A stretch of 64,000 nucleotides of DNA from Halorientalis litorea (GTDB lineage Archaea; Halobacteriota; Halobacteria; Halobacteriales; Haloarculaceae), in contig NZ_CP095482.1 of NCBI RefSeq assembly GCF_023028225.1, positions 1,426,001-1,490,000 on the forward strand. Direction: 5' to 3'. The notes under the pieces are model-generated. The model worked only from the letters and a program-made list of their open reading frames with translations. It was not told the DNA's origin and made no database searches. Positions 1 to 64,000 of this stretch are shown here, piece after piece (the stretch's first letter is position 1; each line of letters begins with the position of its first letter). The position numbers were made by a program, and so were the translations under genes.

Positions 1-12
1 TCGACCGCTATG

Positions 13-456
13 TCATCCCTCTGCGGTCGCCGCCGGCCGGTCCGGCCCGACCTTCGCGGCGAGCCACGCCCCGACCACAGCACCGGCCTGTGTCACGACC
101 ACGGTGAACAGGACGAACAGACCGACCGCGACCGCGACCGCGGCGTACTGGACGGCGTCGAACCATAGTGGTTGCGTGAAGGCTGGAATCGCCCGGAGGA
201 GGTCGACGAACGGCCATACCAGCGGGACGGACGCGACGAGGCCGGTCCGCAGGCCGACCCGGCGGGGCGGAACGTCGGCGTCGACGAACAGCAGACCGCC
301 GAGCAGGCCAGCGAAGACCACCGGGCTGAGACGGAGCGTCGTCCCCGTGGACAGCAAGTATTCGAGGAGTGTGTACGTTCCCGCGAGGCCGCCGGCGACG
401 ATGGCGTACCGCCAACCGGTATCCGTTCGCGGGTCCGGAAGGGAGGGCTGGACCAT
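13..456 (-). CDS. Small four-helix membrane protein, function unknown
   Basis: A 147-residue protein with about four hydrophobic segments (roughly residues 18-36, 43-60, 70-88 and 100-132) joined by short loops, with Gly/Ala-rich helices. It resembles small haloarchaeal DUF5518-type integral membrane proteins, but I recognise only the general architecture. The ATG at 456 is preceded on the minus strand by an AT-rich TATA-like tract centred near 484, the expected spacing for a leaderless transcript. It lies downstream of and on the same strand as katG, separated by about 160 nt with its own promoter, so it is probably a separate unit. No catalytic residues are evident. Confidence 0.75.
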   Translation of the reverse strand: MVQPSLPDPRTDTGWRYAIVAGGLAGTYTLLEYLLSTGTTLRLSPVVFAGLLGGLLFVDADVPPRRVGLRTGLVASVPLVWPFVDLLRAIPAFTQPLWFDAVQYAAVAVAVGLFVLFTVVVTQAGAVVGAWLAAKVGPDRPAATAEG

Positions 457-618
457 ACAATCCGTTGGACACGTATCGACAAAAATTTTGGGAGAACGCC
501 GCAGACTGGCTCGGGCAGGTCGTGTAGGCCGGCTTCGGCGCGTTGCCGTCGCGACGGCAACGGCGGCACCGTCGGACGTGGGCGGCGCGAAGAAAGCGGT
601 GATCGAAGGCCGTGGTCG

Positions 619-2808
<2,190 letters not shown>

Positions 2809-2924
2809 CTAGCTCTTGTCGAATACAAATCTTTGGTTGTTCGATTCTATGTTTTTCTGAATGGACACCAAAGGTCCGTTCAGAGAGCGCAAACCCCGAG
2901 ACAGTCTTAGGGGTCCGCTGGAAC

Positions 2925-3650
2925 TTACTCGTCGTCGGCGTCGGTCGCCGGGTCGTTAGTCTCGGAGTCGAGTTCTCCGTTGGGTTCGGGCGTCTCGACG
3001 CCCTCGACGGCCTCAGCAGTTGCAGTGTCTTTGGGTGTGTCGACGTGCCAGCGGTCGACCGAGGACTCGTAGTCGGCCAACTTGTTCGAGACGCGTATCT
3101 TCAGGTCGTCGTCGTTGACGTTCACCTCGAAGACGTACTCGGGTGCCTCGTCGGACCCGACCCGGCGGAGGTTGGCACTGACGAGGGCGTTGTCGAAGTA
3201 GTACGGCGCGATTTGGGTCATCACGTTCTTGTAGACGGCTCCCTCGACGGCGCGGAGGGCCTTCCGCCCGGCCGAGTCCGCGGCGCGCGCGACGTAATCG
3301 AGTGACTCGCCCCACTTGTCGACCGCCTCGTCGGGGTCCTCGTCGAGTTTCTCGTAGGACTCGGAGAGTTTCTCGCCCGCAGTCTGGAGGTCCTCGTCGA
3401 CATCCGCGCCGGCTTTCTCACCCTCACCCTCCGCGACACTCGCCTTTTCGGCCGTCTTCTCGTTCACGTCCTCGTCGAGTCGTTCGTCGGTCTTGGGCCG
3501 CCAGTCGTCGAACTCGGCGATGTCCGCCGAGTCCACCGCCACGTCGGCGTCGTCGGCGGCGTCTTTCAACGCACGAGTGAGACGCTCACCGTGTTCGACG
3601 ACGTCGACCCAGCGACCGCGCTGTTTGAATCCGGAGACGCTCTCTTCCAT
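2925..3650 (-). CDS. Acidic haloarchaeal protein (DUF5828-like)
   Basis: A 241-residue, very acidic, soluble protein. The N-terminal part (residues 1-110) is helical and charged, with a low-complexity Glu/Asp/Ala/Lys stretch near 65-95. The middle (about 110-190) is better ordered, including a segment YYFDNALVSANLRRV followed by a beta-rich stretch. The C-terminal tail is Asp/Thr-rich and probably disordered. It matches what I recall as the haloarchaea-restricted DUF5828 family; no activity is known to me. The TATA-like element about 27 nt before the ATG at 3650 supports the start. No enzymatic motif, membrane segment or zinc site is visible. Confidence 0.7.
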   Translation of the reverse strand: MEESVSGFKQRGRWVDVVEHGERLTRALKDAADDADVAVDSADIAEFDDWRPKTDERLDEDVNEKTAEKASVAEGEGEKAGADVDEDLQTAGEKLSESYEKLDEDPDEAVDKWGESLDYVARAADSAGRKALRAVEGAVYKNVMTQIAPYYFDNALVSANLRRVGSDEAPEYVFEVNVNDDDLKIRVSNKLADYESSVDRWHVDTPKDTATAEAVEGVETPEPNGELDSETNDPATDADDE

Positions 3651-3790
3651 TGGTGGGTGCCTGTGGAGGGTCGTTGTAACCCTTTCGTCCCAGTAGGGTA
3701 GCCAAGGCGTTAAAAGTCACCGCTCGATGACAGGGGAAACCGGGCGGGCGAGCCGTCGCAGGCACCGCCGGCCGGACCCGGGACGGACGA

Positions 3791-3797
3791 TTATAAA
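3791..3797 (+). promoter_or_regulatory. TATA box of upp
   Basis: TTATAAA centred 28 nt before the upp ATG at 3822, the spacing expected for a leaderless haloarchaeal mRNA. Confidence 0.7.
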
Positions 3798-3821
3798 CGA
3801 GCGGCGACGGTAACGGGGCGT

Positions 3822-4487
3822 ATGGCCATCGAACGACACGGCGACGCGCGCGTGATTCGCCACGCCCTCGCCCAAGACGCGCTCACGACGCTCCGCGACG
3901 TGGAGACGGACGGCGTCGCGTTCCGGGACGCGTTGGTCCGACTGGGGCGGGTCTGCGGCGGCGAACTCGCCGACGACGTACTCGGGACGGAGACGGTCGA
4001 AGTGGAGACGCCCCTGACGACGACCACCGGCGAGCGAGTGGCCAGCGACGTGGTGGTCGTCACCGTTCTCCGGGCGGCGGTCCCGTTCGTCGAGGGGATG
4101 CTGACGGCACTCCCGGACGCGAGACAGGGGATGCTGAGCGCGAGTCGGGACGAGACGGCGGGCATGGACGGCGGCACCTTCCCCATCGACGTGGCGTACG
4201 AGAACCTCCCAGCCATCGGCCCGACAGACACCGTCGTCGTCGCCGACCCGATGCTCGCCACGGGGTCGACGATGTGTGCCGCGCTGGAGCGGGTCCACGC
4301 GGCCGGCGACCCGGCCCGGGTGCTCGCCCTCGCCGCGGTCAGCGCGCCCGAAGGCGTCGCCCGCGTCACCGACGAGTTCCCCGAGACGGACGTGGTGACC
4401 GCCGCCGTAGACGACGGATTGAATAGTGAGGGGTTCATCGTCCCTGGCCTCGGCGACGCGGGCGACCGTGCGTTCCGAACGACCTGA
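3822..4487 (+). CDS. upp: Uracil phosphoribosyltransferase
   Basis: Converts uracil and PRPP to UMP and pyrophosphate in pyrimidine salvage. The 221-residue length fits the archaeal family. The PRPP-binding loop is clear ([14 protein letters not shown], about residues 138-151), and the C-terminal uracil-recognition segment [15 protein letters not shown] is present near the end. The start is supported by a TATA box 28 nt upstream. It is a single-gene unit, divergent from the DUF5828-like gene. The 165 nt after it, before the convergent YigZ-like gene, show no gene or obvious structure. Confidence 0.95.
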
Positions 4488-4653
4488 CAGGTCCGATGCG
4501 GTGACCCGTCGACAGCCCGTGACGACGGCGGCCGTATCGACGCCCGTTGTACCCCTCCGCTTCGGCTGGAAATACGCCTGACAGCGACCGCTCCGCATCT
4601 CCATCGGAACCCGTGATATCTCGTGTCACAGTTCGAGACAACGAAGAAACACG

Positions 4654-5265
4654 TCAGTCGTCGAACTCGCCGTCGATGCGCGCCCGCCCGCTGGTCGCGC
4701 TTCGGATGCGGTCCCGCAACGCGGGAGCCTCGGCGACGGGGACGCGCACGTCGAAGGTCACCTCTGCCTCGTACGTCGCCTCGAACGCGACGCCCGCCGA
4801 TTCGAGGAGGCCACGAACCGTCCCGGAGTCGTCGTACTCGACGACGACAGTGAAGCGTTCGTGTGGCCGTTCGGTGACGATACCGGCGTCCTCGACGGCC
4901 AGTTTGACCGCCTTCGAGTACGCCCGTGCCAACCCGCCGACGCCCAGTTTCGTTCCGCCGTAGTACCGCGTGACGACGACGGCCACGTTCTGTAGCTCCT
5001 CGCCCTGCAGGACGTTGAGTGCTGGTTTCCCGGCCGACCCGGAGGGCTCGTCGGCGTCGCTCGACCACTCCCGGAGTGGGTCGGCCCGGACACGGTAGGC
5101 CGGGACGTTGTGCGTCGCGTCGGTGTAGGCGTCGCGCACCTCGTCGACGAACGCCTCGGCGGCGGCCACGTCCGTGACCGGTGCGGCGTGGCCGAGAAAC
5201 TCCGACCCCTGTACCGTGAAGTCGGCTTCCCCGCGGCCGGCGAGGGTGCGATAGGTGTCGGTCAT
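4654..5265 (-). CDS. YigZ/IMPACT family protein (UPF0029)
   Basis: A 203-residue cytoplasmic protein of the YigZ/IMPACT family. Seen: the N-terminal motif GEADFTVQGSEFLGHAAPV, the signature DADEPSGSAGKPALNVLQGE (about residues 67-86), and VTRYYGGTKLGVGGLARAY, followed by a C-terminal ferredoxin-like half. Family members are linked to translation or nucleic-acid binding; the biochemical role is unclear. I chose the ATG at 5265 over an in-frame upstream codon because it overlaps the stop of the ferredoxin gene (ATGA), the usual arrangement for translational coupling. It is the third gene of a minus-strand operon: ACT regulator, ferredoxin, this gene. Confidence 0.88.
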   Translation of the reverse strand: MTDTYRTLAGRGEADFTVQGSEFLGHAAPVTDVAAAEAFVDEVRDAYTDATHNVPAYRVRADPLREWSSDADEPSGSAGKPALNVLQGEELQNVAVVVTRYYGGTKLGVGGLARAYSKAVKLAVEDAGIVTERPHERFTVVVEYDDSGTVRGLLESAGVAFEATYEAEVTFDVRVPVAEAPALRDRIRSATSGRARIDGEFDD

Positions 5266-5618
5266 TCCGGTTCGCGTCCCCCCCACACGCGCTTGTCGGG
5301 TATCTCGACCGCCACGTCGTCGGTCAGAACCACCTGACAGGCGAGGCGTGGGTAGCCAAAGCGGGCGGCGAGTCGGTCGTGCCAGTGGTCGGGCGGGTGC
5401 TCGCCGGCACCGTCGTGGACCCGGACGCCACAGGTCGCACAGAGCCCGCGCCCGCCGCAGTTCAGCGACGCCGTGTAGCGGGTGTACGGCGAGAACCCGG
5501 CGTCGAGGAGCACGTCCCGGAGTATCGCCCCTGTCGGGGCCGTCAGGGTGGTCTCGTCGTCGCCGTCGCGGACGGTGACGGTCACGGTGTCGTCGGTGGC
5601 TGTGTCGTCGGGAGTCAC
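5262..5618 (-). CDS. 2Fe-2S ferredoxin domain protein
   Basis: A 118-residue ferredoxin-like electron carrier. The cluster ligands are in CGGRGLCATC plus a later Cys in RLACQV. This gives C-x5-C-x2-C followed by a distant Cys, the spacing of adrenodoxin-type rather than plant-type proteins. It lacks the acidic N-terminal insertion of the main haloarchaeal ferredoxin at 17986. It starts with GTG at 5618, overlapping the stop of the upstream ACT gene (GTGA), and its own stop overlaps the YigZ start, so all three genes are probably translationally coupled. The redox partner cannot be inferred from the sequence. Confidence 0.88.
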   Translation of the reverse strand: MTPDDTATDDTVTVTVRDGDDETTLTAPTGAILRDVLLDAGFSPYTRYTASLNCGGRGLCATCGVRVHDGAGEHPPDHWHDRLAARFGYPRLACQVVLTDDVAVEIPDKRVWGGREPE

Positions 5619-6118
5619 TTGAGTTCTATCTTGCGCACGTACGGCAGTTCGCGAATCTCGTTGAGGAGGTCACCCGGCAGTGCGCGGTCGGTAATGATGT
5701 AGAGTTTGGGGTCGACGGCGAACTCGGGGTCCTCGCTGACGGTCTGGCGCATCGAGATGCCGCGGTCGGCGATGAGACCGGTGATGTCCGCGACGATACC
5801 CGGTCGCTCGGTGTCGGTCACGTCGACGGTCAGGACGTGCAAGTCGAGCACCGGCGCGAGGTCCATCAGACTCGGAATCTGGGAGATGTTCTGGAAGATG
5901 CGGCGCAGTTCCTCGTCGGCGAGGATTGTGTCGGTGGTCGAATCCACCACCCGGCGGTCCACGCCGATTTCCCGGGCGATACCCGTGTTGGGTATCTCGA
6001 TGCCGCCCGAGACGACGCGGCCCTCGTCGTTGACCGAGAACCCGCGTTCGAGGAGCAGACGGATGACCGCCTGCTGTGAGGGGCTTCCCTCGAACTTCTC
6101 GATTATCTCGTCGAACAT
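5615..6118 (-). CDS. ACT-domain amino-acid-sensing regulator
   Basis: A 167-residue protein with an N-terminal helical, HTH-like part (about residues 1-75, including NTGIAREIGVDRRVVDSTTD) and a C-terminal ACT domain (about 90-165, with LTVDVTDTERPGIVADITG). ACT domains bind amino acids and often control enzymes or transcription in amino-acid metabolism. Haloarchaeal proteins with this layout are annotated as amino-acid-binding regulators; the ligand is not deducible. It is first in a three-gene operon with the ferredoxin and YigZ-like genes. A TATA-like element (CCCTAAACC on the minus strand) lies about 27 nt before the ATG at 6118. Confidence 0.8.
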   Translation of the reverse strand: MFDEIIEKFEGSPSQQAVIRLLLERGFSVNDEGRVVSGGIEIPNTGIAREIGVDRRVVDSTTDTILADEELRRIFQNISQIPSLMDLAPVLDLHVLTVDVTDTERPGIVADITGLIADRGISMRQTVSEDPEFAVDPKLYIITDRALPGDLLNEIRELPYVRKIELK

Positions 6119-6143
6119 GCCCCGACGGACGGTTGGCTCCGGT

Positions 6144-6641
6144 TTAGGGGTTCGGGGCTTCGGGTCGCCGCCCCGTCCCGGGCGGCGTCCGGCGGCCGAC
6201 TGCGGCGACGACCACGCCGGCGAAGATGAGGACGGCCGTGGCGAGGTGAGCGGTGACGACGGCGGGTTGTAGACGCGCCGTCACGGTGAGGCCGCCGAGC
6301 AGGACCTGCACGGGAAGCAGTCCCGCCGCGGCGAGTGCGGCCCGCTCCGGCCACCCGGACTCGCCGGTCAGCCACGCGCCGACGCCCGTAGCGGCGACGA
6401 GGAGGCCGGTGAGTGCGGCGAGCGTCCGGTGCAGCCACTCGGCGAACACCTGCGCCGGCGAGAACGGGGCGTCGGCCATCACCGCCGGGTGGAGGAACGG
6501 GACCCACGTGCCGTAACAGGTCGGCCAGTCGGGGCAGGCCAACCCGGCACCGATGGCTTTCGTGTACGCCCCGACGCACATCAAGAGGAACGTACTACCG
6601 GCAGTGACGGCCGCGAGACGGCGGAAACGGGCGGTGTTCAC
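6144..6641 (-). CDS. ctaA: Heme A synthase-like protein, short CtaA/COX15 form
   Basis: A 165-residue membrane protein with four predicted helices, about half the length of bacterial CtaA; half-size forms are known in archaea. CtaA oxidises heme O to heme A for terminal oxidases. Seen: the early motif ACPDWPTCYGTW (paired Cys), WLHRTLAALTG with the heme-ligand-type His, and TAHLATAVLI with a second His in the last helix. I chose GTG at 6641 because a TATA-like AATTTAA lies about 30 nt upstream and a conserved regulatory dyad just beyond it. It is divergent from the TauE/SafE gene at 6743. A longer in-frame start near 6740 would run through the promoter and is unlikely. Confidence 0.85.
   Translation of the reverse strand: MNTARFRRLAAVTAGSTFLLMCVGAYTKAIGAGLACPDWPTCYGTWVPFLHPAVMADAPFSPAQVFAEWLHRTLAALTGLLVAATGVGAWLTGESGWPERAALAAAGLLPVQVLLGGLTVTARLQPAVVTAHLATAVLIFAGVVVAAVGRRTPPGTGRRPEAPNP
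6585..6598 (+). promoter_or_regulatory. Intragenic copy of the copper-cluster motif
   Basis: GAGGAACGTACTAC inside ctaA is identical over 14 nt to part of the motif at 8334-8347. It lacks the left arm of the dyad. It encodes residues STFLL of CtaA, so it may be coding constraint rather than a site. Confidence 0.3.
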
Positions 6642-6681
6642 GGCCGACAGTCGAACGTGCCGTCGGCTTAAATTCCGTAGT

Positions 6682-6696
6682 ACGTTTCTCGAACGT
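6682..6696. promoter_or_regulatory. Dyad operator between ctaA and the TauE/SafE gene
   Basis: ACGTTT-CTC-GAACGT: two 6-nt arms (5 of 6 pairs) with a 3-nt spacer. Read towards ctaA it continues into ACTACGG, ending 34 nt before the GTG start. The same motif and spacing precede the NosL and Sco genes. The dyad is also 47 nt upstream of the divergent TauE/SafE ATG, so it could serve both promoters. Confidence 0.65.
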
Positions 6697-6742
6697 GGGA
6701 ACGGGAGCGAGGTTTCTGTAGGGGGACCGTCTACCACCACCC

Positions 6743-7807
6743 ATGCTCGGGTCGCTCCCGGACGGCGGCGTCGCCACGCTCGCGCTCTTCGGGACTATCG
6801 GCTTCCTCGGGAGCGGCCACTGCGTGGGGATGTGCGGACCGCTCGTCTCGCTGTACGCCGACCGGATGCCCGACGGACGCGGCCGGGTCCTCGGCCAGCA
6901 CGCGCTGTTCAACCTCGGGCGGACGGCGAGTTACACCGTCCTCGGCGGCCTGTTCGGCCTGTTCGGTGGCCTCGTGGCCGGTGCGGCCGGGTACCTCCCC
7001 GGGCCGTTCGGCGCGGTCCGTGGCCTCGTCGGCGTCACCGTCGGCATCGTCGTCGTGGCGTCGGGCCTCGCCCACCTCGCCGGTACGTCGAACCCGCTCC
7101 TGTCGGGCACGGCACGGAGCCTGTGGGCACCGCTAGGACGGGTGAGCCGTGCGGTGCGACGACGCGTCGACAGGCGTCTCGGCGGGCCACAGACGGCGGT
7201 GCTGGGGGCACTCCACGGGCTGTTTCCCTGTCCGCTGCTGTATCCGGCGTACCTCTACGCGTTCGCGCTCGGTGACCCGCTGGCCGGGGCCGCGGTCCTC
7301 GCGGCGTTGGGGCTGGGGACGCTGCCCGCACTGCTCGTGTTCGGCGTGGTAATCGACTCGGTTCAGTTGGGTCGCCTCGGGACGCGTGCGGTCGGTGCCG
7401 CGTTCGTCCTCCTCGGCGTCGGGACGCTGCTCGGCGGGTTGGTGGCACTCGGCCTCCCCGTCCCCCAGCCAGCGAGGCTCTCGCTCCCCGCACCGGGGGC
7501 AGGGTTGCCGGTACTGGTCGCGGTTCCGGTCGCCGTGGTCGGGTCGCTGCTGTTGCTCGGGGTGAGCCTGACGGTGCTAGTCCGGCGGCGGTCGCTGGCG
7601 TATCTGCTGGTCACGCTCGCCTTCCTCGCGTTCGCGGCGCAGGTGTTGGCCGGCCGGTTGGGTGCCGTTTCGGTCATCCGCCCGGGCCTCGAACAGCAGG
7701 TCGACCTGCTGGCCGACGCGGCTATCGTCGTCCTGCTCGCGGCGGCCGTCCACACCGTCACGCGCCGCACCGGCGCGTCGAACGACGGGGGGATGGAGCG
7801 TGACTGA
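6743..7807 (+). CDS. TauE/SafE-like membrane protein with copper-type Cys motifs
   Basis: A 354-residue integral membrane protein of the family annotated sulfite exporter TauE/SafE (DsbD_2 type). The first helix carries GHCVGMCGPLV (His26, Cys27, Met30, Cys31) and a later one HGLFPCPLLYPAYLYA. These Cys/His/Met sets occur in family members encoded beside cytochrome oxidase and copper-handling genes, where roles in metal or thiol transfer are suspected; a sulfite substrate is not supported here. About nine helices are predicted, with a C-terminal extension of extra helices absent from the second paralog at 10089. The ATG at 6743 follows a TATA-like GGTTTCTG near 6715. It overlaps the downstream regulator by 8 nt. 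Confidence 0.85.
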   Translation: MLGSLPDGGVATLALFGTIGFLGSGHCVGMCGPLVSLYADRMPDGRGRVLGQHALFNLGRTASYTVLGGLFGLFGGLVAGAAGYLPGPFGAVRGLVGVTVGIVVVASGLAHLAGTSNPLLSGTARSLWAPLGRVSRAVRRRVDRRLGGPQTAVLGALHGLFPCPLLYPAYLYAFALGDPLAGAAVLAALGLGTLPALLVFGVVIDSVQLGRLGTRAVGAAFVLLGVGTLLGGLVALGLPVPQPARLSLPAPGAGLPVLVAVPVAVVGSLLLLGVSLTVLVRRRSLAYLLVTLAFLAFAAQVLAGRLGAVSVIRPGLEQQVDLLADAAIVVLLAAAVHTVTRRTGASNDGGMERD

Positions 7808-8318
7808 ATCGCGCGCCGTCGTCGAGCAGTACGTGCGCGAGCATCCGGGGAGTCACTTCAGTGCCATCGTCGACGCGCTCGACCAAGCCACCGGACAGGT
7901 CCAACACCACGTCTCCCGGTTAGTGCGGGACGACCGACTCGAACGGGCGACCGTCTACGGCCAGACGCACTACTACCCGACGGGATACGACCAGTGGGAG
8001 AAGGAGACGCTCGCGCTGTTGCGCCGCGAGAGCGCGCGCGGTATCGTCGGGCGACTCCTCGACACGGACGGCCAGCACCCGGACGCGCTCGCGGACGACA
8101 TCGGTGTGAGTCGGTCGACCGTCGAGTACCACCTCGACCGGCTGATAGCGTGTGGCGTGGTCGAGAAACGGCGGGACGAGACGGGGCGGGTCAGCGTCCA
8201 CCTCGAACGACCGCACGAGACGGCACTCCTCCTCTCGGAGGTGGCACCGACCTACGCCGACCGGTTCGTCGACCGGTTCATGCAACTCGTGGACGGGTTC
8301 CTCGACGACGCGGCCTGA
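7800..8318 (+). CDS. Double winged-helix transcriptional regulator
   Basis: A 172-residue protein with two winged-helix DNA-binding units. The first is about residues 8-60 (HFSAIVDALDQATGQVQHHV); the second about 95-145 (ALADDIGVSRSTVEYHLDRL), followed by a basic/acidic wing. I chose GTG at 7800 because it starts within the end of the TauE/SafE gene and gives a compact HTH protein; the reading frame continues upstream but only in antisense-like sequence. Its position between the TauE/SafE and NosL genes makes it the obvious candidate for binding the dyad sites at 6682, 8328 and 9323. That assignment is inference. No metal-binding Cys cluster is visible; one Cys lies in the second HTH (IACGVV). 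Confidence 0.88.
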   Translation: MTESRAVVEQYVREHPGSHFSAIVDALDQATGQVQHHVSRLVRDDRLERATVYGQTHYYPTGYDQWEKETLALLRRESARGIVGRLLDTDGQHPDALADDIGVSRSTVEYHLDRLIACGVVEKRRDETGRVSVHLERPHETALLLSEVAPTYADRFVDRFMQLVDGFLDDAA

Positions 8319-8327
8319 CGGCGTGTC

Positions 8328-8356
8328 ACGTTCGAGGAACGTACTACGGGGTTCTT
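8328..8356 (+). promoter_or_regulatory. Dyad operator and weak core promoter of the HiPIP-NosL gene
   Basis: Perfect dyad ACGTTC-GAG-GAACGT at 8328-8342, followed by ACTACGG ending 33 nt before the ATG at 8382, then GGTTCTT in the TATA position. Apart from one mismatch, the stretch TTCGAGRAACGTACTACGG plus GGTTCTT is repeated upstream of the Sco gene. Confidence 0.7.
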
Positions 8357-8381
8357 GTCCGCCGACGTGGAATCGGCGCGT

Positions 8382-9248
8382 ATGCAGGACGCATCGACGG
8401 AGTTCGACCGGCGTCGACTGCTCACGCTCGTCGGCACCGGCGTCACGATGGGGCTGGCCGGCTGTAACGGCGGCGACGGTGACGGCGGGACGGCCACCCC
8501 GGAGCCGACAGACACGGCGACGCCGACGACGGTGGCGGACGTTCCGGCGGCGTACGAGACGGCGACTGCCCTCGACGGCACGGAGCGTGACCCGTCCGCG
8601 GTGTCGACGAAAGAGGCGGTGCAGTATCAGACCGAATCGAACGACGGCGCGCAGTGTTCGGGGTGTCGGTTCTACATCCCCGACAAGAACGGTGACGGCG
8701 TCGGGGCCTGTGCCGTCGTCGAGGGAACCATCGACCCCAGCGGGTGGTGTGCGAGTTACGTCGCGTACGAGGGCGACGGGGGCGAGACGGAGACGGCGGC
8801 ATCGGCCGCCGAAGCCGTCACCGTCCCCTCGGACGCGAACTGTCCGGTGTGTAACATGGTTCCGGCGGAGTACCCGGACTGGAACGCACAGGTGGTCCAC
8901 GAGGACGGGGAGCGGGCGTTCTTCGACACCGCGGGGTGTATGGTCACCTACTACGCACTTCCCGACGAGTTCGCGGCCACCGACGCCCCCATCACCGGCG
9001 TGTGGGTGACCGACTTCGAGACGCGGGAGCGCGTCGACGGAACGACGGCACACTACGCGCTCGAAACCGACAGCGAGAGAGTCAACGACCCGATGCGGCG
9101 CAACCCGGCCCCGTTCGCCGACCGGGCCGACGCCGTGGCCTACGTCGACGCGGTCGACTACCTCACGACCGACGACATCGTGGGTCTCGACGCGTTCGAC
9201 CGTGACCTCGCCGTGCAGTATCGCCGCCGGTTCGTCGAGGACGCCTGA
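8382..9248 (+). CDS. Lipoprotein fusing a HiPIP-like and a NosL-like domain
   Basis: A 288-residue exported lipoprotein. N-terminus: a Tat-like RRRLLTLVG followed by the lipobox LAGC (Cys28), then a Thr/Asp-rich linker. Residues about 85-130 carry C-x2-C (92, 95), Cys110 and GWC (Cys123), with RFYIP after the first pair. This is the pattern of high-potential iron-sulfur proteins, which carry a 4Fe-4S electron-transfer cluster. Residues about 150-280 form a NosL domain: CPVCNM (Cys154, Cys157, Met159), then FFDTAGCM and a C-terminal segment. NosL binds Cu(I) and delivers copper. The ATG at 8382 is chosen over an upstream TTG because it lies about 30 nt past the promoter motif. The two-domain arrangement is unusual. 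Confidence 0.85.
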   Translation: MQDASTEFDRRRLLTLVGTGVTMGLAGCNGGDGDGGTATPEPTDTATPTTVADVPAAYETATALDGTERDPSAVSTKEAVQYQTESNDGAQCSGCRFYIPDKNGDGVGACAVVEGTIDPSGWCASYVAYEGDGGETETAASAAEAVTVPSDANCPVCNMVPAEYPDWNAQVVHEDGERAFFDTAGCMVTYYALPDEFAATDAPITGVWVTDFETRERVDGTTAHYALETDSERVNDPMRRNPAPFADRADAVAYVDAVDYLTTDDIVGLDAFDRDLAVQYRRRFVEDA

Positions 9249-9322
9249 GGACCGCGCGGCGGCGTAGCACTCCTCTTCACACAGTCCCCGTAGCGGCCTC
9301 GCCGTCTCGCCGTGGCGGTGCC

Positions 9323-9351
9323 GTCTTCGAGAAACGTACTACGGGGTTCTT
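9323..9351 (+). promoter_or_regulatory. Operator-like motif and core promoter of the Sco gene
   Basis: TTCGAGAAACGTACTACGG (9326-9344) ends 32 nt before the ATG at 9376 and is followed by GGTTCTT. The right arm of the dyad is intact (AAACGT); the left arm is degenerate (GTCTTC), unlike the copies at 6682 and 8328. Confidence 0.65.
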
Positions 9352-9375
9352 CCCCGGCGAGTCGAACGCTCGGAT

Positions 9376-10086
9376 ATGGACCGAACACGACGGACGCTCC
9401 TGTCCTCGCTCGGCGCGAGCGCGGCAGTCGGACTGGCTGGCTGTACAGGGTTCATCGGCGGGTCGGCGTCGGACGGCAACACGTACCTCTCGGCGACGGA
9501 GTGGGAGGTGGACCCGAGCGCGCTCCCGTTCCCGACACACGGCGACCAGTTGCCGGAGGCGACACTCCCGGCCCCCCTCCGCGAGGCGGAGACGCTCTCG
9601 CTCCCCGGGGATTTCGCCGGCGGCGACCTCCTGTTGACGTTCGTCTACACCACGTGTATGACGATGTGTCCCCGGTTGACGGCCATCATGGCGCGGGTCC
9701 AAGACCACAGCATCGAGAACGGCTACGCCGACGACGTGGCGTTCGTCGAGACGACGTTCGACCCGGCCCGGGACGACGCGGCCGCGCTCAGGGAGTGGGC
9801 GACCCAACACGACGTGGCCACCGACGCCGGGAACTGGTACTTTCTCCGGCCCGAGAGCGAGGCACGGGCGAAGACGGTGGTGCAGGACCGCTACGGCGTG
9901 AGCTTCACCAAGACGACGCCCGAGGACATGGACGCGTACATGTTCGCCCACTCCGGTGTCATCCTGTTGGCGAACGCCGACGGTTACGTTGAGCGTGCGT
10001 ACAAACTCCAGAGCGGGGACGAGGAGACCGTCCGCCCACAGGACGTTCGTGACGACCTGACGACGCTCCGCGAACGGGAGTCTTGA
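9376..10086 (+). CDS. SCO1/SenC-family copper chaperone lipoprotein
   Basis: A 236-residue thioredoxin-fold protein. Sco proteins bind copper and help build the CuA centre of cytochrome oxidase. Seen: Tat-like RRTLLSSLG, lipobox LAGC (Cys23), the copper motif CMTMC (Cys94, Cys98) in TFVYTTCMTMCPRL, and the third ligand His192 in FAHSGVILLAN. All three expected ligands are present. It acts on the outer face of the membrane. It is transcribed from the dyad-associated promoter at 9323 and directly followed by a second TauE/SafE-like gene, with 2 nt between the genes. Confidence 0.95.
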   Translation: MDRTRRTLLSSLGASAAVGLAGCTGFIGGSASDGNTYLSATEWEVDPSALPFPTHGDQLPEATLPAPLREAETLSLPGDFAGGDLLLTFVYTTCMTMCPRLTAIMARVQDHSIENGYADDVAFVETTFDPARDDAAALREWATQHDVATDAGNWYFLRPESEARAKTVVQDRYGVSFTKTTPEDMDAYMFAHSGVILLANADGYVERAYKLQSGDEETVRPQDVRDDLTTLRERES

Positions 10087-10088
10087 CG

Positions 10089-10886
10089 GTGCCCGCCAGT
10101 GCGTTCACCTTCGCCCCACGGCTCGAACTCGCGGTGTTTGGACTGGTCGGGTTGCTCGGCGGGGCGCACTGTCTGGGGATGTGCGGCCCGCTGGTGACGG
10201 TGTACGCCGACCGAGTCGAGACTGGCGACCGACTCACGACGCGAGCAGTGCGCCAGCACTTCCTGTTCAACACTGGCCGGACCGTCGCGTACGCCACGCT
10301 CGGCGCGGTGATGGGCCTGTTCGGGTCGCTCGTCTACGACGCCGCAGGCATCGCACAGGCCGCCAACGGCGTCCGCGGCGTCGTCGGCGTCGTCGTCGGT
10401 GCCCTCGTCGTCGGGTCGGGGCTGAGTTACCTCCGCGGCGGCGCGGGTGGGCCGTTAGCCCGTCTCGACGGCGGGTCCCGGGCCGTCACGTGGCTGACTC
10501 GCCGTGTCGACCGCTGGGTGCGCGGGCCACGCATCCTCGGCCTCGGCGCGGTTCACGCCTTCCTGCCGTGTCCGCTCCTGTACCCGGCGTACCTCTACGC
10601 GCTGGCGCGCGGCGACCCCGTCGAGGGAGCCGTCGCGCTGGGCGTCCTCGGACTGGGCACGTTCCCGTCGCTCCTGTTTTACGGGACGGTGCTGGCGGCG
10701 GCACCGACTGACTGGCTCCGGCGCGTCCACCGCGGCCTCGGCGTCGCCTTCGTCGCCCTCGGGTACCTGCCGCTGTCACACGGGCTGGCACTGCTCGGCC
10801 TCCCGGTGCCGCTCCCGCCGGTCCACGACGTGATATACCAGCCGATAGACGCGTTCGTGGACGTGGCCCAGTACTGTCTGCCCTGA
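10089..10886 (+). CDS. Second TauE/SafE-like membrane protein with copper-type Cys motifs
   Basis: A 265-residue paralog of the protein at 6743, with about six helices and no C-terminal extension. The same signatures occur: GAHCLGMCGPLV (His27, Cys28, Met31, Cys32) and HAFLPCPLLYPAYLYA. I chose GTG at 10089, two bases after the Sco stop; an in-frame TTG at 10083 overlapping that stop is the alternative. Co-transcription with the Sco gene suggests a role in copper or thiol supply to oxidase assembly. The duplication, with one copy at each end of the cluster, suggests the copies serve different partners. Substrate unknown. Confidence 0.84.
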   Translation: MPASAFTFAPRLELAVFGLVGLLGGAHCLGMCGPLVTVYADRVETGDRLTTRAVRQHFLFNTGRTVAYATLGAVMGLFGSLVYDAAGIAQAANGVRGVVGVVVGALVVGSGLSYLRGGAGGPLARLDGGSRAVTWLTRRVDRWVRGPRILGLGAVHAFLPCPLLYPAYLYALARGDPVEGAVALGVLGLGTFPSLLFYGTVLAAAPTDWLRRVHRGLGVAFVALGYLPLSHGLALLGLPVPLPPVHDVIYQPIDAFVDVAQYCLP

Positions 10887-10890
10887 AGCC

Positions 10891-11478
10891 TCAGAGTTCG
10901 CCCTTCGTGCTCGGCGTGTCGCTCCGGCGTTCGTCGAGACGGGTGGCGTCGTCCAGCGCGCGGGCCAACGCCTTGAACAGAGCCTCTATCTGGTGGTGTG
11001 CGTTCTCGCCGTCGACGCTGGCGTGCAGGGTGAGGCCGGCGTTGGTCGCCAGCGAGCGCAGGAAGTGCCGGGCCATGACGCTGGTGAACTCGCCGACGCG
11101 TTCCTGCTCGAACGCCCCCTCGAACCGGAAGTACGGACGGCCCGAGACGTCCACGACCACCTCGGCGCGGGACTCGTCCATCGGGACGGTCCGGTCGGCG
11201 AACCGGCGGATGCCGCGCCTGTCGCCGAGTGCCTCGTCGAGTGCCTGCCCGAGGGTGATGGCGACGTCCTCGACGGTGTGGTGGTCGTCGACGTCGAGGT
11301 CACCGTCACACTGCACGGTGAGGTCGAACAGGCCGTGCTCGGCGACGGCTTCGAGCATGTGGTCGAGAAAGCCGATGCCGGTGTCGACCGTCGCCTCACC
11401 GTCGCCGTCGAGTTCGAGTGTCACGTCGATATCCGTCTCCGCGGTCGTCCGTGACACGGCCGCCGTCCGCTCGCTCAT
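10891..11478 (-). CDS. hisB: Imidazoleglycerol-phosphate dehydratase
   Basis: Converts imidazole-glycerol phosphate to imidazole-acetol phosphate, step six of histidine synthesis. The 195-residue length is that of the single-function enzyme, with no phosphatase domain. Seen: the metal-binding His motifs [22 protein letters not shown] and [13 protein letters not shown], and the repeat structure of two similar halves. The ATG at 11478 has a TATA-like TTCTTTTACC about 27 nt upstream. His genes in this window are dispersed (hisB here, hisA at 15828, hisI at 21178), so histidine synthesis is not a single operon. It converges with the TauE/SafE gene, leaving 4 nt between stops. Confidence 0.96.
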
Positions 11479-11598
11479 ACTTCACGCACATAGCCGAGTG
11501 GTAAAAGAACCCCGCGTTCGTTCGCGGTTTCGGCCGGACGAGCACGCCGACCTGTCGAGAACAGTCTCCTTTTCTAGCAGGAGGCCGTTGTACGTTCG

Positions 11599-12720
11599 AT
11601 GGCTGAGAACGATTCCAGTCGGAGCCCGACTGTCAACAGACGTGCCTTCCTCGCAGCGGGGGCCGCCACGACGGCTGCACTCGCTGGCTGTACCGGGTCG
11701 GGTGAGGGCGATGGGACAGTCACCGGGTCGAGTGCGAGCAGTAGTGAGGTTCTCAGGGTGTCGACCTGGAGCGGGGCGAACACGGACGTTTTCAAGAATG
11801 TCATCAAGCCGAGATACGAGGACCGGACGGGGAACACCCTCGAAGTCGTCGGGAACTGGTCGGGTATCGTCCCGAAGGTTCGCCAGTCACCCGAGGACGA
11901 CCCACCGTTCGACGTGACTGTCGGTGGCGGCCGCATCAACTACCGTGGCAATCAGGGCGACCTCTGGGAACCGGTCCGGTACGACAACCTCTCGAACAGC
12001 GGAGCCATCAAAGACCGGCTCATGGGTAGTCAAGCGGCCGAGACGGCCGTACCGGTCGCGTACGGAGTCCACGCGTACGTCTACAACGAGGACGCGACCA
12101 CGTGGACGCCGGAGACGTGGGCTGATATGGTCTCCGAGGAGGCGTCGAACGTCACGCTCGCGAGCGGGTTCTGGTTGAAGAACCTCATGATGGCAGCAGT
12201 CATCGACGACAGCGAACCGCTCGCACGGGAAGTCTACGACCGGGACAACGCAGACGAACTCTTCGACATCCTCCGCGACATCCCGGTGTCGACGTTCTAC
12301 GAGGGGGCACAGGACCTCTGGACGACGCTGGAGCAGGGACTCGCGAACGTCGGGCACTACTTCTTCGCCTACGGTCTCGCGAAGGCCCGGTCGACGGAGA
12401 CGATGAACATCGGCGTGACCGTGCCGGAGCAGACGACGGGATACACCGACTACTACCACGTGGTCCGCGGGTCGGGCAAGCGGGAGACTGCGGAGGGGTT
12501 CCTCGACTTCCTCATCAGCCCCGAGATGCAGACGGCATACGCGGACGAGTTCGGCCTCGGGATGGCGAACGCCGAAACCGAGTACCCCGACGTGACTGCG
12601 GAGAACGTGCCGACGGCGAACGAGGAACTCGGGAACGTCGCGTTCCGTGACTTCGCGCGGGTCGCCAAGTACTCCTCGGACCTGAACGAAGAGTACCGGC
12701 AACTGGTACAGAACAACTGA
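11599..12720 (+). CDS. ABC transporter substrate-binding lipoprotein (PotD/Fbp type)
   Basis: A 373-residue extracellular solute-binding protein. N-terminus: Tat-like NRRAFLAAG and lipobox LAGC (Cys31), then a Gly/Ser-rich linker. The mature part follows the periplasmic-binding type II pattern seen in PotD (spermidine/putrescine), FbpA (iron) and thiamine-binding proteins, with DVTVGGGRINYRG and VPVAYGVHAYVYN in the first lobe. The ligand cannot be assigned from sequence. It is first in a four-gene operon with one ATPase and two permeases, an importer layout. The ATG at 11599 lies about 27 nt after a TATA-like TCCTTTTCTAG. Confidence 0.9.
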   Translation: MAENDSSRSPTVNRRAFLAAGAATTAALAGCTGSGEGDGTVTGSSASSSEVLRVSTWSGANTDVFKNVIKPRYEDRTGNTLEVVGNWSGIVPKVRQSPEDDPPFDVTVGGGRINYRGNQGDLWEPVRYDNLSNSGAIKDRLMGSQAAETAVPVAYGVHAYVYNEDATTWTPETWADMVSEEASNVTLASGFWLKNLMMAAVIDDSEPLAREVYDRDNADELFDILRDIPVSTFYEGAQDLWTTLEQGLANVGHYFFAYGLAKARSTETMNIGVTVPEQTTGYTDYYHVVRGSGKRETAEGFLDFLISPEMQTAYADEFGLGMANAETEYPDVTAENVPTANEELGNVAFRDFARVAKYSSDLNEEYRQLVQNN

Positions 12721-12728
12721 GAGGGAAC

Positions 12729-13829
12729 ATGCTCGAACTTGACGGAGTCACAGTACGTTACGACGACATCACCGCAGTCGACGACGTATCGCTGACAGTC
12801 GACGACGGTGAGTTGTTCTGCTTGCTCGGTCCGAGCGGCTGCGGGAAGTCGACAGCCCTGCGGACCATCGCGGGGTTCGAGGAACCAGCGACCGGCCGCG
12901 TCCGAATCGCCGGGGTGGACGTGACCGACAACCCGCCCCATCGGCGGGACTGCTCCATCGTCTTCCAGGACTGGGCACTGTTCCCGAACAAAACCGTGCA
13001 CGAGAACGTCGCGTTCGGGCCGAAGATGGCGGGCGTAAGCAAGGCCGAGCGTCGTGAACAGGCACGGGAGAAACTCGACCTCGTCGAGATGGCGTCGTAC
13101 GCGGACGCGGCACCGGCCGAACTGAGCGGCGGGCAGAAACAACGAGTCGCGCTCGCGCGGTCGCTGGCCGTGGACCCGGACCTGTTGTTGCTCGACGAAC
13201 CGCTCTCGAACCTCGACCGTCGCCTGCGCGAGTCGATGCAAATCGAAATCAAGGACATCCAGCGCCGCCTGGAGACGACGATGGTGTACGTGACGCACGA
13301 CCAGAACGAGGCGTTCACGCTCGCGGACAGGCTGGGCGTGATGGACAGCGGACGGTTGGTGCAGGTCGGGGACCCGACGACGGTGTACGACGACCCCCGG
13401 AACCGCTTCGTCGAGTCGTTCCTCGGGTCGACGAACTTCATCACGTGCCGCGTCGTCGCGGCCGACGACCGACCAATCCTCTCCTCGCCCGTCGGCCGCT
13501 TCCGTGCGCCGATTAGGGACGCGTCGGTGGGGCAGGGAGACACCGTCGTCGTCTCGCTTCGGCCGGAGTGGATGACCCTCGACGCCGGGGCGACGGCCAT
13601 CGAGGACGGCGGCATCGCCACGGAGGCGGTGACCACCACCTGCTCTGTCGTCGAGACCATCCATCGCGGGTCGAGCGTGCGGCTCCGCCTGTCGGCTGAT
13701 GGGGCCAGCTTGTTCGCCGAGGTGCCGGTCGGGACTGGTATCGACGTGACGGCGGACGACACGGTGACACTCCAGTGGCGGCCCGCGGACGCCATCTACT
13801 TCTCGGAGGCGGGTGACCGGTACCGATGA
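12729..13829 (+). CDS. ABC transporter ATP-binding protein (PotA/FbpC type)
   Basis: The 366-residue cytoplasmic ATPase of the importer. Seen: Walker A GPSGCGKST (residues 34-42), Q-loop VFQDWALFP, signature LSGGQKQRVALARSL, Walker B LLLLDEPLSNLD and switch His in VTHDQNEAF. A C-terminal TOBE region begins near residue 240 (VVVSLRPEWM), as in polyamine, iron and sugar importers with one ATPase gene that forms a homodimer. Eight bases separate it from the binding-protein gene, with GAGGG before the ATG as a likely ribosome site. Its stop overlaps the first permease start (ATGA). Confidence 0.93.
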   Translation: MLELDGVTVRYDDITAVDDVSLTVDDGELFCLLGPSGCGKSTALRTIAGFEEPATGRVRIAGVDVTDNPPHRRDCSIVFQDWALFPNKTVHENVAFGPKMAGVSKAERREQAREKLDLVEMASYADAAPAELSGGQKQRVALARSLAVDPDLLLLDEPLSNLDRRLRESMQIEIKDIQRRLETTMVYVTHDQNEAFTLADRLGVMDSGRLVQVGDPTTVYDDPRNRFVESFLGSTNFITCRVVAADDRPILSSPVGRFRAPIRDASVGQGDTVVVSLRPEWMTLDAGATAIEDGGIATEAVTTTCSVVETIHRGSSVRLRLSADGASLFAEVPVGTGIDVTADDTVTLQWRPADAIYFSEAGDRYR

Positions 13830-14719
13830 GCACCGAGGCGTACCGATTCCCGGTGCCGTCGGTGCCGGACCGCTGGCGGACGGTGGTACTGCTGGTGCCG
13901 TTGCTGGTACTCGACGTCGGTATCTTCCTCGTCCCGATGGGGTACTTGTTCAGACTCAGCTTCGCCGCCCCGACGGCCAGGGGTGCGTTCGCCGAAGGTT
14001 CGTGGTCCGTCGCGGGGTACCGGTACGTCGCCGACACTGGACTCGTCCATCAAGTGTTCGGGTTCACCGTCGTCTTCGGGCTTCTCGTGACGGTGCTCGC
14101 GGTCACAATCGGTGTCGTGTACGCATACGCGGCTTGGCGGGCGGACGGCGCGGTTCGCGCTCTGCTGTTGAGTGTGGCCGTCCTCTCGTTGTTCACGACA
14201 CTCGTGGTCAAACTGTTCGCCGTCCTGCTGGTGTTCGCGCCACAGGGCGTTCTCAACGGACTCCTGACCGCGAGCGGCGTGGTGCCGGAACCGCTCCTGC
14301 TGGTCGACAACCTCGTCGGTGCGGTGCTCGGACAGCTGTATATCGTCGCGCCGTACGCGATTCTCGCGACGTACGCGGTGTTGTCGGCGCTGGACGAACA
14401 ACTCGTCGAGGCGGCCCGCGACCTCGGGGCGGGAGAGTGGGGCGCGTTCCGGGAGGTCGTACTCCCGCACGTCCGGCCCGGTGTCGCCGTCGCGACTGTG
14501 GTGAGTTTTACGTGGTCCGTCGGGGCGTACGCCGCCCCACTCCTGCTGGGGTCCGGGAGTGAACAGACGACGGGTATCCTAATCTCGGAGTTGCTGCTCT
14601 CGCAGTTCGACTGGCCGGCGGCCGCGGCACTCGCGGTCGTCACGGTCACGCTCGTCTTCGCCGCACTGTCGGTCACGCTGTTGCGGGTCGACGGGGACGG
14701 AGGGTTGCTCGATGCGTGA
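13826..14719 (+). CDS. ABC transporter permease 1 (PotB-like)
   Basis: A 297-residue inner-membrane permease with about six helices. The coupling-helix EAA motif reads EAARDLGAGEWGAFREVVLPHVRPG near residues 194-218, which contacts the ATPase. It is the PotB-like partner of the permease that follows. The start ATG overlaps the ATPase stop by 4 nt, and its own end overlaps the next gene by 8 nt, so the operon is tightly coupled. Substrate as for the operon: a polyamine, iron or a similar small solute. Confidence 0.92.
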   Translation: MSTEAYRFPVPSVPDRWRTVVLLVPLLVLDVGIFLVPMGYLFRLSFAAPTARGAFAEGSWSVAGYRYVADTGLVHQVFGFTVVFGLLVTVLAVTIGVVYAYAAWRADGAVRALLLSVAVLSLFTTLVVKLFAVLLVFAPQGVLNGLLTASGVVPEPLLLVDNLVGAVLGQLYIVAPYAILATYAVLSALDEQLVEAARDLGAGEWGAFREVVLPHVRPGVAVATVVSFTWSVGAYAAPLLLGSGSEQTTGILISELLLSQFDWPAAAALAVVTVTLVFAALSVTLLRVDGDGGLLDA

Positions 14720-15509
14720 CCGGGTCGGTCCGTGGCTCCTCTGGGGAGTCGTCGGACTCTTGATGGTGTTCATGACGCTGCCGCTGCTGGTCGTCGTCGC
14801 AACGGCGTTCAGCGCGTCCGGGGCGGTCGCCTTCCCACCGGCACGTCTCTCGACGCGGTGGTTCGGGGCACTGCTCGAACGGCCGGCGTGGCTCCAGTCG
14901 GTGCTGAACAGTCTGCTCGTCGCCGGAGGGACCGCGGTCGTCTCGATGCTGGTCGGTGTGGCTGCCGCCCTCGGGGTCAGGCAACTCGACGGACCGCGCC
15001 GGACGGCCATCGTCGGACTCACCGTCCTCCCGCTGTTCGTCCCCGGCATCATCATCGGCATCGTCCTATTGACCTTCTTCAGCAGGTTCGGGCTCCAACA
15101 GAGCTACGTGGCCATCGTCGCGGCCCACTCGCTGTGGGCGACGCCACTGACGTTCTCGGTCGTGCAGGCGTCGTTTGCCCGGTTCGACTGGCAGATGTCC
15201 GAGGCGGCCCAAGACCTCGGAGCCGCCCCGGCGCGGGCGTTCCTGACCGTCGTCGTCCCCAACGTCCGCGTCGGCCTCCTCGTGGCGACACTTGTCGCGT
15301 TCGTCGTGAGCCTGCAGGAGTTCGTCATGACTCTGTTCCTCTCCGGCCCAGACACCCGAACTGTCCCGGTACAGGCGTGGAACTCTCTCCGGCAGGGGCT
15401 CGACCCGCTCGTCAGCGTCGTCTCGACGCTGCTGCTCGTGGCCGTCGTCCTCCTAGTCGTGGCTGGCAGCGTCCTCGCCGGCATCGAGCGGTTCGTGACC
15501 GACACCTGA
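14712..15509 (+). CDS. ABC transporter permease 2 (PotC-like)
   Basis: A 265-residue membrane permease with six predicted helices and the EAA-type motif EAAQDLGAAPARAFLTVVVPNVRVG near residues 161-185. It heterodimerises with permease 1. It is the last gene of the import operon; 132 nt follow before the next gene. As in permease 1, hydrophobic segments are Val/Leu/Ala-rich with few charged residues. Confidence 0.92.
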   Translation: MRDRVGPWLLWGVVGLLMVFMTLPLLVVVATAFSASGAVAFPPARLSTRWFGALLERPAWLQSVLNSLLVAGGTAVVSMLVGVAAALGVRQLDGPRRTAIVGLTVLPLFVPGIIIGIVLLTFFSRFGLQQSYVAIVAAHSLWATPLTFSVVQASFARFDWQMSEAAQDLGAAPARAFLTVVVPNVRVGLLVATLVAFVVSLQEFVMTLFLSGPDTRTVPVQAWNSLRQGLDPLVSVVSTLLLVAVVLLVVAGSVLAGIERFVTDT

Positions 15510-15641
15510 GCCCCGGCTGGTCGGGTCGGTAAGGCACCGTATCACACCGCTCGTCGCTCCCGTGCGCACCGGAGGGCGCGCCGACGCACCGATGACGGCC
15601 GTCTGACGGGCCTTTTTGCCCGTAACGGCCGACGTGAGGGT

Positions 15642-15824
15642 ATGAGCAAGCGACTGGCGGTCGCACTGCTGGGGGTGGTGACCGGGGGACTGCTGTTCGG
15701 TGCGGTCGAGACCGTACCGGTCGGTGCCCTGCTGGTCGCGGCCGGTGCGTATCTGCTCGCGGTGCCGTATCTGAGAGGGCGCGCCACCGTCGGGGAGTCA
15801 CAGCGCGGGCACCGCCGGACCTGA
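15642..15824 (+). CDS. Small two-helix membrane protein
   Basis: A 60-residue protein with two hydrophobic segments (about residues 4-21 and 26-44) followed by a basic, Arg-rich tail. It has no recognised family. The ATG at 15642 lies about 25 nt after a TTTTTGCC tract that could be its promoter. It ends 3 nt before the convergent hisA stop. It could be a real short membrane protein, as hydrophobic periodicity is well kept, but there is no supporting context. Confidence 0.55.
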   Translation: MSKRLAVALLGVVTGGLLFGAVETVPVGALLVAAGAYLLAVPYLRGRATVGESQRGHRRT

Positions 15825-15827
15825 GCC

Positions 15828-16550
15828 TCACTCCACGGCGGCCATCGCCTCGGCCAGCGTGAACTGGCCCTCGTAGAGCGCGCTCCCGACGACGACGGCG
15901 CGCGCGCCCGCATCCTGTAGGTCACGCACGTCGTCGAGCGTGGCGACGCCGCCGCTGGCGACCACGGGGATGTCGACTGCCTCGACCATCCGCCGGACCG
16001 GGTCGGTGCGCACGCCGGTCAGTTGCCCCTCCACGTCGACGTCGGTGAACAGGATGCCGCCGGCACCCAACTCCTCGTACCGCGCGGCGGCCTCGGCCGG
16101 GTCGAGGCCGGTCCCCTCGGTCCACCCGGAGACGACGACTTCGCCGTCTTTGGCGTCGAGGCTGACCAGCACCGACCCCGGGTAGTCGGCCGAGATGTCC
16201 GCGACGATGTCGGGGTTCTCGACGGCGGCGGTGCCGAGGATGACGCGGTCCACGCCGCTGTCGAGCAGGGCCGTCGCGTCGGCGGCGGTCCGGATGCCGC
16301 CGCCCAACTGGACGGTCACGTCGACGGCCTCGACGATTGCCTCGATGGCCGGCGCGTTCTGTCGCTCGCCCTCGAAGGCACCGTCCAAGTCGACGAGGTG
16401 CAGCGTCTCCGCGCCGGCCTCGACCCACCGCTGGGCGGCCTCGACTGGGTCGCCGTACGTCGTCCCGGTACCGCGTTCGCCGCCGACCAACTGGACGACC
16501 TGCCCGTCCTGTACGTCCACGGCGGGCACCACCTCGAACTCGGGGAACAT
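15828..16550 (-). CDS. hisA: Phosphoribosylformimino-5-aminoimidazole carboxamide ribotide isomerase
   Basis: Catalyses the Amadori rearrangement of ProFAR to PRFAR, step four of histidine synthesis. A 240-residue TIM barrel. Seen: the N-terminal catalytic Asp in VVPAVDVQDGQVVQL, LVDLDGAFEG, the phosphate-binding GGGIRT, the second catalytic Asp in FTDVDVEGQL, and C-terminal VVASGGVATL with VVGSALYEG. The frame stays open upstream, but ATG at 16550 gives the standard N-terminus MFPEFEVVPAVD. Monocistronic, divergent from the phosphate transporter. Confidence 0.96.
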   Translation of the reverse strand: MFPEFEVVPAVDVQDGQVVQLVGGERGTGTTYGDPVEAAQRWVEAGAETLHLVDLDGAFEGERQNAPAIEAIVEAVDVTVQLGGGIRTAADATALLDSGVDRVILGTAAVENPDIVADISADYPGSVLVSLDAKDGEVVVSGWTEGTGLDPAEAAARYEELGAGGILFTDVDVEGQLTGVRTDPVRRMVEAVDIPVVASGGVATLDDVRDLQDAGARAVVVGSALYEGQFTLAEAMAAVE

Positions 16551-16641
16551 ACCCCGTCGTGGGGGTGGCCGGGCGGAAAGCGTGTCGGTCGCAGGCCCCA
16601 TCGTGTTGGCTCGGTGATATCCGCGGTTCCGTTCCGGGAAT

Positions 16642-16647
16642 CTTAAT
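16642..16647 (+). promoter_or_regulatory. TATA-like element of the phosphate transporter gene
   Basis: CTTAAT centred 27 nt before the ATG at 16672, which favours that ATG over the in-frame GTG at 16666. Confidence 0.55.
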
Positions 16648-16671
16648 CCGCTCATCACTGTAGTCGTGTGT

Positions 16672-17877
16672 ATGGTTTCCCTGCTCCTCGCGTTCGGCAT
16701 CCTTATCGCCTTGTTCGTGGGGTTCAACATCGGCGGGTCGTCGACGAGCGTCGCGTTCGGTCCCGCCGTCGGGAGCAACACGATATCGAAGGCCGGTGCT
16801 GCGGCGTTGATGACCGCCTTCGCCCTGTTGGGCGGGGCGACAGTCGGGCGCAACGTCATCACCACGCTGAGCGAGGGGTTGGTGCCGGAGGGGACGTTCA
16901 CCGTGGGAATCGGCATCATCGTCCTGTTTTTCATCGGTGTCGCCCTCTTCCTCTCGAACGTCGTGGGCGTCCCCGCGTCGACGTCGATGACGGCCGTCGG
17001 TGCCATCGCCGGACTGGGGTTGGCGACGAACTCGCTGAACTGGGGCGAGATGGGGCGTATCATCACGTGGTGGCTGGTCTCGCCGCTCATCGCGTTTTGG
17101 GTCAGCGGCGTCATCGGCCGGTACCTCTACCCGTGGCTGGTCACGAAGTTCGCCGTCACGCAGACCGAAGGGTCGCTCGTGAAACTGGACCGGTCGGCGG
17201 GGTTCCCGTGGGTGACGCTCGGGCCGAACACGACCACGCGTGAGTTCGTCGGCACGTCGCTGGTCGTCCTCATCGCCTGTTACATGGCGTTCTCGGCGGG
17301 CGCGTCGAACATCCCGAACGCCGCCGCGCCGCTGGTCGGGAGCGGGGACCTCTCGGTGACGAACGCCATCCTCATCGGCGCGGTGGGCGTGGGGCTGGGT
17401 GCGTTCACCATCGCCCGGCGGACGCTGGACACGGTGGGGAACGACCTGACGGAGCTCCCCCTGCTCGCGGCACTCGTCGTCGCCGTGGTGAGTTCGACCA
17501 TCGTGGCCGTCCTCTCGGAGCTGGGCGTCCCGGCGAGTTTCGTCATCGTCGCGACGATGAGCATCGTCGGCCTCGGGTGGGGGCGGGCGACCCGGACGGC
17601 GACACTGTCGGAGACTGTCGGGCGGGATCCCCCGGACGTGTCCGTCGGCGCGCTCGCCGCCGAGTCCGAGGACGCGCCGACGGTCGGCGGGAAGACCGGG
17701 GACCCCTCCCGGGTCGAGACCAAGCCCATCGGCGACGAGGAGAGCGAGGACCTGCCGAAGGCGAGCGACCTCTTCGAACCGGGGACGACGGCGCGGGTCA
17801 TCGTCCTCCAGAACGTCGTGCCCGCCATCGCCACCGTCGCCGCGTTCCTCGTGTTCCGGTACGGGCCGTGGTTCTGA
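16672..17877 (+). CDS. PiT-family inorganic phosphate transporter
   Basis: A 401-residue membrane permease that imports phosphate, probably coupled to a cation. The PiT repeats are visible: FVGFNIGGSSTSVAFGPAVG near the N-terminus and AFSAGASNIPNAAAPLVGSG after the central loop, each replacing the usual GANDxANxxG-type signature with a haloarchaeal variant. About ten helices flank two soluble loops, one at about 160-180 and an acidic one at about 320-370. The start ATG at 16672 has a TATA-like element at the right distance; GTG at 16666 would add two residues. No PhoU-like gene is adjacent. Confidence 0.92.
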   Translation: MVSLLLAFGILIALFVGFNIGGSSTSVAFGPAVGSNTISKAGAAALMTAFALLGGATVGRNVITTLSEGLVPEGTFTVGIGIIVLFFIGVALFLSNVVGVPASTSMTAVGAIAGLGLATNSLNWGEMGRIITWWLVSPLIAFWVSGVIGRYLYPWLVTKFAVTQTEGSLVKLDRSAGFPWVTLGPNTTTREFVGTSLVVLIACYMAFSAGASNIPNAAAPLVGSGDLSVTNAILIGAVGVGLGAFTIARRTLDTVGNDLTELPLLAALVVAVVSSTIVAVLSELGVPASFVIVATMSIVGLGWGRATRTATLSETVGRDPPDVSVGALAAESEDAPTVGGKTGDPSRVETKPIGDEESEDLPKASDLFEPGTTARVIVLQNVVPAIATVAAFLVFRYGPWF

Positions 17878-17985
17878 GCGAGCGTAAAAAACGCCCGAAC
17901 ACGTGTGGTCGGGAATCCGGGGGCAGTCCGGCTATCCCCCGGAAAATAGCAAAGTCTAACAGTTAGGGGGACCTACCGATAGCTG

Positions 17986-18375
17986 ATGCCTACGGTTGAG
18001 TATATAAACTACGAAGTATTGGACGACCACGGCTGGGACATGTACGACGACGAGACGTTCGACAAAGCGGCCGACGCCGGCCTCGACGACGAGGACTACG
18101 GCACGCTCGACGTCAACGAGGGCGAGTACATCCTCGAAGCGGCCGAGTCACAGGGCTACGACTGGCCGTTCTCGTGTCGCGCCGGTGCGTGTGCGAACTG
18201 TGCCGCCATCGTCGTGCAGGGCGAAATCGACATGGACATGCAGCAAATCCTCAGCGACGAGGAGGTCGAAGACAAGAACGTCCGCCTGACCTGCATCGGT
18301 AGCCCGGACGCCGACGAGGTCAAAATCGTTTACAACGCCAAGCACCTCGACTACCTGCAGAACCGCGTCATCTGA
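17986..18375 (+). CDS. Haloarchaeal 2Fe-2S ferredoxin
   Basis: The 129-residue main ferredoxin of haloarchaea, the electron acceptor of their 2-oxoacid:ferredoxin oxidoreductases. Seen: cluster ligands in CRAGACANC (Cys64, Cys69, Cys72) and Cys103 in LTCIGSP, a plant-type spacing. The acidic N-terminal insertion (about residues 10-40, [16 protein letters not shown]) is the known halophilic adaptation. The start fits a leaderless transcript with a TATA-like element near 17953-17960. Monocistronic; a short T-tract follows near 18394. Confidence 0.96.
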
Positions 18376-18446
18376 GACGCCTACCGACCCCGCATTTTCT
18401 CTCGCTCCGCGAACAGTCCCGACTCCCAACAGGACCCCGAGCGAAG

Positions 18447-18454
18447 GGTTCAAG
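18447..18454 (+). promoter_or_regulatory. TATA-like element of the thiolase transcript
   Basis: GGTTCAAG centred about 28 nt before the ATG of the 13-codon ORF at 18479, not before the thiolase ATG at 18513. A nearly identical element precedes the signal peptidase gene at leaderless spacing. Confidence 0.45.
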
Positions 18455-18478
18455 CCTCCGGTTTCGGTACGGTGTGGC

Positions 18479-18520
18479 ATGACATGCACCGGACACGGAC
18501 GGTGGTCACGAGATGCCTGA
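18479..18520 (+). CDS. Upstream ORF of 13 codons overlapping the thiolase start
   Basis: Encodes MTCTGHGRWSRDA, then TGA. Its ATG falls at the predicted leaderless transcription start, and its stop overlaps the thiolase ATG by 8 nt (ATGCCTGA). This suggests that ribosomes translate it first and reinitiate on the thiolase. Inference from position only; translation is not shown. Confidence 0.4.
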   Translation: MTCTGHGRWSRDA

Positions 18521-19652
18521 GGCACACGTCACCGGAATCGGGACGCTCCCGCTGGGAACGTACGACCGACCGGAGCGCGAACTGGCTACGGAGGTTCTCC
18601 GCGAAGCGGTCGCGGACGCGGGCGCGACGCTCGCGGACGTGGACGGACTGTACATGCCCAAACCGCGCCCGTGGACGAAACAGAAGTTCTTCTCGACGAG
18701 CCTCATCGGCTACCTCGGCCTCGACGTGGCGCAGAACTCGGAGACGTACACCGGCGGGACGAGTGCTGGCAAGGCGTTCCAGTCCGCCGTCGCCGACGTG
18801 CGCGCGGGCCGCGTCGAGACAGCCGTCGTCCTCGGCGTCGAGCGCGATTCGGTCATCGAGACCGACGACTACTTCGAGTACATCCTGCACATCTTCGACC
18901 GGGAGTTCGGGGCCCCCGCCGGGCCGTCCGTCCCGGGCGTGTACGCCCAGAGCCTCCAGCGGTACTGCCACGAGTACGACGTGTCCCGCGAGGACGTGGC
19001 GAGCGTCGTCGTCAAGAACCGCGAGAACGGCGTCGGGAATCCCGAGGGCCTGTTCGACAGCGGCACGTCCGTCGAGGAAGTACTGAACTCCGGGCCGGTC
19101 GCCGACCCTCTCACGCTGTACGAGTGTCCCCGCCCCTGCGACGGCGCGGCGGCACTGGTCGTGACGAGCGACCCCGACGGCCCGGCGGTGGCGGGCATCG
19201 GGCGCCACCACCCGCCGAGCCACCTCACTGGCGTCCGCGGGCGGTCGCTCGCCTCGCTCCCGGCAGTCGAAGAGAGTGCCGAGATGGGGCTGTCGGACGC
19301 GGGCGCGTCGGTCGCGGACGTGGACGTGTTCGAGCCGTACGTCCCCTTCCCGCACGTCGAGGCGATGTTCACCGAGGAGCTGGGACTGTTCGACCGTGGC
19401 GACGGCGCGGCGGCCTGCGCCCGCGGGGAGACGCGCCCCGACGGGCCCGTGCCGGTCAGTCCCTCCGGTGGCTGTCTCGGCCGCGGCCACCCGCCGATGG
19501 TGACGCCACTGTTGAACCACATCGAGGCCGTCCGCCAAATCGAGGGGACGGCCGCGACGCAGGTACCGGACGCCGAGGTGGCACTGACCACCAGCGAACA
19601 CGGCCACGTCGACGGGACGACGACCACCGTCTTCAGGGAGGGTGAGGCATGA
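18513..19652 (+). CDS. Thiolase-like protein (SCP2 type) lacking the usual nucleophilic Cys
   Basis: A 379-residue thiolase-fold protein related to acetyl-CoA acetyltransferases that work with DUF35 proteins. Seen: CPRPCDGAAALVV (about residues 207-219) and the C-terminal SGGCLGRGHPP, a glycine-rich loop with catalytic His. At the position of the acylated Cys (usually CxSG), the sequence reads TYTGGTSAGKAF (residues 78-89), without Cys. The protein may be non-catalytic or use another mechanism. Partner gene at 19649 overlaps by 4 nt. The ATG at 18513 is inside a short upstream ORF (18479-18520). Substrate is unknown; archaeal lipid or acyl-CoA metabolism is likely. Confidence 0.87.
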   Translation: MPEAHVTGIGTLPLGTYDRPERELATEVLREAVADAGATLADVDGLYMPKPRPWTKQKFFSTSLIGYLGLDVAQNSETYTGGTSAGKAFQSAVADVRAGRVETAVVLGVERDSVIETDDYFEYILHIFDREFGAPAGPSVPGVYAQSLQRYCHEYDVSREDVASVVVKNRENGVGNPEGLFDSGTSVEEVLNSGPVADPLTLYECPRPCDGAAALVVTSDPDGPAVAGIGRHHPPSHLTGVRGRSLASLPAVEESAEMGLSDAGASVADVDVFEPYVPFPHVEAMFTEELGLFDRGDGAAACARGETRPDGPVPVSPSGGCLGRGHPPMVTPLLNHIEAVRQIEGTAATQVPDAEVALTTSEHGHVDGTTTTVFREGEA

Positions 19653-20038
19653 GCGACGCCTACACCGACCGGTTCTGGGACGCGCTCGAAGACGACCGGT
19701 TCCTGCTCGGCGACTGCGACGACTGCGGCGACGCACACTTCCCGCCGGCCCCGGTCTGCCCCCACTGCGGGGCCGAGGCCGGATGGCGGGAGGCGGCGGG
19801 CCACGGTGAACTGTACTCCTTCGCGCGCCAGCACCGCACCGCGCCGGGGTTCGACGCGCCGCTGACCGTCGGACTGGTCGAACTCCCGGAGGGACCGCGA
19901 GTGCTGACCCGCATCGACACCGACTACGACGCCCTCGAAATCGGCCGCGAGATGGCGATACGCGCCCGCGAGTACGAAGGCGGATTCGACCGGGGACGGC
20001 TGGCCGACGCGCCGATGTTCGTCGCCGAACCGCGGTAG
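19649..20038 (+). CDS. DUF35 Zn-ribbon/OB-fold acyl-CoA-associated protein
   Basis: A 129-residue partner protein. Residues about 20-45 form a rubredoxin-like zinc ribbon (CDDCG and CPHCG), and the rest an OB fold. In archaea, DUF35 proteins bridge thiolase and HMG-CoA synthase and bind the pantetheine of acyl-CoA. Here it overlaps the thiolase-like gene (ATGA), so the two probably form a complex. No HMG-CoA synthase gene is next to it. Confidence 0.9.
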
Positions 20039-20112
20039 TCGCGGGTCGGGAGTCACATCGTCCCCGGGAAACACCCGCAAGTGCTAACACCCTGCCACGG
20101 GAGAGGGCGGAT

Positions 20113-21132
20113 GTGTCGACGTTCGCATCCGTTCCGGACCTCCTGCGACTGCTCGCCGTCCCGGTGTTCGGGTGGGCCGCGTGGCGGGACGTTCGGACGC
20201 GGCGCGTCCCGAACCGGACGTGGGTTCCGCTGGTCGCGTTGGGCGCACTCGCACTCGCCATCGAGGGGTGGCTGGTCTACACCGGCGAGACGCCGGTTCC
20301 GGTCGACCAAGGGGTGTACCTCGTCCGCGTGGTCATCAGCCTCGGCTTCGTGGGACCGCTCGCGTACGCCTTCTGGTGGTTCGGCGGCTTCGGTGGGGCC
20401 GACGCGAAGGCACTCATCACGGCCGCAGTCCTGTTTCCGACGTTCCCGACGTACCTGTTCCCGGGTTTCGCGCTCCCGGTGGTGGTTCCGACGCTCGGCG
20501 TATTCGCCATGTCCGTCCTCTCGAACACCGTCGTCATCGGCATCGCCTACCCGTTCGTCCTGACGCTTCGCAACGCCGTCGGCGGCCACGTCTCGAAGGT
20601 GATGTTCTTCGGGCGGCCGGTGCGGGCGACGGCCGTCACCGAGGAGTACGGCCGCTTGCTCGAGACGATGGACGGGTTCACCCGAGGGGGACTGGACATC
20701 GACGCGCTCCGGATGTACCTCTCGTGGCGTGGTGCCGCGCTCGCTGACCTGCGCGGCGACCCCGAGCGGTTCCGTGACCCCGCGAGTATCCCGGCGGAGA
20801 CGAATCCCCCCGGCGACGGGTCGATGCCAGTCACCGACGGCGGCCGTGAGGCGTCGCCGGAACCGACAGCAACAGGCGACGAAGCGGGAAGCGGCGAGGA
20901 GACGCTCGCGGACCCGTGGGGGGCCGAGCGGTTCTTCGACGAACTCGACGGCGGGGCCTACGGGACGACACCCGAACAACTCCGGGCGGGGTTGGACGTA
21001 CTCGTCGCCGAGGACGAGGTGTGGATAACACCCGGGATTCCGTTCCTCGTGCCGATGTTCGTCGGGTTGCTCGTCGCGCTGACCTACGGTGATTTGCTGT
21101 TCGCCGCCATCGACGCGCTCGGGTTCGCGTAG
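20113..21132 (+). CDS. Prepilin peptidase, A24 family (PibD-like)
   Basis: A 339-residue membrane aspartyl protease that cleaves class III signal peptides of archaellins and pilins. Seen: the first catalytic Asp in [11 protein letters not shown] (Asp26) and the second in GGADAK (Asp97), the archaeal version of the GxGD motif. About six helices lie in residues 10-180, one more at the C-terminus (about 313-335), and a long cytoplasmic acidic loop between (about 200-305), as in haloarchaeal PibD. Start GTG at 20113. An overlapping out-of-frame ATG at 20111 is ignored. Confidence 0.9.
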
Positions 21133-21177
21133 CGGTCCGACACAAGACATATCGGCGCGAAAGGCGACGGAAGCGGT

Positions 21178-21546
21178 ATGGACACGGAGGTCGAACTGGC
21201 GTTCGACGAGCACGACCTGTTGCCCGCCATCGCACAGGACACGGCGACGGGCGAGGTGTTGATGCTCGCGTACGTCACGCCCGAGGCCGTCGCCCGCACC
21301 CGTGAAACCGGGCTGGCACACTACTACTCCCGGAGCCGCGAGGAGTTGTGGCAGAAAGGCGGGTCGAGCGGCCACACGCAGGCAATCGAGGAAATCCGCG
21401 TCGACTGTGACGGCGACACGCTACTGTACGTGGTCGAGCAGACGGGCGGGGCCTGCCACACCGGGTACGAGTCGTGTTTCTACCGCACGCTCGACGGCGA
21501 GGTCGTCGGCGAGCGAGTCTTCGACCCGGACGACGTGTACGAATGA
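21178..21546 (+). CDS. hisI: Phosphoribosyl-AMP cyclohydrolase
   Basis: Opens the purine ring of phosphoribosyl-AMP, step three of histidine synthesis. The 122-residue length is that of the single-function enzyme, with no HisE domain. Seen: [19 protein letters not shown], the zinc/magnesium region [11 protein letters not shown], then [16 protein letters not shown] and [11 protein letters not shown] with the metal-binding Cys residues. A TATA-like ACATAT is centred near 21150, about 27 nt upstream. It overlaps the next gene by 4 nt (ATGA). Confidence 0.96.
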
Positions 21547-22688
21547 GTTCGGGTACGACCGGACGGGCCGGCGGAGCCAGCGACCTCGCCGCCGACCTGC
21601 GGGACGCCTACGCCGCCTACGAGCGCGCGACCGAACGAGTCGCCGAGCGCGGCGAGGACACGCTCGAAGCGGTCGCCGAGCAGCACGAACGGCTCCAAGC
21701 CCTCTTCAATAGCTACGAGGAGCGCGTGACAGGTGACGGCGACTTCGCGGTGTTCATCGAGTTCCAAGAGGAGATGGCGCGGTTCATCGAGGGCCTGCCC
21801 GAGGGGTTGCCCCACCGCGAGGCCTTCGAGGCCGTCGACGACCTGATGCAACAGCGACGGCTCACCGAGAGCGACTTTTCGGCGGCCCGTGACCGCCTCG
21901 CGCCGGTCGAGAACGACGTGGCCCGCCTCGAAGAGCGCGACGCGACCCGGAACCGGTACCGCGAGTTGCAGACCCACGCCCAGAAGCGCGCCCGCGAACT
22001 CGGTGACGAAATCGCCGACCTCGAACGCCTCCAAGACCTCGGCGCGGCCGACCTCGACGCGCCCGTCGAGCGGGTGAGCGACCCCATCGAGGCCTACAAC
22101 GAGGCCGTCACCGAGGCGTTCGAGACGTTCCGGCGCGAGGCGAGTGCCCGTGACGTACTCGACTTCGTCGCGGCGACGACGGCCTTCCCGCTCGTGCCGT
22201 TCGAGGCTCCGCCGAGCGACCTGCGGGAGTACGTCGAGACGCACGAGGCGGGGACCGATTCCATCCCGCAACTGCTGGAGTACGCCGAGTACTCGAAGTC
22301 GAAGCTCTCCCACTACGTCGACGACGCCGACGCGCTCACGCGGACGGTGGCGACGAACCGGACGTACCTCCGGCGGCTCGATGCCGACCCCCTGACCGTC
22401 GCGTGGCCGCCGCCGCCCGCCGACCGTCTCCGGTGGCGGCTCCGTGAACTCGTGCAGGTGACCGGGCGGTTCGCGCCCGAGGACGTGGTGGCGCGACTGC
22501 GCGACTTGCGCTCGCTGCCCGACCGAACCGAGTACGACCGCCTGCGCGAGAGCGCGGTGGCTCGCGAGCAGGTGACCGACGACCAGCGCGAGCGACTGGC
22601 GTCGGGTGCGGTCGCCGACGAACTCGAACGGCTCCGGGCGACGCGGACCGAGTTACGGGACGCACTCGACTCGCTGCCCTCAGTCTGA
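21543..22688 (+). CDS. Coiled-coil-rich haloarchaeal protein of unknown function
   Basis: A 381-residue, highly charged, mostly helical protein. Long heptad-like stretches occur at about residues 25-75 (around [20 protein letters not shown]), 100-170 and 320-380. A more globular segment near 200-310 contains [19 protein letters not shown]. No transmembrane segment or enzymatic motif is seen. It resembles haloarchaeal DUF7118-type proteins, but I am not certain of the family. It is translationally coupled to hisI, although no histidine role is apparent. Its last 9 nt overlap the convergent phosphohexomutase gene. Confidence 0.8.
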
Positions 22689-24047
22689 GCCGTCGACGGC
22701 CCGAAGCATCGCCGACCGCATCTCGTCCAACAGCGTCGCCGCCCGCTCGGGGTCCGCTGATTCGGCGTACACCCGAACGACCGGTTCCGTGCCGCTGGGT
22801 CGGGCGAGGACCCAACTGTCCCCGTAGTCCAGCCGGTACCCGTCCGTCGTATCGAGGGCGGCGTCGGCGTCGCGAGCGACGCGCTCGATGGTCTCCAGCA
22901 GGCGGTGGCGCTCGTCGTCTGTCTCGTACTCGACGTTCGTGCGGACGAGTTGATAGTCGTCGTAGGGTGCGACCACCTCGCTCGCGGGCCGGTCGGCGAC
23001 GAGTTCGAGGAAGCGCGCGGCGGTGTACGCGCCGTCGCGGGCGAGTCGGTGGTTCGGGAACAGGATGCCGCCGTTGCCCTCCCCCGCGATGGCGACGGAC
23101 TCGCCGTCGTCCTGTAGCTCGCGGGCGCGGGTGATGATGTGCGTGCTCCCGATGGGCGTCAGCGAGAGCGAGGCCCCCGCGTCCTCGACCACGTCGACGA
23201 GTCGCTGTGAGGCGTTGACCGCCGACACCGCGTACGCGCCGGCGTCGAGTTCCGCGGCGGCCAGCGCGGCCAGCGCGGAGTCACCGGGGACGAACTCCCC
23301 GCGCTCGTCGAAGAACATCGCTCTGTCGGCGTCGCCGTCGTGTGCGATGCCGAGGTCGGCGTCGGTCGTCCGCACCAGACGGCCGAGGTCGACCAAATTC
23401 TCGGCGACCGGTTCGGGGTTCCGCCCCGGGAAGTGACCGTCCGGCTGGGCGTTGACAGTGACCACGTCACAGCCGAGGGCACGAAGAAAGCGGGGCGAGG
23501 TGAGCGACCCCGCGCCGTGTCCGGGGTCGAGGGCGACCGTCAGGTCCGCCGCCGCTACCGTCTCGCGGTCCACGGCGGCGAGCAGTTCCTCGACGTAGGC
23601 CTCGCGGGCGTCGTCGACGCGGACGGTGTCGCCGGTGTCGGCCCACCCGACGGTGGCGAAGTCCTCGGCGAGCAGGCGTTCCTCGATTCGTTCGAGCGTG
23701 CCCCGCGTGAGTTCGACGCCCTCCCCCCCGACGAGTTTCACGCCGTTGAACGCGGGGGGGTTGTGGCTCGCGGTGACCATCAGGCCGGGCACGCCAGTCC
23801 GCTCGCAGTACGCTTGGAGTCCGGGTGTCGGGCAGACGCCGAGGCGGGCCACGTCCGCACCGACGCTCGCCAGTCCGCTCGCGGCGGCGTCGGCCAGCAT
23901 CCGGCCGGTCGTCCGGGTGTCCCGAGCCAGCGCGACTCGGTCGGTACCGAGGACCGACCCGGCGGCCTGTGCGATGGCGAGGACGTACGCGGGCGTGAGT
24001 TCCTCGTTGGCGACGCCCCGGACGCCGCTGGACCCGAACACCTTCAT
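22680..24047 (-). CDS. glmM: Phosphohexomutase (phosphoglucosamine/phosphomannomutase family)
   Basis: A 455-residue alpha-D-phosphohexomutase that moves phosphate between C6 and C1 of hexose phosphates, probably glucosamine, feeding UDP-GlcNAc and glycan synthesis. Seen in order: the N-terminal FGSSGVRG, phosphoserine loop VTASHNPPAFNG, metal-binding DGDADRAMF, the sugar-binding GEGNGG region, and C-terminal phosphate-binding RPSGTEPVVRVY. All four catalytic loops are intact. GlmM versus ManB specificity cannot be settled by eye. Leaderless ATG at 24047 with AACGTTTAG near 24075. Confidence 0.9.
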   Translation of the reverse strand: MKVFGSSGVRGVANEELTPAYVLAIAQAAGSVLGTDRVALARDTRTTGRMLADAAASGLASVGADVARLGVCPTPGLQAYCERTGVPGLMVTASHNPPAFNGVKLVGGEGVELTRGTLERIEERLLAEDFATVGWADTGDTVRVDDAREAYVEELLAAVDRETVAAADLTVALDPGHGAGSLTSPRFLRALGCDVVTVNAQPDGHFPGRNPEPVAENLVDLGRLVRTTDADLGIAHDGDADRAMFFDERGEFVPGDSALAALAAAELDAGAYAVSAVNASQRLVDVVEDAGASLSLTPIGSTHIITRARELQDDGESVAIAGEGNGGILFPNHRLARDGAYTAARFLELVADRPASEVVAPYDDYQLVRTNVEYETDDERHRLLETIERVARDADAALDTTDGYRLDYGDSWVLARPSGTEPVVRVYAESADPERAATLLDEMRSAMLRAVDGSD

Positions 24048-24090
24048 TACCGGTGGGTCGGTGGGCGACCAACTAAACGTTTGTACTCCG

Positions 24091-24978
24091 CTACCGCAGT
24101 CCCCGCCCCGCCTCCCACGCCCGAACGAGGGCGGCGAGTGTGCGGTTGACCGGCGCGTCGGTGCGGTCGGCCACGTAGCCGTTGATGGCGTCTATCTCCG
24201 TGCGCCGACCGTCGCGCACGTCTTGGTGCATCGAGGACGTGTTCGCCGCCGTCGCTCGGGCAACCCGCTCGACGGCCGCAACCGCCGCCTCGTCGGTGAG
24301 GTCGACCCCCGCTTCGCGGGCCGCCCGCGCCGTCTCCCGGGCCGCCGCCGCCGCGGCGTCGGTCCCCGGCCCGTCCACCAGCGCGCCGTTCTCGATTCGA
24401 GCCAGTGCCGTCGTCGCGTTGATGCCCGCGTTGACCGCCAGTTTCTCCCAGAGTCGACGGGGCATGTCGGCGGCCACCGTCGTCTCGAACCCCGCCGAGT
24501 CGAAGGCCGCCCCCACGGCGTCCGCCGTCGTCGAGGTGCCCCCCTCGCGCGGTCCGAGGACGACTTCGCCGACGCCGGTACAGGTGACCGTCCCGGGGCC
24601 GTCCCGGAGCGCGCCGTACGTGCAGGTTCCGGCGAGGACTGGACAGTCGAGTGCCTCGGCGAGCAGTGCCTCGTTGCCCATCCCGTTCTGGAGAGAGAGA
24701 GCCGCGTCGAGGGGACAGTCGGCGAGCGCGACGGCCGCGGCCTCGGTGTCGTGAGCTTTGACCGTCACGACGGCGAGGTCCGCCGCACAGTCCTCGGGGA
24801 CGGCGGTGACGGCGTCGGGAGTGACCCGGACGTCGAACGCGCCGGTGACGGCGAGGCCGTCGGCCGCAATCGCGCCAATGTGCGGGTCGCGCCCGACCAG
24901 CGTGACCGAGTGGTCGCGGGCCAACAGGCCGCCGACGAGCGACCCGAGACTACCCGCGCCGAAGACGAGAACGTCCAC
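24091..24978 (-). CDS. panE: 2-dehydropantoate 2-reductase (ketopantoate reductase)
   Basis: A 295-residue NADPH-dependent enzyme that reduces ketopantoate to pantoate, for coenzyme A synthesis. Seen: the Rossmann motif VFGAGSLGSLVGG at the N-terminus, VTVKAHDTEAAA with the conserved Lys, SLQNGMGNE, and the C-terminal domain with KLAVNAGINATTAL and SSMHQDVRDGRRTEIDAING. It starts with GTG at 24978, 9 nt after the rubredoxin-like gene, so the two are probably co-transcribed. Haloarchaea use pantoate kinase with this enzyme. Confidence 0.93.
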   Translation of the reverse strand: MDVLVFGAGSLGSLVGGLLARDHSVTLVGRDPHIGAIAADGLAVTGAFDVRVTPDAVTAVPEDCAADLAVVTVKAHDTEAAAVALADCPLDAALSLQNGMGNEALLAEALDCPVLAGTCTYGALRDGPGTVTCTGVGEVVLGPREGGTSTTADAVGAAFDSAGFETTVAADMPRRLWEKLAVNAGINATTALARIENGALVDGPGTDAAAAAARETARAAREAGVDLTDEAAVAAVERVARATAANTSSMHQDVRDGRRTEIDAINGYVADRTDAPVNRTLAALVRAWEAGRGLR

Positions 24979-24987
24979 GTCTGTCCG

Positions 24988-25287
24988 TCAGTCCTCGGTC
25001 CAGTAGTAGATATCTTCCTTTCCCGTCCCGCAGTTGGGACAGGCCGCGGGGATGTCGTCCTCGATGTCGCCCATCTCGCCACACTCCCAGCATCGCCACA
25101 TCAACTCGGCCTCGCCGAACTCGTGGCCCGCCCGGACGTGTTCCTCCGAGAGTCCCTCGACGCCGTCGTCGAGCGTCACGTAGAAGCCGTGTTCGTCGAA
25201 CCCGCGGACGCGCCCGAGTTCGTTGCCGTCCTCGTCGTAGACGGTCTGTCCGAACGTCGGAGCCAAGTCACTCGTTGAGTCGCTCAT
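24988..25287 (-). CDS. Rubredoxin-like zinc-ribbon protein
   Basis: A 99-residue protein. Residues about 10-60 form a small beta domain (FGQTVYDEDGNELGRVRGFD). The C-terminus holds a zinc-ribbon or rubredoxin-like site, CWECG and CPNCG, at about residues 66-86. I recall similar haloarchaeal proteins annotated as DUF7130 rubredoxin-like, with no known function. The ATG at 25287 is preceded by an ATTTAA box centred near 25316, a leaderless arrangement. It shares a probable transcript with panE. Confidence 0.82.
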   Translation of the reverse strand: MSDSTSDLAPTFGQTVYDEDGNELGRVRGFDEHGFYVTLDDGVEGLSEEHVRAGHEFGEAELMWRCWECGEMGDIEDDIPAACPNCGTGKEDIYYWTED

Positions 25288-25312
25288 GTGCGGACAGTTC
25301 GTCGGGATTGGG

Positions 25313-25320
25313 GTTAAATC
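25313..25320 (-). promoter_or_regulatory. TATA box of the rubredoxin-like gene
   Basis: GATTTAAC on the minus strand, centred about 28 nt before the ATG at 25287. Confidence 0.6.
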
Positions 25321-25428
25321 TACGTGCCAGTCCGGTGCGGACGACGCCAGCATCCGCGCGCCGGCGGCGCGCGGTTCACGCGAACGACTGCATCGCTCGC
25401 GGTGTTTTTGCCCGAGCTTTTTGCAATC

Positions 25429-25461
25429 GGGGTGCGCCTCGCGCACCCCGTGCAGTAAAAA
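25429..25461 (-). terminator. T-tract and perfect hairpin after the PolD large-subunit gene
   Basis: On the minus strand, T5 (25457-25461) follows the polymerase stop at once, then a 9-bp perfect stem GGGGTGCGC/GCGCACCCC (25429-25437 with 25441-25449) and a 3-nt loop. The T-run is a plausible archaeal terminator; the hairpin is a separate structure of unknown role. Confidence 0.5.
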
Positions 25462-25468
25462 GGTCGTT

Positions 25469-28400
25469 TCACATGAAGTCGCCAATCCCCGACTGCTTGT
25501 TCGTGTCGTCCTCGAAGACGCGCTCGATGGACTTCTTGAGGATTTCGAGGCGCTGTTTCGTGTACTCGCGGGCACCGTACTCCTCGGCGACGGTGATGGC
25601 GGTGTCGATGTACTTGGTGACCGACCCGTGGTGGACGGTCAGGGTCATGTCGCCGCCACACCGCCGACAGTCGCCGGTCAGGGGGACGCGGCGGTACTTC
25701 GTCCCGCAGTCGAGACAGCGCGTCTCCTGCCGCGAGAAGGCCCGGAGGTTCCCGATGATGTCGGGGAGGAAGTGGTACTCGATGACCCGCTCGGCCACGT
25801 CCGTCTCGTCGACGGCCCGCAACTTCCGGGAGAGTTCCAACTGGGCGTTCATCTTCTTCATCATGTCGTCCAGCGTCTTGTACGCCGAGAGGTCCGGCCC
25901 GAGGGCGATGTCGCTGGTGTCGTGCGTGTGGCGAAAGCCCGTGTACTCCTCGTCGGTTCCCAGCGTCTCCTCGGCGATTGTCATCACGTCCGCGACGGAT
26001 TCGGGGTCGGCCATCTCCCGAGTCGCCTCGTAGAACTCCCGGGGGTACCGCTCCATGATGTCCACGTTGTGCGCCTCGTCGTCGATTTCCGAGGGGTCGA
26101 TGCGGGAAGACATGACGAGCGGCGCGTCCATCGAGTTGTGTGCGTACAGCCAGTTGGCGGTAAATATCGGCTCGCCGCCGACCTGTAGGTCGTAGAGGTG
26201 TCCGTCGTAGTCGACTCGGTCGATGTTCTTCACGCGGAGGTACGACAGGTCGCCGGCGACGAGGGGACGGAGGTCGGCGAGGAGGTCGGCAGCAGCGTCG
26301 GGAAGGCTGCGGGATTCGAGTTCTGCGACGATGTTTCGGAGTTTCTCCAGCGAGATGTTCTCCCGGCGTTTCAAATACTTCGGAATCAGTTGCTTGACCC
26401 CGTCGATATCCATCTCGCGGATAGTCATCAGCGCGTCCGGAATCCCGACGACGAGGCTCTTGGGATGGTACGGTTCGTCCCCGTCCAGAACGCGGTGAAG
26501 CGGGTTGTCGTCGGCACCGCCGGACACGGTAACCGTGTAGATGTCTTGGCGGTTCCCGTCTCGGTTCGTTCGCTCGGAGATGTTGGCGACGAGTCCGAAC
26601 CGATGGAGCAAGAACACGATACCGTCTTTGACTTCCTCGCTCGTGGTGTGGAACCCGACCGTAGTGACGTTGCCGTTACTACTGTCGCTCCCGTCACCTG
26701 CGATGAAACCACGGAGGAACGACAGAGCCACGTCCCGCGGTGCGTGAAGGAGGCACTCCGGGACGACCTTTTCGCTGGAGTTGTACGAGTCGGAGTCCTC
26801 GAACCCGAGGTCGTACAGTATCTCGCGGAACACCGCCGGGAACCGGAGTTCGTACGCACGGTTCGACCAGCGGCGACCGGGTTCGTGGCCGAGTTTCGAC
26901 TCGATTATTCCGGCTGCACGGTCGATTAGATCCTCGTCGGCGTTGTGGATGGTCGGACAGACGCTGGAGGTCGACCCCTCGGCGACGAACAGCCCCAGTA
27001 ACCACGCGAACTCTTCGTCGACCTCAACGCGACGAGTGATACCGTCCGTCGAACCGGCGAGCGCGATTTCGACGGTTCGCGGTGCCTCGAACCCAGCCGT
27101 TTCGAGAATACGCTGGAGTCGCTCGTAGGGTATCTTCCCCTTGTTCAGACGGTACGCGAGGCCAGATTTGAACGCCTGATGTGTGGGGCTGCTGCGGTCG
27201 GTGGTCTCCCATGCGGTCGTCAACAGGTCCTCGACGTGGTCGTCGATGACGACGTACGGGTCCTCGACACACGCCGCCACATCGATGATCGTCCGCCGTG
27301 TTTCGACATCAAGCTCGCGGGGTGCGACCACGAGGTCACCTTCGTCGAGGTCGGACCCCGCAACTTCCTCGATGCCGTCGTCGTACCGGAACAGGCTGTG
27401 GTGTTCTGTGATTTCGAGCGACCGCCCGAACTGGGTTTCGACGTTCAGAAGCGTCGTGTCGTCGTCCGCTCGATACCTGATTGCCTTCTCGATCGGCCTA
27501 AGCGACGCCTCGTGGTCGTCGTCGAACGCGTACGTCCGCCAGCCTTCGTCGTAGCAGGTTCGCTTGCGGTACTTCCCGTCGACCTCTAGCGGTGAGTCGA
27601 GTTCACTCCAGAGTTCCTCGAAGGTCAAAAATCTGGTATTGCCGTCCGGGTCGACGGCAACGAGTCGGGAGTCCTCGGCGACGCTCCCGCCCCGCTTGTC
27701 CGGGAGGTACTTCTTGCTGAAATTCAACAGACCGTCCATCAAGAGCATCACGCAGTCCTCGTCACCGTCGCACTGGGCTGTCGCCATCCCGTTGGCCACG
27801 ACTCGGTTGGTGTCGGCGACCGTGAGGCAGTAGGTGTATTCGACATCCGACGGCACGTACTCGATTCGGTCTACTACTTCAACGTTCACACCGCCGTCGA
27901 CGGCTGCTGGCGACGAGTCGGTAGCGTGTGACGGAGTAGTGTCGTGTTCGGGTACCGGAATCGAATCACCGAGTTCGAGTTCGTGAGCTGCGACCGTCCG
28001 AAGACGGTCCGTGAACCTGACCATAGAGTGGTCCGGTGTGACTGTGACCGACCGACCCGTCTCGGTCGTAACCTCAACGAGGTGGTCGGGTGCGGGATGC
28101 CGAGAGACTTTTTCGACTGATTTCCGCACCCAGTTCCCGTTGTCATCGAGTGACTGAACACGGATTGGTTCGTCAGGTTCCTCGAATTCCACACCGAAGT
28201 CATCGGTTTCAGGGTCGTCAAATCGACTTTCGACGAACTGGGCTATCGCGGTGTCCTGCAGTTCTCCGTTGGCACCCTCGTGTCGTATTTCTGTCTCCGG
28301 ATGGAAGCAGTTCCGCCGCTTCGCGGCGTGAAAGTACGGATGCGCGTAGCCGACCGCTGCTGACGTAAATCCGACGACGCGGCCAACTGTCGCCGCGCTG

Positions 28401-31138
28401 GTGTGTGGAGCCATCCCGAAGACGAGTTCGCCAACGAGGTCCTCGCGGTCGTCGACGTCGTAGTACGGGTCCAGTCTGTAGTAGGATTCGAGCAGGTCGT
28501 CCACGAAGTCGGCGGTCTTGAGCATGTGTTCGGCCGCGCCGTCCGAGAGGACGATGTCTTGGACGTTGAGTTCGACCAGTTGGTCGTCGTGGCGGAGGCG
28601 GTCACCGTCGATGTCCTCGTGGTAGCCCAGTTCCCGGAACTGCTCGGCGGTCACGTCCAGTTCCGCCGGGCGGACCGACGTGACGGGCAGGTCGGTCATG
28701 TCGTAGCGGACCGTGCCGTCCTTGAACGCGGAGACGCCGTGTTTGGCCCGGAGAATCCCCTTCTCGATGGGTTCGGGCACCTTCGCCGCCGAGGACAATC
28801 CCTTGACGCCTTTCACGATGTCGAAGGCGTTCTCGCGTTCGCCGACCGAATCCAGCGCGCGCTGGAACTCCTCGCGCACGGAGACAGTCGTCGTCCGGAC
28901 GGGGGAGGCGAGGGTCTCACAGCGGGGACACTCCGCGCGGCCGGACTCGTCGGGTTCGACTTCCGTGTCACAGTCTCGGCAGACGTAGACGGCGTCGGTG
29001 ACGCCGTTGCACTCGGGACAGCGCGCGTGGTAGGTGCGCGTGCCGCAGTCGGTACACTCCCGGCGGCCGACCTGCACCTCGACTTGGCCGCGGTCGCTCG
29101 CTTCGACGGAGTCGCCCGACGACGCGGCCTTGCTCACGTCGCGCTGGCTGCCACCGGCCTCGCCGATGGGGAAGAGCGTGTGGACTGCCGGGGAGAGTTC
29201 GCGGGACTCGGACTTCTCGGGGCGGCCCATCCGGTTGCCGACGCGGGTCGGCGCGCGTTCCCGGACCTCGAAGGGGGCGACGGCGTTGACGGCGCGAATG
29301 GCGTTCTCGCCGTCGTCGTACTCGCGAGCACTCGTCGGGAGGTCCGCGAGCGTCCACGTCCGGTCGAGGCTCTCGTCGAGACCCAGCGTCCGGACGAGCG
29401 GTTTCCAGTCCGGGACCGTCAGGCGGTCCTCGTGCTGATGGTGTTCGACCAACAGGTGTTCGAGCACCGCGGCGATATCGGCGTCGTCGCGTTCGGGCGA
29501 GCGCGGAATCACGAGGTCACCGGTACTCGCGTCGTCACCCTCCGCGACGGCCGCGCCGTCGGTTTCGGCGACCCGGCCCGCGGCGACTGCGCCCGCGAGC
29601 GCGTCGAACTCCGTGACGGAGATGTCGTGCCAGCAGTAGGTGTAGTTCGGGTGGAGCGGCACGTCGTACTCGGTAGCCCACTCGATGGCCGCCGCGGCGG
29701 TGGGGTCGGTGAGGTCGGTGCGGACGGAATCGCGGAGTGCCTGCACGTCCATCCCGCTGTCCTCTGCGTCCTGTACCCACCACTCGAACGTGTAGGAGGC
29801 GGGGGCCAGCGGGTGGTTGTTCTCGACGAACTCCCCGTAGTTGACCAGATACTCCCCGAGGTCGATAATCTTCTCGACGCCGTTGCGGACTTCGAGGGCC
29901 TCGGCCGGGTCGTCGATGCGGCGCACGTCGCCGTTGGCGAGGCGGACCGTCGGCCCCTCGATGGTGTCGACAGGCACGACACCCGCGGCCTTCCCGGGCC
30001 GTTCGGTCTTTATCTGGGTGCCGGTGGCGAGGAAGTCGTCCACGAGGTGCATCGTCGCGGGGTGGACGCCCGCGGTGGCGAACCCGTGGTTTCGCGAGCG
30101 ACCGTAGCGCAGGCGAAAGCCCCCGGCCTCGCTGGGGTGGGAGAAGACCGGACGGCCCGCGATGAGGTCCCGGAGGAACTTCTTCGACGGGTCGAGGCGT
30201 GGCGGCCTGTCGTCCGGTGTCTCGTCGTCCGCCTCCTCGGTCTCGGCGTCGCCGTCGTCACCGTCGTTCGCCTCCTCGGCCTCGCTCCCTTCGTCTTTGC
30301 CGATGGTCCCGTCGATGAGGTCCTGCAGCCACGGCCACTCGACCTCGTCCAGATTCCGGGTGTAGCGTTGAATCTTCGGGGCCTTCAGCGCGATGCCCTC
30401 CGCGAGGACGAGACACATCCCGCCACGGGCGGCGTTGGTGTCGACCCGGTCGAGGTCACGGTAGCCCGAGACTTCCTCGTCGCCTGTGGCCTCCCCGTCG
30501 AGCATGACGGGCATGTGTTCGGCGATGAACTCGGTCTCTTTCTCCTTGGGTGTGTACTGGAGGCCCGTCTCCTTGTCGTAGAGGTCGATTTCCTCGGCGT
30601 AGCGGCCGATTTCGTCCTCGCGGGCGCGGTAGCCGTCGAGTCCCAACAGGGCGCGAGCGTAGTCGGCGACCAGCACCGAGAGGGCCTGTGCGGTGCCGCC
30701 CGCGGAGCGAATCGGGCCGGCGTAGTAGACGTTGACGAACTCGGAGCCGTCGTCGTTTTGCAGGACCTCCACGCGGTCGATACCCTCGATGGGGGCGGCG
30801 ACGACACCCTCCGTGAGCAGGGCGACGGCGGTCCGGACCGCCCCCTCTATCTTCCCGGCGTCGGTGTCGTAGTCGCCGACGTTCCCCTCGACGAAGTCCG
30901 AGACGAGTTCGAGGGCGGCCTCCTCGCGGCTCATCTCCCCGTCGAGTTCACGGACGCGTTCGGCGACGCCGTCGATGCCGAGGATGTTCTCGACCCGGTC
31001 GGCCATGTCGCGGGCGGCCGGTATCTCCACGTCCGTGGTCGGGTCGCCGCCCCGCTGGCGGGCCTCCCGGGCCACGTCCATGGCGGTGTCGAGTTCGGAT
31101 TCGAGCCGTTCGAAGTAGCGTTCGTCGTCCGGTCGCAT
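25469..31138 (-). CDS. polC: DNA polymerase D large subunit (DP2) with two inteins
   Basis: The catalytic subunit of the archaeal replicative polymerase PolD. The 1,889-residue precursor contains inteins at residues 944-1122 and 1152-1668; removal leaves 1,193 residues, normal for haloarchaeal DP2. Exteins carry the N-terminal domain, an acidic insertion near 283-312, zinc sites (CTDCG, CPEC, CRDCD, CPRC at about 695-740; CLDCG and CRRCGG at about 1808-1828), and the catalytic CDGDEDC at 1123-1129, whose Asp pair binds metal. The ATG at 31138 follows the PPC gene stop with no gap, so they are co-transcribed. The small subunit is at 46942, next to the origin. Activity depends on both splicing events. 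Confidence 0.97.
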   Translation of the reverse strand: MRPDDERYFERLESELDTAMDVAREARQRGGDPTTDVEIPAARDMADRVENILGIDGVAERVRELDGEMSREEAALELVSDFVEGNVGDYDTDAGKIEGAVRTAVALLTEGVVAAPIEGIDRVEVLQNDDGSEFVNVYYAGPIRSAGGTAQALSVLVADYARALLGLDGYRAREDEIGRYAEEIDLYDKETGLQYTPKEKETEFIAEHMPVMLDGEATGDEEVSGYRDLDRVDTNAARGGMCLVLAEGIALKAPKIQRYTRNLDEVEWPWLQDLIDGTIGKDEGSEAEEANDGDDGDAETEEADDETPDDRPPRLDPSKKFLRDLIAGRPVFSHPSEAGGFRLRYGRSRNHGFATAGVHPATMHLVDDFLATGTQIKTERPGKAAGVVPVDTIEGPTVRLANGDVRRIDDPAEALEVRNGVEKIIDLGEYLVNYGEFVENNHPLAPASYTFEWWVQDAEDSGMDVQALRDSVRTDLTDPTAAAAIEWATEYDVPLHPNYTYCWHDISVTEFDALAGAVAAGRVAETDGAAVAEGDDASTGDLVIPRSPERDDADIAAVLEHLLVEHHQHEDRLTVPDWKPLVRTLGLDESLDRTWTLADLPTSAREYDDGENAIRAVNAVAPFEVRERAPTRVGNRMGRPEKSESRELSPAVHTLFPIGEAGGSQRDVSKAASSGDSVEASDRGQVEVQVGRRECTDCGTRTYHARCPECNGVTDAVYVCRDCDTEVEPDESGRAECPRCETLASPVRTTTVSVREEFQRALDSVGERENAFDIVKGVKGLSSAAKVPEPIEKGILRAKHGVSAFKDGTVRYDMTDLPVTSVRPAELDVTAEQFRELGYHEDIDGDRLRHDDQLVELNVQDIVLSDGAAEHMLKTADFVDDLLESYYRLDPYYDVDDREDLVGELVFGMAPHTSAATVGRVVGFTSAAVGYAHPYFHAAKRRNCFHPETEIRHEGANGELQDTAIAQFVESRFDDPETDDFGVEFEEPDEPIRVQSLDDNGNWVRKSVEKVSRHPAPDHLVEVTTETGRSVTVTPDHSMVRFTDRLRTVAAHELELGDSIPVPEHDTTPSHATDSSPAAVDGGVNVEVVDRIEYVPSDVEYTYCLTVADTNRVVANGMATAQCDGDEDCVMLLMDGLLNFSKKYLPDKRGGSVAEDSRLVAVDPDGNTRFLTFEELWSELDSPLEVDGKYRKRTCYDEGWRTYAFDDDHEASLRPIEKAIRYRADDDTTLLNVETQFGRSLEITEHHSLFRYDDGIEEVAGSDLDEGDLVVAPRELDVETRRTIIDVAACVEDPYVVIDDHVEDLLTTAWETTDRSSPTHQAFKSGLAYRLNKGKIPYERLQRILETAGFEAPRTVEIALAGSTDGITRRVEVDEEFAWLLGLFVAEGSTSSVCPTIHNADEDLIDRAAGIIESKLGHEPGRRWSNRAYELRFPAVFREILYDLGFEDSDSYNSSEKVVPECLLHAPRDVALSFLRGFIAGDGSDSSNGNVTTVGFHTTSEEVKDGIVFLLHRFGLVANISERTNRDGNRQDIYTVTVSGGADDNPLHRVLDGDEPYHPKSLVVGIPDALMTIREMDIDGVKQLIPKYLKRRENISLEKLRNIVAELESRSLPDAAADLLADLRPLVAGDLSYLRVKNIDRVDYDGHLYDLQVGGEPIFTANWLYAHNSMDAPLVMSSRIDPSEIDDEAHNVDIMERYPREFYEATREMADPESVADVMTIAEETLGTDEEYTGFRHTHDTSDIALGPDLSAYKTLDDMMKKMNAQLELSRKLRAVDETDVAERVIEYHFLPDIIGNLRAFSRQETRCLDCGTKYRRVPLTGDCRRCGGDMTLTVHHGSVTKYIDTAITVAEEYGAREYTKQRLEILKKSIERVFEDDTNKQSGIGDFM
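26135..27685 (-). mobile_element. Intein 2 of DP2 with LAGLIDADG endonuclease
   Basis: Residues 1152-1668 (517 aa), between DKRGG and SMDAPLV. It starts with Ser (SVAEDSRLVAV) and ends in the canonical HN with Ser at +1, so a serine-type splice is expected. Block B is GRSLEITEHHSLF. Two LAGLIDADG motifs (LLGLFVAEGS and FLRGFIAGDGS) mark an intact homing endonuclease of the DOD type. Block F is in YDGHLYDLQVGGEPIF. The insertion lies 30 codons after the end of intein 1. Base composition looks less GC-rich than the exteins. Confidence 0.95.
27773..28309 (-). mobile_element. Intein 1 of DP2, mini-intein ending in Gln
   Basis: Residues 944-1122 (179 aa), between HAAKRRN and CDGDEDC. It starts with Cys (CFHPETEIR), block B is GRSVTVTPDHSMV, block F is YTYCLTVADTNRVV, and the C-terminus is MATAQ before Cys+1. 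There is no endonuclease domain. The last residue is Gln instead of Asn, and the penultimate is Ala instead of His. A C-terminal Gln is known for the PolII intein of Pyrococcus abyssi at the same site, so splicing is plausible. Confidence 0.95.
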
Positions 31139-31561
31139 CTACAGGGGCCAGAGGTCCAAGTCGGTGGTCTCGTCGTGTGCCCGCTCCAGTTTCGTGTCGA
31201 ACTCGCGGACGTACAGTTCGCCCGCGAACGTCGTGGCCGTGTCGAGGTGCCCCGCGACGACGGAGCCGTCCTCACGCGAGAGCGTCATGTGCGTGTGCGC
31301 GAACCGTTCTCCGTCCAGCCACGAGATGTTCCCGACGGCGGGGACGACCTCGAACGGTTCGTCGAACTCGACGGCCTCGTACTCCTGTCGGCCCTGGTCG
31401 TAGAACAGCAGTGTTGCGTCTCGGACCGCCCCCAGACCGAAGAAAAAGGCGGCGTCGATGTCTTCGGCCGCGGCGAAGTCCTCAATCTGCCCGCGCCAGT
31501 CCCGGCCGTGGTCGAGACGGGCGACGTACTCGCGCATCCCCTCGACTTCGCGGTAATCCAT
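31139..31561 (-). CDS. PPC (DUF296) domain DNA-binding protein
   Basis: A 140-residue single-domain protein of the plant-and-prokaryote-conserved (PPC) family, which forms trimers; some plant members bind AT-rich DNA. Seen: FFFGLGAVRDATLLFYD, VVPAVGNISWLDG and the conserved HTHMTLSREDGSVVAGHL (about residues 89-106) with the His cluster of this fold. The start ATG at 31561 has TATA-like ACTTTTGACC about 28 nt upstream. It directly precedes the PolD large-subunit gene; its TAG stop is followed immediately by the polymerase ATG. A role in replication is possible from context only. Confidence 0.88.
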   Translation of the reverse strand: MDYREVEGMREYVARLDHGRDWRGQIEDFAAAEDIDAAFFFGLGAVRDATLLFYDQGRQEYEAVEFDEPFEVVPAVGNISWLDGERFAHTHMTLSREDGSVVAGHLDTATTFAGELYVREFDTKLERAHDETTDLDLWPL

Positions 31562-31671
31562 ATCGACGGGAACGGGATGCCGGGTCAAAAGTGTGACCGT
31601 CGGGGCGAGTGCCGACGGCTGCGGGGTGACAGAAGTCCCGCGGCTGCTCGGGCGGGGCGTGACGGGGGGCG

Positions 31672-31827
31672 TTACCGCCACTCGGAGAGTGCCGTCGCGC
31701 TCTCGACGGGTGTCGAGACCCACGCGTCGTCGCGGCACGTGTCGGCGATGATGAACTGGTCGCTGTCGACGGAACTCATGGCTTCACACCCCACAGCCGA
31801 GTCGGTTGCGGCAACGTCCGGTGCCAT
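31672..31827 (-). CDS. Small acidic protein, 51 residues
   Basis: Starts MAPDVAATDSAVGCEAMSSV and ends in LSEWR. It is soluble, with QFIIADTCRDDAWVS in the middle and no membrane segment. I chose ATG at 31827 over the in-frame ATG at 31779 because a clear TATATAAA box (31850-31857) lies exactly 27 nt upstream, typical of leaderless genes. Similar short Trp- and Asp-containing proteins exist in haloarchaea, but I cannot name the family securely. It is too short for most gene callers. No role is evident; it is divergent from the CBS gene. Confidence 0.6.
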   Translation of the reverse strand: MAPDVAATDSAVGCEAMSSVDSDQFIIADTCRDDAWVSTPVESATALSEWR

Positions 31828-31849
31828 GTGTGTGAGTGTGACACACGAG

Positions 31850-31857
31850 TATATAAA
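31850..31857 (-). promoter_or_regulatory. TATA box of the 51-residue protein gene
   Basis: TTTATATA on the minus strand, centred 27 nt before the ATG at 31827; one of the strongest TATA matches in the window. Confidence 0.65.
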
Positions 31858-31995
31858 CGTGCCGAATTACTGTGGTTGTTGAATGTGTATCAACTATCAT
31901 CAGGAAGAAAAGCGGGTGCGAGGCACCGGCAGTCGCGAAACACGACGGGGCACCTCGTAGTCCTTTAGTATGTGGGGGGAGCAACTGAAAGCAGT

Positions 31996-32853
31996 ATGAA
32001 AGTCGCAGACGCGATGACGCCACGCTCCGACGTCGTCACCGTGGACGTTCCGGGGACACGGGACGACGTGCTCGAGTACCTGCAGGAGCGGGCGTTCTCG
32101 TCGGTGCCGGTCATCAAGCGGACGGACGAGGGCGAGGAGTTCCGGGGTATCGTCTCCCGGGACGCACTCATCGAGCGGCCGGACGAGGACCAACTCGCCT
32201 TGCTCGTCGAGGAAGTACCGACCACGGGCGTCGACACCGGGATTACCGACGTGGCGACGTTGATGGTCGAGGAGGGTGCGCGACGCATCCCGGTCGTCGG
32301 CGACGGTGACGGCCGCCTCGAAGGTATCGTGACGGTCACCGACGTTATCCGGGCCATCGCCAGCGGCAACGCCGACGGCGACAGCGAAGTCGGCGAGCTG
32401 GCGACCCGGGCGGTCAACAGCGTCTACGTCGGGACGCCCCTCAACGTCGCGGAGCGGGAACTCTCCCACGCGGAAGTGCCGTACGGCGTCGTCCTCGACG
32501 ACGAGGGCGACGTGGACGGCATCATCACCGAAGTGGACATCATCGCGGTCGCACGGGTCGTCGAAGGGGAGGCCGACACCGGCGAGTCCATCGCCGACGA
32601 CGACGACGACTGGAAGTGGGAGTCGGTCAAGGCCGTCGGGAACAGTTACATGCCCACCCGGAACGTCGAAATTCCGACCGAGCCCGTCGGCGAGTTCATG
32701 AGCGGGGACCTCGTGACCGTCTCGAAACACCGGACCGCGCGCGAGGCCGCCCAACTGATGATCGACAACGACATCGAGCAGATTCCGCTCGTGTCGGGCG
32801 ACGACCTCGTGGGCATCGTCGAGGACATGGACCTGCTGAAGGCACTCGCATGA
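31996..32853 (+). CDS. Protein of four CBS domains
   Basis: A 285-residue cytoplasmic protein made of two CBS-domain pairs (about residues 1-130 and 140-285). Repeated signatures include MTPRSDVVTVDV, GARRIPVVGDGDGRLEGIVTVTD and DIEQIPLVSGDDLVGIVEDMD. CBS pairs sense adenine nucleotides. The ATG at 31996 is used because it gives the standard MKVADAMTP start and lies about 30 nt after TCCTTTAG. Its stop overlaps the glycyl-tRNA synthetase start (ATGA), hence co-translation; a functional link is not obvious. Confidence 0.93.
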   Translation: MKVADAMTPRSDVVTVDVPGTRDDVLEYLQERAFSSVPVIKRTDEGEEFRGIVSRDALIERPDEDQLALLVEEVPTTGVDTGITDVATLMVEEGARRIPVVGDGDGRLEGIVTVTDVIRAIASGNADGDSEVGELATRAVNSVYVGTPLNVAERELSHAEVPYGVVLDDEGDVDGIITEVDIIAVARVVEGEADTGESIADDDDDWKWESVKAVGNSYMPTRNVEIPTEPVGEFMSGDLVTVSKHRTAREAAQLMIDNDIEQIPLVSGDDLVGIVEDMDLLKALA

Positions 32854-34592
32854 GCGACGACACCGACCGGCTCACCGAACTGGCGAAGCGACGCGGCATC
32901 TTCTTCCAGTCGAGCGAGGCCTACGGCGGCGTCTCGGGCTTTTACGTCTACGGCCCGGCAGGCGCGACGCTCAAGGAGAACCTGCAGGACGCGTGGCGTG
33001 ACCGGTTCGTCCGGCGCGAGGGTCACATGGAGATAGAGGCCCCCAACGTGATGCCCGAACCCGTCTTCGAGGCGTCGGGCCACCTCGACGGCTTCGACGA
33101 CATGATAGTCGAGTGCCCCGAATGTGGCACGTCCCACCGTGCGGACCACCTCGTCGAGGACAACACCGATATCGAGGAAGCCGAGTCCATCGCCATCGGT
33201 GACATCGAGGACATCATCGCCGAGAACGACCTCGTCTGCCCCGCCTGCGGGACCGAACTCGCGGGCGAATCGGTCGAGGATTTCAACCTCATGTTCGAGA
33301 CGAACATCGGGCCGGGCAGTTCCTCCCCGGGCTATCTCCGCCCCGAGACGGCTCAGGGCATCTTCGTTGAGTTCCCCCGTCTCAAGGAGTACGCGCGCGC
33401 GCAACTCCCCTTCGGCGTCGCGCAGGTCGGCGCGGCCTACCGCAACGAGATTAGTCCCCGGAAGGGACTCGTTCGCCTCAGGGAGTTCGCACAGGCCGAA
33501 CTCGAACACTTCGTCGACCCCGAACGCGACGACCCGCCGCTGGCCGAGGTCGAGGACGTAGAGGTGACGCTGTACTCCGAGGCCCGGCAGGACGACCCGG
33601 ACGGCGAGCCGCTGACGATGACCGTCGAGGAGGCAGTCGCCGAGGGCGTCGTCGGGAGCGACTGGGTGGCCTACTATCTGGGCGTCGCACAGGGCTGGTA
33701 CGAGCGAATCGGCGTCGACATGGACCGCTTCCGCTACCGCCAGCACCGCTCGGGCGAACTCGCCCACTACGCCGCGGACTGCTGGGACGCCGAGGCCGAA
33801 GTCGGCGGGGACTGGATAGAGATTACGGGCTTCGCCTACCGCGGCGACTACGACCTCTCGAAACACGGCGAGTACGCCGACGACGACTTCACCATATTCC
33901 GGCAGTACGACGACCCCGTGACCGTCGAACGGGCGGTCGTCGACCCGGACATGTCCTACCTCGGGCCGGAGTTCGGCGGGGACGCGGGCGCGGTGGCCGA
34001 CGCACTCGAAACGCTGGCCGAACGCGACAGGAGTGCCTTCGAGGGCGAGAGCGTCACCGTCGAGGTGGACGGCGAGTCCTACACCGTCCCGGTCGAGCAG
34101 ACCGGGTTCGCCGTCGAGGAGACCACCGAGTCGGGCGAACACATCACGCCACACGTCGTGGAACCGTCCTTCGGCGTGGACCGGGTGGTGTACACCGTCC
34201 TCGCACACAGCTACCGGACCGACAGCGCGGGTGAGGAGGAAGAACGGACCGTCCTCTCGCTCCCGCCGGAACTCGCGCCGACGACGGTGGCGGTGTTCCC
34301 GCTGATGGACAAGGACGGGTTGGCCGAGCGCGCCCACGAGGTGGCGGAGCGACTGCGCGCCTCGGGGTTCGAGGTAGCTTACGACGACTCGGGGTCCATC
34401 GGCCGCCGCTACCGCCGACAGGACGAGGTGGGGACGCCGTTCTGCGTGACCGTCGACTACGACACGCTGGACGACGACACCGTGACCGTCCGGGACCGGG
34501 ACTCGACGGCACAGGCTCGCATCGCTGTCGACGACCTCCCCGGTCTCGTCGCGGACCTCCGGTCGGGTGAGGCGACAGTGGCCGACCTCTGA
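32850..34592 (+). CDS. glyS: Glycyl-tRNA synthetase
   Basis: Charges tRNA-Gly. The 580-residue class II enzyme is of the archaeal/eukaryotic alpha2 type. Seen: motif 1 region around VYGPAGATLKENL, a zinc-ribbon insertion with CPECG and CPACG (about residues 90-135), motif 2 YRNEISPRKGLVRLREF, motif 3 in VEPSFGVDRVVYTVL, and a C-terminal anticodon-binding domain from about residue 475. It starts at ATG 32850, overlapping the CBS gene stop, and its stop shares one base with the next start (TGATG). Confidence 0.97.
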   Translation: MSDDTDRLTELAKRRGIFFQSSEAYGGVSGFYVYGPAGATLKENLQDAWRDRFVRREGHMEIEAPNVMPEPVFEASGHLDGFDDMIVECPECGTSHRADHLVEDNTDIEEAESIAIGDIEDIIAENDLVCPACGTELAGESVEDFNLMFETNIGPGSSSPGYLRPETAQGIFVEFPRLKEYARAQLPFGVAQVGAAYRNEISPRKGLVRLREFAQAELEHFVDPERDDPPLAEVEDVEVTLYSEARQDDPDGEPLTMTVEEAVAEGVVGSDWVAYYLGVAQGWYERIGVDMDRFRYRQHRSGELAHYAADCWDAEAEVGGDWIEITGFAYRGDYDLSKHGEYADDDFTIFRQYDDPVTVERAVVDPDMSYLGPEFGGDAGAVADALETLAERDRSAFEGESVTVEVDGESYTVPVEQTGFAVEETTESGEHITPHVVEPSFGVDRVVYTVLAHSYRTDSAGEEEERTVLSLPPELAPTTVAVFPLMDKDGLAERAHEVAERLRASGFEVAYDDSGSIGRRYRRQDEVGTPFCVTVDYDTLDDDTVTVRDRDSTAQARIAVDDLPGLVADLRSGEATVADL

Positions 34593-35188
34593 TGGCCAAC
34601 GAGATAGCGCGGCGGCTGGTCCACGCCAGCGGCGCGACGATTCCGGGCCTGTACCTCCTGAACGAGGGGTTTTTCGGCTGGGAGTACCTCGCGTGGGACC
34701 CGTACGTCCGCTACGTGCTACTCGCGGGTGTCGCCATCGCCGTCGTGTTGGAGACCGTCCGGCTGGTCGTCGGTCTCGACTGGATAATCTTCGAGAAACT
34801 CACCCGGGAGTACGAGCAGGACAGCCCCGCGGGCTACGCCATGTACGTCGTCAGCGGGTCGGTGACGGGACTACTCTTCCCGCCGGACGTCGCGGTACCC
34901 GCCATCCTGATGTTGACGCTGGCCGACCCGGTGAGCGGCCTGCTGTCCAGCGGCGAGTTACGGACGGTCAAACGGCCCCACGTCCTCGCGGTCATGTTCG
35001 CGGTGTGTACGGGGCTGGCCGTCCCGTTCGTCACGCTCCCGGCGGCGGTGCTGGGCGGGGTGGCGGCGACGCTCGCCGACGGCGTCAAGCCACAGATTCG
35101 CGGCTACGTCGTCGACGACAACCTCACCATCCCCGTCGTCGCCGCGGTCGCGATGACCGCGGGACTCACCTACCTCCCCGCGCTGTGA
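34592..35188 (+). CDS. Dolichol kinase/CDP-archaeol-like membrane protein
   Basis: A 198-residue integral membrane protein with five to six helices. The segment LADPVSGLLSSGELRTVKRPHVL (about residues 110-132) and LGGVAATLADGVKP resemble the CTP-binding region of the dolichol kinase/phosphatidate cytidylyltransferase superfamily. Haloarchaeal homologs are annotated as dolichol kinase. A role in phosphorylating polyprenols for glycosylation is plausible but unproven. Coupled by a one-base overlap to glyS; the CPBP gene follows after 42 nt. Confidence 0.8.
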   Translation: MANEIARRLVHASGATIPGLYLLNEGFFGWEYLAWDPYVRYVLLAGVAIAVVLETVRLVVGLDWIIFEKLTREYEQDSPAGYAMYVVSGSVTGLLFPPDVAVPAILMLTLADPVSGLLSSGELRTVKRPHVLAVMFAVCTGLAVPFVTLPAAVLGGVAATLADGVKPQIRGYVVDDNLTIPVVAAVAMTAGLTYLPAL

Positions 35189-35230
35189 CGGACCGCCGGA
35201 CTGACCACCCCGGCGACCGACGACTCACAC

Positions 35231-36196
35231 ATGACAACGGAGGGGAGCGTGTTTGGGGTGCTGGTCCGACTCGTCTGGAACCGGGCGGAGCGACGGCCCA
35301 CCGCACCCGTCCGGGTCGTGACCGGTCTCGTCCTCGTGGTCGTCGTCGCCGTCGCCGTGCAACTGGGCTTCGGCGTGGTCCTGTCGGCCGTCGAGTCGGC
35401 GGTAGCGGACAGGCTGGGCGTGTTCGTCGTCTACGCGGGGCTCGGCGGCGGGACGCTCGTGGCCGCGGTGGCCGTCGACCGCCGGACGGTGGCGGACCTC
35501 GGGTTCGGCGTCGACCGGGACTGGTGGCTGGACTTGGCGTTCGGGTTGGCACTGGGTGCGGGACTGATGTCTGGCGTGTTCCTCGTCGCGCTGGGCGCGG
35601 CGTGGATACGCGTTACGGGGACGTTCGTGGCCGACGCCAGCGGGGGCTTCGGCGTGAACTTCCTGTTTCTGGTCGCACTGTTCGTCGCCGTCGGCGTCGT
35701 CGAGGAACTGCTCCTGCGTGGCTGGTTGCTGACGAACCTCGCGGAGGGGTTCGACGGCGTCTGGACGGTCGGGCGACGCGGTGCCGTCGTGCTGGCCGTC
35801 GCGCTCTCCTCGGCCGTGTTCGGTGGTCTCCACGCGACCAATCCGAACGCGACGCTGGCCAGCACGGTCGGTATCACGCTCGCGGGCGTTCTGCTCGCGT
35901 CGGGCTACGTCCTCACCGACGAACTGGCGATTCCGGTCGGGATTCACGTCACGTGGAACCTGTTTCAGGGCGGCGTGTACGGCTTCCCGGTGAGTGGGCT
36001 GGACCTCGGCGTTCGGGTGGTCGCCGTCGCGGAACGCGGCCCCGACCTGTTCACGGGCGGGCGGTTCGGCCCCGAAGCCGGCTTGCTCGGGGTCGGTGCC
36101 GTCGTCCTCGGGACGGGACTCGTTGCCCTCTACGTCCGGTTGCGGACCGGCGGTCTACGGCTCGATACCGGTGTCACAACGCCGGACCTCCGGTGA
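35231..36196 (+). CDS. CPBP-family intramembrane metalloprotease
   Basis: A 321-residue membrane protein of the CPBP/Abi family (Rce1-like glutamic proteases). About eight helices. Active-site motifs: VEELLLRGWL (EExxxR, about residues 156-165), FGGLHATNPN (FxxxH) near 197-206, and IHVTWN near 238-243. All three are intact. Substrates may be prenylated or bacteriocin-like peptides; unknown here. Probably co-transcribed with glyS and the dolichol-kinase-like gene. Confidence 0.9.
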   Translation: MTTEGSVFGVLVRLVWNRAERRPTAPVRVVTGLVLVVVVAVAVQLGFGVVLSAVESAVADRLGVFVVYAGLGGGTLVAAVAVDRRTVADLGFGVDRDWWLDLAFGLALGAGLMSGVFLVALGAAWIRVTGTFVADASGGFGVNFLFLVALFVAVGVVEELLLRGWLLTNLAEGFDGVWTVGRRGAVVLAVALSSAVFGGLHATNPNATLASTVGITLAGVLLASGYVLTDELAIPVGIHVTWNLFQGGVYGFPVSGLDLGVRVVAVAERGPDLFTGGRFGPEAGLLGVGAVVLGTGLVALYVRLRTGGLRLDTGVTTPDLR

Positions 36197-36262
36197 CGGA
36201 CGGGGAGCGGTGACCGTGTGGCGGCACTACCCCGCAGGACCACTTCCGCCGCGGTACGCGAA

Positions 36263-36270
36263 GATTTAGG
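36263..36270 (+). promoter_or_regulatory. TATA-like element of hef
   Basis: GATTTAGG centred 29 nt before the hef ATG at 36296. Confidence 0.5.
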
Positions 36271-36295
36271 CCCGTTCACCGGATAGAGTCGGAGG

Positions 36296-38860
36296 ATGGC
36301 AGCGACCGACGAGGTCGAACACGTCACGCACCCGTTGCTGGCCGACGGGATGCTGGAGCGGCGGGGCTACCAGTCGACGCTCTCCGACGCCGCGAGCGAC
36401 GCCCACACGCTGGTCTGTCTCCCGACTGGCCTCGGGAAAACGACCGTCTCCCTGCTCGTGACCGCCGACCGCCTCCACGAAGCGGGCGGAACGGCACTCT
36501 TTCTCGCGCCGACGAAACCGCTCGTCCAACAGCACGCCGAGTTCTACCGCGAGGCCCTGACGATTCCCGACGAGGAAATCGTCGTGTTCACCGGCGAGGT
36601 CCGCCCCGACGACCGGGCCGAGTTGTGGGCGGATGCACGGGTCGTCATCGCGACACCGCAGGTCGTCGAGAACGACCTCGTGGGCAACCGCATCTCGCTC
36701 GCGGCCGTGACACATCTCACCTTCGACGAGTGTCACCGCGCGAGCGGCGACTACGCCTACAACTACATCGCAGAGCGGTACCACGCCGACGCGCGGGACC
36801 CGCTGGTGACGGGGATGAGTGCCTCCCCCGGCGGCGACGAGGAAGCTATCCTGCAGGTCTGTGAGAACCTCGGCATCGAGGAAGTCGAGGTGATGACCGA
36901 GGACGACGCCGACGTGGCCGAGTACACCCACGACACCGAACTGGAGTGGAAGCGGGTGGAACTCCCCGAGGAAGTGCTGGAGGTGCGGGACGCCCTGAAC
37001 GACGTGATTTCCGACCGACTGGGGAAACTCAAGGAGATGGGCGTCACCGGCAAGACGAGCCCCGACCTCTCGGAGAAGGAGTTGGTCCGGATACAGGGGA
37101 AGTTGCGGGAGTTGATGGACAACGACCAGTCGGAGGGGTACAAGGGGATGAGCCTCCACGCCGAGATTCGGAAACTGAACACGGCGGTCAACTACGTCGA
37201 GACACAGAGTGTCGAGTCCCTGCGGCGGTACTTCGAGCGGTTGAAGCAGGCCGCCCGCGCCTCGGGAGCCTCGAAGGCCGACCAGCGACTCGTCAGCGAC
37301 CCCAAGGTTCGCGAGGCGATGCGTCGGGCCGAGGCGTACGACGACTTGCACCCGAAGTTCCGGCAGGCGCGCATCCTCCTCGCCGAGACGCTGGGGCTGA
37401 ACGACGGCGAGCGCGTCATCGTCTTCACCGAGTCCCGTGACACCGCCGAGACGCTGACGGACTTCCTGGGCGAACACTTCGAGACGCGGAAGTTCGTCGG
37501 GCAGAGCGACACCGAGGGCAGCGACGGGATGACCCAGACTCAACAACAGGAGACGCTGGACGCCTTCCGCGCGGGCGAGTTCGAGGTACTCGTCTCCACG
37601 TCCGTCGCCGAGGAGGGACTCGACGTGCCCGAAGTCGACTTGGTGCTGTTCTACGAACCCGTCCCGACGGCGATTCGGTCCATCCAGCGGAAGGGCCGGA
37701 CCGGCCGCCAGACGGAGGGACAGGTGGTCGTCCTGCTGGCCGAGGACACCCGAGACGAGGCGTACTTCTGGAAGTCCCGCAACGACGAGAAGCGGATGGA
37801 GCGGGAACTCCGCGAGTTGAAGTCGGCGGCGAGCGACATCGAGGCCGACCTCGTCGAACAGACCGACGTGGACGATTACGCTGACGGGGCCGATGGCGAC
37901 GAGGGTGGAGACGAAGACGAGGGCGGACGGAGTAACGGTACCGCCGACGACGCCGAGACACAGGGGGGAAGTGAAAGTGGTCGCGGTGACGGCGATTCGG
38001 GAGACGGCGACGGGACTGCACGTGAAACAGGGGGGTGCGACGCAGGCAACGGTGACCGACCCGCAACCGGACAGTCCGGTCTGGAAGCGTTCGCCGGGGA
38101 CGACGGGACAGCGGGGAGCGGCGGAGGCGGTTCCAGTGGAAACGGTGCGGGCGAGGAGGCACACGGCGACCCCGAGGGCGTCGTCGCCGAGGCGGACCCG
38201 GCGGGCGAGACTGTCGAAGTCGTGGCCGACCAGCGCGAGTTGGACTCGACCATCGCGCGTGATCTCTCGACGCGGGACGGCATCGAGACGCGTCTGGAGA
38301 CACTGGCCGTCGGGGACTACGTCCTCTCGGACCGGGTCGTCATCGAACGCAAGACAGTCGGCGACTTCCTCGACACGCTCACCGGGGGTGACCGGTCGAT
38401 GTTCGAGCAGGTCGGCGACGCGGGCCGCCACTACGCCCGGCCGGTCGTGATTCTCGAAGGGTCGGACCTCTACGGGCGGCGCAACGTCCATCCCAACGCC
38501 ATCCGGGGCGCGCTCTCGGCACTGGTGGTCGACTTCGGCGCGAGCGTCCTCCGCACCGAGGGTGCCGACGAGACGGCGGACCTGTTGGAGGTCATCGCCA
38601 CGCGCGAACAGGAAGACGAGGACCGCGAAGTGAGCGTCCACGGCGAGAAGTCCGCGAAGACGCTGGCCGAACAACAGGAGTACGTCGTCGCGTCCGTCGC
38701 GGAAGTCGGCCCGGTAACGGCACGCTCCCTGCTGGCACACTTCGGGAGCGTCGAGGCGGTGATGACCGCCGACGCGGATGCCCTCCGCGAGGTGTCCGGC
38801 GTCGGCGAGGTGACGGCCGACCGCATCCGCGACGTGGTGGGCAGCGACTACGACGCCTGA
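36296..38860 (+). CDS. hef: Hef helicase/nuclease (FANCM-XPF family)
   Basis: An 854-residue protein that processes stalled forks. N-terminal SF2 helicase: Walker A PTGLGKTT (43-50), DECH box (144-147), SMSASP-like motif GMSASPGG, and motif VI region SIQRKGRTGRQ. C-terminal XPF-type nuclease: catalytic ERK at 684-686 in VIERKTVGDFLD, then tandem HhH motifs (about 790-850). A long Gly/Asp-rich linker (about 530-640) joins them. In haloarchaea Hef acts at arrested forks and is an alternative to Hjc resolvase. The linker DNA contains two ORB-like sequences (38019 and 38129). Monocistronic. Confidence 0.96.
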   Translation: MAATDEVEHVTHPLLADGMLERRGYQSTLSDAASDAHTLVCLPTGLGKTTVSLLVTADRLHEAGGTALFLAPTKPLVQQHAEFYREALTIPDEEIVVFTGEVRPDDRAELWADARVVIATPQVVENDLVGNRISLAAVTHLTFDECHRASGDYAYNYIAERYHADARDPLVTGMSASPGGDEEAILQVCENLGIEEVEVMTEDDADVAEYTHDTELEWKRVELPEEVLEVRDALNDVISDRLGKLKEMGVTGKTSPDLSEKELVRIQGKLRELMDNDQSEGYKGMSLHAEIRKLNTAVNYVETQSVESLRRYFERLKQAARASGASKADQRLVSDPKVREAMRRAEAYDDLHPKFRQARILLAETLGLNDGERVIVFTESRDTAETLTDFLGEHFETRKFVGQSDTEGSDGMTQTQQQETLDAFRAGEFEVLVSTSVAEEGLDVPEVDLVLFYEPVPTAIRSIQRKGRTGRQTEGQVVVLLAEDTRDEAYFWKSRNDEKRMERELRELKSAASDIEADLVEQTDVDDYADGADGDEGGDEDEGGRSNGTADDAETQGGSESGRGDGDSGDGDGTARETGGCDAGNGDRPATGQSGLEAFAGDDGTAGSGGGGSSGNGAGEEAHGDPEGVVAEADPAGETVEVVADQRELDSTIARDLSTRDGIETRLETLAVGDYVLSDRVVIERKTVGDFLDTLTGGDRSMFEQVGDAGRHYARPVVILEGSDLYGRRNVHPNAIRGALSALVVDFGASVLRTEGADETADLLEVIATREQEDEDREVSVHGEKSAKTLAEQQEYVVASVAEVGPVTARSLLAHFGSVEAVMTADADALREVSGVGEVTADRIRDVVGSDYDA
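38019..38037 (+). repeat. ORB-like sequence in the hef linker, copy 1
   Basis: CACGTGAAACAGGGGGGTG. Shares the CAC-x-TGAAAC core and G-run of the origin ORBs. It lies in low-complexity coding sequence, so chance similarity is possible. Confidence 0.35.
38129..38144 (+). repeat. ORB-like sequence in the hef linker, copy 2
   Basis: GGTTCCAGTGGAAACG matches the GTTCCA and GAAACG parts of the ORB consensus but lacks a long G-run. Confidence 0.35.
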
Positions 38861-38932
38861 GCGGGTCCGAACGGGTCCCGGCTTCCGACAGCGCGACGAC
38901 CGACAGCATCAGAAACCGTGAACGCCGGGGGA

Positions 38933-38956
38933 GTTCCACCGGAAACAGGGGGGTTT
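38933..38956 (+). repeat. ORB-like sequence downstream of hef, copy 1
   Basis: GTTCCACCGGAAAC followed by AGGGGGG. Matches ORB2 of the origin in the GTTCCACC-x-GAAAC part and in the G-run. It lies in the 250-nt non-coding gap (38861-39110) between convergent genes, where no gene is seen. Confidence 0.5.
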
Positions 38957-39069
38957 CGTCGTTTGCCGAACCGAGCGGGCGTGTGACGTGCGTCAGACGC
39001 TCGGGCGGCGCGAACTCGCCGGCACGAACGTTCGAATTCCAGGCGATTCGGGTCCGAAAGATACCGATT

Positions 39070-39090
39070 CGAGGTGAAACGAGGGGGTTC
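39070..39090 (+). repeat. ORB-like sequence downstream of hef, copy 2
   Basis: GAGGTGAAACGAGGGGGTTC: the GAAACGAGGGGG core of an ORB in the same orientation as the copy at 38933, without the TTCCA part. Confidence 0.45.
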
Positions 39091-39110
39091 GTCAGATGAC
39101 TAGTTGCGGG

Positions 39111-39842
39111 TTACCGCTCGGCGTCGTTCACCGCGGCGAGGGCGTCGGCGGCCGCTTCGGTCGCGGTGAGGTACGCTCGCACACGCTCCGGGTCCTCGCT
39201 CTCCTCGGCACGGGCGGCGAGTCGGTTCACCGTCCGAGTCAGCGACGCCCGGGCGGCGTCGAGGGTGTGTGTCCCGGTACCGTCCCCCGGTTTCGTCGTT
39301 GCGGGCGGCGTCTGTGTGGCCCCGGTGTCGCCCCGGGTCTGCGGCTGTCGTGCGGACTCGTCGGGGGTGTGACCACGGGTTGGTGTCCCGCCGGAGTGGG
39401 AGGCCTGCGTCCCGGGCGGTGTCGTCCCCGGCGTCGTCGAGGGTGCCGACTGCTCGGAGCGACCCCCTGTTTCGGGTGCGGACCGGTCGGCGGCGACTCC
39501 GGACTGGCGGGTCTCGGCGGGGTCGGTTCCGTTCGGGGTCGGCGGCTGTCGGTCGGCCCCGGCGGACGCGTCCGTGGGGTCCGTTTCGTCAGCGGCGGCA
39601 TCCTCGGCATCGCCCTCGACCGGTTCGCCGTCTTCACGGAGGACGGTCTGGCAGGTCGGACAGAACTCTTGGCCCTCGTGGCGGAAAATCGGGTCGCCAC
39701 AGGTGCCACAGTGGGCGTTGGTCATCGTCGCACCCTTGAGGAGGAGGTCGCTCATCCGCTCGGTCGATTCCCGGTCGGTCCGGTCGTTCTCGTACTTCTC
39801 TCGGAGTTTCTCCCGTTCGGCTTCCTTGTCGAAGTCACTCAT
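39111..39842 (-). CDS. ZNRD2/SSSCA1 (autoantigen p27) family zinc-ribbon protein
   Basis: A 243-residue protein. The N-terminal helix (residues 1-30, charged) and the zinc ribbon CGTCG and CPTCQ (about 46-66, in [22 protein letters not shown]) match the Sjogren syndrome/scleroderma autoantigen 1 family. A long disordered Thr/Pro/Gly/Asp-rich middle follows, with a C-terminal helix (about 195-243). Function unknown; the family is widespread in archaea. ATG at 39842 with TATA-like GCATTTTCGC near 39870. Convergent with hef and divergent from malate dehydrogenase. Confidence 0.88.
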
Positions 39843-39958
39843 GTTCGAACGGAGTAGGTCGGGGCGAAAATGCGTTGCGGGTGCGTGAGCCGACTGTGCT
39901 GGGGCGTGGGCCGTGTTCTCGGGGAACTAAACTGGTGTTGGGAGTCGAAACGGAAGCG

Positions 39959-39964
39959 TTTAAT
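39959..39964 (+). promoter_or_regulatory. TATA-like element of mdh
   Basis: TTTAAT centred about 30 nt before the mdh ATG at 39992; fixes the start in a frame that stays open upstream. Confidence 0.55.
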
Positions 39965-39991
39965 CCGTCCCGGATAGCAGTTTCAGGCGAT

Positions 39992-40909
39992 ATGACGAAA
40001 GTTAGCATAGTGGGCGCGGCGGGCACCGTCGGTGCGGCCGCGGGGTACAACATCGCCCTGCGGGACATCGCCGACGAACTCGTGTACGTCGACATCCCCG
40101 AGAAGGAAGACGAGACAGTCGGACAGGCGGCAGATACCAACCACGGCGTCGCGTACGACGCCAACACCACGGTACGACAGGGCGGGTACGAGGACACCGC
40201 CGGGTCGGACGTCGTCGTCATCACGGCGGGGCTACCGCGCTCGCCGGGCCAGACCCGCATCGACCTGGCCGACGACAACGCCCCCATCATGGACGACATC
40301 ATCTCGTCGCTGGAGGAGCACACCGACGAGTTCGTCTCCATCACCACCTCCAACCCGGTGGACCTGCTGAACCGCCACCAGTACGAGGTCGGGTCCCGTG
40401 ACCGCCACAAAGTCATCGGCTTCGGTGGCCGACTCGACTCCGCGCGCTTCCGCTACGTCCTCTCGGAGCGGTTCGACGAACCGGTCGAGAACGTCGAGGC
40501 CACGATTCTGGGCGAACACGGCGACGCACAGGTCCCGGTCTTCTCGAAGGTTCGCGTCGGCGGCCGCGACCCCGAGTTCGCCGAGGACGAGCGCGAGGAC
40601 ATTCTGAGCGACCTCCAAGAGAGCGCGATGAACGTCATCGAGCGCAAGGGTGCGACCGAGTGGGGCCCCGCGACGGGCGTCGCCCACATGGTCGAGGCCG
40701 TCCTGCGCGACACGGGCGAGGTGCTGCCCGCGTCCATCAAACTCGACGGCGAGTACGGCTACGACGACGTGGGACTGGGCGTCCCCGTCCGTCTCGGGTC
40801 CAACGGCGTCGAAGAAGTCGTCGACTGGGACCTCACCGAGGCCGAGACGGAACTCCTCGACGAGGCGGCGGACAAACTCTCCGAGCAGTACGACAAAATC
40901 GCGGAGTAA
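39992..40909 (+). CDS. mdh: Malate dehydrogenase, LDH-like
   Basis: Interconverts malate and oxaloacetate with NAD in the citric acid cycle. The 305-residue enzyme is the haloarchaeal LDH-like type, well studied as a halophilic model. Seen: the Rossmann motif [15 protein letters not shown] at residues 5-19, the substrate-loop Arg in [11 protein letters not shown], the ITTSNPVD segment, the catalytic His in [12 protein letters not shown], and the acidic surface. The start at 39992 gives the standard [12 protein letters not shown]-terminus. A T6 run follows 11 nt after the stop. Confidence 0.97.
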
Positions 40910-40920
40910 CCGACTAGCCG

Positions 40921-40926
40921 TTTTTT
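40921..40926 (+). terminator. Oligo-T terminator of mdh
   Basis: TTTTTT 11 nt past the mdh stop, with no stem, as in archaeal factor-assisted intrinsic termination. Confidence 0.55.
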
Positions 40927-40939
40927 CGCCCGCGCCACG

Positions 40940-41062
40940 TCACGAGGAGTCCGTCTGCCAGTCGTACTCGACCGACCGCTGGGACTCCCGAGCGTCTTCG
41001 GGCACCTCCTCGTCGACGAGGGCGGCCCATTCGTCGAGGTGCGTGGTTTCGCGCGTGTGCAT
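40940..41062 (-). CDS. Small acidic protein, 40 residues
   Basis: Starts MHTRETTHLDEWAALVDEE and ends in YDWQTDSS. It is soluble and acidic, with no cysteine. The ATG at 41062 has a TATA-like ATGTTATG about 30 nt upstream on the minus strand. Codon use looks like that of neighbouring genes. No family recognised; it is a plausible short protein convergent with mdh, in an otherwise empty stretch. Confidence 0.5.
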   Translation of the reverse strand: MHTRETTHLDEWAALVDEEVPEDARESQRSVEYDWQTDSS

Positions 41063-41173
41063 AGTTCTCGTCCGGTGAGATTCACGCCATCTCTCATAAC
41101 ATTTTTGTCTGTATTCCTATATTAGCGCGAGCGTTCAGCCGTGAGGAGGGAGGGACCCCTCGTTCCGGTCGTC

Positions 41174-41494
41174 TTACTCTCGTTCCGCGTCGCGCTCGGT
41201 CGGTTGTCGGGAATCGGCCGGTATCTGCGTGTTCCGGTCGTCGTCGTCCGACGGGGGAATCGTGGTCAGCAATCGCGTCGCCACGCGGTAGAGTCCGTAC
41301 GTCAGTAGGCCGAACAGGACGAGTTCGAGGAGATAGAGTTCGACCAGTTCGAGCGCGGACAGTTCGCCGACGACGAGGGCACCGCTGAAACGGAGGAAAA
41401 AGAGTGTGACAGCGACGAACAGCACAGGGAGAAACAACAGCACTAGACCGAGGACGACGAGCCTGAGTCGGTCCGACGCATCGCGTTGTGTCAT
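41174..41494 (-). CDS. Small two-helix membrane protein
   Basis: A 106-residue protein with two long hydrophobic segments (about residues 12-36 and 46-72), a short N-terminal charged head and an acidic, disordered C-terminal tail (TIPPSDDDDRN onward). Family not recognised. Start ATG at 41494 with TATA-like TACCTTTTTG near 41522. It lies between the malate dehydrogenase region and the oap operon, on the same strand as oapC but with its own promoter. Confidence 0.72.
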   Translation of the reverse strand: MTQRDASDRLRLVVLGLVLLFLPVLFVAVTLFFLRFSGALVVGELSALELVELYLLELVLFGLLTYGLYRVATRLLTTIPPSDDDDRNTQIPADSRQPTERDAERE

Positions 41495-41566
41495 CGCCCT
41501 CCGGTTTCGGGCGACGAGACAAAAAGGTATCCGGGGGTGGGGGGACCGACAGTCGAGGCGGTTTCG

Positions 41567-42244
41567 TCAGTCGTCGTGCCACCGCTCGGGCACTTGGATG
41601 GTGTACCGCCCGTCCTCTTGCAGTGCGATGATGTACTCCTCGCGGTCGTACAGTTCCATCAGGTTGAGTTCGTACTGGCCGGGCGAGAGGACCTTGATGC
41701 TCTCGAACTGGTCGTTGAGTTCCTCCCGGAGGTCGGTCAGGTCCGGGCGGTCGGTGTCGTCCTCGGCCGCATCGTCGCTGGCGTTCAGCCGTGGCGCGTC
41801 CTCGGCCGACGCCGTCTGAGCCGTGTCGTCTGTCGGCGTCGGCTCGTTCGTCGACCCGGGGAGTTCGTCCGGGTTGACGACTTCGCTCCGGGCGTCCGCC
41901 TGTGCCGTGTCCTCCGTCGCTGGGGTGGGTGTCGGGTCGGGCGCGCCAGCCGACGGCGTGTCTGTCGTCTCTTGGTCCGCTGTCGGTCCGGGTGCAGGGT
42001 CCTCCGGCGTCGACCCGCTCCCGACCAAATCACGGACTGTCGCCGCGGCCGACCCGACGGTCCGGGCGACGGAGCTATCGGGTGTCGGGGGCTCAGGTGG
42101 CTCCGCCGCCGGGTCCGGGTCCTCGTCGGGGGTACCGGAGGGATGGAACTGGAACTTGTTACCGCCGCAGTCGGGACAGCCCGACAGCATCTCCTTGGAG
42201 CCGTCCTCGAACGCGCGGCCGCAGTTCGTACACTGGTGTGGCAT
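41567..42244 (-). CDS. oapC: OapC/ArvC-family zinc-ribbon protein
   Basis: A 225-residue protein with an N-terminal zinc ribbon (CTNCG at 5-9, CPDCGG near 23-28), a long disordered acidic Pro/Thr-rich middle (about 40-150), and a C-terminal folded region (about 165-225, with LREELNDQFESIKVLSPGQYELNL). This is the haloarchaeal origin-associated protein OapC, encoded beside oriC; its role is unclear. Its ATG shares one base with the oapB stop (TAATG). It is the last gene of the oapA-oapB-oapC operon. Confidence 0.9.
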   Translation of the reverse strand: MPHQCTNCGRAFEDGSKEMLSGCPDCGGNKFQFHPSGTPDEDPDPAAEPPEPPTPDSSVARTVGSAAATVRDLVGSGSTPEDPAPGPTADQETTDTPSAGAPDPTPTPATEDTAQADARSEVVNPDELPGSTNEPTPTDDTAQTASAEDAPRLNASDDAAEDDTDRPDLTDLREELNDQFESIKVLSPGQYELNLMELYDREEYIIALQEDGRYTIQVPERWHDD

Positions 42245-42627
42245 TATTTGCGCGAGACCAACGCGCTGATGAGAGTCTCGTCCTTGTGAAGCGTCTCTAT
42301 CTGGTTCGCCGGACCGATGACCGTGAGTTTCTTCGTCTCTTCTTTGCCCATCAGGCGGTTGAGAAAGCCCCCGTCCGAGGTGCCGGACTTGGGGTACGTC
42401 TCGATTTCGAGACCGGTGAACTCGTCGGGGCTGATTTCGGTCATCGTAACTTCGATGAGGCGGGACTCCTCGTCGGGCGAGAGTCCCTCTTCGAGGATGA
42501 CGATGTTGCCCTCGTGTACCCCGTCGAGTATCATCCGTATCTTCTCCATGGAGGTCATTCCCTCCATGCGCTCGCCGCTGATGAGGTCTATCTGGACGCC
42601 GTCGTCCGCTTGTTTCACTTCAGCCAT
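42244..42627 (-). CDS. oapB: OapB/ArvB-family protein (DUF2073)
   Basis: A 127-residue protein of the DUF2073 family, conserved across euryarchaea and next to the Era-like GTPase. It starts MAEVKQADDGVQIDLISGER and contains a central MILDGVHEGNIVILEEGLSPDEE segment. In Methanocaldococcus the homolog was shown to bind OLE-type RNA-related targets only in bacteria, so I leave the function open. The gene lies 6 nt after oapA and overlaps oapC by one base, so all three are co-translated. Confidence 0.88.
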   Translation of the reverse strand: MAEVKQADDGVQIDLISGERMEGMTSMEKIRMILDGVHEGNIVILEEGLSPDEESRLIEVTMTEISPDEFTGLEIETYPKSGTSDGGFLNRLMGKEETKKLTVIGPANQIETLHKDETLISALVSRK

Positions 42628-42633
42628 CGTCGC

Positions 42634-43263
42634 TCACCCGAAGTACTCCGCTATCTTGTCGTACACTTCGTCCATGTTCTCACCCTCCAGTGCCGACAGG
42701 GGCACCGTCTCGTGTTGTGGGAACGCGTTCTCGATACGGCGGATGTTCGACTCCGGCAGGTCGGTCTTGTTGGCGAGAATGAGGACGGGGAGGTCCTGAC
42801 TCTCGATGATGCCGACCAGCATCGTGTTCACCTGCGTGAACGGGTCCTCCGTCGAATCCAGCACGTAGAGAACACCGTCGACATCCTCGCGAAGCCAGTG
42901 CATCGCCTCGGCGACGCCTTCGGTGGCCTCGCGGGAGCGACGCACGGCGTCCTCTTTCTCCATGTCGTGTTCGAGGAACTCGGTGTAGTCGACTTTCGTC
43001 GTCACACCGGGCGTGTCCACCACGTCGATGGTGACGGACTTGCCGTTGCGCTCGATTTCGACGTTCTCCTTTCTGCGTGCGCGCCGTGTTTCGTGTGGAA
43101 TGTGGCTCTCCGGCCCAATCGCGTCACCGGTCCAGTCACGTGCGATGCGGTTCGCCAGCGTCGTCTTCCCGGCGTTCGGCGGCCCGTAAATGCCGATCCG
43201 CTTCGGGTCTTGGGCCGAGAACAACGACGATATGCTATCTCGGATATCCGTTATCAGTCCCAT
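42634..43263 (-). CDS. oapA: OapA, Era-like GTP-binding protein
   Basis: A 209-residue small GTPase encoded at archaeal origins. Motifs: G1 GPPNAGKTT (residues 26-34), G3 VDTPGV, G4 NKTDLP; a short N-terminal amphipathic helix precedes the G domain. Effector and target are unknown. ATG at 43263 gives the family start MGLITDIRDS; the frame continues open upstream through the leader. The leader (43264 to about 43310) holds a perfect 7-bp hairpin at 43279-43299. First gene of the oap operon, divergent from orc1 across the origin. Confidence 0.92.
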   Translation of the reverse strand: MGLITDIRDSISSLFSAQDPKRIGIYGPPNAGKTTLANRIARDWTGDAIGPESHIPHETRRARRKENVEIERNGKSVTIDVVDTPGVTTKVDYTEFLEHDMEKEDAVRRSREATEGVAEAMHWLREDVDGVLYVLDSTEDPFTQVNTMLVGIIESQDLPVLILANKTDLPESNIRRIENAFPQHETVPLSALEGENMDEVYDKIAEYFG

Positions 43264-43278
43264 CCTAGGGGCCTCCCG

Positions 43279-43299
43279 CCCTCTCGTACAGTGAGAGGG
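43279..43299 (-). promoter_or_regulatory. Hairpin in the oapA leader
   Basis: CCCTCTC and GAGAGGG, 7-bp perfect stem with a 7-nt loop, ending 16 nt before the oapA ATG. It could influence access to the start region. Confidence 0.4.
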
Positions 43300-43530
43300 G
43301 CTCTGCGGGTAATTCCCGAGCGTGTTCACTTAAGTGTACGTCAGACATACACAAATAATCAGACACGAACGGGCGGGGAGTCCCGCCGTGAGTTGGCGGC
43401 AGCAACTCGGGTCAAACCGGTGTATAGCGAGGGGTTCGAGAGTTCATTTCGCGGACGGACAGAGCATTGCTAATTTTCTGTATGTATCGCGGACCGGGGT
43501 GAGACCCTGGGCCGGGAGTTCGGGTCGAGA

Positions 43531-43600
43531 GGGGGGCCGAGAGTCGGGAATGAGTTGGAAGTCGAGGAGTGGGCGAGGGTCAGGGGGGGACCGAGAGTCG
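43531..43600. repeat. G-rich direct repeats in oriC
   Basis: GGGGGGCCGAGAGTCG (43531-43546) and GGGGGGACCGAGAGTCG (43584-43600), 52-53 nt apart; they differ by one inserted base. Outside the ORBs; purpose unknown. Confidence 0.6.
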
Positions 43601-43660
43601 TGAAGAGATGTGTGGGGACGCGGCGACGACCGTGTGGCGTGGTATCGTTGCTCAGTGTGG

Positions 43661-43690
43661 ACCCCCCCACCCCTTCGTTTCGAGTGGAAC
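43661..43690 (-). repeat. ORB1, origin recognition box
   Basis: Minus strand: GTTCCACTCGAAACGAAGGG, then GTGGGGGGGT. Long G-run typical of haloarchaeal ORBs. Inverted relative to ORB2, with which it matches at 28 of 30 positions. Confidence 0.9.
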
Positions 43691-43740
43691 GACGGAACGG
43701 TGGGGGATGGGGCCCCCACCACGACACCGCCGGGCGGAGC

Positions 43741-43890
43741 GGAACCACTAGGAAGACAACTCTAGACGGTCGTACACAGCACTCTAGTACACAACTAGTA
43801 CACGAACAGACAGATAAATAGAGTTTCTCTATTCTACGGGTGTTGTTTCACAAACACCATATTAAATCTTGTTCTTACTAGAGAAACCTC
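43741..43890. other. AT-rich duplex-unwinding element
   Basis: By hand count 43801-43890 is about 36% G+C, against a GC-rich background. It holds TAGTACAC repeated twice (about 43785-43803), a perfect inverted repeat AATAGAG-TTT-CTCTATT (43817-43833) and the tract ATATTAAATCTT (43859-43870). It lies between the inverted ORB1 and ORB2. Confidence 0.8.
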
Positions 43891-43896
43891 CAACCT

Positions 43897-43909
43897 GGGG
43901 GGTCCCCCC
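43897..43909. repeat. G6-T-C6 palindrome beside ORB2
   Basis: GGGGGGTCCCCCC at the edge of the unwinding element, 16 nt before ORB2. Confidence 0.6.
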
Positions 43910-43925
43910 ACCCCCTCTTCACGCC

Positions 43926-43955
43926 GTTCCACCTGAAACGAAGGGGTGGGGGGGT
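43926..43955 (+). repeat. ORB2, origin recognition box
   Basis: GTTCCACCTGAAACGAAGGG, then GTGGGGGGGT; direct orientation, facing away from the AT-rich element. Confidence 0.9.
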
Positions 43956-44249
43956 TGCCTTACCGGCTCTTGGTAACACGGCACAGTCCCGTAACCATCC
44001 CGAACCGTCCGGGCCGACATCCGGAACCATCGCTCACGACTGCGGGAGTTCGGTGAGAGAGCGGCGGCGTGTTCGCCGTCGACTGCGCAGCCCCGGCGAA
44101 CCGGCCGCGCGGTCCGACGGTGCGGTACGACGAACTTACCAGGGTGTCCCGTGCCACAGTTGCTCTCGGCCCGCTCCGCGCGACGGGTACCACGGGAAAC
44201 GTACCGATATAGTAACCAATTGCCCTCCTGTGACCCCTCAACAATCGAA

Positions 44250-44260
44250 ATATTTAATAC
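44250..44260 (+). promoter_or_regulatory. BRE/TATA of the orc1 transcript
   Basis: ATATTTAATAC preceded by CGAA (BRE-like). The box centre is 27 nt before GTG at 44281 and about 143 nt before the orc1 ATG, so the mRNA should have a leader of about 115 nt. Confidence 0.7.
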
Positions 44261-44280
44261 CGAATCAACCACGGGTTCAG

Positions 44281-44361
44281 GTGGTTCAACTGGACCGGCC
44301 GGATATCTCGAATTCGCACGAACGGATGCCTATGGCCGGTTCAAGCGCGCTTGCGGGCTGA
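44281..44361 (+). CDS. Upstream ORF of 26 codons in the orc1 leader
   Basis: GTG start exactly at the predicted transcription start; product begins VVQLDRPDISNSHERMPMAG and ends before TGA at 44359. It stops 35 nt before the orc1 ATG. An inverted repeat AACCAC/GTGGTT (44267-44286) straddles its start. Translation is inferred from position only. Confidence 0.4.
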   Translation: MVQLDRPDISNSHERMPMAGSSALAG

Positions 44362-44370
44362 ACGGTACCG

Positions 44371-44395
44371 CTCTCCACTCGAAACGGAGGGGTTG
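44371..44395 (+). repeat. ORB3 overlapping the orc1 ribosome-binding site
   Basis: CTCTCCACTCGAAACGGAGG then GGTTG. The GGAGG at 44386-44390 is a perfect Shine-Dalgarno sequence 6 nt before the orc1 ATG. In RNA, CTCTCC (44371-44376) can pair with GGAGGG (44386-44391), closing the Shine-Dalgarno sequence in a hairpin. Confidence 0.75.
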
Positions 44396-44396
44396 T

Positions 44397-46034
44397 ATGA
44401 CTGATACCGGGAACGAATCGGACGGACAAGACGCTGATGCGGGTGTGTCGGAGGAGGGGGACGGACCCGCGGACCAGTCGCCACTCGACGATGTCATGCC
44501 AGAGATATCGGATGTCGACGGGGACGCGGGCGGTACAGGGGGAGACGATACACTCTCACTCGACGAGACGGTTCTCGACGAGATAGACGAGGCCGACGAT
44601 CCGGACGAGGCGTCCCGTGGGTTGTTCGACGACCTCCTGAGCGGCCAGCCTATCTTCGAGAACAAGGAAGTCCTGCGTCCCTCCTACACGCCGCACAAGC
44701 TTCCCCACCGCGAGGAACAGATCAACAACATGGCGACCATCCTCGTGACCGCCTTGCGCGGGGACACACCCTCGAACATCCTCATCTACGGGAAGACGGG
44801 AACGGGGAAGACGGCGAGCGCGAAGTTCGTCTCCGAGGAGTTGGAGACGACTTCACAGAAGTACGAAGTGCCCTGTGAGGTCGAGTACATCAACTGCGAG
44901 GTGACCGACACGCAGTATCGCGTCCTCGCCCAACTGGCAAACAAGTTCATCCAGAAGAACCGCGAGGTCATCGACGACCAGATAGCCCGCCTCGAAAACC
45001 TCCGCGAGCGCGCGGACGAGGACCCCGCCGCCCTCACCGAAACCACCGAGTTCGACGCGCTGGGCGAGTTCGACGACGGGACGGGCATCGAGTCCGTGTC
45101 CGACATCGACGACCGCATCGCTGCACTCGAAACGGACCGCGACGGGTTCGAGGAGGTGCCGATGACGGGGTGGCCGACCGACCGCGTGTACAGCTCCTTC
45201 TTCGACGCCGTGGACTACCACGAACGCGTCGTCGTCATCATGCTCGACGAGATAGACAAACTCGTCGAGAAGTCCGGCGACGACACGCTCTACAACCTCT
45301 CGCGGATGAACTCGGAACTGGAGAAGTCGCGGGTGTCCATCATGGGCATCTCGAACGACCTGAAGTTCACCGACTTCCTCGACCCGCGCGTCAAGTCCAG
45401 CCTCGGCGAGGAGGAAATCGTCTTCCCGCCGTACGACGCCAACCAGTTGCGCGACATCCTCCAGCACCGCGCGGACGTGGCCTTCGAGGCCGATGCCCTC
45501 TCGGAGGACGTCATCCCGCTCTGTGCGGCGTTCGCGGCCCAAGAACACGGGGACGCCCGCCGGGCCTTGGACCTCCTGCGGACCGCGGGCGAACTCGCCG
45601 AACGCGGACAGACCGAACGCGTCGAAGAGGACCACGTTCGCCGGGCACAGGAGAAAATCGAACTCGACCGGGTTGTCGAGGTGGTTCGGACTCTCCCCAC
45701 GCAGTCGAAACTCGTCCTCTTCGCCATCATCCTCTTGGAGAAAAACGGTGTCCAGAACACCAACACGGGCGAGGTGTTCAACATCTACAAACGCCTCTGC
45801 GGCGAGATCGACGCCGACGTGCTGACCCAGCGGCGGGTCACGGACCTCATCTCGGAACTGGACATGCTCGGCATCGTCAACGCCGTCGTCGTCTCGAAGG
45901 GCCGGTACGGGCGGACCAAGGAAATCAGCCTCTCGGTGCCCATCGACGAGACGGAGGCCGTCCTCCTCTCCGACTCACGGCTCGGTGACATCGACGACGT
46001 CCAGCCGTTCGTCCAGGCGCGGTTCGATAACTGA
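44397..46034 (+). CDS. orc1: Orc1/Cdc6 replication initiator
   Basis: A 545-residue initiator that binds ORBs and loads MCM. N-terminal acidic extension (about 1-75), then AAA+ ATPase: Walker A YGKTGTGKT (131-139), Walker B in VVVIMLDEIDKLV, sensor region FTDFLDPRVKSSLG, arginine-finger-type segment GDARRALDLLRTAG, and a C-terminal winged helix (about 445-545). I chose ATG at 44397, not the long open frame upstream, because of the strong Shine-Dalgarno sequence and the acidic start typical of haloarchaeal Orc1-1. It is next to oriC and oap genes, the layout of the main haloarchaeal origin. ORB3 overlaps its ribosome site, suggesting autoregulation. Confidence 0.96.
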   Translation: MTDTGNESDGQDADAGVSEEGDGPADQSPLDDVMPEISDVDGDAGGTGGDDTLSLDETVLDEIDEADDPDEASRGLFDDLLSGQPIFENKEVLRPSYTPHKLPHREEQINNMATILVTALRGDTPSNILIYGKTGTGKTASAKFVSEELETTSQKYEVPCEVEYINCEVTDTQYRVLAQLANKFIQKNREVIDDQIARLENLRERADEDPAALTETTEFDALGEFDDGTGIESVSDIDDRIAALETDRDGFEEVPMTGWPTDRVYSSFFDAVDYHERVVVIMLDEIDKLVEKSGDDTLYNLSRMNSELEKSRVSIMGISNDLKFTDFLDPRVKSSLGEEEIVFPPYDANQLRDILQHRADVAFEADALSEDVIPLCAAFAAQEHGDARRALDLLRTAGELAERGQTERVEEDHVRRAQEKIELDRVVEVVRTLPTQSKLVLFAIILLEKNGVQNTNTGEVFNIYKRLCGEIDADVLTQRRVTDLISELDMLGIVNAVVVSKGRYGRTKEISLSVPIDETEAVLLSDSRLGDIDDVQPFVQARFDN

Positions 46035-46093
46035 GCGGACTCCCCGCTCGCGTCCACTTTCCACCCGCGTACAGCACGCCCGGAGCTGTACCG

Positions 46094-46855
46094 TTAGCCG
46101 CCGACCGACCGGAGGCGAAGCCACCCGAGGCCGGGCATCCGGAATTCGGCGGTGCCGACGACCCACTCGGGTTTGACTGGTTCCGAAACCGCGCTCGGGT
46201 TGACCACTTGGTCGTACCCGCCGTTGTTGTCGCCCAGCGTGACGAACCCACCGTGTGGCGCGGGACAGTACTGCAAGTCGGAACAGTCCTCGGCGTCCCC
46301 CGGGAGGTACTCCGCACTCGCCTTGTCGTACCAGTCTTCGCTCTCGTTGACCCAGAAGACGGCCCGGTGTATGACGGGGGTCGCCCGTTCGCTCCCGTCG
46401 GGTTCGTAGATGATGACGTCGCCGGGGCGGTTGAACCGCAGGTACTCGTTCTCCCGTGCGGTGTCGGCGGGGACGACGCCGGTGTCGTCGACCGCACCCG
46501 GGCCGGGGAACCGCTGTTCGTCCATCACGAACACGAGGTCTCCGGTGTCGATGTTCGGTTCCATGCTGGGACTCTCGATGGCCACCATCGGCGGCCAGAC
46601 GCCGCTGACGGCAAAGAGGAGGATACCGATGCCCAGAACCGCGAAGATGCTACTGAGCACGTCGTTGAGCAGCGGCGAACCGTCCCCGCCGTTCGACGAT
46701 TTCGTGCCCGGTTCCGGGTCCGGGCCCGGCTCCGGCCGCGGTGCCTCTTCTTCGTCCCGTCCCCCGTTGGACTGGCTGTCGACCGTGTCCACGCGCGGTC
46801 CGAGGTCGGCGGTGTCCGGTGACCCGCCGTCGTCCTCGTCACCGTGGTCGTTCAT
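46094..46855 (-). CDS. Signal peptidase I (archaeal type)
   Basis: A 253-residue membrane peptidase that removes Sec signal peptides outside the membrane. Acidic disordered N-terminus (about 1-60, including PEPGPDPEPG), a transmembrane helix (about 65-88), catalytic Ser in IESPSMEPNIDTGD, and catalytic His in TPVIHRAVFW. Use of His instead of Lys marks the archaeal/ER type. A TATA-like GGTTCAAG lies about 27 nt before the ATG at 46855. It sits between orc1 and the PolD small subunit, a conserved haloarchaeal neighbourhood. Confidence 0.94.
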   Translation of the reverse strand: MNDHGDEDDGGSPDTADLGPRVDTVDSQSNGGRDEEEAPRPEPGPDPEPGTKSSNGGDGSPLLNDVLSSIFAVLGIGILLFAVSGVWPPMVAIESPSMEPNIDTGDLVFVMDEQRFPGPGAVDDTGVVPADTARENEYLRFNRPGDVIIYEPDGSERATPVIHRAVFWVNESEDWYDKASAEYLPGDAEDCSDLQYCPAPHGGFVTLGDNNGGYDQVVNPSAVSEPVKPEWVVGTAEFRMPGLGWLRLRSVGG

Positions 46856-46912
46856 CGCCGCGTCGTAGTCGGGGGTCGCGCTTGAACCTTCTGCTGTCCC
46901 GGTTCGGAACGA

Positions 46913-46919
46913 TTTATAT
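46913..46919 (+). promoter_or_regulatory. TATA box of the PolD small-subunit gene
   Basis: TTTATAT centred 26 nt before GTG at 46942; identifies the leaderless start in a frame open further upstream. Confidence 0.65.
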
Positions 46920-46941
46920 CTCCGCGAGCACAGATACGGTC

Positions 46942-48552
46942 GTGCCACTGGAGACGCCGGTCCGCATCGTCGGGGTCCTCGCCGAACGAGGCTACAACGC
47001 CGAACGCGAGGCCGTCACGCTGCTGGCGGACGCACCGGACCCCGAGCACGCGCTCGAACGCGCACTCGAAACGGTCCCGGACGACACGCTCGTCCTCTCC
47101 ACCGCTCACGTCAGAACCGTTCTCGACGCCGAAGGAGCCGCCAACGCAACCGAAACAACTCAACCGTCGAAGTCGGACGGACCCACTGACACGCCACACC
47201 CGGACCCCTCCGTTTCGACTGGAGGCGAACCACCTGAACCGACCGAAGACGGGGGTGTCGCTCCAGTCGAAACGGAGGGGGGAACGGCCGTCGTCGACGG
47301 TCCCACTCGGACTGGGGGGCGCGCCATCGACACGTCGAAACAGGCTCTCGACGTGGTGGACGGGTTGACACACTCGACGGGGACCGGCGAGTACCGTGAT
47401 TTCGTCTCCGTCTTCCGGGACCGCTACGAGAAGTTGTCGGGCCAGTTGCGCGGCCGCGTGAACCACCGCCCGACGGACACGCTGTCGGCGATGACGGGCG
47501 GCAGTGAGGCGGCTATCGTCGGGATGGTTTCGGACATCCGCTCGACGGCCAGCGGCCACTGGCTGGTCGAACTGGAGGACACGAACGGGACCTACCCCTG
47601 TCTCGTGATGAAGGACCGCGACATCGCCGACCTCGTGGGCGAACTGCTCCACGACGAGGTTATCGCCGTCGAGGGGACGCTCTCGGACGACAACACCGAC
47701 GGGGACGGCATCCTGTTCGTCGACGACATCCACTTTCCAGAAATCCCACGAACGTACCAGCCCTCGACCGCGGACCGTGCAGTCAGTGCCGCCCTCGTCA
47801 GCGACGTCCACGTCGGGAGTCAGGAGTTCATGGCCGAGGCGTGGCACCGTTTTACCGACTGGCTCCACACCGACGAGGCCGAGGGCGTCGAGTACCTACT
47901 CCTTGCGGGCGACATGGTAGAAGGCGTCGGCGTCTACCCGGACCAGGACGAGGAACTCGACATCGTCGACATCTACGACCAGTACCGGGCGTTCTCGGAA
48001 CACCTCAAGGAGGTCCCCGGGGACATGGAAATCGTGATGATACCGGGCAACCACGACGCCGTCCGCCTCGCCGAGCCACAACCGCCCTTCGACGAGGAGT
48101 TGCGCGACATCATGTCGGCCCACGACTGCCGCATCAGCGCGAACCCCTCGACGGTGGACGTGGAGGGCGTCTCCGTGCTGATGTACCACGGCGTCTCGCT
48201 GGACGAGGTCATCGCGGAACTCCCCGACGACAAGGCCAGTTACGACGAGCCACACCGCGCGATGTCGCACCTCCTGAAGAAACGCCACGTCGCCCCGCAG
48301 TTCGGCGGCCACACCCGCCTCGCACCCGAAGCGGCGGACCACCTCGTCATCGAGGAGGTGCCGGACGTGTTCCACAGCGGCCACGTCCACAAGTTCGGCT
48401 ACGGTACCTACCACAACGTCCTGACCATCAACTCCGGGTGTTGGCAGGCCCAGACCGAGTTCCAGAAGAGCGTCAACATCGACCCGGACACCGCGATGGC
48501 TCCGATTCTCGACCTCCAGAACCTCGAACTGACGATTCGGAAGTTCGCCTGA
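46942..48552 (+). CDS. polB: DNA polymerase D small subunit (DP1), 3'-5' exonuclease
   Basis: The 536-residue proofreading and scaffold subunit of PolD. N-terminal domain (about 1-70), a long disordered linker (about 72-135), an OB fold (about 175-265), and an Mre11-like phosphodiesterase: SDVHVGS, AGDMVEG, PGNHD, MYHGVS and HSGHVHKFG metal-ligand motifs, all intact. GTG at 46942 gives MPLETPVRIVG. The linker DNA contains a perfect inverted pair of 20-nt ORB-like sequences (47205-47224 and 47261-47280). Its partner is the intein-bearing DP2 at 25469. Confidence 0.96.
   Translation: MPLETPVRIVGVLAERGYNAEREAVTLLADAPDPEHALERALETVPDDTLVLSTAHVRTVLDAEGAANATETTQPSKSDGPTDTPHPDPSVSTGGEPPEPTEDGGVAPVETEGGTAVVDGPTRTGGRAIDTSKQALDVVDGLTHSTGTGEYRDFVSVFRDRYEKLSGQLRGRVNHRPTDTLSAMTGGSEAAIVGMVSDIRSTASGHWLVELEDTNGTYPCLVMKDRDIADLVGELLHDEVIAVEGTLSDDNTDGDGILFVDDIHFPEIPRTYQPSTADRAVSAALVSDVHVGSQEFMAEAWHRFTDWLHTDEAEGVEYLLLAGDMVEGVGVYPDQDEELDIVDIYDQYRAFSEHLKEVPGDMEIVMIPGNHDAVRLAEPQPPFDEELRDIMSAHDCRISANPSTVDVEGVSVLMYHGVSLDEVIAELPDDKASYDEPHRAMSHLLKKRHVAPQFGGHTRLAPEAADHLVIEEVPDVFHSGHVHKFGYGTYHNVLTINSGCWQAQTEFQKSVNIDPDTAMAPILDLQNLELTIRKFA
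47205..47224 (-). repeat. ORB-like repeat A inside the DP1 gene
   Basis: Minus strand CTCCAGTCGAAACGGAGGGG, identical to repeat B. Falls in linker codons about 88-95. Confidence 0.8.
47261..47280 (+). repeat. ORB-like repeat B inside the DP1 gene
   Basis: CTCCAGTCGAAACGGAGGGG, a 20-nt perfect inverted copy of repeat A, 36 nt apart. Shares the core CGAAACGGAGGGG with ORB3. Confidence 0.8.
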
Positions 48553-48555
48553 CCG

Positions 48556-48939
48556 TCAGCCCTCGAGTCGGTACTTCACCGTCGGCGTGCCGTCGAACCG
48601 GGGACCCGACCCGACCCGGTCGAACCCCGCGCTGTCGGCGGCAGTCTGGGCGTCCTCGTCGGGTTCGGGGACGAGCAACTCGACGGCCATCCCCTCGCCG
48701 CGGGCGAACCGGACCGGTTCGTCGAGCAGGCGGTTACAGACCTCCGGCGTACCCTCTATCTGTGTGACGTGGACCGTCTTCTCGCGGGCGTCGTAACTGA
48801 CGAACCCGACGATGTCGTCGTCCTCCTCGCCGACTCGGACGGTTCGGTCGTGGACGAGGTTGCGCATCACGTCCGCCGGGGCGTCGGTGAGTTCCGCGAG
48901 ACGGCCGGCATCCGACTCGACGGCGTCGCGGATTTCCAT
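48556..48939 (-). CDS. GNAT-like N-acetyltransferase
   Basis: A 127-residue protein with the GNAT pattern: N-terminal MEIRDAVESDAGRLAELTDAP, beta strands VRVGEEDDDIVGFVSYDA and VHVTQIEGTPEVCNRLLDEP, and a C-terminal FARGEGMAVELLVPE with DSAGFDRVGSG. The acetyl-CoA loop (usually QxxGxG/A) is degenerate, so substrate and even activity are uncertain. Start ATG at 48939 with GGTTTACC near 48968. Convergent with DP1, 3 nt between stops. Confidence 0.82.
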   Translation of the reverse strand: MEIRDAVESDAGRLAELTDAPADVMRNLVHDRTVRVGEEDDDIVGFVSYDAREKTVHVTQIEGTPEVCNRLLDEPVRFARGEGMAVELLVPEPDEDAQTAADSAGFDRVGSGPRFDGTPTVKYRLEG

Positions 48940-48986
48940 ACTGTGGCTTGGCTTTCGGCAAGGTAAACCTTTGTCCCGCCCCGCCC

Positions 48987-50522
48987 TCACACCGTCTCGA
49001 CGCCGGTTATCTCGAACCGCGCGCCGCCGTCCTCGCTCTCGGTGACCGACACGTCCCACCCGTGGGCCTCGGCGATGTCCGCGACGATGCTGAGGCCGAA
49101 CCCGGTCCCACCGCCCGTGGTGTATCCCGTCTCGAACACGTGGTCGCGCTCGTCCTCGGGGATGCCCGGCCCGTCGTCTGCGACGGCGAACCCGCCGGGT
49201 ATCTCCAGCACGCGAATCGTCACTCCCGTACCCGCGGCGTCGCCCGCGGACCGGTCACTCCCGGAACCGTCCTCGACGCTGCCGTCAGCACTCGACGAAC
49301 GCTGACTGTCTGTCGAGCCGTGCTCGATACTGTTCCGAAACAGGTTCTCGAACAACTGCCGGAGCCGATTCGGGTCGGCTTCGATGGTCTTCTCGACGGC
49401 GATGTTGAGCGTCGCGTCGTCGGCCTCGACGGTCCGCCAACACTCCGCCGCGAGTGCCCCGAGGTCGACCGCCTCCACCTCGCTGACCGACTTGCCCTGT
49501 CTGGCGAGTGCGAGCATGTCGTCGATGAGCGTCTCCATGCGCTCGTGTGCCCAGTCGAGTCGCTCGTAGTGTTCGACGGGTGCGGCGTCCGGGTCGGCGT
49601 CGGCAGTCAGCAACTCGACCGTCGACCGGGCGACGTTCAGGGGGTTGCGCAGGTCGTGCGAGACGACGCTCGCGAACTGTTCGAGTTGTTCGTTCGACTG
49701 TTCGAGTTGCTCGTTCGACCGTTCGAGTTGGTCGACGGCGGCTTCGAGTTCCTGCTGTGCCTCGATGATATCGGTCTCGTCCTGATAGATGAGAAACGCG
49801 CGGCCGTCGTTGTAGGGCACGAGCCTGAGTTTGAAATGTTTCGTCCCCTCGGTCGTCCGGTAGGAGGTCTCAGTGCTGAACAGACGGCCCTCGACGATGT
49901 GATTGCGGAGGGTCGCTTCGGCGTCCTCGGCGTACGGTTCAGTCACCTCGAACAGTGGCCGCCCGACTGCGTTCTCTGCGGTCACGCCGGCGAGGGCATC
50001 GAACCTGTCGTTGGTCGCTTCCACGACGAGTTTCTCCCCGACGACGTTGATGTCGACGATGCTCGTGAAGTCGTTCTCGAACAGCGACTGCCAGCGTTCT
50101 TTCTCGGCACTCACCCGCGTCTGTGCCCGTCGGAGGTTCGCGGTCCGGTATCCTACCAGCAAGCCGCCGACCGTACCGACGATGGTCGTCTGGACGGCGA
50201 GTACCTGTGGCTTCAACTCGCCTTGGAGCAGTTGGAAGCCGATGACGGTGCTGGCGACACCGCCCATGATGAGAAATCCGACGGCGGTCCACCATGCCAC
50301 CGACACGACGTACTCCGTCTCGAAGTCACTGCGTGCTAACCGGAACCCGACGGTCGGCAACGCGAGTGCCAAACCGAGGGGCAGCGCGTTCTCGATGACC
50401 GTCGACCACAGCGACTTTCCTTCGAGTGCCCAGTCGGCGTACATATCGAAAAGAATGACACCAGCCAGCAGCAGGCCGATACTGCAGATAACGAAGACGC
50501 CGACCTGCCGTCTCAGTCCCAT
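48987..50522 (-). CDS. Membrane histidine kinase with PAS domain
   Basis: A 511-residue sensor kinase. Four N-terminal helices (about 8-120), a PAS domain (about 145-260, FENDFTSIVDINVVG), a coiled coil with in-frame repeats LERSNEQLEQSNEQLEQF, HisKA with the phospho-acceptor in SVVSHDLRNPLNVA, and HATPase with DDGPGIPEDE and GGGTGFGLSIV. An acidic Ser/Gly-rich insertion lies inside the ATPase domain (about 410-440). ATG at 50522 gives MGLRRQVGV. The frame runs open upstream on the opposite strand of lysC. The cognate regulator is not adjacent; the nearest is at 63855. Confidence 0.92.
   Translation of the reverse strand: MGLRRQVGVFVICSIGLLLAGVILFDMYADWALEGKSLWSTVIENALPLGLALALPTVGFRLARSDFETEYVVSVAWWTAVGFLIMGGVASTVIGFQLLQGELKPQVLAVQTTIVGTVGGLLVGYRTANLRRAQTRVSAEKERWQSLFENDFTSIVDINVVGEKLVVEATNDRFDALAGVTAENAVGRPLFEVTEPYAEDAEATLRNHIVEGRLFSTETSYRTTEGTKHFKLRLVPYNDGRAFLIYQDETDIIEAQQELEAAVDQLERSNEQLEQSNEQLEQFASVVSHDLRNPLNVARSTVELLTADADPDAAPVEHYERLDWAHERMETLIDDMLALARQGKSVSEVEAVDLGALAAECWRTVEADDATLNIAVEKTIEADPNRLRQLFENLFRNSIEHGSTDSQRSSSADGSVEDGSGSDRSAGDAAGTGVTIRVLEIPGGFAVADDGPGIPEDERDHVFETGYTTGGGTGFGLSIVADIAEAHGWDVSVTESEDGGARFEITGVETV
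49681..49731. repeat. 21-bp tandem repeat in the kinase coiled coil
   Basis: TTCGAGTTG starts each of three 21-nt units (49681, 49702, 49723; the last partial). It encodes repeated NEQLEQS heptads between PAS and HisKA. Confidence 0.7.
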
Positions 50523-50700
50523 GTTGGAAGTACTCCCCACCCGTTCAAAGGCATTCGCTTCACCTAGGGGACCGAAACTACCGACTGATTGAATGAGCAG
50601 GAGCGACCGAAGGAGCCAAATACCGGGTTCGTCGGTTCCGGCCGCGGTGCCGAAGAAAATATGAACACAGTTATTCCCTCCCATCGTCAACGCAGGGGAT

Positions 50701-50745
50701 ATGAGCCACGTACGCACACTCGACGAGGTGGTCGGATGCGTGTAG
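50701..50745 (+). CDS. Upstream ORF of 14 codons overlapping the lysC start
   Basis: Encodes MSHVRTLDEVVGCV, then TAG. A TATA-like GTTATTCC at about 50669-50676 places its ATG at the predicted transcription start. It overlaps the lysC ATG (50736) by 10 nt. It contains only one Thr and no Lys or Met codon after the start, so it does not look like an attenuator peptide. Confidence 0.4.
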   Translation: MSHVRTLDEVVGCV

Positions 50746-51926
50746 TCGCCAAGTTCGGCGGGACGAGCCTCGGGAACGGTGACCGTGTCAACCGGGCCGC
50801 AGACTCCATCACCGCCGCCGTCGAGGCGGGCCACGAAGTCGGTGTCGTCGCCAGCGCGATGGGGTCGACCACCGACTTCCTCCTCGACGAGATACAGTAC
50901 GACGCCGACGAGGCCGACCGAGCCGAAATCGTCAGCATGGGGGAACGAACGTCGGTCCGGATGCTCAAAGGCGCGCTCTCCGCCCGCGGCGTCAACGCAA
51001 CCTTCCTCGAACCCGGCACCGAGGAGTGGCCGGTCATCACCGACGAACACGGCGAAGTCGACGTCGAGGAGACGCGCCGGCGGGGGAAGGCCCTCGCCGA
51101 CCGGATGGCGAGCGAGAACCTCGTCCCGGTCATCACGGGCTTTCTCGCACAGGACCACGCCGGCAACGTCACGACCCTCGGCCGCGGCGGTTCCGACACC
51201 ACCGCCGTCATGATGGGCAAGTACATGGACGCCGACGAGGTGGTCATCGTGACCGACGTGGAAGGCGTCATGACCGGCGACCCCCGGGTCGTCGAGGGTG
51301 CGCGCAATGTCGGCGAAATCACCGTCGACGAACTCCGCAACCTCTCGTTCCGCGGCGCGGAAGTCGTCGCCCCCAGTGCCCTGACCTACAAGGACGCCGA
51401 CATGGACGTGCGGGTCGTCCACTACCAGCACGGTGACCTGATGACCGGCGGCACGAGCATCGAAGGCGAGTTCGAGAACCTCATCGACCTCCAAGAGGAC
51501 AAACTCTGCTGTATCACCATCGCCGGCCGCGCCATCCGCAACCGGCCGGGCATCCTCGCGGAACTCTCCTCTGCGCTCGCCGAGGAGGACATCAACATCG
51601 ACGCAGTCTCCTCGGGGATGGACTCCATCACGTTCTACCTCAAGAGCGGCGTGTCGGAGACGGCAGAGACAGTCCTCCACGAGGGCGTCATCGACTCGGA
51701 GACGCTCTCGTCGGTCACCGTCGACGACCCCTACGCCGTCATCCGAGTTACCGGCGGCGAACTCCAGACCGAACCCGGCATCGTCGACAGCATCGTCTCG
51801 CCGCTTGCCGACGAGCGCATCAACGTCCACGACGTCATCACCTCGGCCACGTCCGTCGCCGTCTTCGTCGACTGGGAGGACGGCGAGCAGGCCCTCGGCC
51901 TGATTCAGGGCGTCTTCGACGACTGA
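50736..51926 (+). CDS. lysC: Aspartate kinase
   Basis: Phosphorylates aspartate, the first step to threonine, methionine and lysine. A 396-residue enzyme: kinase domain with KFGGTSLGN (residues 5-13), GRGGSDTTAV and TDVEGVMTGDPR, then two ACT domains (about 265-330 and 340-396) for allosteric feedback. ATG at 50736 gives MRVVAKFGGTSL. GAGGTG (50725-50730), 5 nt upstream, is a good Shine-Dalgarno match, supporting internal initiation on a leadered mRNA behind a short upstream ORF. Confidence 0.95.
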   Translation: MRVVAKFGGTSLGNGDRVNRAADSITAAVEAGHEVGVVASAMGSTTDFLLDEIQYDADEADRAEIVSMGERTSVRMLKGALSARGVNATFLEPGTEEWPVITDEHGEVDVEETRRRGKALADRMASENLVPVITGFLAQDHAGNVTTLGRGGSDTTAVMMGKYMDADEVVIVTDVEGVMTGDPRVVEGARNVGEITVDELRNLSFRGAEVVAPSALTYKDADMDVRVVHYQHGDLMTGGTSIEGEFENLIDLQEDKLCCITIAGRAIRNRPGILAELSSALAEEDINIDAVSSGMDSITFYLKSGVSETAETVLHEGVIDSETLSSVTVDDPYAVIRVTGGELQTEPGIVDSIVSPLADERINVHDVITSATSVAVFVDWEDGEQALGLIQGVFDD

Positions 51927-51945
51927 CGCGCCGACTAAGGCCGGG

Positions 51946-52605
51946 TTACCGCCCGTCTCTGAGCCGTGACCCGATTTGTTCCGGGAGGTCCGTCTGTGCG
52001 ACGGCGTGTTCGACGCGGTCGATGTCGTAGCGGACGCGGTGTTCGTCGACGGTCAGCGAATCGAGGTCCAGCACCGCGTAGGCCGCCCGCGGGTCGCCGT
52101 CCCGCGGCTGGCCGACGCTCCCGGGGTTCATCACGACGCCCGCGTCGTAGACTTCGTGTGCTTGGATGTGCGTGTGGCCCAGTACGAGTACGTCCTCGTC
52201 TTCCATGAGAGACGGGCCGAACAGGCTCGGGTAGGTGTACCGGTCCGGGTCGTCGGGGTGACCGTGGACGACTTTCACGCGGCCGTCGAACAGCACGCGT
52301 TCGTTCGGGAGGCCATCCAACCACGCCCGCTGTTCGTCCGACAACTGGGCGCGACTGTACTCGACACCCGCGCGGGCCATGCTGTTGAACGCGAAGGCGG
52401 TATCGGTGGCGACCGCCCGGTCGTGGTTGCCCATGACCGTCGGCGCGTCGAGAGCCCGGACCCGTTCGAGACACTCGGCCGGATGCGGCCCGTACCCCAC
52501 CACGTCGCCGGCACACACGTAGGCGTCCACGTCGGGCATGTCCGCGAGAACGGCCTCGAACGCCACCGCGTTGCTGTGGACGTCCGAGATAACCCCGATG
52601 TCCAT
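51946..52605 (-). CDS. Metallophosphoesterase (YfcE/MJ0936-type)
   Basis: A 219-residue calcineurin-like phosphoesterase. Metal-ligand motifs: GVISDVHSN at the N-terminus, CAGDVVGYGPHP, MGNHDRAV, and VVHGHPDDP with LGHTHIQ near the C-terminal half. All are intact. Substrate is probably a phosphodiester or nucleotide; unknown. Start ATG at 52605 has TATA box GGATTTAACC about 27 nt upstream. Convergent with lysC and divergent from the CoA transferase. Confidence 0.92.
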   Translation of the reverse strand: MDIGVISDVHSNAVAFEAVLADMPDVDAYVCAGDVVGYGPHPAECLERVRALDAPTVMGNHDRAVATDTAFAFNSMARAGVEYSRAQLSDEQRAWLDGLPNERVLFDGRVKVVHGHPDDPDRYTYPSLFGPSLMEDEDVLVLGHTHIQAHEVYDAGVVMNPGSVGQPRDGDPRAAYAVLDLDSLTVDEHRVRYDIDRVEHAVAQTDLPEQIGSRLRDGR

Positions 52606-52668
52606 ACCTACCCTCCGCCTCGAACGCGGTTAAATCCTGACACCTTCGGCCTGAATCTGCCCCAACAG

Positions 52669-52675
52669 TATATGT
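52669..52675 (+). promoter_or_regulatory. TATA box of the CoA-transferase transcript
   Basis: GTATATG centred 27 nt before the ATG of the 15-codon ORF at 52699, not before the transferase ATG at 52739. Confidence 0.6.
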
Positions 52676-52698
52676 TCGGGGGTCACACACCACGGGGT

Positions 52699-52746
52699 AT
52701 GCAGTCTCCGACAGCAAGCACCCGGGCGGGGTGGAGCGATGAGTGA
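52699..52746 (+). CDS. Upstream ORF of 15 codons overlapping the CoA-transferase start
   Basis: Encodes MQSPTASTRAGWSDE, then TGA. Its ATG lies exactly 27 nt after a clear TATA box. It overlaps the main ATG by 8 nt (ATGAGTGA). Translation is inferred from position. Confidence 0.45.
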   Translation: MQSPTASTRAGWSDE

Positions 52747-53938
52747 CGGACCACTCGCCGGCGTCGACGTGGTGGAACTCTCCTCGAACATCGCAGGCCC
52801 GTTCGCCGGGAAACTCCTCGGTGACATGGGTGCACACGTCGTGAAAGTCGAGCGGCCGGGCGTCGGCGACTCGGTGCGTGCCCGCCCGCAACCGTACGAC
52901 AGACACGGAACCGACGGCCTGACCTACCGCTTCCTGAACTACAACACGAGCAAGGAGGGCCTCGCGATGAACCTCAAGACCGACGAGGGGAAAGATGCCC
53001 TCGAAGGCCTCATCGAGTCCGCCGACGTGGTGTTGGAGAACATGCGGCCGGGGTCGATGGACCGGCTCGGGATGGGGTGGGAGACGATGCGGGAGCTGAA
53101 CCCGGGCCTCGTCTACTGTTCGATTACGGGCTACGGCGACGGTCCGTACGCGGACCGGCCGGCCGTCGACACGATGATTCAGGGCATCTCCGGCTTTGCC
53201 TCCCAAATCGGCGACGACGACTTCGGGACGATGGACGTCCTCGTGGCGGACATGAGCACCGGCCTCTACGCCGCGCTCGGAACCGTCATGGCACTGTTCT
53301 CCCGCGCCACGGGCGGGTCCGGCCAGCGCGTGGACGTGACGATGCTCGACACGATGGTGTCGTTCCTCGGGCACCACCTCGCCGAGTACACGGGCGACCA
53401 GCGACACGACGACTACGAGGCGGACTACGGCGCGGCCTTCGCCCCCAACGACTTCTTCGAGACGGCCGACGACCACATCGCGCTGTACCTCACGCAGGAC
53501 TACTGGGCGCGGTTCTGTGCGACCATCGACCGCGAGGCGTGGGCCGACCCGAACCACCGATACGGCACGAACGAGAGCCGCCTCGCTCACCGCGAGGAAC
53601 TGCACGCGGACCTCGAAGCCGTCTTCGGGACTGCCACCACCGAGGAGTGGCTGGATACCTTCGACGCCGCGGACGGGCCGATTCCCGCCGCGCCCGTCAA
53701 CGACATCGCGGAGATGGTCGCGGACCCACAGGTACAGGCGCAAGACGCCGTACAGGTCCGCGACCACCCCGTCCTCGGCACGCACTGGCTTCCCAACGTG
53801 GTCCCGAAGTTCTCCGAGACGCCCGGGGACATCGGCCACGCGCCCGAACTGGGCGGTGACACGGAGACGATACTCAGAGAGATGGGCTACGGCGACGCCG
53901 ACATCGAGAACATGCGGGCCGCCGGCGCGTTCGACTGA
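52739..53938 (+). CDS. CaiB/BaiF-family CoA transferase
   Basis: A 399-residue class III CoA transferase. Seen: LSSNIAGPFAGKLLGDMGAHVVKVE near the N-terminus, YNTSKEGLAMNLKT, the catalytic Asp region in VLVADMSTGLYAALGT, and RVDVTMLDTMVSFLG. The donor and acceptor acids are unknown; haloarchaeal relatives include mesaconate and succinyl-CoA transferases. The neighbouring methylmalonyl-CoA epimerase suggests C4/C5 acyl-CoA metabolism. Its ATG is inside a short upstream ORF. Confidence 0.9.
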   Translation: MSDGPLAGVDVVELSSNIAGPFAGKLLGDMGAHVVKVERPGVGDSVRARPQPYDRHGTDGLTYRFLNYNTSKEGLAMNLKTDEGKDALEGLIESADVVLENMRPGSMDRLGMGWETMRELNPGLVYCSITGYGDGPYADRPAVDTMIQGISGFASQIGDDDFGTMDVLVADMSTGLYAALGTVMALFSRATGGSGQRVDVTMLDTMVSFLGHHLAEYTGDQRHDDYEADYGAAFAPNDFFETADDHIALYLTQDYWARFCATIDREAWADPNHRYGTNESRLAHREELHADLEAVFGTATTEEWLDTFDAADGPIPAAPVNDIAEMVADPQVQAQDAVQVRDHPVLGTHWLPNVVPKFSETPGDIGHAPELGGDTETILREMGYGDADIENMRAAGAFD

Positions 53939-53958
53939 GACGGGCGACCGGTCCGTCG

Positions 53959-54408
53959 CTACTCGCCTTTCGCTTCGCGCATCGCCTCGATGTGGTCGCG
54001 CGCCGCCGGGCCGACGCTGTCGTGCCACTCGATGAACTGGACCTGCAGGCCGAACCACGACCCCGGATGGAGGGTCGCCTCTTTCCGTGTCTCGGGGATG
54101 TCGGCCTCCATGATGACCTCGCCGCCCTCCGCGATGACCGTCTCGACGGTCGATTCGAGGTCGTCGACGTTGACGCCGATGTGGTGGAGGCCGGGGCCGT
54201 TGTCGGCGAGGTAGTCGGCCATGAAGGAGTCGTCGCTCGTCGGCGTGATGAGCGTGAACATGTCGTCACCGCCGAGCATGTACGCCGTCTCGTACTGCCA
54301 CTCCTCGCTCTCCATGGTCCAGACGTGTTCCGCACCGGCTGCCTCCATTCCGGCGATTGCTGGGGCCAACTCCTCGACTGCCGCGGCGATGTGGTCGATT
54401 TCGAGCAT
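53959..54408 (-). CDS. mce: Methylmalonyl-CoA epimerase (VOC family)
   Basis: Interconverts (R)- and (S)-methylmalonyl-CoA for propionyl-CoA assimilation. The 149-residue VOC-fold protein has metal ligands in MLEIDHIAAAV, GPGLHHIGVNVDD and FGLQVQFIEWH. Sequence and length fit the archaeal epimerase. ATG at 54408 with TATA-like GGGTTTTGC about 27 nt upstream. Convergent with the CoA-transferase gene; the mutase itself is not in the window. Confidence 0.88.
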   Translation of the reverse strand: MLEIDHIAAAVEELAPAIAGMEAAGAEHVWTMESEEWQYETAYMLGGDDMFTLITPTSDDSFMADYLADNGPGLHHIGVNVDDLESTVETVIAEGGEVIMEADIPETRKEATLHPGSWFGLQVQFIEWHDSVGPAARDHIEAMREAKGE

Positions 54409-54553
54409 CGCCTACCACCTACGGGCCGACGCGCAAAACCCTTTCCCGCGCACCGACGATGTCAATTCCTTCCTGTGTAGGAACTGTGAGCGTGAAACTG
54501 CGGCGGCGTTGTGGCCTGTGGTTTATGTCCCCACGCGGCGTGTACTCTGTGGT

Positions 54554-54817
54554 ATGCTCGAACTGTATCAGTCCGAAACCTGTCCGTACTGTGGGAAAGT
54601 CCGCGAGAAACTGTCGGACCTCGGCGTCTCCTACGTCATCCACAACCCGCGCCTCGGCGGCAAGAGCGGCGGCGACGTGACCAACGAACAGACCTACCAC
54701 GAGATGATGGAACTGGGCGGCGAGGACCAGATTCCGTACCTCGTGGACAACTCGCGCGGGGAAGCACTGTACGAGAGCGACGACATCGTCGCCTACCTCG
54801 AAGAACACTACGAGTAG
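54554..54817 (+). CDS. Dithiol glutaredoxin-like protein
   Basis: An 87-residue thioredoxin-fold protein with the CPYC active site at residues 10-13 and the cis-Pro in DQIPYLVDN, then ALYESDDIVAYLEEHY, close to the glutathione-transferase N-terminal domain. Haloarchaea use gamma-glutamylcysteine instead of glutathione, so that is its likely thiol partner. Leaderless ATG at 54554 with TTTATG 27 nt upstream. It directly abuts the convergent purO stop. Confidence 0.9.
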   Translation: MLELYQSETCPYCGKVREKLSDLGVSYVIHNPRLGGKSGGDVTNEQTYHEMMELGGEDQIPYLVDNSRGEALYESDDIVAYLEEHYE

Positions 54818-55396
54818 TTACGCGCCGTTGTCGATGCCCGTCTCGAACCCGTCGTCCGTCCGGGTCACGCCGGCGGCACAGACCGGGTGCTCGAACTCCA
54901 GCCCCAGCACTTCCGTCGCTATCTCGTTCGCCTGCGTCGCGTCGAGGCCGAACGCCTCGGGACTGTCCTTCTCGTAGGTGGCGACCAGCGTCGGTTCCTC
55001 GACTGCCTCGACCAGCAACGCGTCACGGCGGACGGTCCCGATGTAACTCTCACCGTCGCCCACGACGCCCGCGACGCGGGGCGTATCGTAGTCGTCTTTC
55101 TCGTAGTCGAGCGCGAGGAGTGACTCGGCCAGCGCGTCTCGGGGCGGGTAGCCGAGACCGAGTTTCTCCGTGATGGGGTCGACGTGGGTGCCGTTGCCGA
55201 CGACGGCCGCCCCGTCGGTGGTGCGGACGCAGTTGTACGAGATGTAGGGGTTGTCCGTCTCCTCGGCATCGTCGGTGGGGACGACGGTGAGGGTGCCGTT
55301 CGACCGCGCCAGTACCTCGCGCTTCGGGAACGACCGAGAGGAGACACGGTACGCTGCTCGGTCCGGTGCCACGACGACGAATCTACCGACGTACAT
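54818..55396 (-). CDS. purO: IMP cyclohydrolase PurO (archaeal)
   Basis: Closes FAICAR to IMP, the last step of purine synthesis; PurO is unique to archaea. A 192-residue protein starting [20 protein letters not shown], with [41 protein letters not shown] and [22 protein letters not shown], all characteristic of the family. Leaderless ATG at 55396 (TATA-like CTCCTTACC near 55424). It converges with the glutaredoxin gene without a gap. Confidence 0.94.
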
Positions 55397-55505
55397 GCGC
55401 GTCAGTGGTCCCCTCGCGGGTAAGGAGGTATCGGTTGCTGGCCGGCGTGTCGGGGCTGCCGGACTCGGAACAAGGTACATACCGGTCCCGCCCGTATGTG
55501 TGTCC

Positions 55506-55925
55506 GTGACTGAGGGATACGCTCCGTCGGACGTTCCGCTGTACCCGGACCAACCGACACGGGAAGACGAGTACCGGCGCGCACAGGCGGAGGGTGCTCC
55601 GTTCTTCGCCGTCGAGCAGTACGAGGAGGGGTACGCCGTCACCTACGACCTGCTTCCGGCCGGGAGTCAACTCGCGGGCCCGGCCTACCGCGAACTCGAC
55701 GAGCAGGCTACCCGGACCGTCGAGTCCATCGTCGGTGACTCGTCGCTCCCGACGACGGAGGTGAGCCGGTCCATCGGCGACTCGCTGGGCAACATCTCCT
55801 TTTTCGAGCAGGAGTCGAGTGCCCGCGAAGTCGCCGCCGTCGTCTCCGGCATCGTCCTCGACGAGACGAACTGGGTCGACGCCGCCCCACCCGGGGATAC
55901 CCCCCCACAGAACCGCCAGAACTGA
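55506..55925 (+). CDS. Haloarchaeal protein of unknown function (DUF7111-like)
   Basis: A 139-residue soluble acidic protein starting [20 protein letters not shown], with central [21 protein letters not shown] and a helical C-terminal half containing [21 protein letters not shown] cannot assign a function. Start choice is uncertain: GTG at 55506 or GTG at 55500, both in frame; an ATG at 55395 would overlap the divergent purO start. A six-codon ORF (55496-55513, MCVRD and stop) overlaps the GTG at 55506 by 8 nt. Confidence 0.72.
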
Positions 55926-55964
55926 GCACAACAGGTTGATGGCCCCGGCCCGCTTCCGTCCGGT

Positions 55965-56210
55965 ATGGACGAAGCTGAAGTCAGCCGACTCATCGAGGCG
56001 GGCGTGTCGGACGCGGACGCGACGGTTACGACACCGCGTGACCCGGACGACGACCAGCACTACCGCGCCGTCGTCGTCTCACCGGCGTTCGAGGGCGAGA
56101 CACTCGTCGACCGCCACCAACTGGTCCACGACGCACTGGGCGAGCACCTGACGCGCGACATCCACGCCATCGAACTGGAGACGTACACGCCCGCCGAACG
56201 CGAGGAGTGA
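55965..56210 (+). CDS. BolA-family protein
   Basis: An 81-residue BolA/IbaG-like protein with the fold's core HYRAVVVSPAFEGETLVDRHQLVHDALGEHL region and the conserved His near residue 50. BolA proteins bind 2Fe-2S clusters together with monothiol glutaredoxins. The next gene, 40 nt downstream, encodes such a glutaredoxin, so a BolA-Grx pair is likely in cluster trafficking or iron sensing. Leaderless ATG with TATA-like AGGTTGATG about 28 nt upstream. Confidence 0.88.
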   Translation: MDEAEVSRLIEAGVSDADATVTTPRDPDDDQHYRAVVVSPAFEGETLVDRHQLVHDALGEHLTRDIHAIELETYTPAEREE

Positions 56211-56250
56211 GTGGCGACGGACATTTACCCGTGGCACACACAGACACGGT

Positions 56251-56592
56251 ATGGCCTTCGACCCCGAACCCGAACTTTCGCCGGAGGAAGTCCGCGAACG
56301 CGTCGACGACGCTATCGCCGAGCACGACGTCGTCCTGTTCATGAAAGGGACCGAACTGATGCCCCAGTGTGGCTACTCACGGAAGGCACTCGGTCTCCTG
56401 CAGCAACACCGCGACGATGTGGCGACGGTGAACGTCCTCGACGCGCTGGACGCCCACCGCGAGGCACTACAACGACACAGCGACCGCGAGACGATTCCCC
56501 AGACGTTCGTCGACGGCGAGTTCGTCGGCGGGAGCGACATCCTCGAACAACTCCACGAACGCGACGAACTCGCGGCGACGCTCGACGCCTAA
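56251..56592 (+). CDS. Monothiol glutaredoxin (Grx4/GrxD type)
   Basis: A 113-residue protein with the CGYS active site (in MPQCGYSRKA; the usual form is CGFS), VVLFMKGTELMP before it, the cis-Pro segment ETIPQTFVDGEFVGGSDIL, and the GG motif for thiol binding. Monothiol glutaredoxins carry 2Fe-2S clusters and pair with BolA, encoded just upstream. It has its own possible promoter (ACATTTACCC), so co-transcription is not certain. Confidence 0.92.
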   Translation: MAFDPEPELSPEEVRERVDDAIAEHDVVLFMKGTELMPQCGYSRKALGLLQQHRDDVATVNVLDALDAHREALQRHSDRETIPQTFVDGEFVGGSDILEQLHERDELAATLDA

Positions 56593-56661
56593 CCTGCCGG
56601 GCATCTTGGCACCTTGCCGACGAAAGCCAGCCCTTTTGCACCTGCTGCCCCGAACAGTCGC

Positions 56662-57159
56662 ATGGAAATCACGACGCCGCGCCGACGGTTCCTCAAAGTC
56701 GCCGGGACGGGAACGGCCCTCTCGCTCGCAGGCTGTAACGCTCTCCAAAACCAGTCCGACGGCGACGGTGACGGCGGCGGCGACGGGTCACCCACCGTGA
56801 CCCTCGCAGTCGAACCCGACCGGGAGGCACTCCAGCAACGCCAGCAGGAAATCCGTGACCAACTCCAGTCCAACGAAATCGGCCGGCAGGAAGCCCAACA
56901 GCAACTCCAGCAGGCACAGACCGAAATCCTGAACAACGCCACCGACGCCTTCGAGACGCGGGCCGAGGACGAATCTGGCATCACCGTCGACGACTCTGTG
57001 ACGGAGGTCGGCGTGTTCCTCGTCTCCGGGGAGCCGGGGGCACTCATCGGCCTGCTCTCGGCCGAGGAAGTCGCCGCGCTGTTGCCAGAGTCGTCGTTCG
57101 CGGACGCACAGGCACAGGCGTCGACGCCGACGGAAGTGCAGACGGACGCGTCGGGCTAG
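56662..57159 (+). CDS. Secreted lipoprotein with Gln-rich coiled coil
   Basis: A 165-residue protein. Tat-like RRRFLKVAG, lipobox LAGC (Cys25), a Gly/Asp linker, then a Gln-rich helix (about 52-95, REALQQRQQEIRDQLQS) likely to form a coiled coil, and a C-terminal part with GVFLVSGEPGALIGLLSAEEV. No family assigned. ATG at 56662 lies 27 nt after GCCCTTTTGC. Convergent with the gene at 57168. Confidence 0.8.
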   Translation: MEITTPRRRFLKVAGTGTALSLAGCNALQNQSDGDGDGGGDGSPTVTLAVEPDREALQQRQQEIRDQLQSNEIGRQEAQQQLQQAQTEILNNATDAFETRAEDESGITVDDSVTEVGVFLVSGEPGALIGLLSAEEVAALLPESSFADAQAQASTPTEVQTDASG

Positions 57160-57167
57160 CCGCCCGG

Positions 57168-57836
57168 TCAGCGAACCGCGCGTATCAAATCCAGCAGTTC
57201 GTCGCGGTACGCGCCGGGGTTCGTCTCGGGTCGCTCGTCCGCCGGGAGTGAGTCGAGGAGCGCGTCCAGTCCACGGACCGGATACGCCCCGCCAGCGATG
57301 CGGAACGACCCGCCCCGCGTCCAGACTGCCAGCCACGCCTCCACGTCCACGCTGTCGCCCCCCGTGAGCGGAACTGTCGCGGTTATTTTCGTCAGTCGCG
57401 CCCGGTCGCCCGTGTCGGTCCGGAACCGCTGGCTCCGCCCGAGGTCGACGTCCTCGAAGCCGCGCGCTCGTAGGTCGTCGGCGAACGACCGCCGCGCCTC
57501 GGTCACGACTGTCGGCCGCATGGATGCCGGTCCGACGCCCGGCGGGAGTCCCGGCGAGAACGAGAGTCGCGTCGCGAAGAGAAACCGCTGGATTCCGGGG
57601 CTGTCGTCCCGGTCGAGCGAGACGAGGTGGTCGCCGCCCGCCTCCGTCGCCCCGACTGCGTCGCCGGTCTCGGCGGCCGTCAGGGCGTCCCGGAGCGCGG
57701 TGTCTTCGTAGACGACCGTGTGCCCCGTCACGGTCGCCATCGGCGTCCGGAACACCGTGTCCTCGCTCCGTTCGACGACCTCCCACGGGCCATCCGTCAC
57801 GCGGTCCGACGCGATGTCGGGGTACCGGTCCGTCAT
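57168..57836 (-). CDS. Haloarchaeal protein of unknown function, 222 residues
   Basis: A soluble protein without membrane segments or zinc sites. N-terminal YPDIASDRVTDGPWEVVERS with a beta-rich half (GHTVVYEDTAL), a mid part with FLFATRLSFSPGLPPG, and a C-terminal strand-rich segment VEAWLAVWTRGGSFRIAGG. It resembles haloarchaeal DUF6517-type proteins in size and layout only. ATG at 57836; no clear TATA box. Divergent from the DUF1684 gene. Confidence 0.72.
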   Translation of the reverse strand: MTDRYPDIASDRVTDGPWEVVERSEDTVFRTPMATVTGHTVVYEDTALRDALTAAETGDAVGATEAGGDHLVSLDRDDSPGIQRFLFATRLSFSPGLPPGVGPASMRPTVVTEARRSFADDLRARGFEDVDLGRSQRFRTDTGDRARLTKITATVPLTGGDSVDVEAWLAVWTRGGSFRIAGGAYPVRGLDALLDSLPADERPETNPGAYRDELLDLIRAVR

Positions 57837-57939
57837 GGGTACTGTTTGGGGCTACCCCCGGTTGCCCGTTTCGGTGGCTGGCGTCGTCCCCGCGCCCGGA
57901 CCCGCCGGACTGAAACGGCCCCTCCGCGTACCGTTCGGT

Positions 57940-58479
57940 ATGACCGACGACTGGGCCGACCGCCTCCGAGAGAATCGTGCGGAGAAAGACAGTTTCCTCG
58001 CCGAACACCGCCAATCCCCGATTCCACCGGACGAACGCGACGACTTCGACGGCCTCGACTACTTCGACCCCGACCCGGACTACCGCGTCGAGGCGACCGT
58101 TCGCGTCCACGACGACCCCGAACCGCGGGAGATGGAGACGACCGACGGCCGGACGGTCCGGTACCTCCGCGTGCTCACGTTCGACTTCGAACTCGACGGC
58201 GAGACGTACGAACTCCACGGCTACCGGCAGGAGACGGACGAATCGGCGGCTATCTTCGTTCCCTTCCGGGACAAGACCACCGGCCAAGCGACCTACGAGG
58301 CGGGCCGGTACATGGAACTGGAACCGGAGGGAGACCTCGAAGACGGCGACCGCGTGACGGTCGACTTCAACCTCGCGTACTCGCCGTTCTGTGCGTTCAG
58401 CGAGACGTTCTCCTGCCCGCTCCCGCCAGAGGAGAACTGGCTCGAAACGACCGTCGAGGCGGGCGAGCGGGCACCCTGA
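57940..58479 (+). CDS. DUF1684 family protein
   Basis: A 179-residue protein with the family signatures LRENRAEKDSFLAEHRQSP at the N-terminus, VRYLRVLTFDFELDGETYEL, and the C-terminal FVPFRDKTTGQATYEAGRYM followed by VDFNLAYSPFCAFSETFSCP. The last segment (NPYC-like; here SPFCAFS) is the hallmark of this widespread family, whose function is unknown. ATG at 57940 gives the family start. Monocistronic. Confidence 0.9.
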   Translation: MTDDWADRLRENRAEKDSFLAEHRQSPIPPDERDDFDGLDYFDPDPDYRVEATVRVHDDPEPREMETTDGRTVRYLRVLTFDFELDGETYELHGYRQETDESAAIFVPFRDKTTGQATYEAGRYMELEPEGDLEDGDRVTVDFNLAYSPFCAFSETFSCPLPPEENWLETTVEAGERAP

Positions 58480-58536
58480 CCCGGCGACACCCGCCGGAGT
58501 CGCCGCCGGTATAGGCGTCCGACCCGACATCCGAGT

Positions 58537-58815
58537 ATGTCCGAGCCGACACCCGCCTCGGGTCTCGTCGCGGAGACGCTGACGGCTGCCGACGCCGGGG
58601 CACGCCCCGCCGGCCTCCTTCTCGTCGCGGCGGGCATCGCACACCTCGTCGCCCCCGGTCCTCTGTTGTGGGCCGCACGAACCGGCTACGGGACCGTCCT
58701 CGGCGTCGAGTTCGTCCCGGGCGACGCGACGACGCGGCGCGTCCGCACCCTCGGCGTCGGCATGGTCGCCGCCGGGGCGCACCTCCTGTACTACGGCGGC
58801 ATCCTGCCCGAGTGA
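58537..58815 (+). CDS. Small membrane protein
   Basis: A 92-residue protein with two hydrophobic segments (about 25-48 and 70-88), GLLLVAAGIAHLVAPGPLLW and GVGMVAAGAHLLYYGG. No family recognised. ATG at 58537 lies 27 nt after GGTATAGG, a good leaderless match. Convergent with the ABC export operon, 13 nt away. Confidence 0.72.
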   Translation: MSEPTPASGLVAETLTAADAGARPAGLLLVAAGIAHLVAPGPLLWAARTGYGTVLGVEFVPGDATTRRVRTLGVGMVAAGAHLLYYGGILPE

Positions 58816-58828
58816 CTGACAGCGAGGG

Positions 58829-59488
58829 TCACGGTAACGACCGCCGATAGCCGCCCACGCCGATTGCGACGATGCCGACACACGCCGAGAGCAGTCGCAC
58901 GAGCGGTCCAGTGGCCGTCAGCGGCGGGGACGCCGTCTCGGTGGACATCACGTCGTACCGGGCCGTCTGCTGGCGACGCTCGTCGAGACTCGGCCGGTCG
59001 GGGTCCGGTTCGGGCGTCGCTTCGCCTTCCTCGGCGGCCCGTTCTCGGTACTCCTCGCGGCGTTCGGCGAGGTCTTCGACCCGTTCGACCGGTTCGTCGG
59101 CCGGCGGGAGGTCCGCGTCCGGCGGCCGCTCGACGACGACGCTGTGGAGCGCGCGCTGTTCCTCGAAATCGTCTATCTCCCCGAGTTCGCCGGCCGTCGG
59201 ATAGCTGAACTCCGGCGCGCCTTGTCCGACCGGCACGGTGTACCGACCGCCGTTTTCGAGCGCGCTCACGTACAACTCCTGCCCGCGTGCCGAGAGGTTC
59301 TCGTAGGCAATGACCGTCGTGTAGCCGTTCTCGGCCATCTGACTCTCGTTCTCGAACGTGCCCGGACCCGTGTCGTGGGACAGCACCGGCTGAACCGGGA
59401 CGAGCGCGGGGGCGACCAGCAGCGCGACACCGACGACGACGAGCGCGGCGGCGACGCGCTGGCTCCCGAGCGTCTCTCGGACGCTCAT
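58829..59488 (-). CDS. Membrane-anchored protein of an ABC-2 export operon
   Basis: A 219-residue protein with an N-terminal helix (about 12-32), an external soluble domain (about 35-190) and a C-terminal helix (about 193-213). The external part includes FENESQMAENGYTTVIAYENLS and an acidic Arg/Glu-rich stretch. No family recognised. Its start overlaps the permease stop by 4 nt, so it is the third gene of the ATPase-permease operon and probably an accessory subunit. Confidence 0.78.
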   Translation of the reverse strand: MSVRETLGSQRVAAALVVVGVALLVAPALVPVQPVLSHDTGPGTFENESQMAENGYTTVIAYENLSARGQELYVSALENGGRYTVPVGQGAPEFSYPTAGELGEIDDFEEQRALHSVVVERPPDADLPPADEPVERVEDLAERREEYRERAAEEGEATPEPDPDRPSLDERRQQTARYDVMSTETASPPLTATGPLVRLLSACVGIVAIGVGGYRRSLP

Positions 59489-60336
59489 TCGAGGTCACTC
59501 CGTTGGAACCGCACGTAGCCGACGGCAAGCGGTAGCACGACCCAGACGGCGAGGACGACGACGCCCATCTCGTCGCCGAGGTACGCGGGCACCTCGCCGG
59601 CGTCGGGGGCGCGGCGGAACACCTCCCGTTGGAACGCCTCGGGGCGGACGAGGTTGGCCGCCTTCCGGAAGGCGACGAGCGGGCTTGTGAACGTGACGGC
59701 GTTGTAGAGCCTTAGGTTCGGCTCCATCCCCAACACCGTGGTGTGGACCCACTGGACGACGGTGGTGATACGAATCCCGGGAACCACGTAGAGGACGACC
59801 AGCGCGAAGTAGGCCCCCACGGCGGTGGCGATAGCGCGGCTCTTCGAGGCGACGGCCGCCGACAGCGCGACGGCGACGGCCACGAACACACCGGCGTACA
59901 AAAGCGAGAGGGCGAACAGTCCCGCGACCATCCCGACCGGGAGGACGCCGTTGCGCGCGACTGCGAGGCTCGTCGCCGCCACGAACAGGAACGCGATGCC
60001 CGTCCAGACGACGACCAGACGGCTCAGGAGCTTCCCGAGGAACACGTCCCGGCGCGTGTTCGGGAGACCGAGCAGGAACTTGATGCCGCCGCTCTCGCGC
60101 TCCCCGGCGATGGCCATGTAACTCGCCACCAGCGCGACGATTGGCAACAGAACCGCGAGCAGGAGTACCAGCGTGTCGAACAACTGCTGGACGGTCCGCA
60201 ATGGCGAGACCCGGTAGCCCTGATAGCCGAAGGCGACGACGCCGACGAGCAGGGCCAGCAGGGTGCCGAAGGCCCACAGCGCGCGTGACCGGCGGCCACT
60301 CTTGAGGTCACGGCGCGCAACACCGAGGACGCTCAT
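59485..60336 (-). CDS. ABC-2 type permease
   Basis: A 283-residue permease with six helices, of the NosY-like ABC-2 group. GERESGGIKFLLGLPNTRRDVFLGKLL, the conserved cytoplasmic loop after the second helix, is at about residues 78-104. The frame stays open upstream, but ATG at 60336 overlaps the ATPase stop (ATGA). The exported substrate is unknown; some relatives act in copper-enzyme maturation. Confidence 0.9.
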   Translation of the reverse strand: MSVLGVARRDLKSGRRSRALWAFGTLLALLVGVVAFGYQGYRVSPLRTVQQLFDTLVLLLAVLLPIVALVASYMAIAGERESGGIKFLLGLPNTRRDVFLGKLLSRLVVVWTGIAFLFVAATSLAVARNGVLPVGMVAGLFALSLLYAGVFVAVAVALSAAVASKSRAIATAVGAYFALVVLYVVPGIRITTVVQWVHTTVLGMEPNLRLYNAVTFTSPLVAFRKAANLVRPEAFQREVFRRAPDAGEVPAYLGDEMGVVVLAVWVVLPLAVGYVRFQRSDLE

Positions 60337-61274
60337 CGGACGGCCTCCGCTGGGTCGGCCGTCGTCGCGTCGCGGCCGCCCTCGGTGAGTTCGTTGAACA
60401 GCGTCTCCAGCGACACGGTGTCCGAGAGGATGTCCCGTACGTCGGCGCGCTCGGCGACGTGGGTCACTACGTCCACCTTCGCGCTCGGTGCGGCACACTC
60501 CACGGTGAGCGTCCGGCCCTCGACGGTCACCCCGGTCACGCCGGGGAGTCCCGCGACGCCGAGGTCTCCCGGCGGCGACGCACACTCGACGTGGATGGTC
60601 GCCCCGCCGGTGGCGTTCTCGCGGAGGTCCTCGATGCTGTCGAGGGCGACCAGTTCGCCCTCCTTCATCACGCCGACGCGGTCACACACCGCCTCGACTT
60701 CCGAGAGGATGTGACTGGAGAAGAAGACGGTCGTCCCGTTCTCGGCGCGCTCCCGGACCACCTCGCGCATGTTCTGGATGCCGTTGGGGTCCAGTCCGGT
60801 CGAGGGTTCGTCGAGAATCAGCAGGTCCGGGTCGCCGGCGAGTGCCATGGCGAAGGCGAGCCGCCCTTGCATCCCCTTCGAGTAGTCGGCGGCCATGCGC
60901 TCGCCCGCGTCGCCGAGGCCGACCAGCTCCAGCAGGTCGCTGGGGGCGTCGTCGGCGTCTTTCGTCTCGACTGCCCACTCGACGTACTCGCGGCCGACGA
61001 GGGGGTCGGCGAACCCGTACCCCTCGGGGAGGACACCGACCCGTCGCCGAATCGCGGCGGGGTCGTCCTGTGCGTCCAGTCCGAGGACGCGGGCGGTCCC
61101 ACTGGTCGGCCGGATGAAATCGAGGAGGAGGTTGATGGTCGTCGACTTCCCCGCCCCGTTGGGGCCGAGAAAGCCGAACACCTCTCCTTCCTCGACGGTC
61201 AAATCGAGGTCGTCGACGGCGACGACGTCGTCGCCGAAGCGTTTGGTCAAACCGGTCGTCTCGATGGAGGGCAT
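60333..61274 (-). CDS. ABC exporter ATP-binding protein
   Basis: A 313-residue ATPase of the NatA/NosF type: Walker A GPNGAGKST (residues 37-45), signature YSKGMQGRLAFAMAL (a variant of LSGGQ), Walker B LLILDEPSTGLD, switch His in SSHILSEVE, and a C-terminal domain (about 215-300) common to exporters. First gene of a three-gene operon. Leaderless ATG at 61274 with GGTTTACC near 61302. Confidence 0.94.
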   Translation of the reverse strand: MPSIETTGLTKRFGDDVVAVDDLDLTVEEGEVFGFLGPNGAGKSTTINLLLDFIRPTSGTARVLGLDAQDDPAAIRRRVGVLPEGYGFADPLVGREYVEWAVETKDADDAPSDLLELVGLGDAGERMAADYSKGMQGRLAFAMALAGDPDLLILDEPSTGLDPNGIQNMREVVRERAENGTTVFFSSHILSEVEAVCDRVGVMKEGELVALDSIEDLRENATGGATIHVECASPPGDLGVAGLPGVTGVTVEGRTLTVECAAPSAKVDVVTHVAERADVRDILSDTVSLETLFNELTEGGRDATTADPAEAVR

Positions 61275-61337
61275 CCCCTCGTTCTGCCGAGGCTATCGGG
61301 GTAAACCTTCTGAACGGGAAAAGAGCCGTTTGTGTCT

Positions 61338-61790
61338 CTACTCGCCGGCGACGTGCTCGTCGCGGGTGTCTTCGAGGACCTCACGGGCGTGGCCCGCCGG
61401 GTCCGCGAGTTCCGGGTCGTAGACGGCCGCGACTTCCCCGCCCGCGAGCACGAACGTCCGGCGGTCGGTGTACCCCTCGTCCGTGTCCAGACCGAATGCC
61501 TCGGACACCTCGCCGTCCGGGTCGGCCAACAGGTCGAAGGAGACACCCTCCTCATCGGCGAAGTCCGCGTGGCTCTCTACGTCGTCCATCGAGACGCCGT
61601 ACACGTCGATACCGGCGTCCCGGTACTCCGGCAGGGCGTCCTCGAAATCGTTCGCCTCGATGGTACACCCGCCGGTGAAGTCCTTCGGATAGAAGTACAC
61701 CACCGTCGGGTCGTCGAATGCGAGCGTGACCGTCTCGCCGTGCTGGTTCTGCGCGCTGACCTCGGGTGCCGTATCGCCGACTTCGAGCAT
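61338..61790 (-). CDS. Peroxiredoxin, Bcp/PrxQ type with a single Cys
   Basis: A 150-residue thiol peroxidase. The peroxidatic Cys42 is in YPKDFTGGCTIEANDFED. No other Cys is present, so it lacks the resolving Cys that PrxQ usually has five residues later; it must use a small thiol or another protein for reduction. Other family features, GVSMDDVESHADFADEEG and FDLLADPDGEVSEAFG, are intact. ATG at 61790. Confidence 0.92.
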   Translation of the reverse strand: MLEVGDTAPEVSAQNQHGETVTLAFDDPTVVYFYPKDFTGGCTIEANDFEDALPEYRDAGIDVYGVSMDDVESHADFADEEGVSFDLLADPDGEVSEAFGLDTDEGYTDRRTFVLAGGEVAAVYDPELADPAGHAREVLEDTRDEHVAGE

Positions 61791-61846
61791 ACCACCGGTT
61801 CTCGCGCCTGCCGCATACCTGTTTGGGTCGCCCGAGTGGCGGCACG

Positions 61847-62641
61847 TTACGGCTTGTCCGTCTCGTGCATCCACTCGATTGCGGCCTGCAAGCCGTCCTC
61901 GTCGCGGCGTTCGCGGAACTCGGTCGCCGTCTCCGACTCCATCGTGAGCGTGCCCATGAACTCGTCGACGCGGCCGTACCGCCGGTACCCCTGCGTCTCC
62001 TGCACGTCGTTCAGCATGTCCTTCACGACGGCGACGCCGGCACTCGGCGTCTTCCGGATGCGGGCTATCTCCTCGTCGACGGCCGCGCCCAGTTCGCCGT
62101 CGGGGACGACGTGGTTGACCAGCCCCATCCGCCGTGCCTCCTCGGCGTCGACGGACTTGCCGCTGTAGAGCAACTCCCGGGCGTGTTTCAGGGAGTTGGC
62201 GACGAACGGCAGGACGAACTTCGGCGGCGGTTCCCCGAAGTGCATGTCCGGGTAGCCGAACTCCGACCGCTCGGTGGCGAAGGTCAGGTCACAGGCGATG
62301 GCGAGGTTACAACCGCCCGCGAGTGCCGCCCCGTCCACGGCCGCGATGACCGGCTTGCGCGCCGAGAAGACGGCTTCGAGGTGGCTCCGCTGGTTCAGGA
62401 TGCGGTCGTCGACGGACCCCTTCTCGCCCGCACCGCTGATGTCGTAGCCCGAGGAGAAGGCTGGGCCGTGGCCCGCGACGACGACGACTCGCACGTCGTC
62501 GTCGGCCTCGGCGCGCGCGATGGCGTCCTCGAACTCCCCGAGTATCTCGGCGTTCAGCGCGTTCATCGCGTCCGGCCGGTCGAGACGGACGTGGGCCGTC
62601 GCGTCCGTCCGCTCGTATTCGATTGTGCTGTACTTTGTCAC
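61847..62641 (-). CDS. Enoyl-CoA hydratase/isomerase family protein
   Basis: A 264-residue crotonase-fold enzyme. Oxyanion-hole segments AGHGPAFSSGYDISG and DGAALAGGCNLAIACDLTFA are clear, and YPDMHFGEPPPKFVLPF carries the region of a catalytic acid. The exact substrate is unknown. I chose GTG at 62641 rather than GTG at 62656 because a TATATA box (62666-62672) lies 27-28 nt upstream of it. Confidence 0.9.
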   Translation of the reverse strand: MTKYSTIEYERTDATAHVRLDRPDAMNALNAEILGEFEDAIARAEADDDVRVVVVAGHGPAFSSGYDISGAGEKGSVDDRILNQRSHLEAVFSARKPVIAAVDGAALAGGCNLAIACDLTFATERSEFGYPDMHFGEPPPKFVLPFVANSLKHARELLYSGKSVDAEEARRMGLVNHVVPDGELGAAVDEEIARIRKTPSAGVAVVKDMLNDVQETQGYRRYGRVDEFMGTLTMESETATEFRERRDEDGLQAAIEWMHETDKP

Positions 62642-62665
62642 GGGAGTCACTCTCACCCCGGTGGC

Positions 62666-62672
62666 ATATATA
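62666..62672 (-). promoter_or_regulatory. TATA box of the enoyl-CoA hydratase gene
   Basis: TATATAT on the minus strand, centred 28 nt before GTG at 62641. Confidence 0.6.
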
Positions 62673-62754
62673 GCTATCCCGGCGGGACAGCGGTAGCCGC
62701 CCGTCGGCCCGGACAGCCGAAGCGACTACGCCCTCGCGGCTCACAACTGGCGGT

Positions 62755-62856
62755 ATGCCCGACCCGACCACCGACGTGGCCCTGCCGACGCCGGCGACGC
62801 TCGCGGAGACGGTGGCCGACGCCGTCGCGGCGGCCGACACGTTCGCTACCGACTGA
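62755..62856 (+). CDS. Possible small protein, 33 residues
   Basis: Starts MPDPTTDVALPTPATLAETV, then an Ala-rich acidic helix and TGA. Amphipathic and codon-biased like the neighbours, but no promoter or family supports it. Low confidence. Confidence 0.25.
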   Translation: MPDPTTDVALPTPATLAETVADAVAAADTFATD

Positions 62857-62887
62857 CTGCTCGCTGCGTGGCGGCGGCTCCGCGTCT

Positions 62888-63088
62888 TCAGTCGACGAAC
62901 CGCCGGTACCCCGTCCGCAGGAGTCGCGCCGCGCCGATACCGACGAAGACCACAGTCCCGAGAACGACGCCCGTGAGCGTCCCGGGGAGCGTCGGGAACC
63001 CCGAGTAGCGGCCGGCCAAGACCAACACCACGGCGACGAGCCACAGGACGTACGCGCCGAGTGCGACCTGCCGAAGGGTATCGCCCAT
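62888..63088 (-). CDS. Small two-helix membrane protein
   Basis: A 66-residue protein with two hydrophobic segments (about 8-28 and 34-54) and a basic C-terminal end (RLLRTGYRRFVD). Family not recognised. The ATG at 63088 has a clear TATA-like TTCTATAATCG about 25 nt upstream, which fixes the start in a frame open further upstream. Confidence 0.7.
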   Translation of the reverse strand: MGDTLRQVALGAYVLWLVAVVLVLAGRYSGFPTLPGTLTGVVLGTVVFVGIGAARLLRTGYRRFVD

Positions 63089-63255
63089 ACCGACGGTAGG
63101 ACGGACACGATTATAGAACGCCCGGAACCCCGTCGTGGCGACCGTTCGGTGACATGCCCCGCCCGAGTCGGGCGGGAACTGACTCCGCAACACATATTAC
63201 TCACAGTGGCTAACCCAGAGATAGCCGGACGGTGCGGGCCACCGGCGACGACAGC

Positions 63256-63328
63256 AGTCCATTGGGGTAGTGGCCAATCCTGAAGCCTTCTGGGGGCTTC
63301 GACCCTGGTTCGAATCCAGGATGGACTA
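63256..63328 (+). tRNA. tRNA-Gln (anticodon CTG)
   Basis: A 73-nt intronless gene. The acceptor stem AGTCCAT/ATGGACT pairs over 7 bp; the T arm is CCTGG-TTCGAAT-CCAGG; the anticodon arm is AAGCC-TTCTGGG-GGCTT with anticodon CTG. The discriminator is A, with no encoded CCA. The A1-U72 first pair is typical of archaeal tRNA-Gln recognised by the GatDE amidotransferase. Confidence 0.93.
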
Positions 63329-63387
63329 CTTCTCGGACGCTGACCGGCCAGTCACGACGCCGGGTCCCGGTATCGGTCCGCTCTGGT

Positions 63388-63636
63388 TCACTGCCCGCCT
63401 TTCTTCCGAAACCAGACGCGTTCGCCGACCGGCGACTCGTCCGGTTCGATGTCGAGTCGACCGACGAACAACTCGCGGACGGCGACCGTCACGACCAACT
63501 CGACTGACTCGCCGTCGGGCGTCGAGACGGTGACGACGCAGTGACCGTCGCGCGCTGTCAGGTCTGCTATCGTGCCGACGCGCCACTTCTCCGGGTCGTG
63601 TGTCGGCTCGCGGGCGTGAATCCGGTCGTGTACCAT
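63388..63636 (-). CDS. Small beta-rich protein of unknown function
   Basis: An 82-residue soluble protein with strands VGTIADLTARDGHCVVTVST and ESVELVVTVAVRELFVGRL, ending in basic WFRKKGGQ. It could be a small OB- or SH3-like barrel, but no family is recognised. Start ATG at 63636, or GTG three codons off at about 63641 in another frame; the ATG is preferred. Confidence 0.65.
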   Translation of the reverse strand: MVHDRIHAREPTHDPEKWRVGTIADLTARDGHCVVTVSTPDGESVELVVTVAVRELFVGRLDIEPDESPVGERVWFRKKGGQ

Positions 63637-63758
63637 TCACCCGGAGGGAGGGGAGCCAGCCGTTTCAGCGCGACGGGACCGTCCTGCTGTGGGGTCGCCT
63701 CTGTTGGACGCTCGGGGCCGTCGGCTGGCTGAACTCACCGCTCGATACCGTCAGCAGG

Positions 63759-63766
63759 TATATAAT
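63759..63766 (+). promoter_or_regulatory. TATA box of the response-regulator transcript
   Basis: TATATAAT centred about 26 nt before the ATG of the 25-codon ORF at 63788; the response-regulator ATG is 92 nt away. Confidence 0.65.
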
Positions 63767-63787
63767 CGACACGTGTTAACTAATAAC

Positions 63788-63865
63788 ATGTCTCTGACCG
63801 AGTACTCGGTATCCACGCTCCCGGTTGCGGTACGCCCTCTCGGAGGCCCCGATCATGACGGGTGA
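63788..63865 (+). CDS. Upstream ORF of 25 codons overlapping the response-regulator start
   Basis: Starts MSLTEYSVSTLPVAVRPLGG and ends PDHDG before TGA. Its ATG sits at the predicted transcription start, and it overlaps the regulator ATG (63855) by 11 nt. The GGAGG at 63842-63846 inside it can serve as Shine-Dalgarno for the regulator, 8 nt before its ATG. Confidence 0.45.
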   Translation: MSLTEYSVSTLPVAVRPLGGPDHDG

Positions 63866-64000
63866 CACACAACCATCGTCGACTGTCCTCGTCGTCGAGG
63901 ACGAACGCAAACTCGCCGACTTCTACGCGAAGTGGCTCTCGGAAGCTCACGAGGTGTTGGTCGCCTACAGCGGTAAGGCCGCCATCCAGTTGTTCGACGA
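63855..64000 (+). CDS. Response regulator, N-terminal part (runs off the window)
   Basis: The 48 complete codons visible give MTGDTQPSSTVLVVEDERKL and ADFYAKWLSEAHEVLVAYSG, the start of a CheY-like receiver domain; VVEDE carries the acidic metal-binding pair. The phospho-acceptor Asp lies beyond the window. Haloarchaeal receivers beginning this way often carry a C-terminal HalX domain, which cannot be checked here. The start is supported by the strong Shine-Dalgarno sequence GGAGG. Confidence 0.85.
   Translation, partial: MTGDTQPSSTVLVVEDERKLADFYAKWLSEAHEVLVAYSGKAAIQLFD

Follow-up and report, generated by a model that had tools for sequence, protein, structure and literature searches.

Sites for replication initiators inside and outside origins

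The haloarchaeal origin oriC1 consists of inverted ORBs that carry a G-string, flank an AT-rich element and lie beside the orc1/cdc6A gene. In Haloarcula hispanica, mutation of either G-string abolishes oriC1 activity (PMC3936714). The same study describes oriC2D, a group of 11 ORBs located downstream of cdc6E that restrain oriC2 (PMC3936714). A precedent for an archaeal Orc1-family protein acting as a transcription regulator is found in the Sulfolobales, where Orc1-2, a non-initiator Orc1, regulates DNA-damage-responsive transcription (PMC9738581). In E. coli, initiator boxes are likewise found outside the origin, at the dnaA promoter and at datA, where they are used for autoregulation or titration.

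The element described here, a pair of ORBs within the gene for the small subunit of the polD polymerase (DP1), resembles each of these systems in part. It was analysed in a window of 64,000 nucleotides from Halorientalis litorea, in which it lies 3.5 kb from oriC1. Both elements share the ORB core, the inverted arrangement and the outward orientation of the G ends, whereas the DP1 pair lacks the G-string and the AT-rich element, is coding, and keeps a nearly fixed spacing of 57 nt in place of the 180-425 nt observed at oriC1. With oriC2D it shares the presence of ORBs that are not part of an origin but lie close to one, on the downstream side of the initiator gene. Unlike oriC2D, which is intergenic, has many copies and belongs to the oriC2/Cdc6E system, it comprises two boxes in fixed geometry that reside in a polymerase gene and occur class-wide; instead of following the initiator gene directly as a large ORB cluster, the two boxes are separated from orc1 by another gene. 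Orc1-2 is a dedicated non-initiator paralogue, while the DP1 sites have the ORB type that belongs to the initiator itself and are placed inside a gene. The E. coli elements have in common with the DP1 pair the presence of initiator boxes outside the origin, and differ in being bacterial. To our knowledge, there is no known case of a replicative polymerase gene that carries initiator boxes as conserved coding sequence. A keyword search of the surveys and experimental papers available revealed no description of ORBs in DP1 (PMC3528665, PMC3936714, PMC4010727, PMC4441112, PMC4595724, PMC7776575). The published origin predictions among them consider intergenic DNA only (PMC3528665, PMC4595724), and the DP1 element is therefore invisible to them.

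The oriC1 region and the DP1 boxes

The window is haloarchaeal and the closest relatives of its DP1 belong to Halorientalis. The gene order is oriC1, orc1, a signal peptidase gene on the opposite strand (sec11) and DP1. The orc1/cdc6 gene of oriC1 (44397-46034, plus strand) encodes a protein with AAA+, Cdc6 lid and winged helix domains (PF09079, PF22703), the presumed ligand of the DP1 boxes. Within oriC1, the left ORB with its G-string, TCCACTCGAAACGAAGGGGTGGGGGGG, occupies 43670-43688 on the minus strand and the right one, TCCACCTGAAACGAAGGGGTGGGGGGG, 43928-43946 on the plus strand, with AT-rich DNA between them. A third ORB, devoid of G-string and of the same class as the DP1 boxes, lies at 44374-44392 (plus strand) and ends 4 nt before the orc1 ATG. 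Upstream of oriC1, the segment 41567-42241 (minus strand) is matched by Pfam to the origin-associated protein OapC.

The DP1 gene (46942-48552, plus strand) encodes an OB fold and a calcineurin-like phosphoesterase domain (PF04042, PF00149). Its boxes are located in the variable linker that connects the N-terminal domain to the OB fold, in codons for the residues DPSVSTGG...APVETEGG. The sequence CTCCAGTCGAAACGGAGGGG is present at 47205-47224 on the minus strand (minus box) and again at 47261-47280 on the plus strand (plus box), forming a perfect inverted repeat with 0 mismatches and 57 nt from start to start; each copy scores 30.8 bits on a weight matrix of ORBs from the oriC1 side. The 36-nt spacer (47225-47260) is kept in length, variable in sequence and not AT-rich. 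The ORB at 44380-44392, directly upstream of orc1, has precisely the same core as the boxes, CGAAACGGAGGGG. The DP1 boxes show the TCCANNNGAAACRRRGGGG core of oriC1-type ORBs, which is followed by a trailing T; in the window this T is present in the minus box, as the complement of A47204, and the plus box has a G in its place. The minus box lacks the G-string, and the plus box the T-G-string extension. Re-examination of the sequence thus upheld the original prediction in its coordinates, sequence, spacing and core identity with the third ORB.

The same prediction held that such a pair is unlikely to arise by chance, and the counts bear this out. The window contains five matches to the 20-mer with up to 3 mismatches, against 0.02 expected from dinucleotide shuffles. 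Pattern searches of the 3.21-Mb genome for exact copies of TCCASTCGAAACGRAGGGG gave no more than four, of which two belong to oriC1/orc1 and two to DP1, and 0 for the reversed control; comparable sequences are also rare elsewhere in DP1 genes.

Conservation and history among the haloarchaea

Conservation was assessed in 80 haloarchaeal DP1 loci plus the window, which provided 78 usable DP1 genes. The weight matrix was derived from 188 ORBs situated upstream of DP1 in the sampled loci, that is, from the oriC1 side only, and a box was called at 15 bits or more. At this threshold the plus box is present in 71 of the 78 genes and both boxes in 51, always with a constant place in the linker and a constant reading frame, while only 6 of 240,066 other sequence windows of the sampled DP1 genes reach 15 bits. 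Boxes in orthologous linkers, proposed at the outset as a check, are thereby found across the class. Both boxes can be scored in 58 genes, and 54 of these keep a spacing of exactly 57 nt, even as the distance of the boxes from the DP1 start takes 34 different values in these 58 genes (206-497 nt) and the linker outside the boxes is hypervariable. The conserved footprint comprises the ORB with its trailing T (90% of minus boxes, 75% of plus boxes) and little else, spacer and flanks being near background. Position by position, the information content of the DP1 boxes correlates with that of the oriC1 ORBs (r=0.96 and 0.87). Together with the score of 30.8 bits on a matrix made from the oriC1 side, this strongly supports their predicted identity as ORBs, specifically of the oriC1 type.

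An exact two-box pattern was found in 116 of 391 haloarchaeal genomes, representing 36 of 86 genera, with 0 matches for its reversed control in the same genomes; the 30% rate per genome results from the exactness of the pattern and is not a real absence elsewhere. All 30 loci sampled from these matches fall within DP1, and a stricter pattern likewise gave 30/30. Among the matches listed for the two-box pattern, the spacings are 54, 57 or 69 nt. Helical phasing was considered as an explanation of the spacing: 54, 57, 69, 72 and 75 nt are seen and 60-66 nt are absent among the matches listed, but no single phase fits these values, and phasing is not claimed.

No mini-ORB is detected in 20 outgroup DP1 genes of the same phylum, and the pair is absent from the sampled DP1 genes of a Halorutilales-like group. 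On this distribution, the pair was probably gained within the haloarchaea. The DP1 gene labelled Halocatena pleomorpha (L085) groups with the Halorutilales-like genes and has no boxes, unlike that of Halocatena marina (L031). The minus box has been degraded repeatedly, mostly in Haloferacaceae and Halobacterium species, and both boxes have been lost in Hbt. salinarum. DP1 usually lies about 3-5 kb from oriC1. Where the gene has been relocated it keeps its boxes, at distances from oriC1 of about 13 kb (L051), 17 kb (L083) and 78 kb (L029); in a further genome (G467) the boxes are found in a gene verified as DP1 at about 130 kb from oriC1.

Constraint acts on the DNA letters of the linker

A linker evolving under DNA-level constraint had been proposed from the sequence of the window, and three tests agree on it. 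When each box was compared with synonymous recodings of its own peptide, every scorable box scored better at p<0.05 (58/58 minus, 73/73 plus). Codon choice is nearly invariant in the boxes, with ACT used in 49/49 cases (0.11 expected), CCA in 61/62 (0.13) and GAA in 73/73 (0.33), followed by GTT at 0.98 (0.09), GGA at 0.95 (0.12) and GGG at 0.93 (0.27); these fixed codons are mostly uncommon in the rest of DP1, and variation occurs mainly at the degenerate positions of the ORB. Counts of this kind are inflated by common ancestry, for which gene-wide columns of equal descent served as the control. Finally, four-fold codon identity between diverged DP1 pairs reaches 0.89 in the boxes versus 0.54 gene-wide. 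Because recoding, codon choice and four-fold identity coincide, it is strongly supported by sequence comparison that selection maintains the DNA letters of the boxes beyond the peptide that they encode.

Two explanations that dispense with a DNA-binding protein were weighed against these data. The conserved entity might be the peptide, or a run of rare codons slowing translation at a domain boundary, with the ORB match as a by-product; the constant frame of the boxes and the recurrence of the peptides PSVSTG and PVETxG among DP1 genes speak in its favour. Nevertheless, the match is lost upon recoding of the same peptide, codons vary chiefly where the ORB itself is degenerate, and the charge of the encoded residues changes (E/K/G) while the ORB persists. 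The motif is moreover read on opposite strands in the minus and plus boxes and its trailing T is conserved too, which makes this explanation highly improbable, and the recoding and codon tests led to its rejection. A hairpin in the DP1 transcript would account for the perfectly complementary 20-nt arms of the window. Across 58 genes, however, arms from the same gene match at 15.34 of 19 positions and arms from different genes at 15.25 of 19 (P=0.26). This lack of compensatory changes or covariation between the arms leaves the hairpin with almost no credibility, and it was likewise rejected.

The G-string largely separates origin from non-origin ORBs

With site choice blind to G-string content, the ORBs of the region fall into two forms. 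An oriC1 pair was recognisable at 49 loci, and each of its two ORBs carries the G-string in 49/49 cases; in the further plus-strand ORB that precedes orc1 this string occurs in 0/48. The DP1 boxes carry it in 1/51 minus and 5/71 plus cases, and thus nearly always lack the extended G-string of the halophile ORBs. Of 48 whole genomes, 46 yielded the G-string form, with only one or two copies in each, which correspond to the oriC1 pair where both were found.

This division bears on the earlier suggestion of a second initiation site. As such, or as a site of MCM loading, the DP1 pair would lie 3.5 kb from oriC1, and it does show the inverted ORBs of a haloarchaeal origin, with G ends outward as at oriC1. 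Against this stand the missing G-string, which oriC1 activity requires, and the base composition: the AT fraction is 0.366 in the spacer, 0.307 in the flanks and 0.343 in the gene, and no AT-rich unwinding element lies between the boxes. In addition, the pair is located inside DP1 with sec11 between this gene and orc1, instead of in intergenic DNA beside orc/cdc6, and it is kept when DP1 lies far from oriC1. A second origin is therefore very unlikely, chiefly because the boxes lack an element essential at oriC1 and because their spacer is not AT-rich.

Other ORB-like sites

ORB-like sequences were observed at several additional places. At least seven genomes, drawn from different families (L174, L178, L180, L193, L196, L197, L198), carry an isolated ORB without G-string within some 50-210 nt on the downstream side of tRNA-Gln(CTG); no ORB accompanies the tRNA-Gln of the window (63256-63329, about 19 kb from oriC1). 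The window hef gene, coding for a helicase-ERCC4 nuclease near oriC1 (36296-38857), has ORB-like sites in its linker at 38017 (17.7 bits) and 38132 (15.0 bits). A site of this kind was seen in about one third of 30 hef genes, with strong examples in L204 (30.4 bits) and L226 (30.8 and 32.1 bits) and others in L184 and L185; the distribution is patchy, and selection on these sites is not established. Just downstream of the window hef, two plus-strand sites are found at 38935 (25.1 bits) and 39069 (20.0 bits), and Haloarcula-type relatives have similar sites at the same place. A further isolated site lies at 4552-4570 on the minus strand (23.8 bits), 39 kb from oriC1. In Haloarcula relatives, a gene for a HAD-like phosphatase situated downstream of DP1 repeatedly contains an ORB-like sequence (L021:9835, L022, L068 and others); this sequence encodes the conserved peptide ETEGVEV and may be peptide-driven.

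A candidate operator inside the polymerase gene

We consider the DP1 pair to be a conserved, non-initiating site for the oriC1-type Orc1 within the DP1 reading frame, which would tie DP1 expression to the level of the initiator; we give this reading a probability of roughly one half. The predicted Orc1 site is probably either an operator or roadblock that makes the expression of DP1, and of orc1, depend on the amount of initiator, or a sink for Orc1. Titration of Orc1 and a link between polymerase expression and initiator had both been suggested from the window, alongside a second initiation site. In the proposed mechanism, two Orc1 monomers would bind the inverted boxes and assemble into a defined complex some 0.3 kb into DP1. 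This complex would act as a downstream operator or roadblock that reduces transcription of DP1 at high levels of free Orc1, and the ORB without G-string just before the orc1 start would exert the same effect on orc1. Initiator and replicative polymerase would in this manner be placed under one negative feedback governed by initiator level, and the complex, by holding back two Orc1 molecules, would be expected to have a modest effect on oriC1. Control of transcription is suggested by the parallel with the orc1-leader ORB. An action on DP1 transcription appears most likely because the other near-constant ORB without G-string sits at the orc1 start, because the boxes follow DP1 when it is relocated, and because a spacing this constant points to a specific complex. 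The degraded minus box of many Haloferacaceae and Halobacterium species and the missing pair in Hbt. salinarum and the Halorutilales-like group weigh against this reading. Since DP1 usually lies about 5 kb or less from oriC1, the boxes may also participate in origin control.

The main rival is an Orc1 sink or initiation-control locus, similar to datA or oriC2D, that would limit oriC1 firing and reside in DP1 only incidentally. ORB clusters outside an origin are reported to hold back a haloarchaeal origin, with titration as the probable cause (PMC3936714), and both the usual distance of 3-5 kb from oriC1 and the absence of the G-string suit such a role. Yet two sites are few compared with the three at oriC1/orc1, a passive sink would need neither fixed spacing nor fixed orientation although 57 nt is kept, and the boxes stay in DP1 after the gene has moved away from oriC1; a sink is thus a serious but rather unlikely explanation. 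It is improbable that the motif is bound instead by another protein, either a paralogous Orc/Cdc6 or a transcription factor with a shared sequence. Haloarchaea do possess several Orc/Cdc6 paralogues (PMC3528665), but the same survey reports ORBs to be specific to each Orc/Cdc6 family, and the DP1 boxes follow the oriC1 family throughout their positional profile.

More broadly, the haloarchaea might possess a class of non-initiating Orc1 operators without G-string, in the orc1 leader, in the DP1 coding sequence and, patchily, in the hef linker and downstream of tRNA-Gln. Through them the initiator would regulate replication genes around its origin, the operator forming an overlapping code in the polymerase gene; we put this forward tentatively, as somewhat short of an even chance. 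The G-string split constitutes a sequence rule that may separate firing from non-firing ORBs and thereby improve origin prediction. The DP1 element is class-wide, lies in an essential polymerase gene and could be removed by synonymous substitutions without altering the protein. Little is known of how archaea match replication capacity to the level of the initiator, a question that the element makes directly testable, and the conservation of its DNA letters hints at a connection, so far unrecognised, between the replication initiator and the replicative polymerase.
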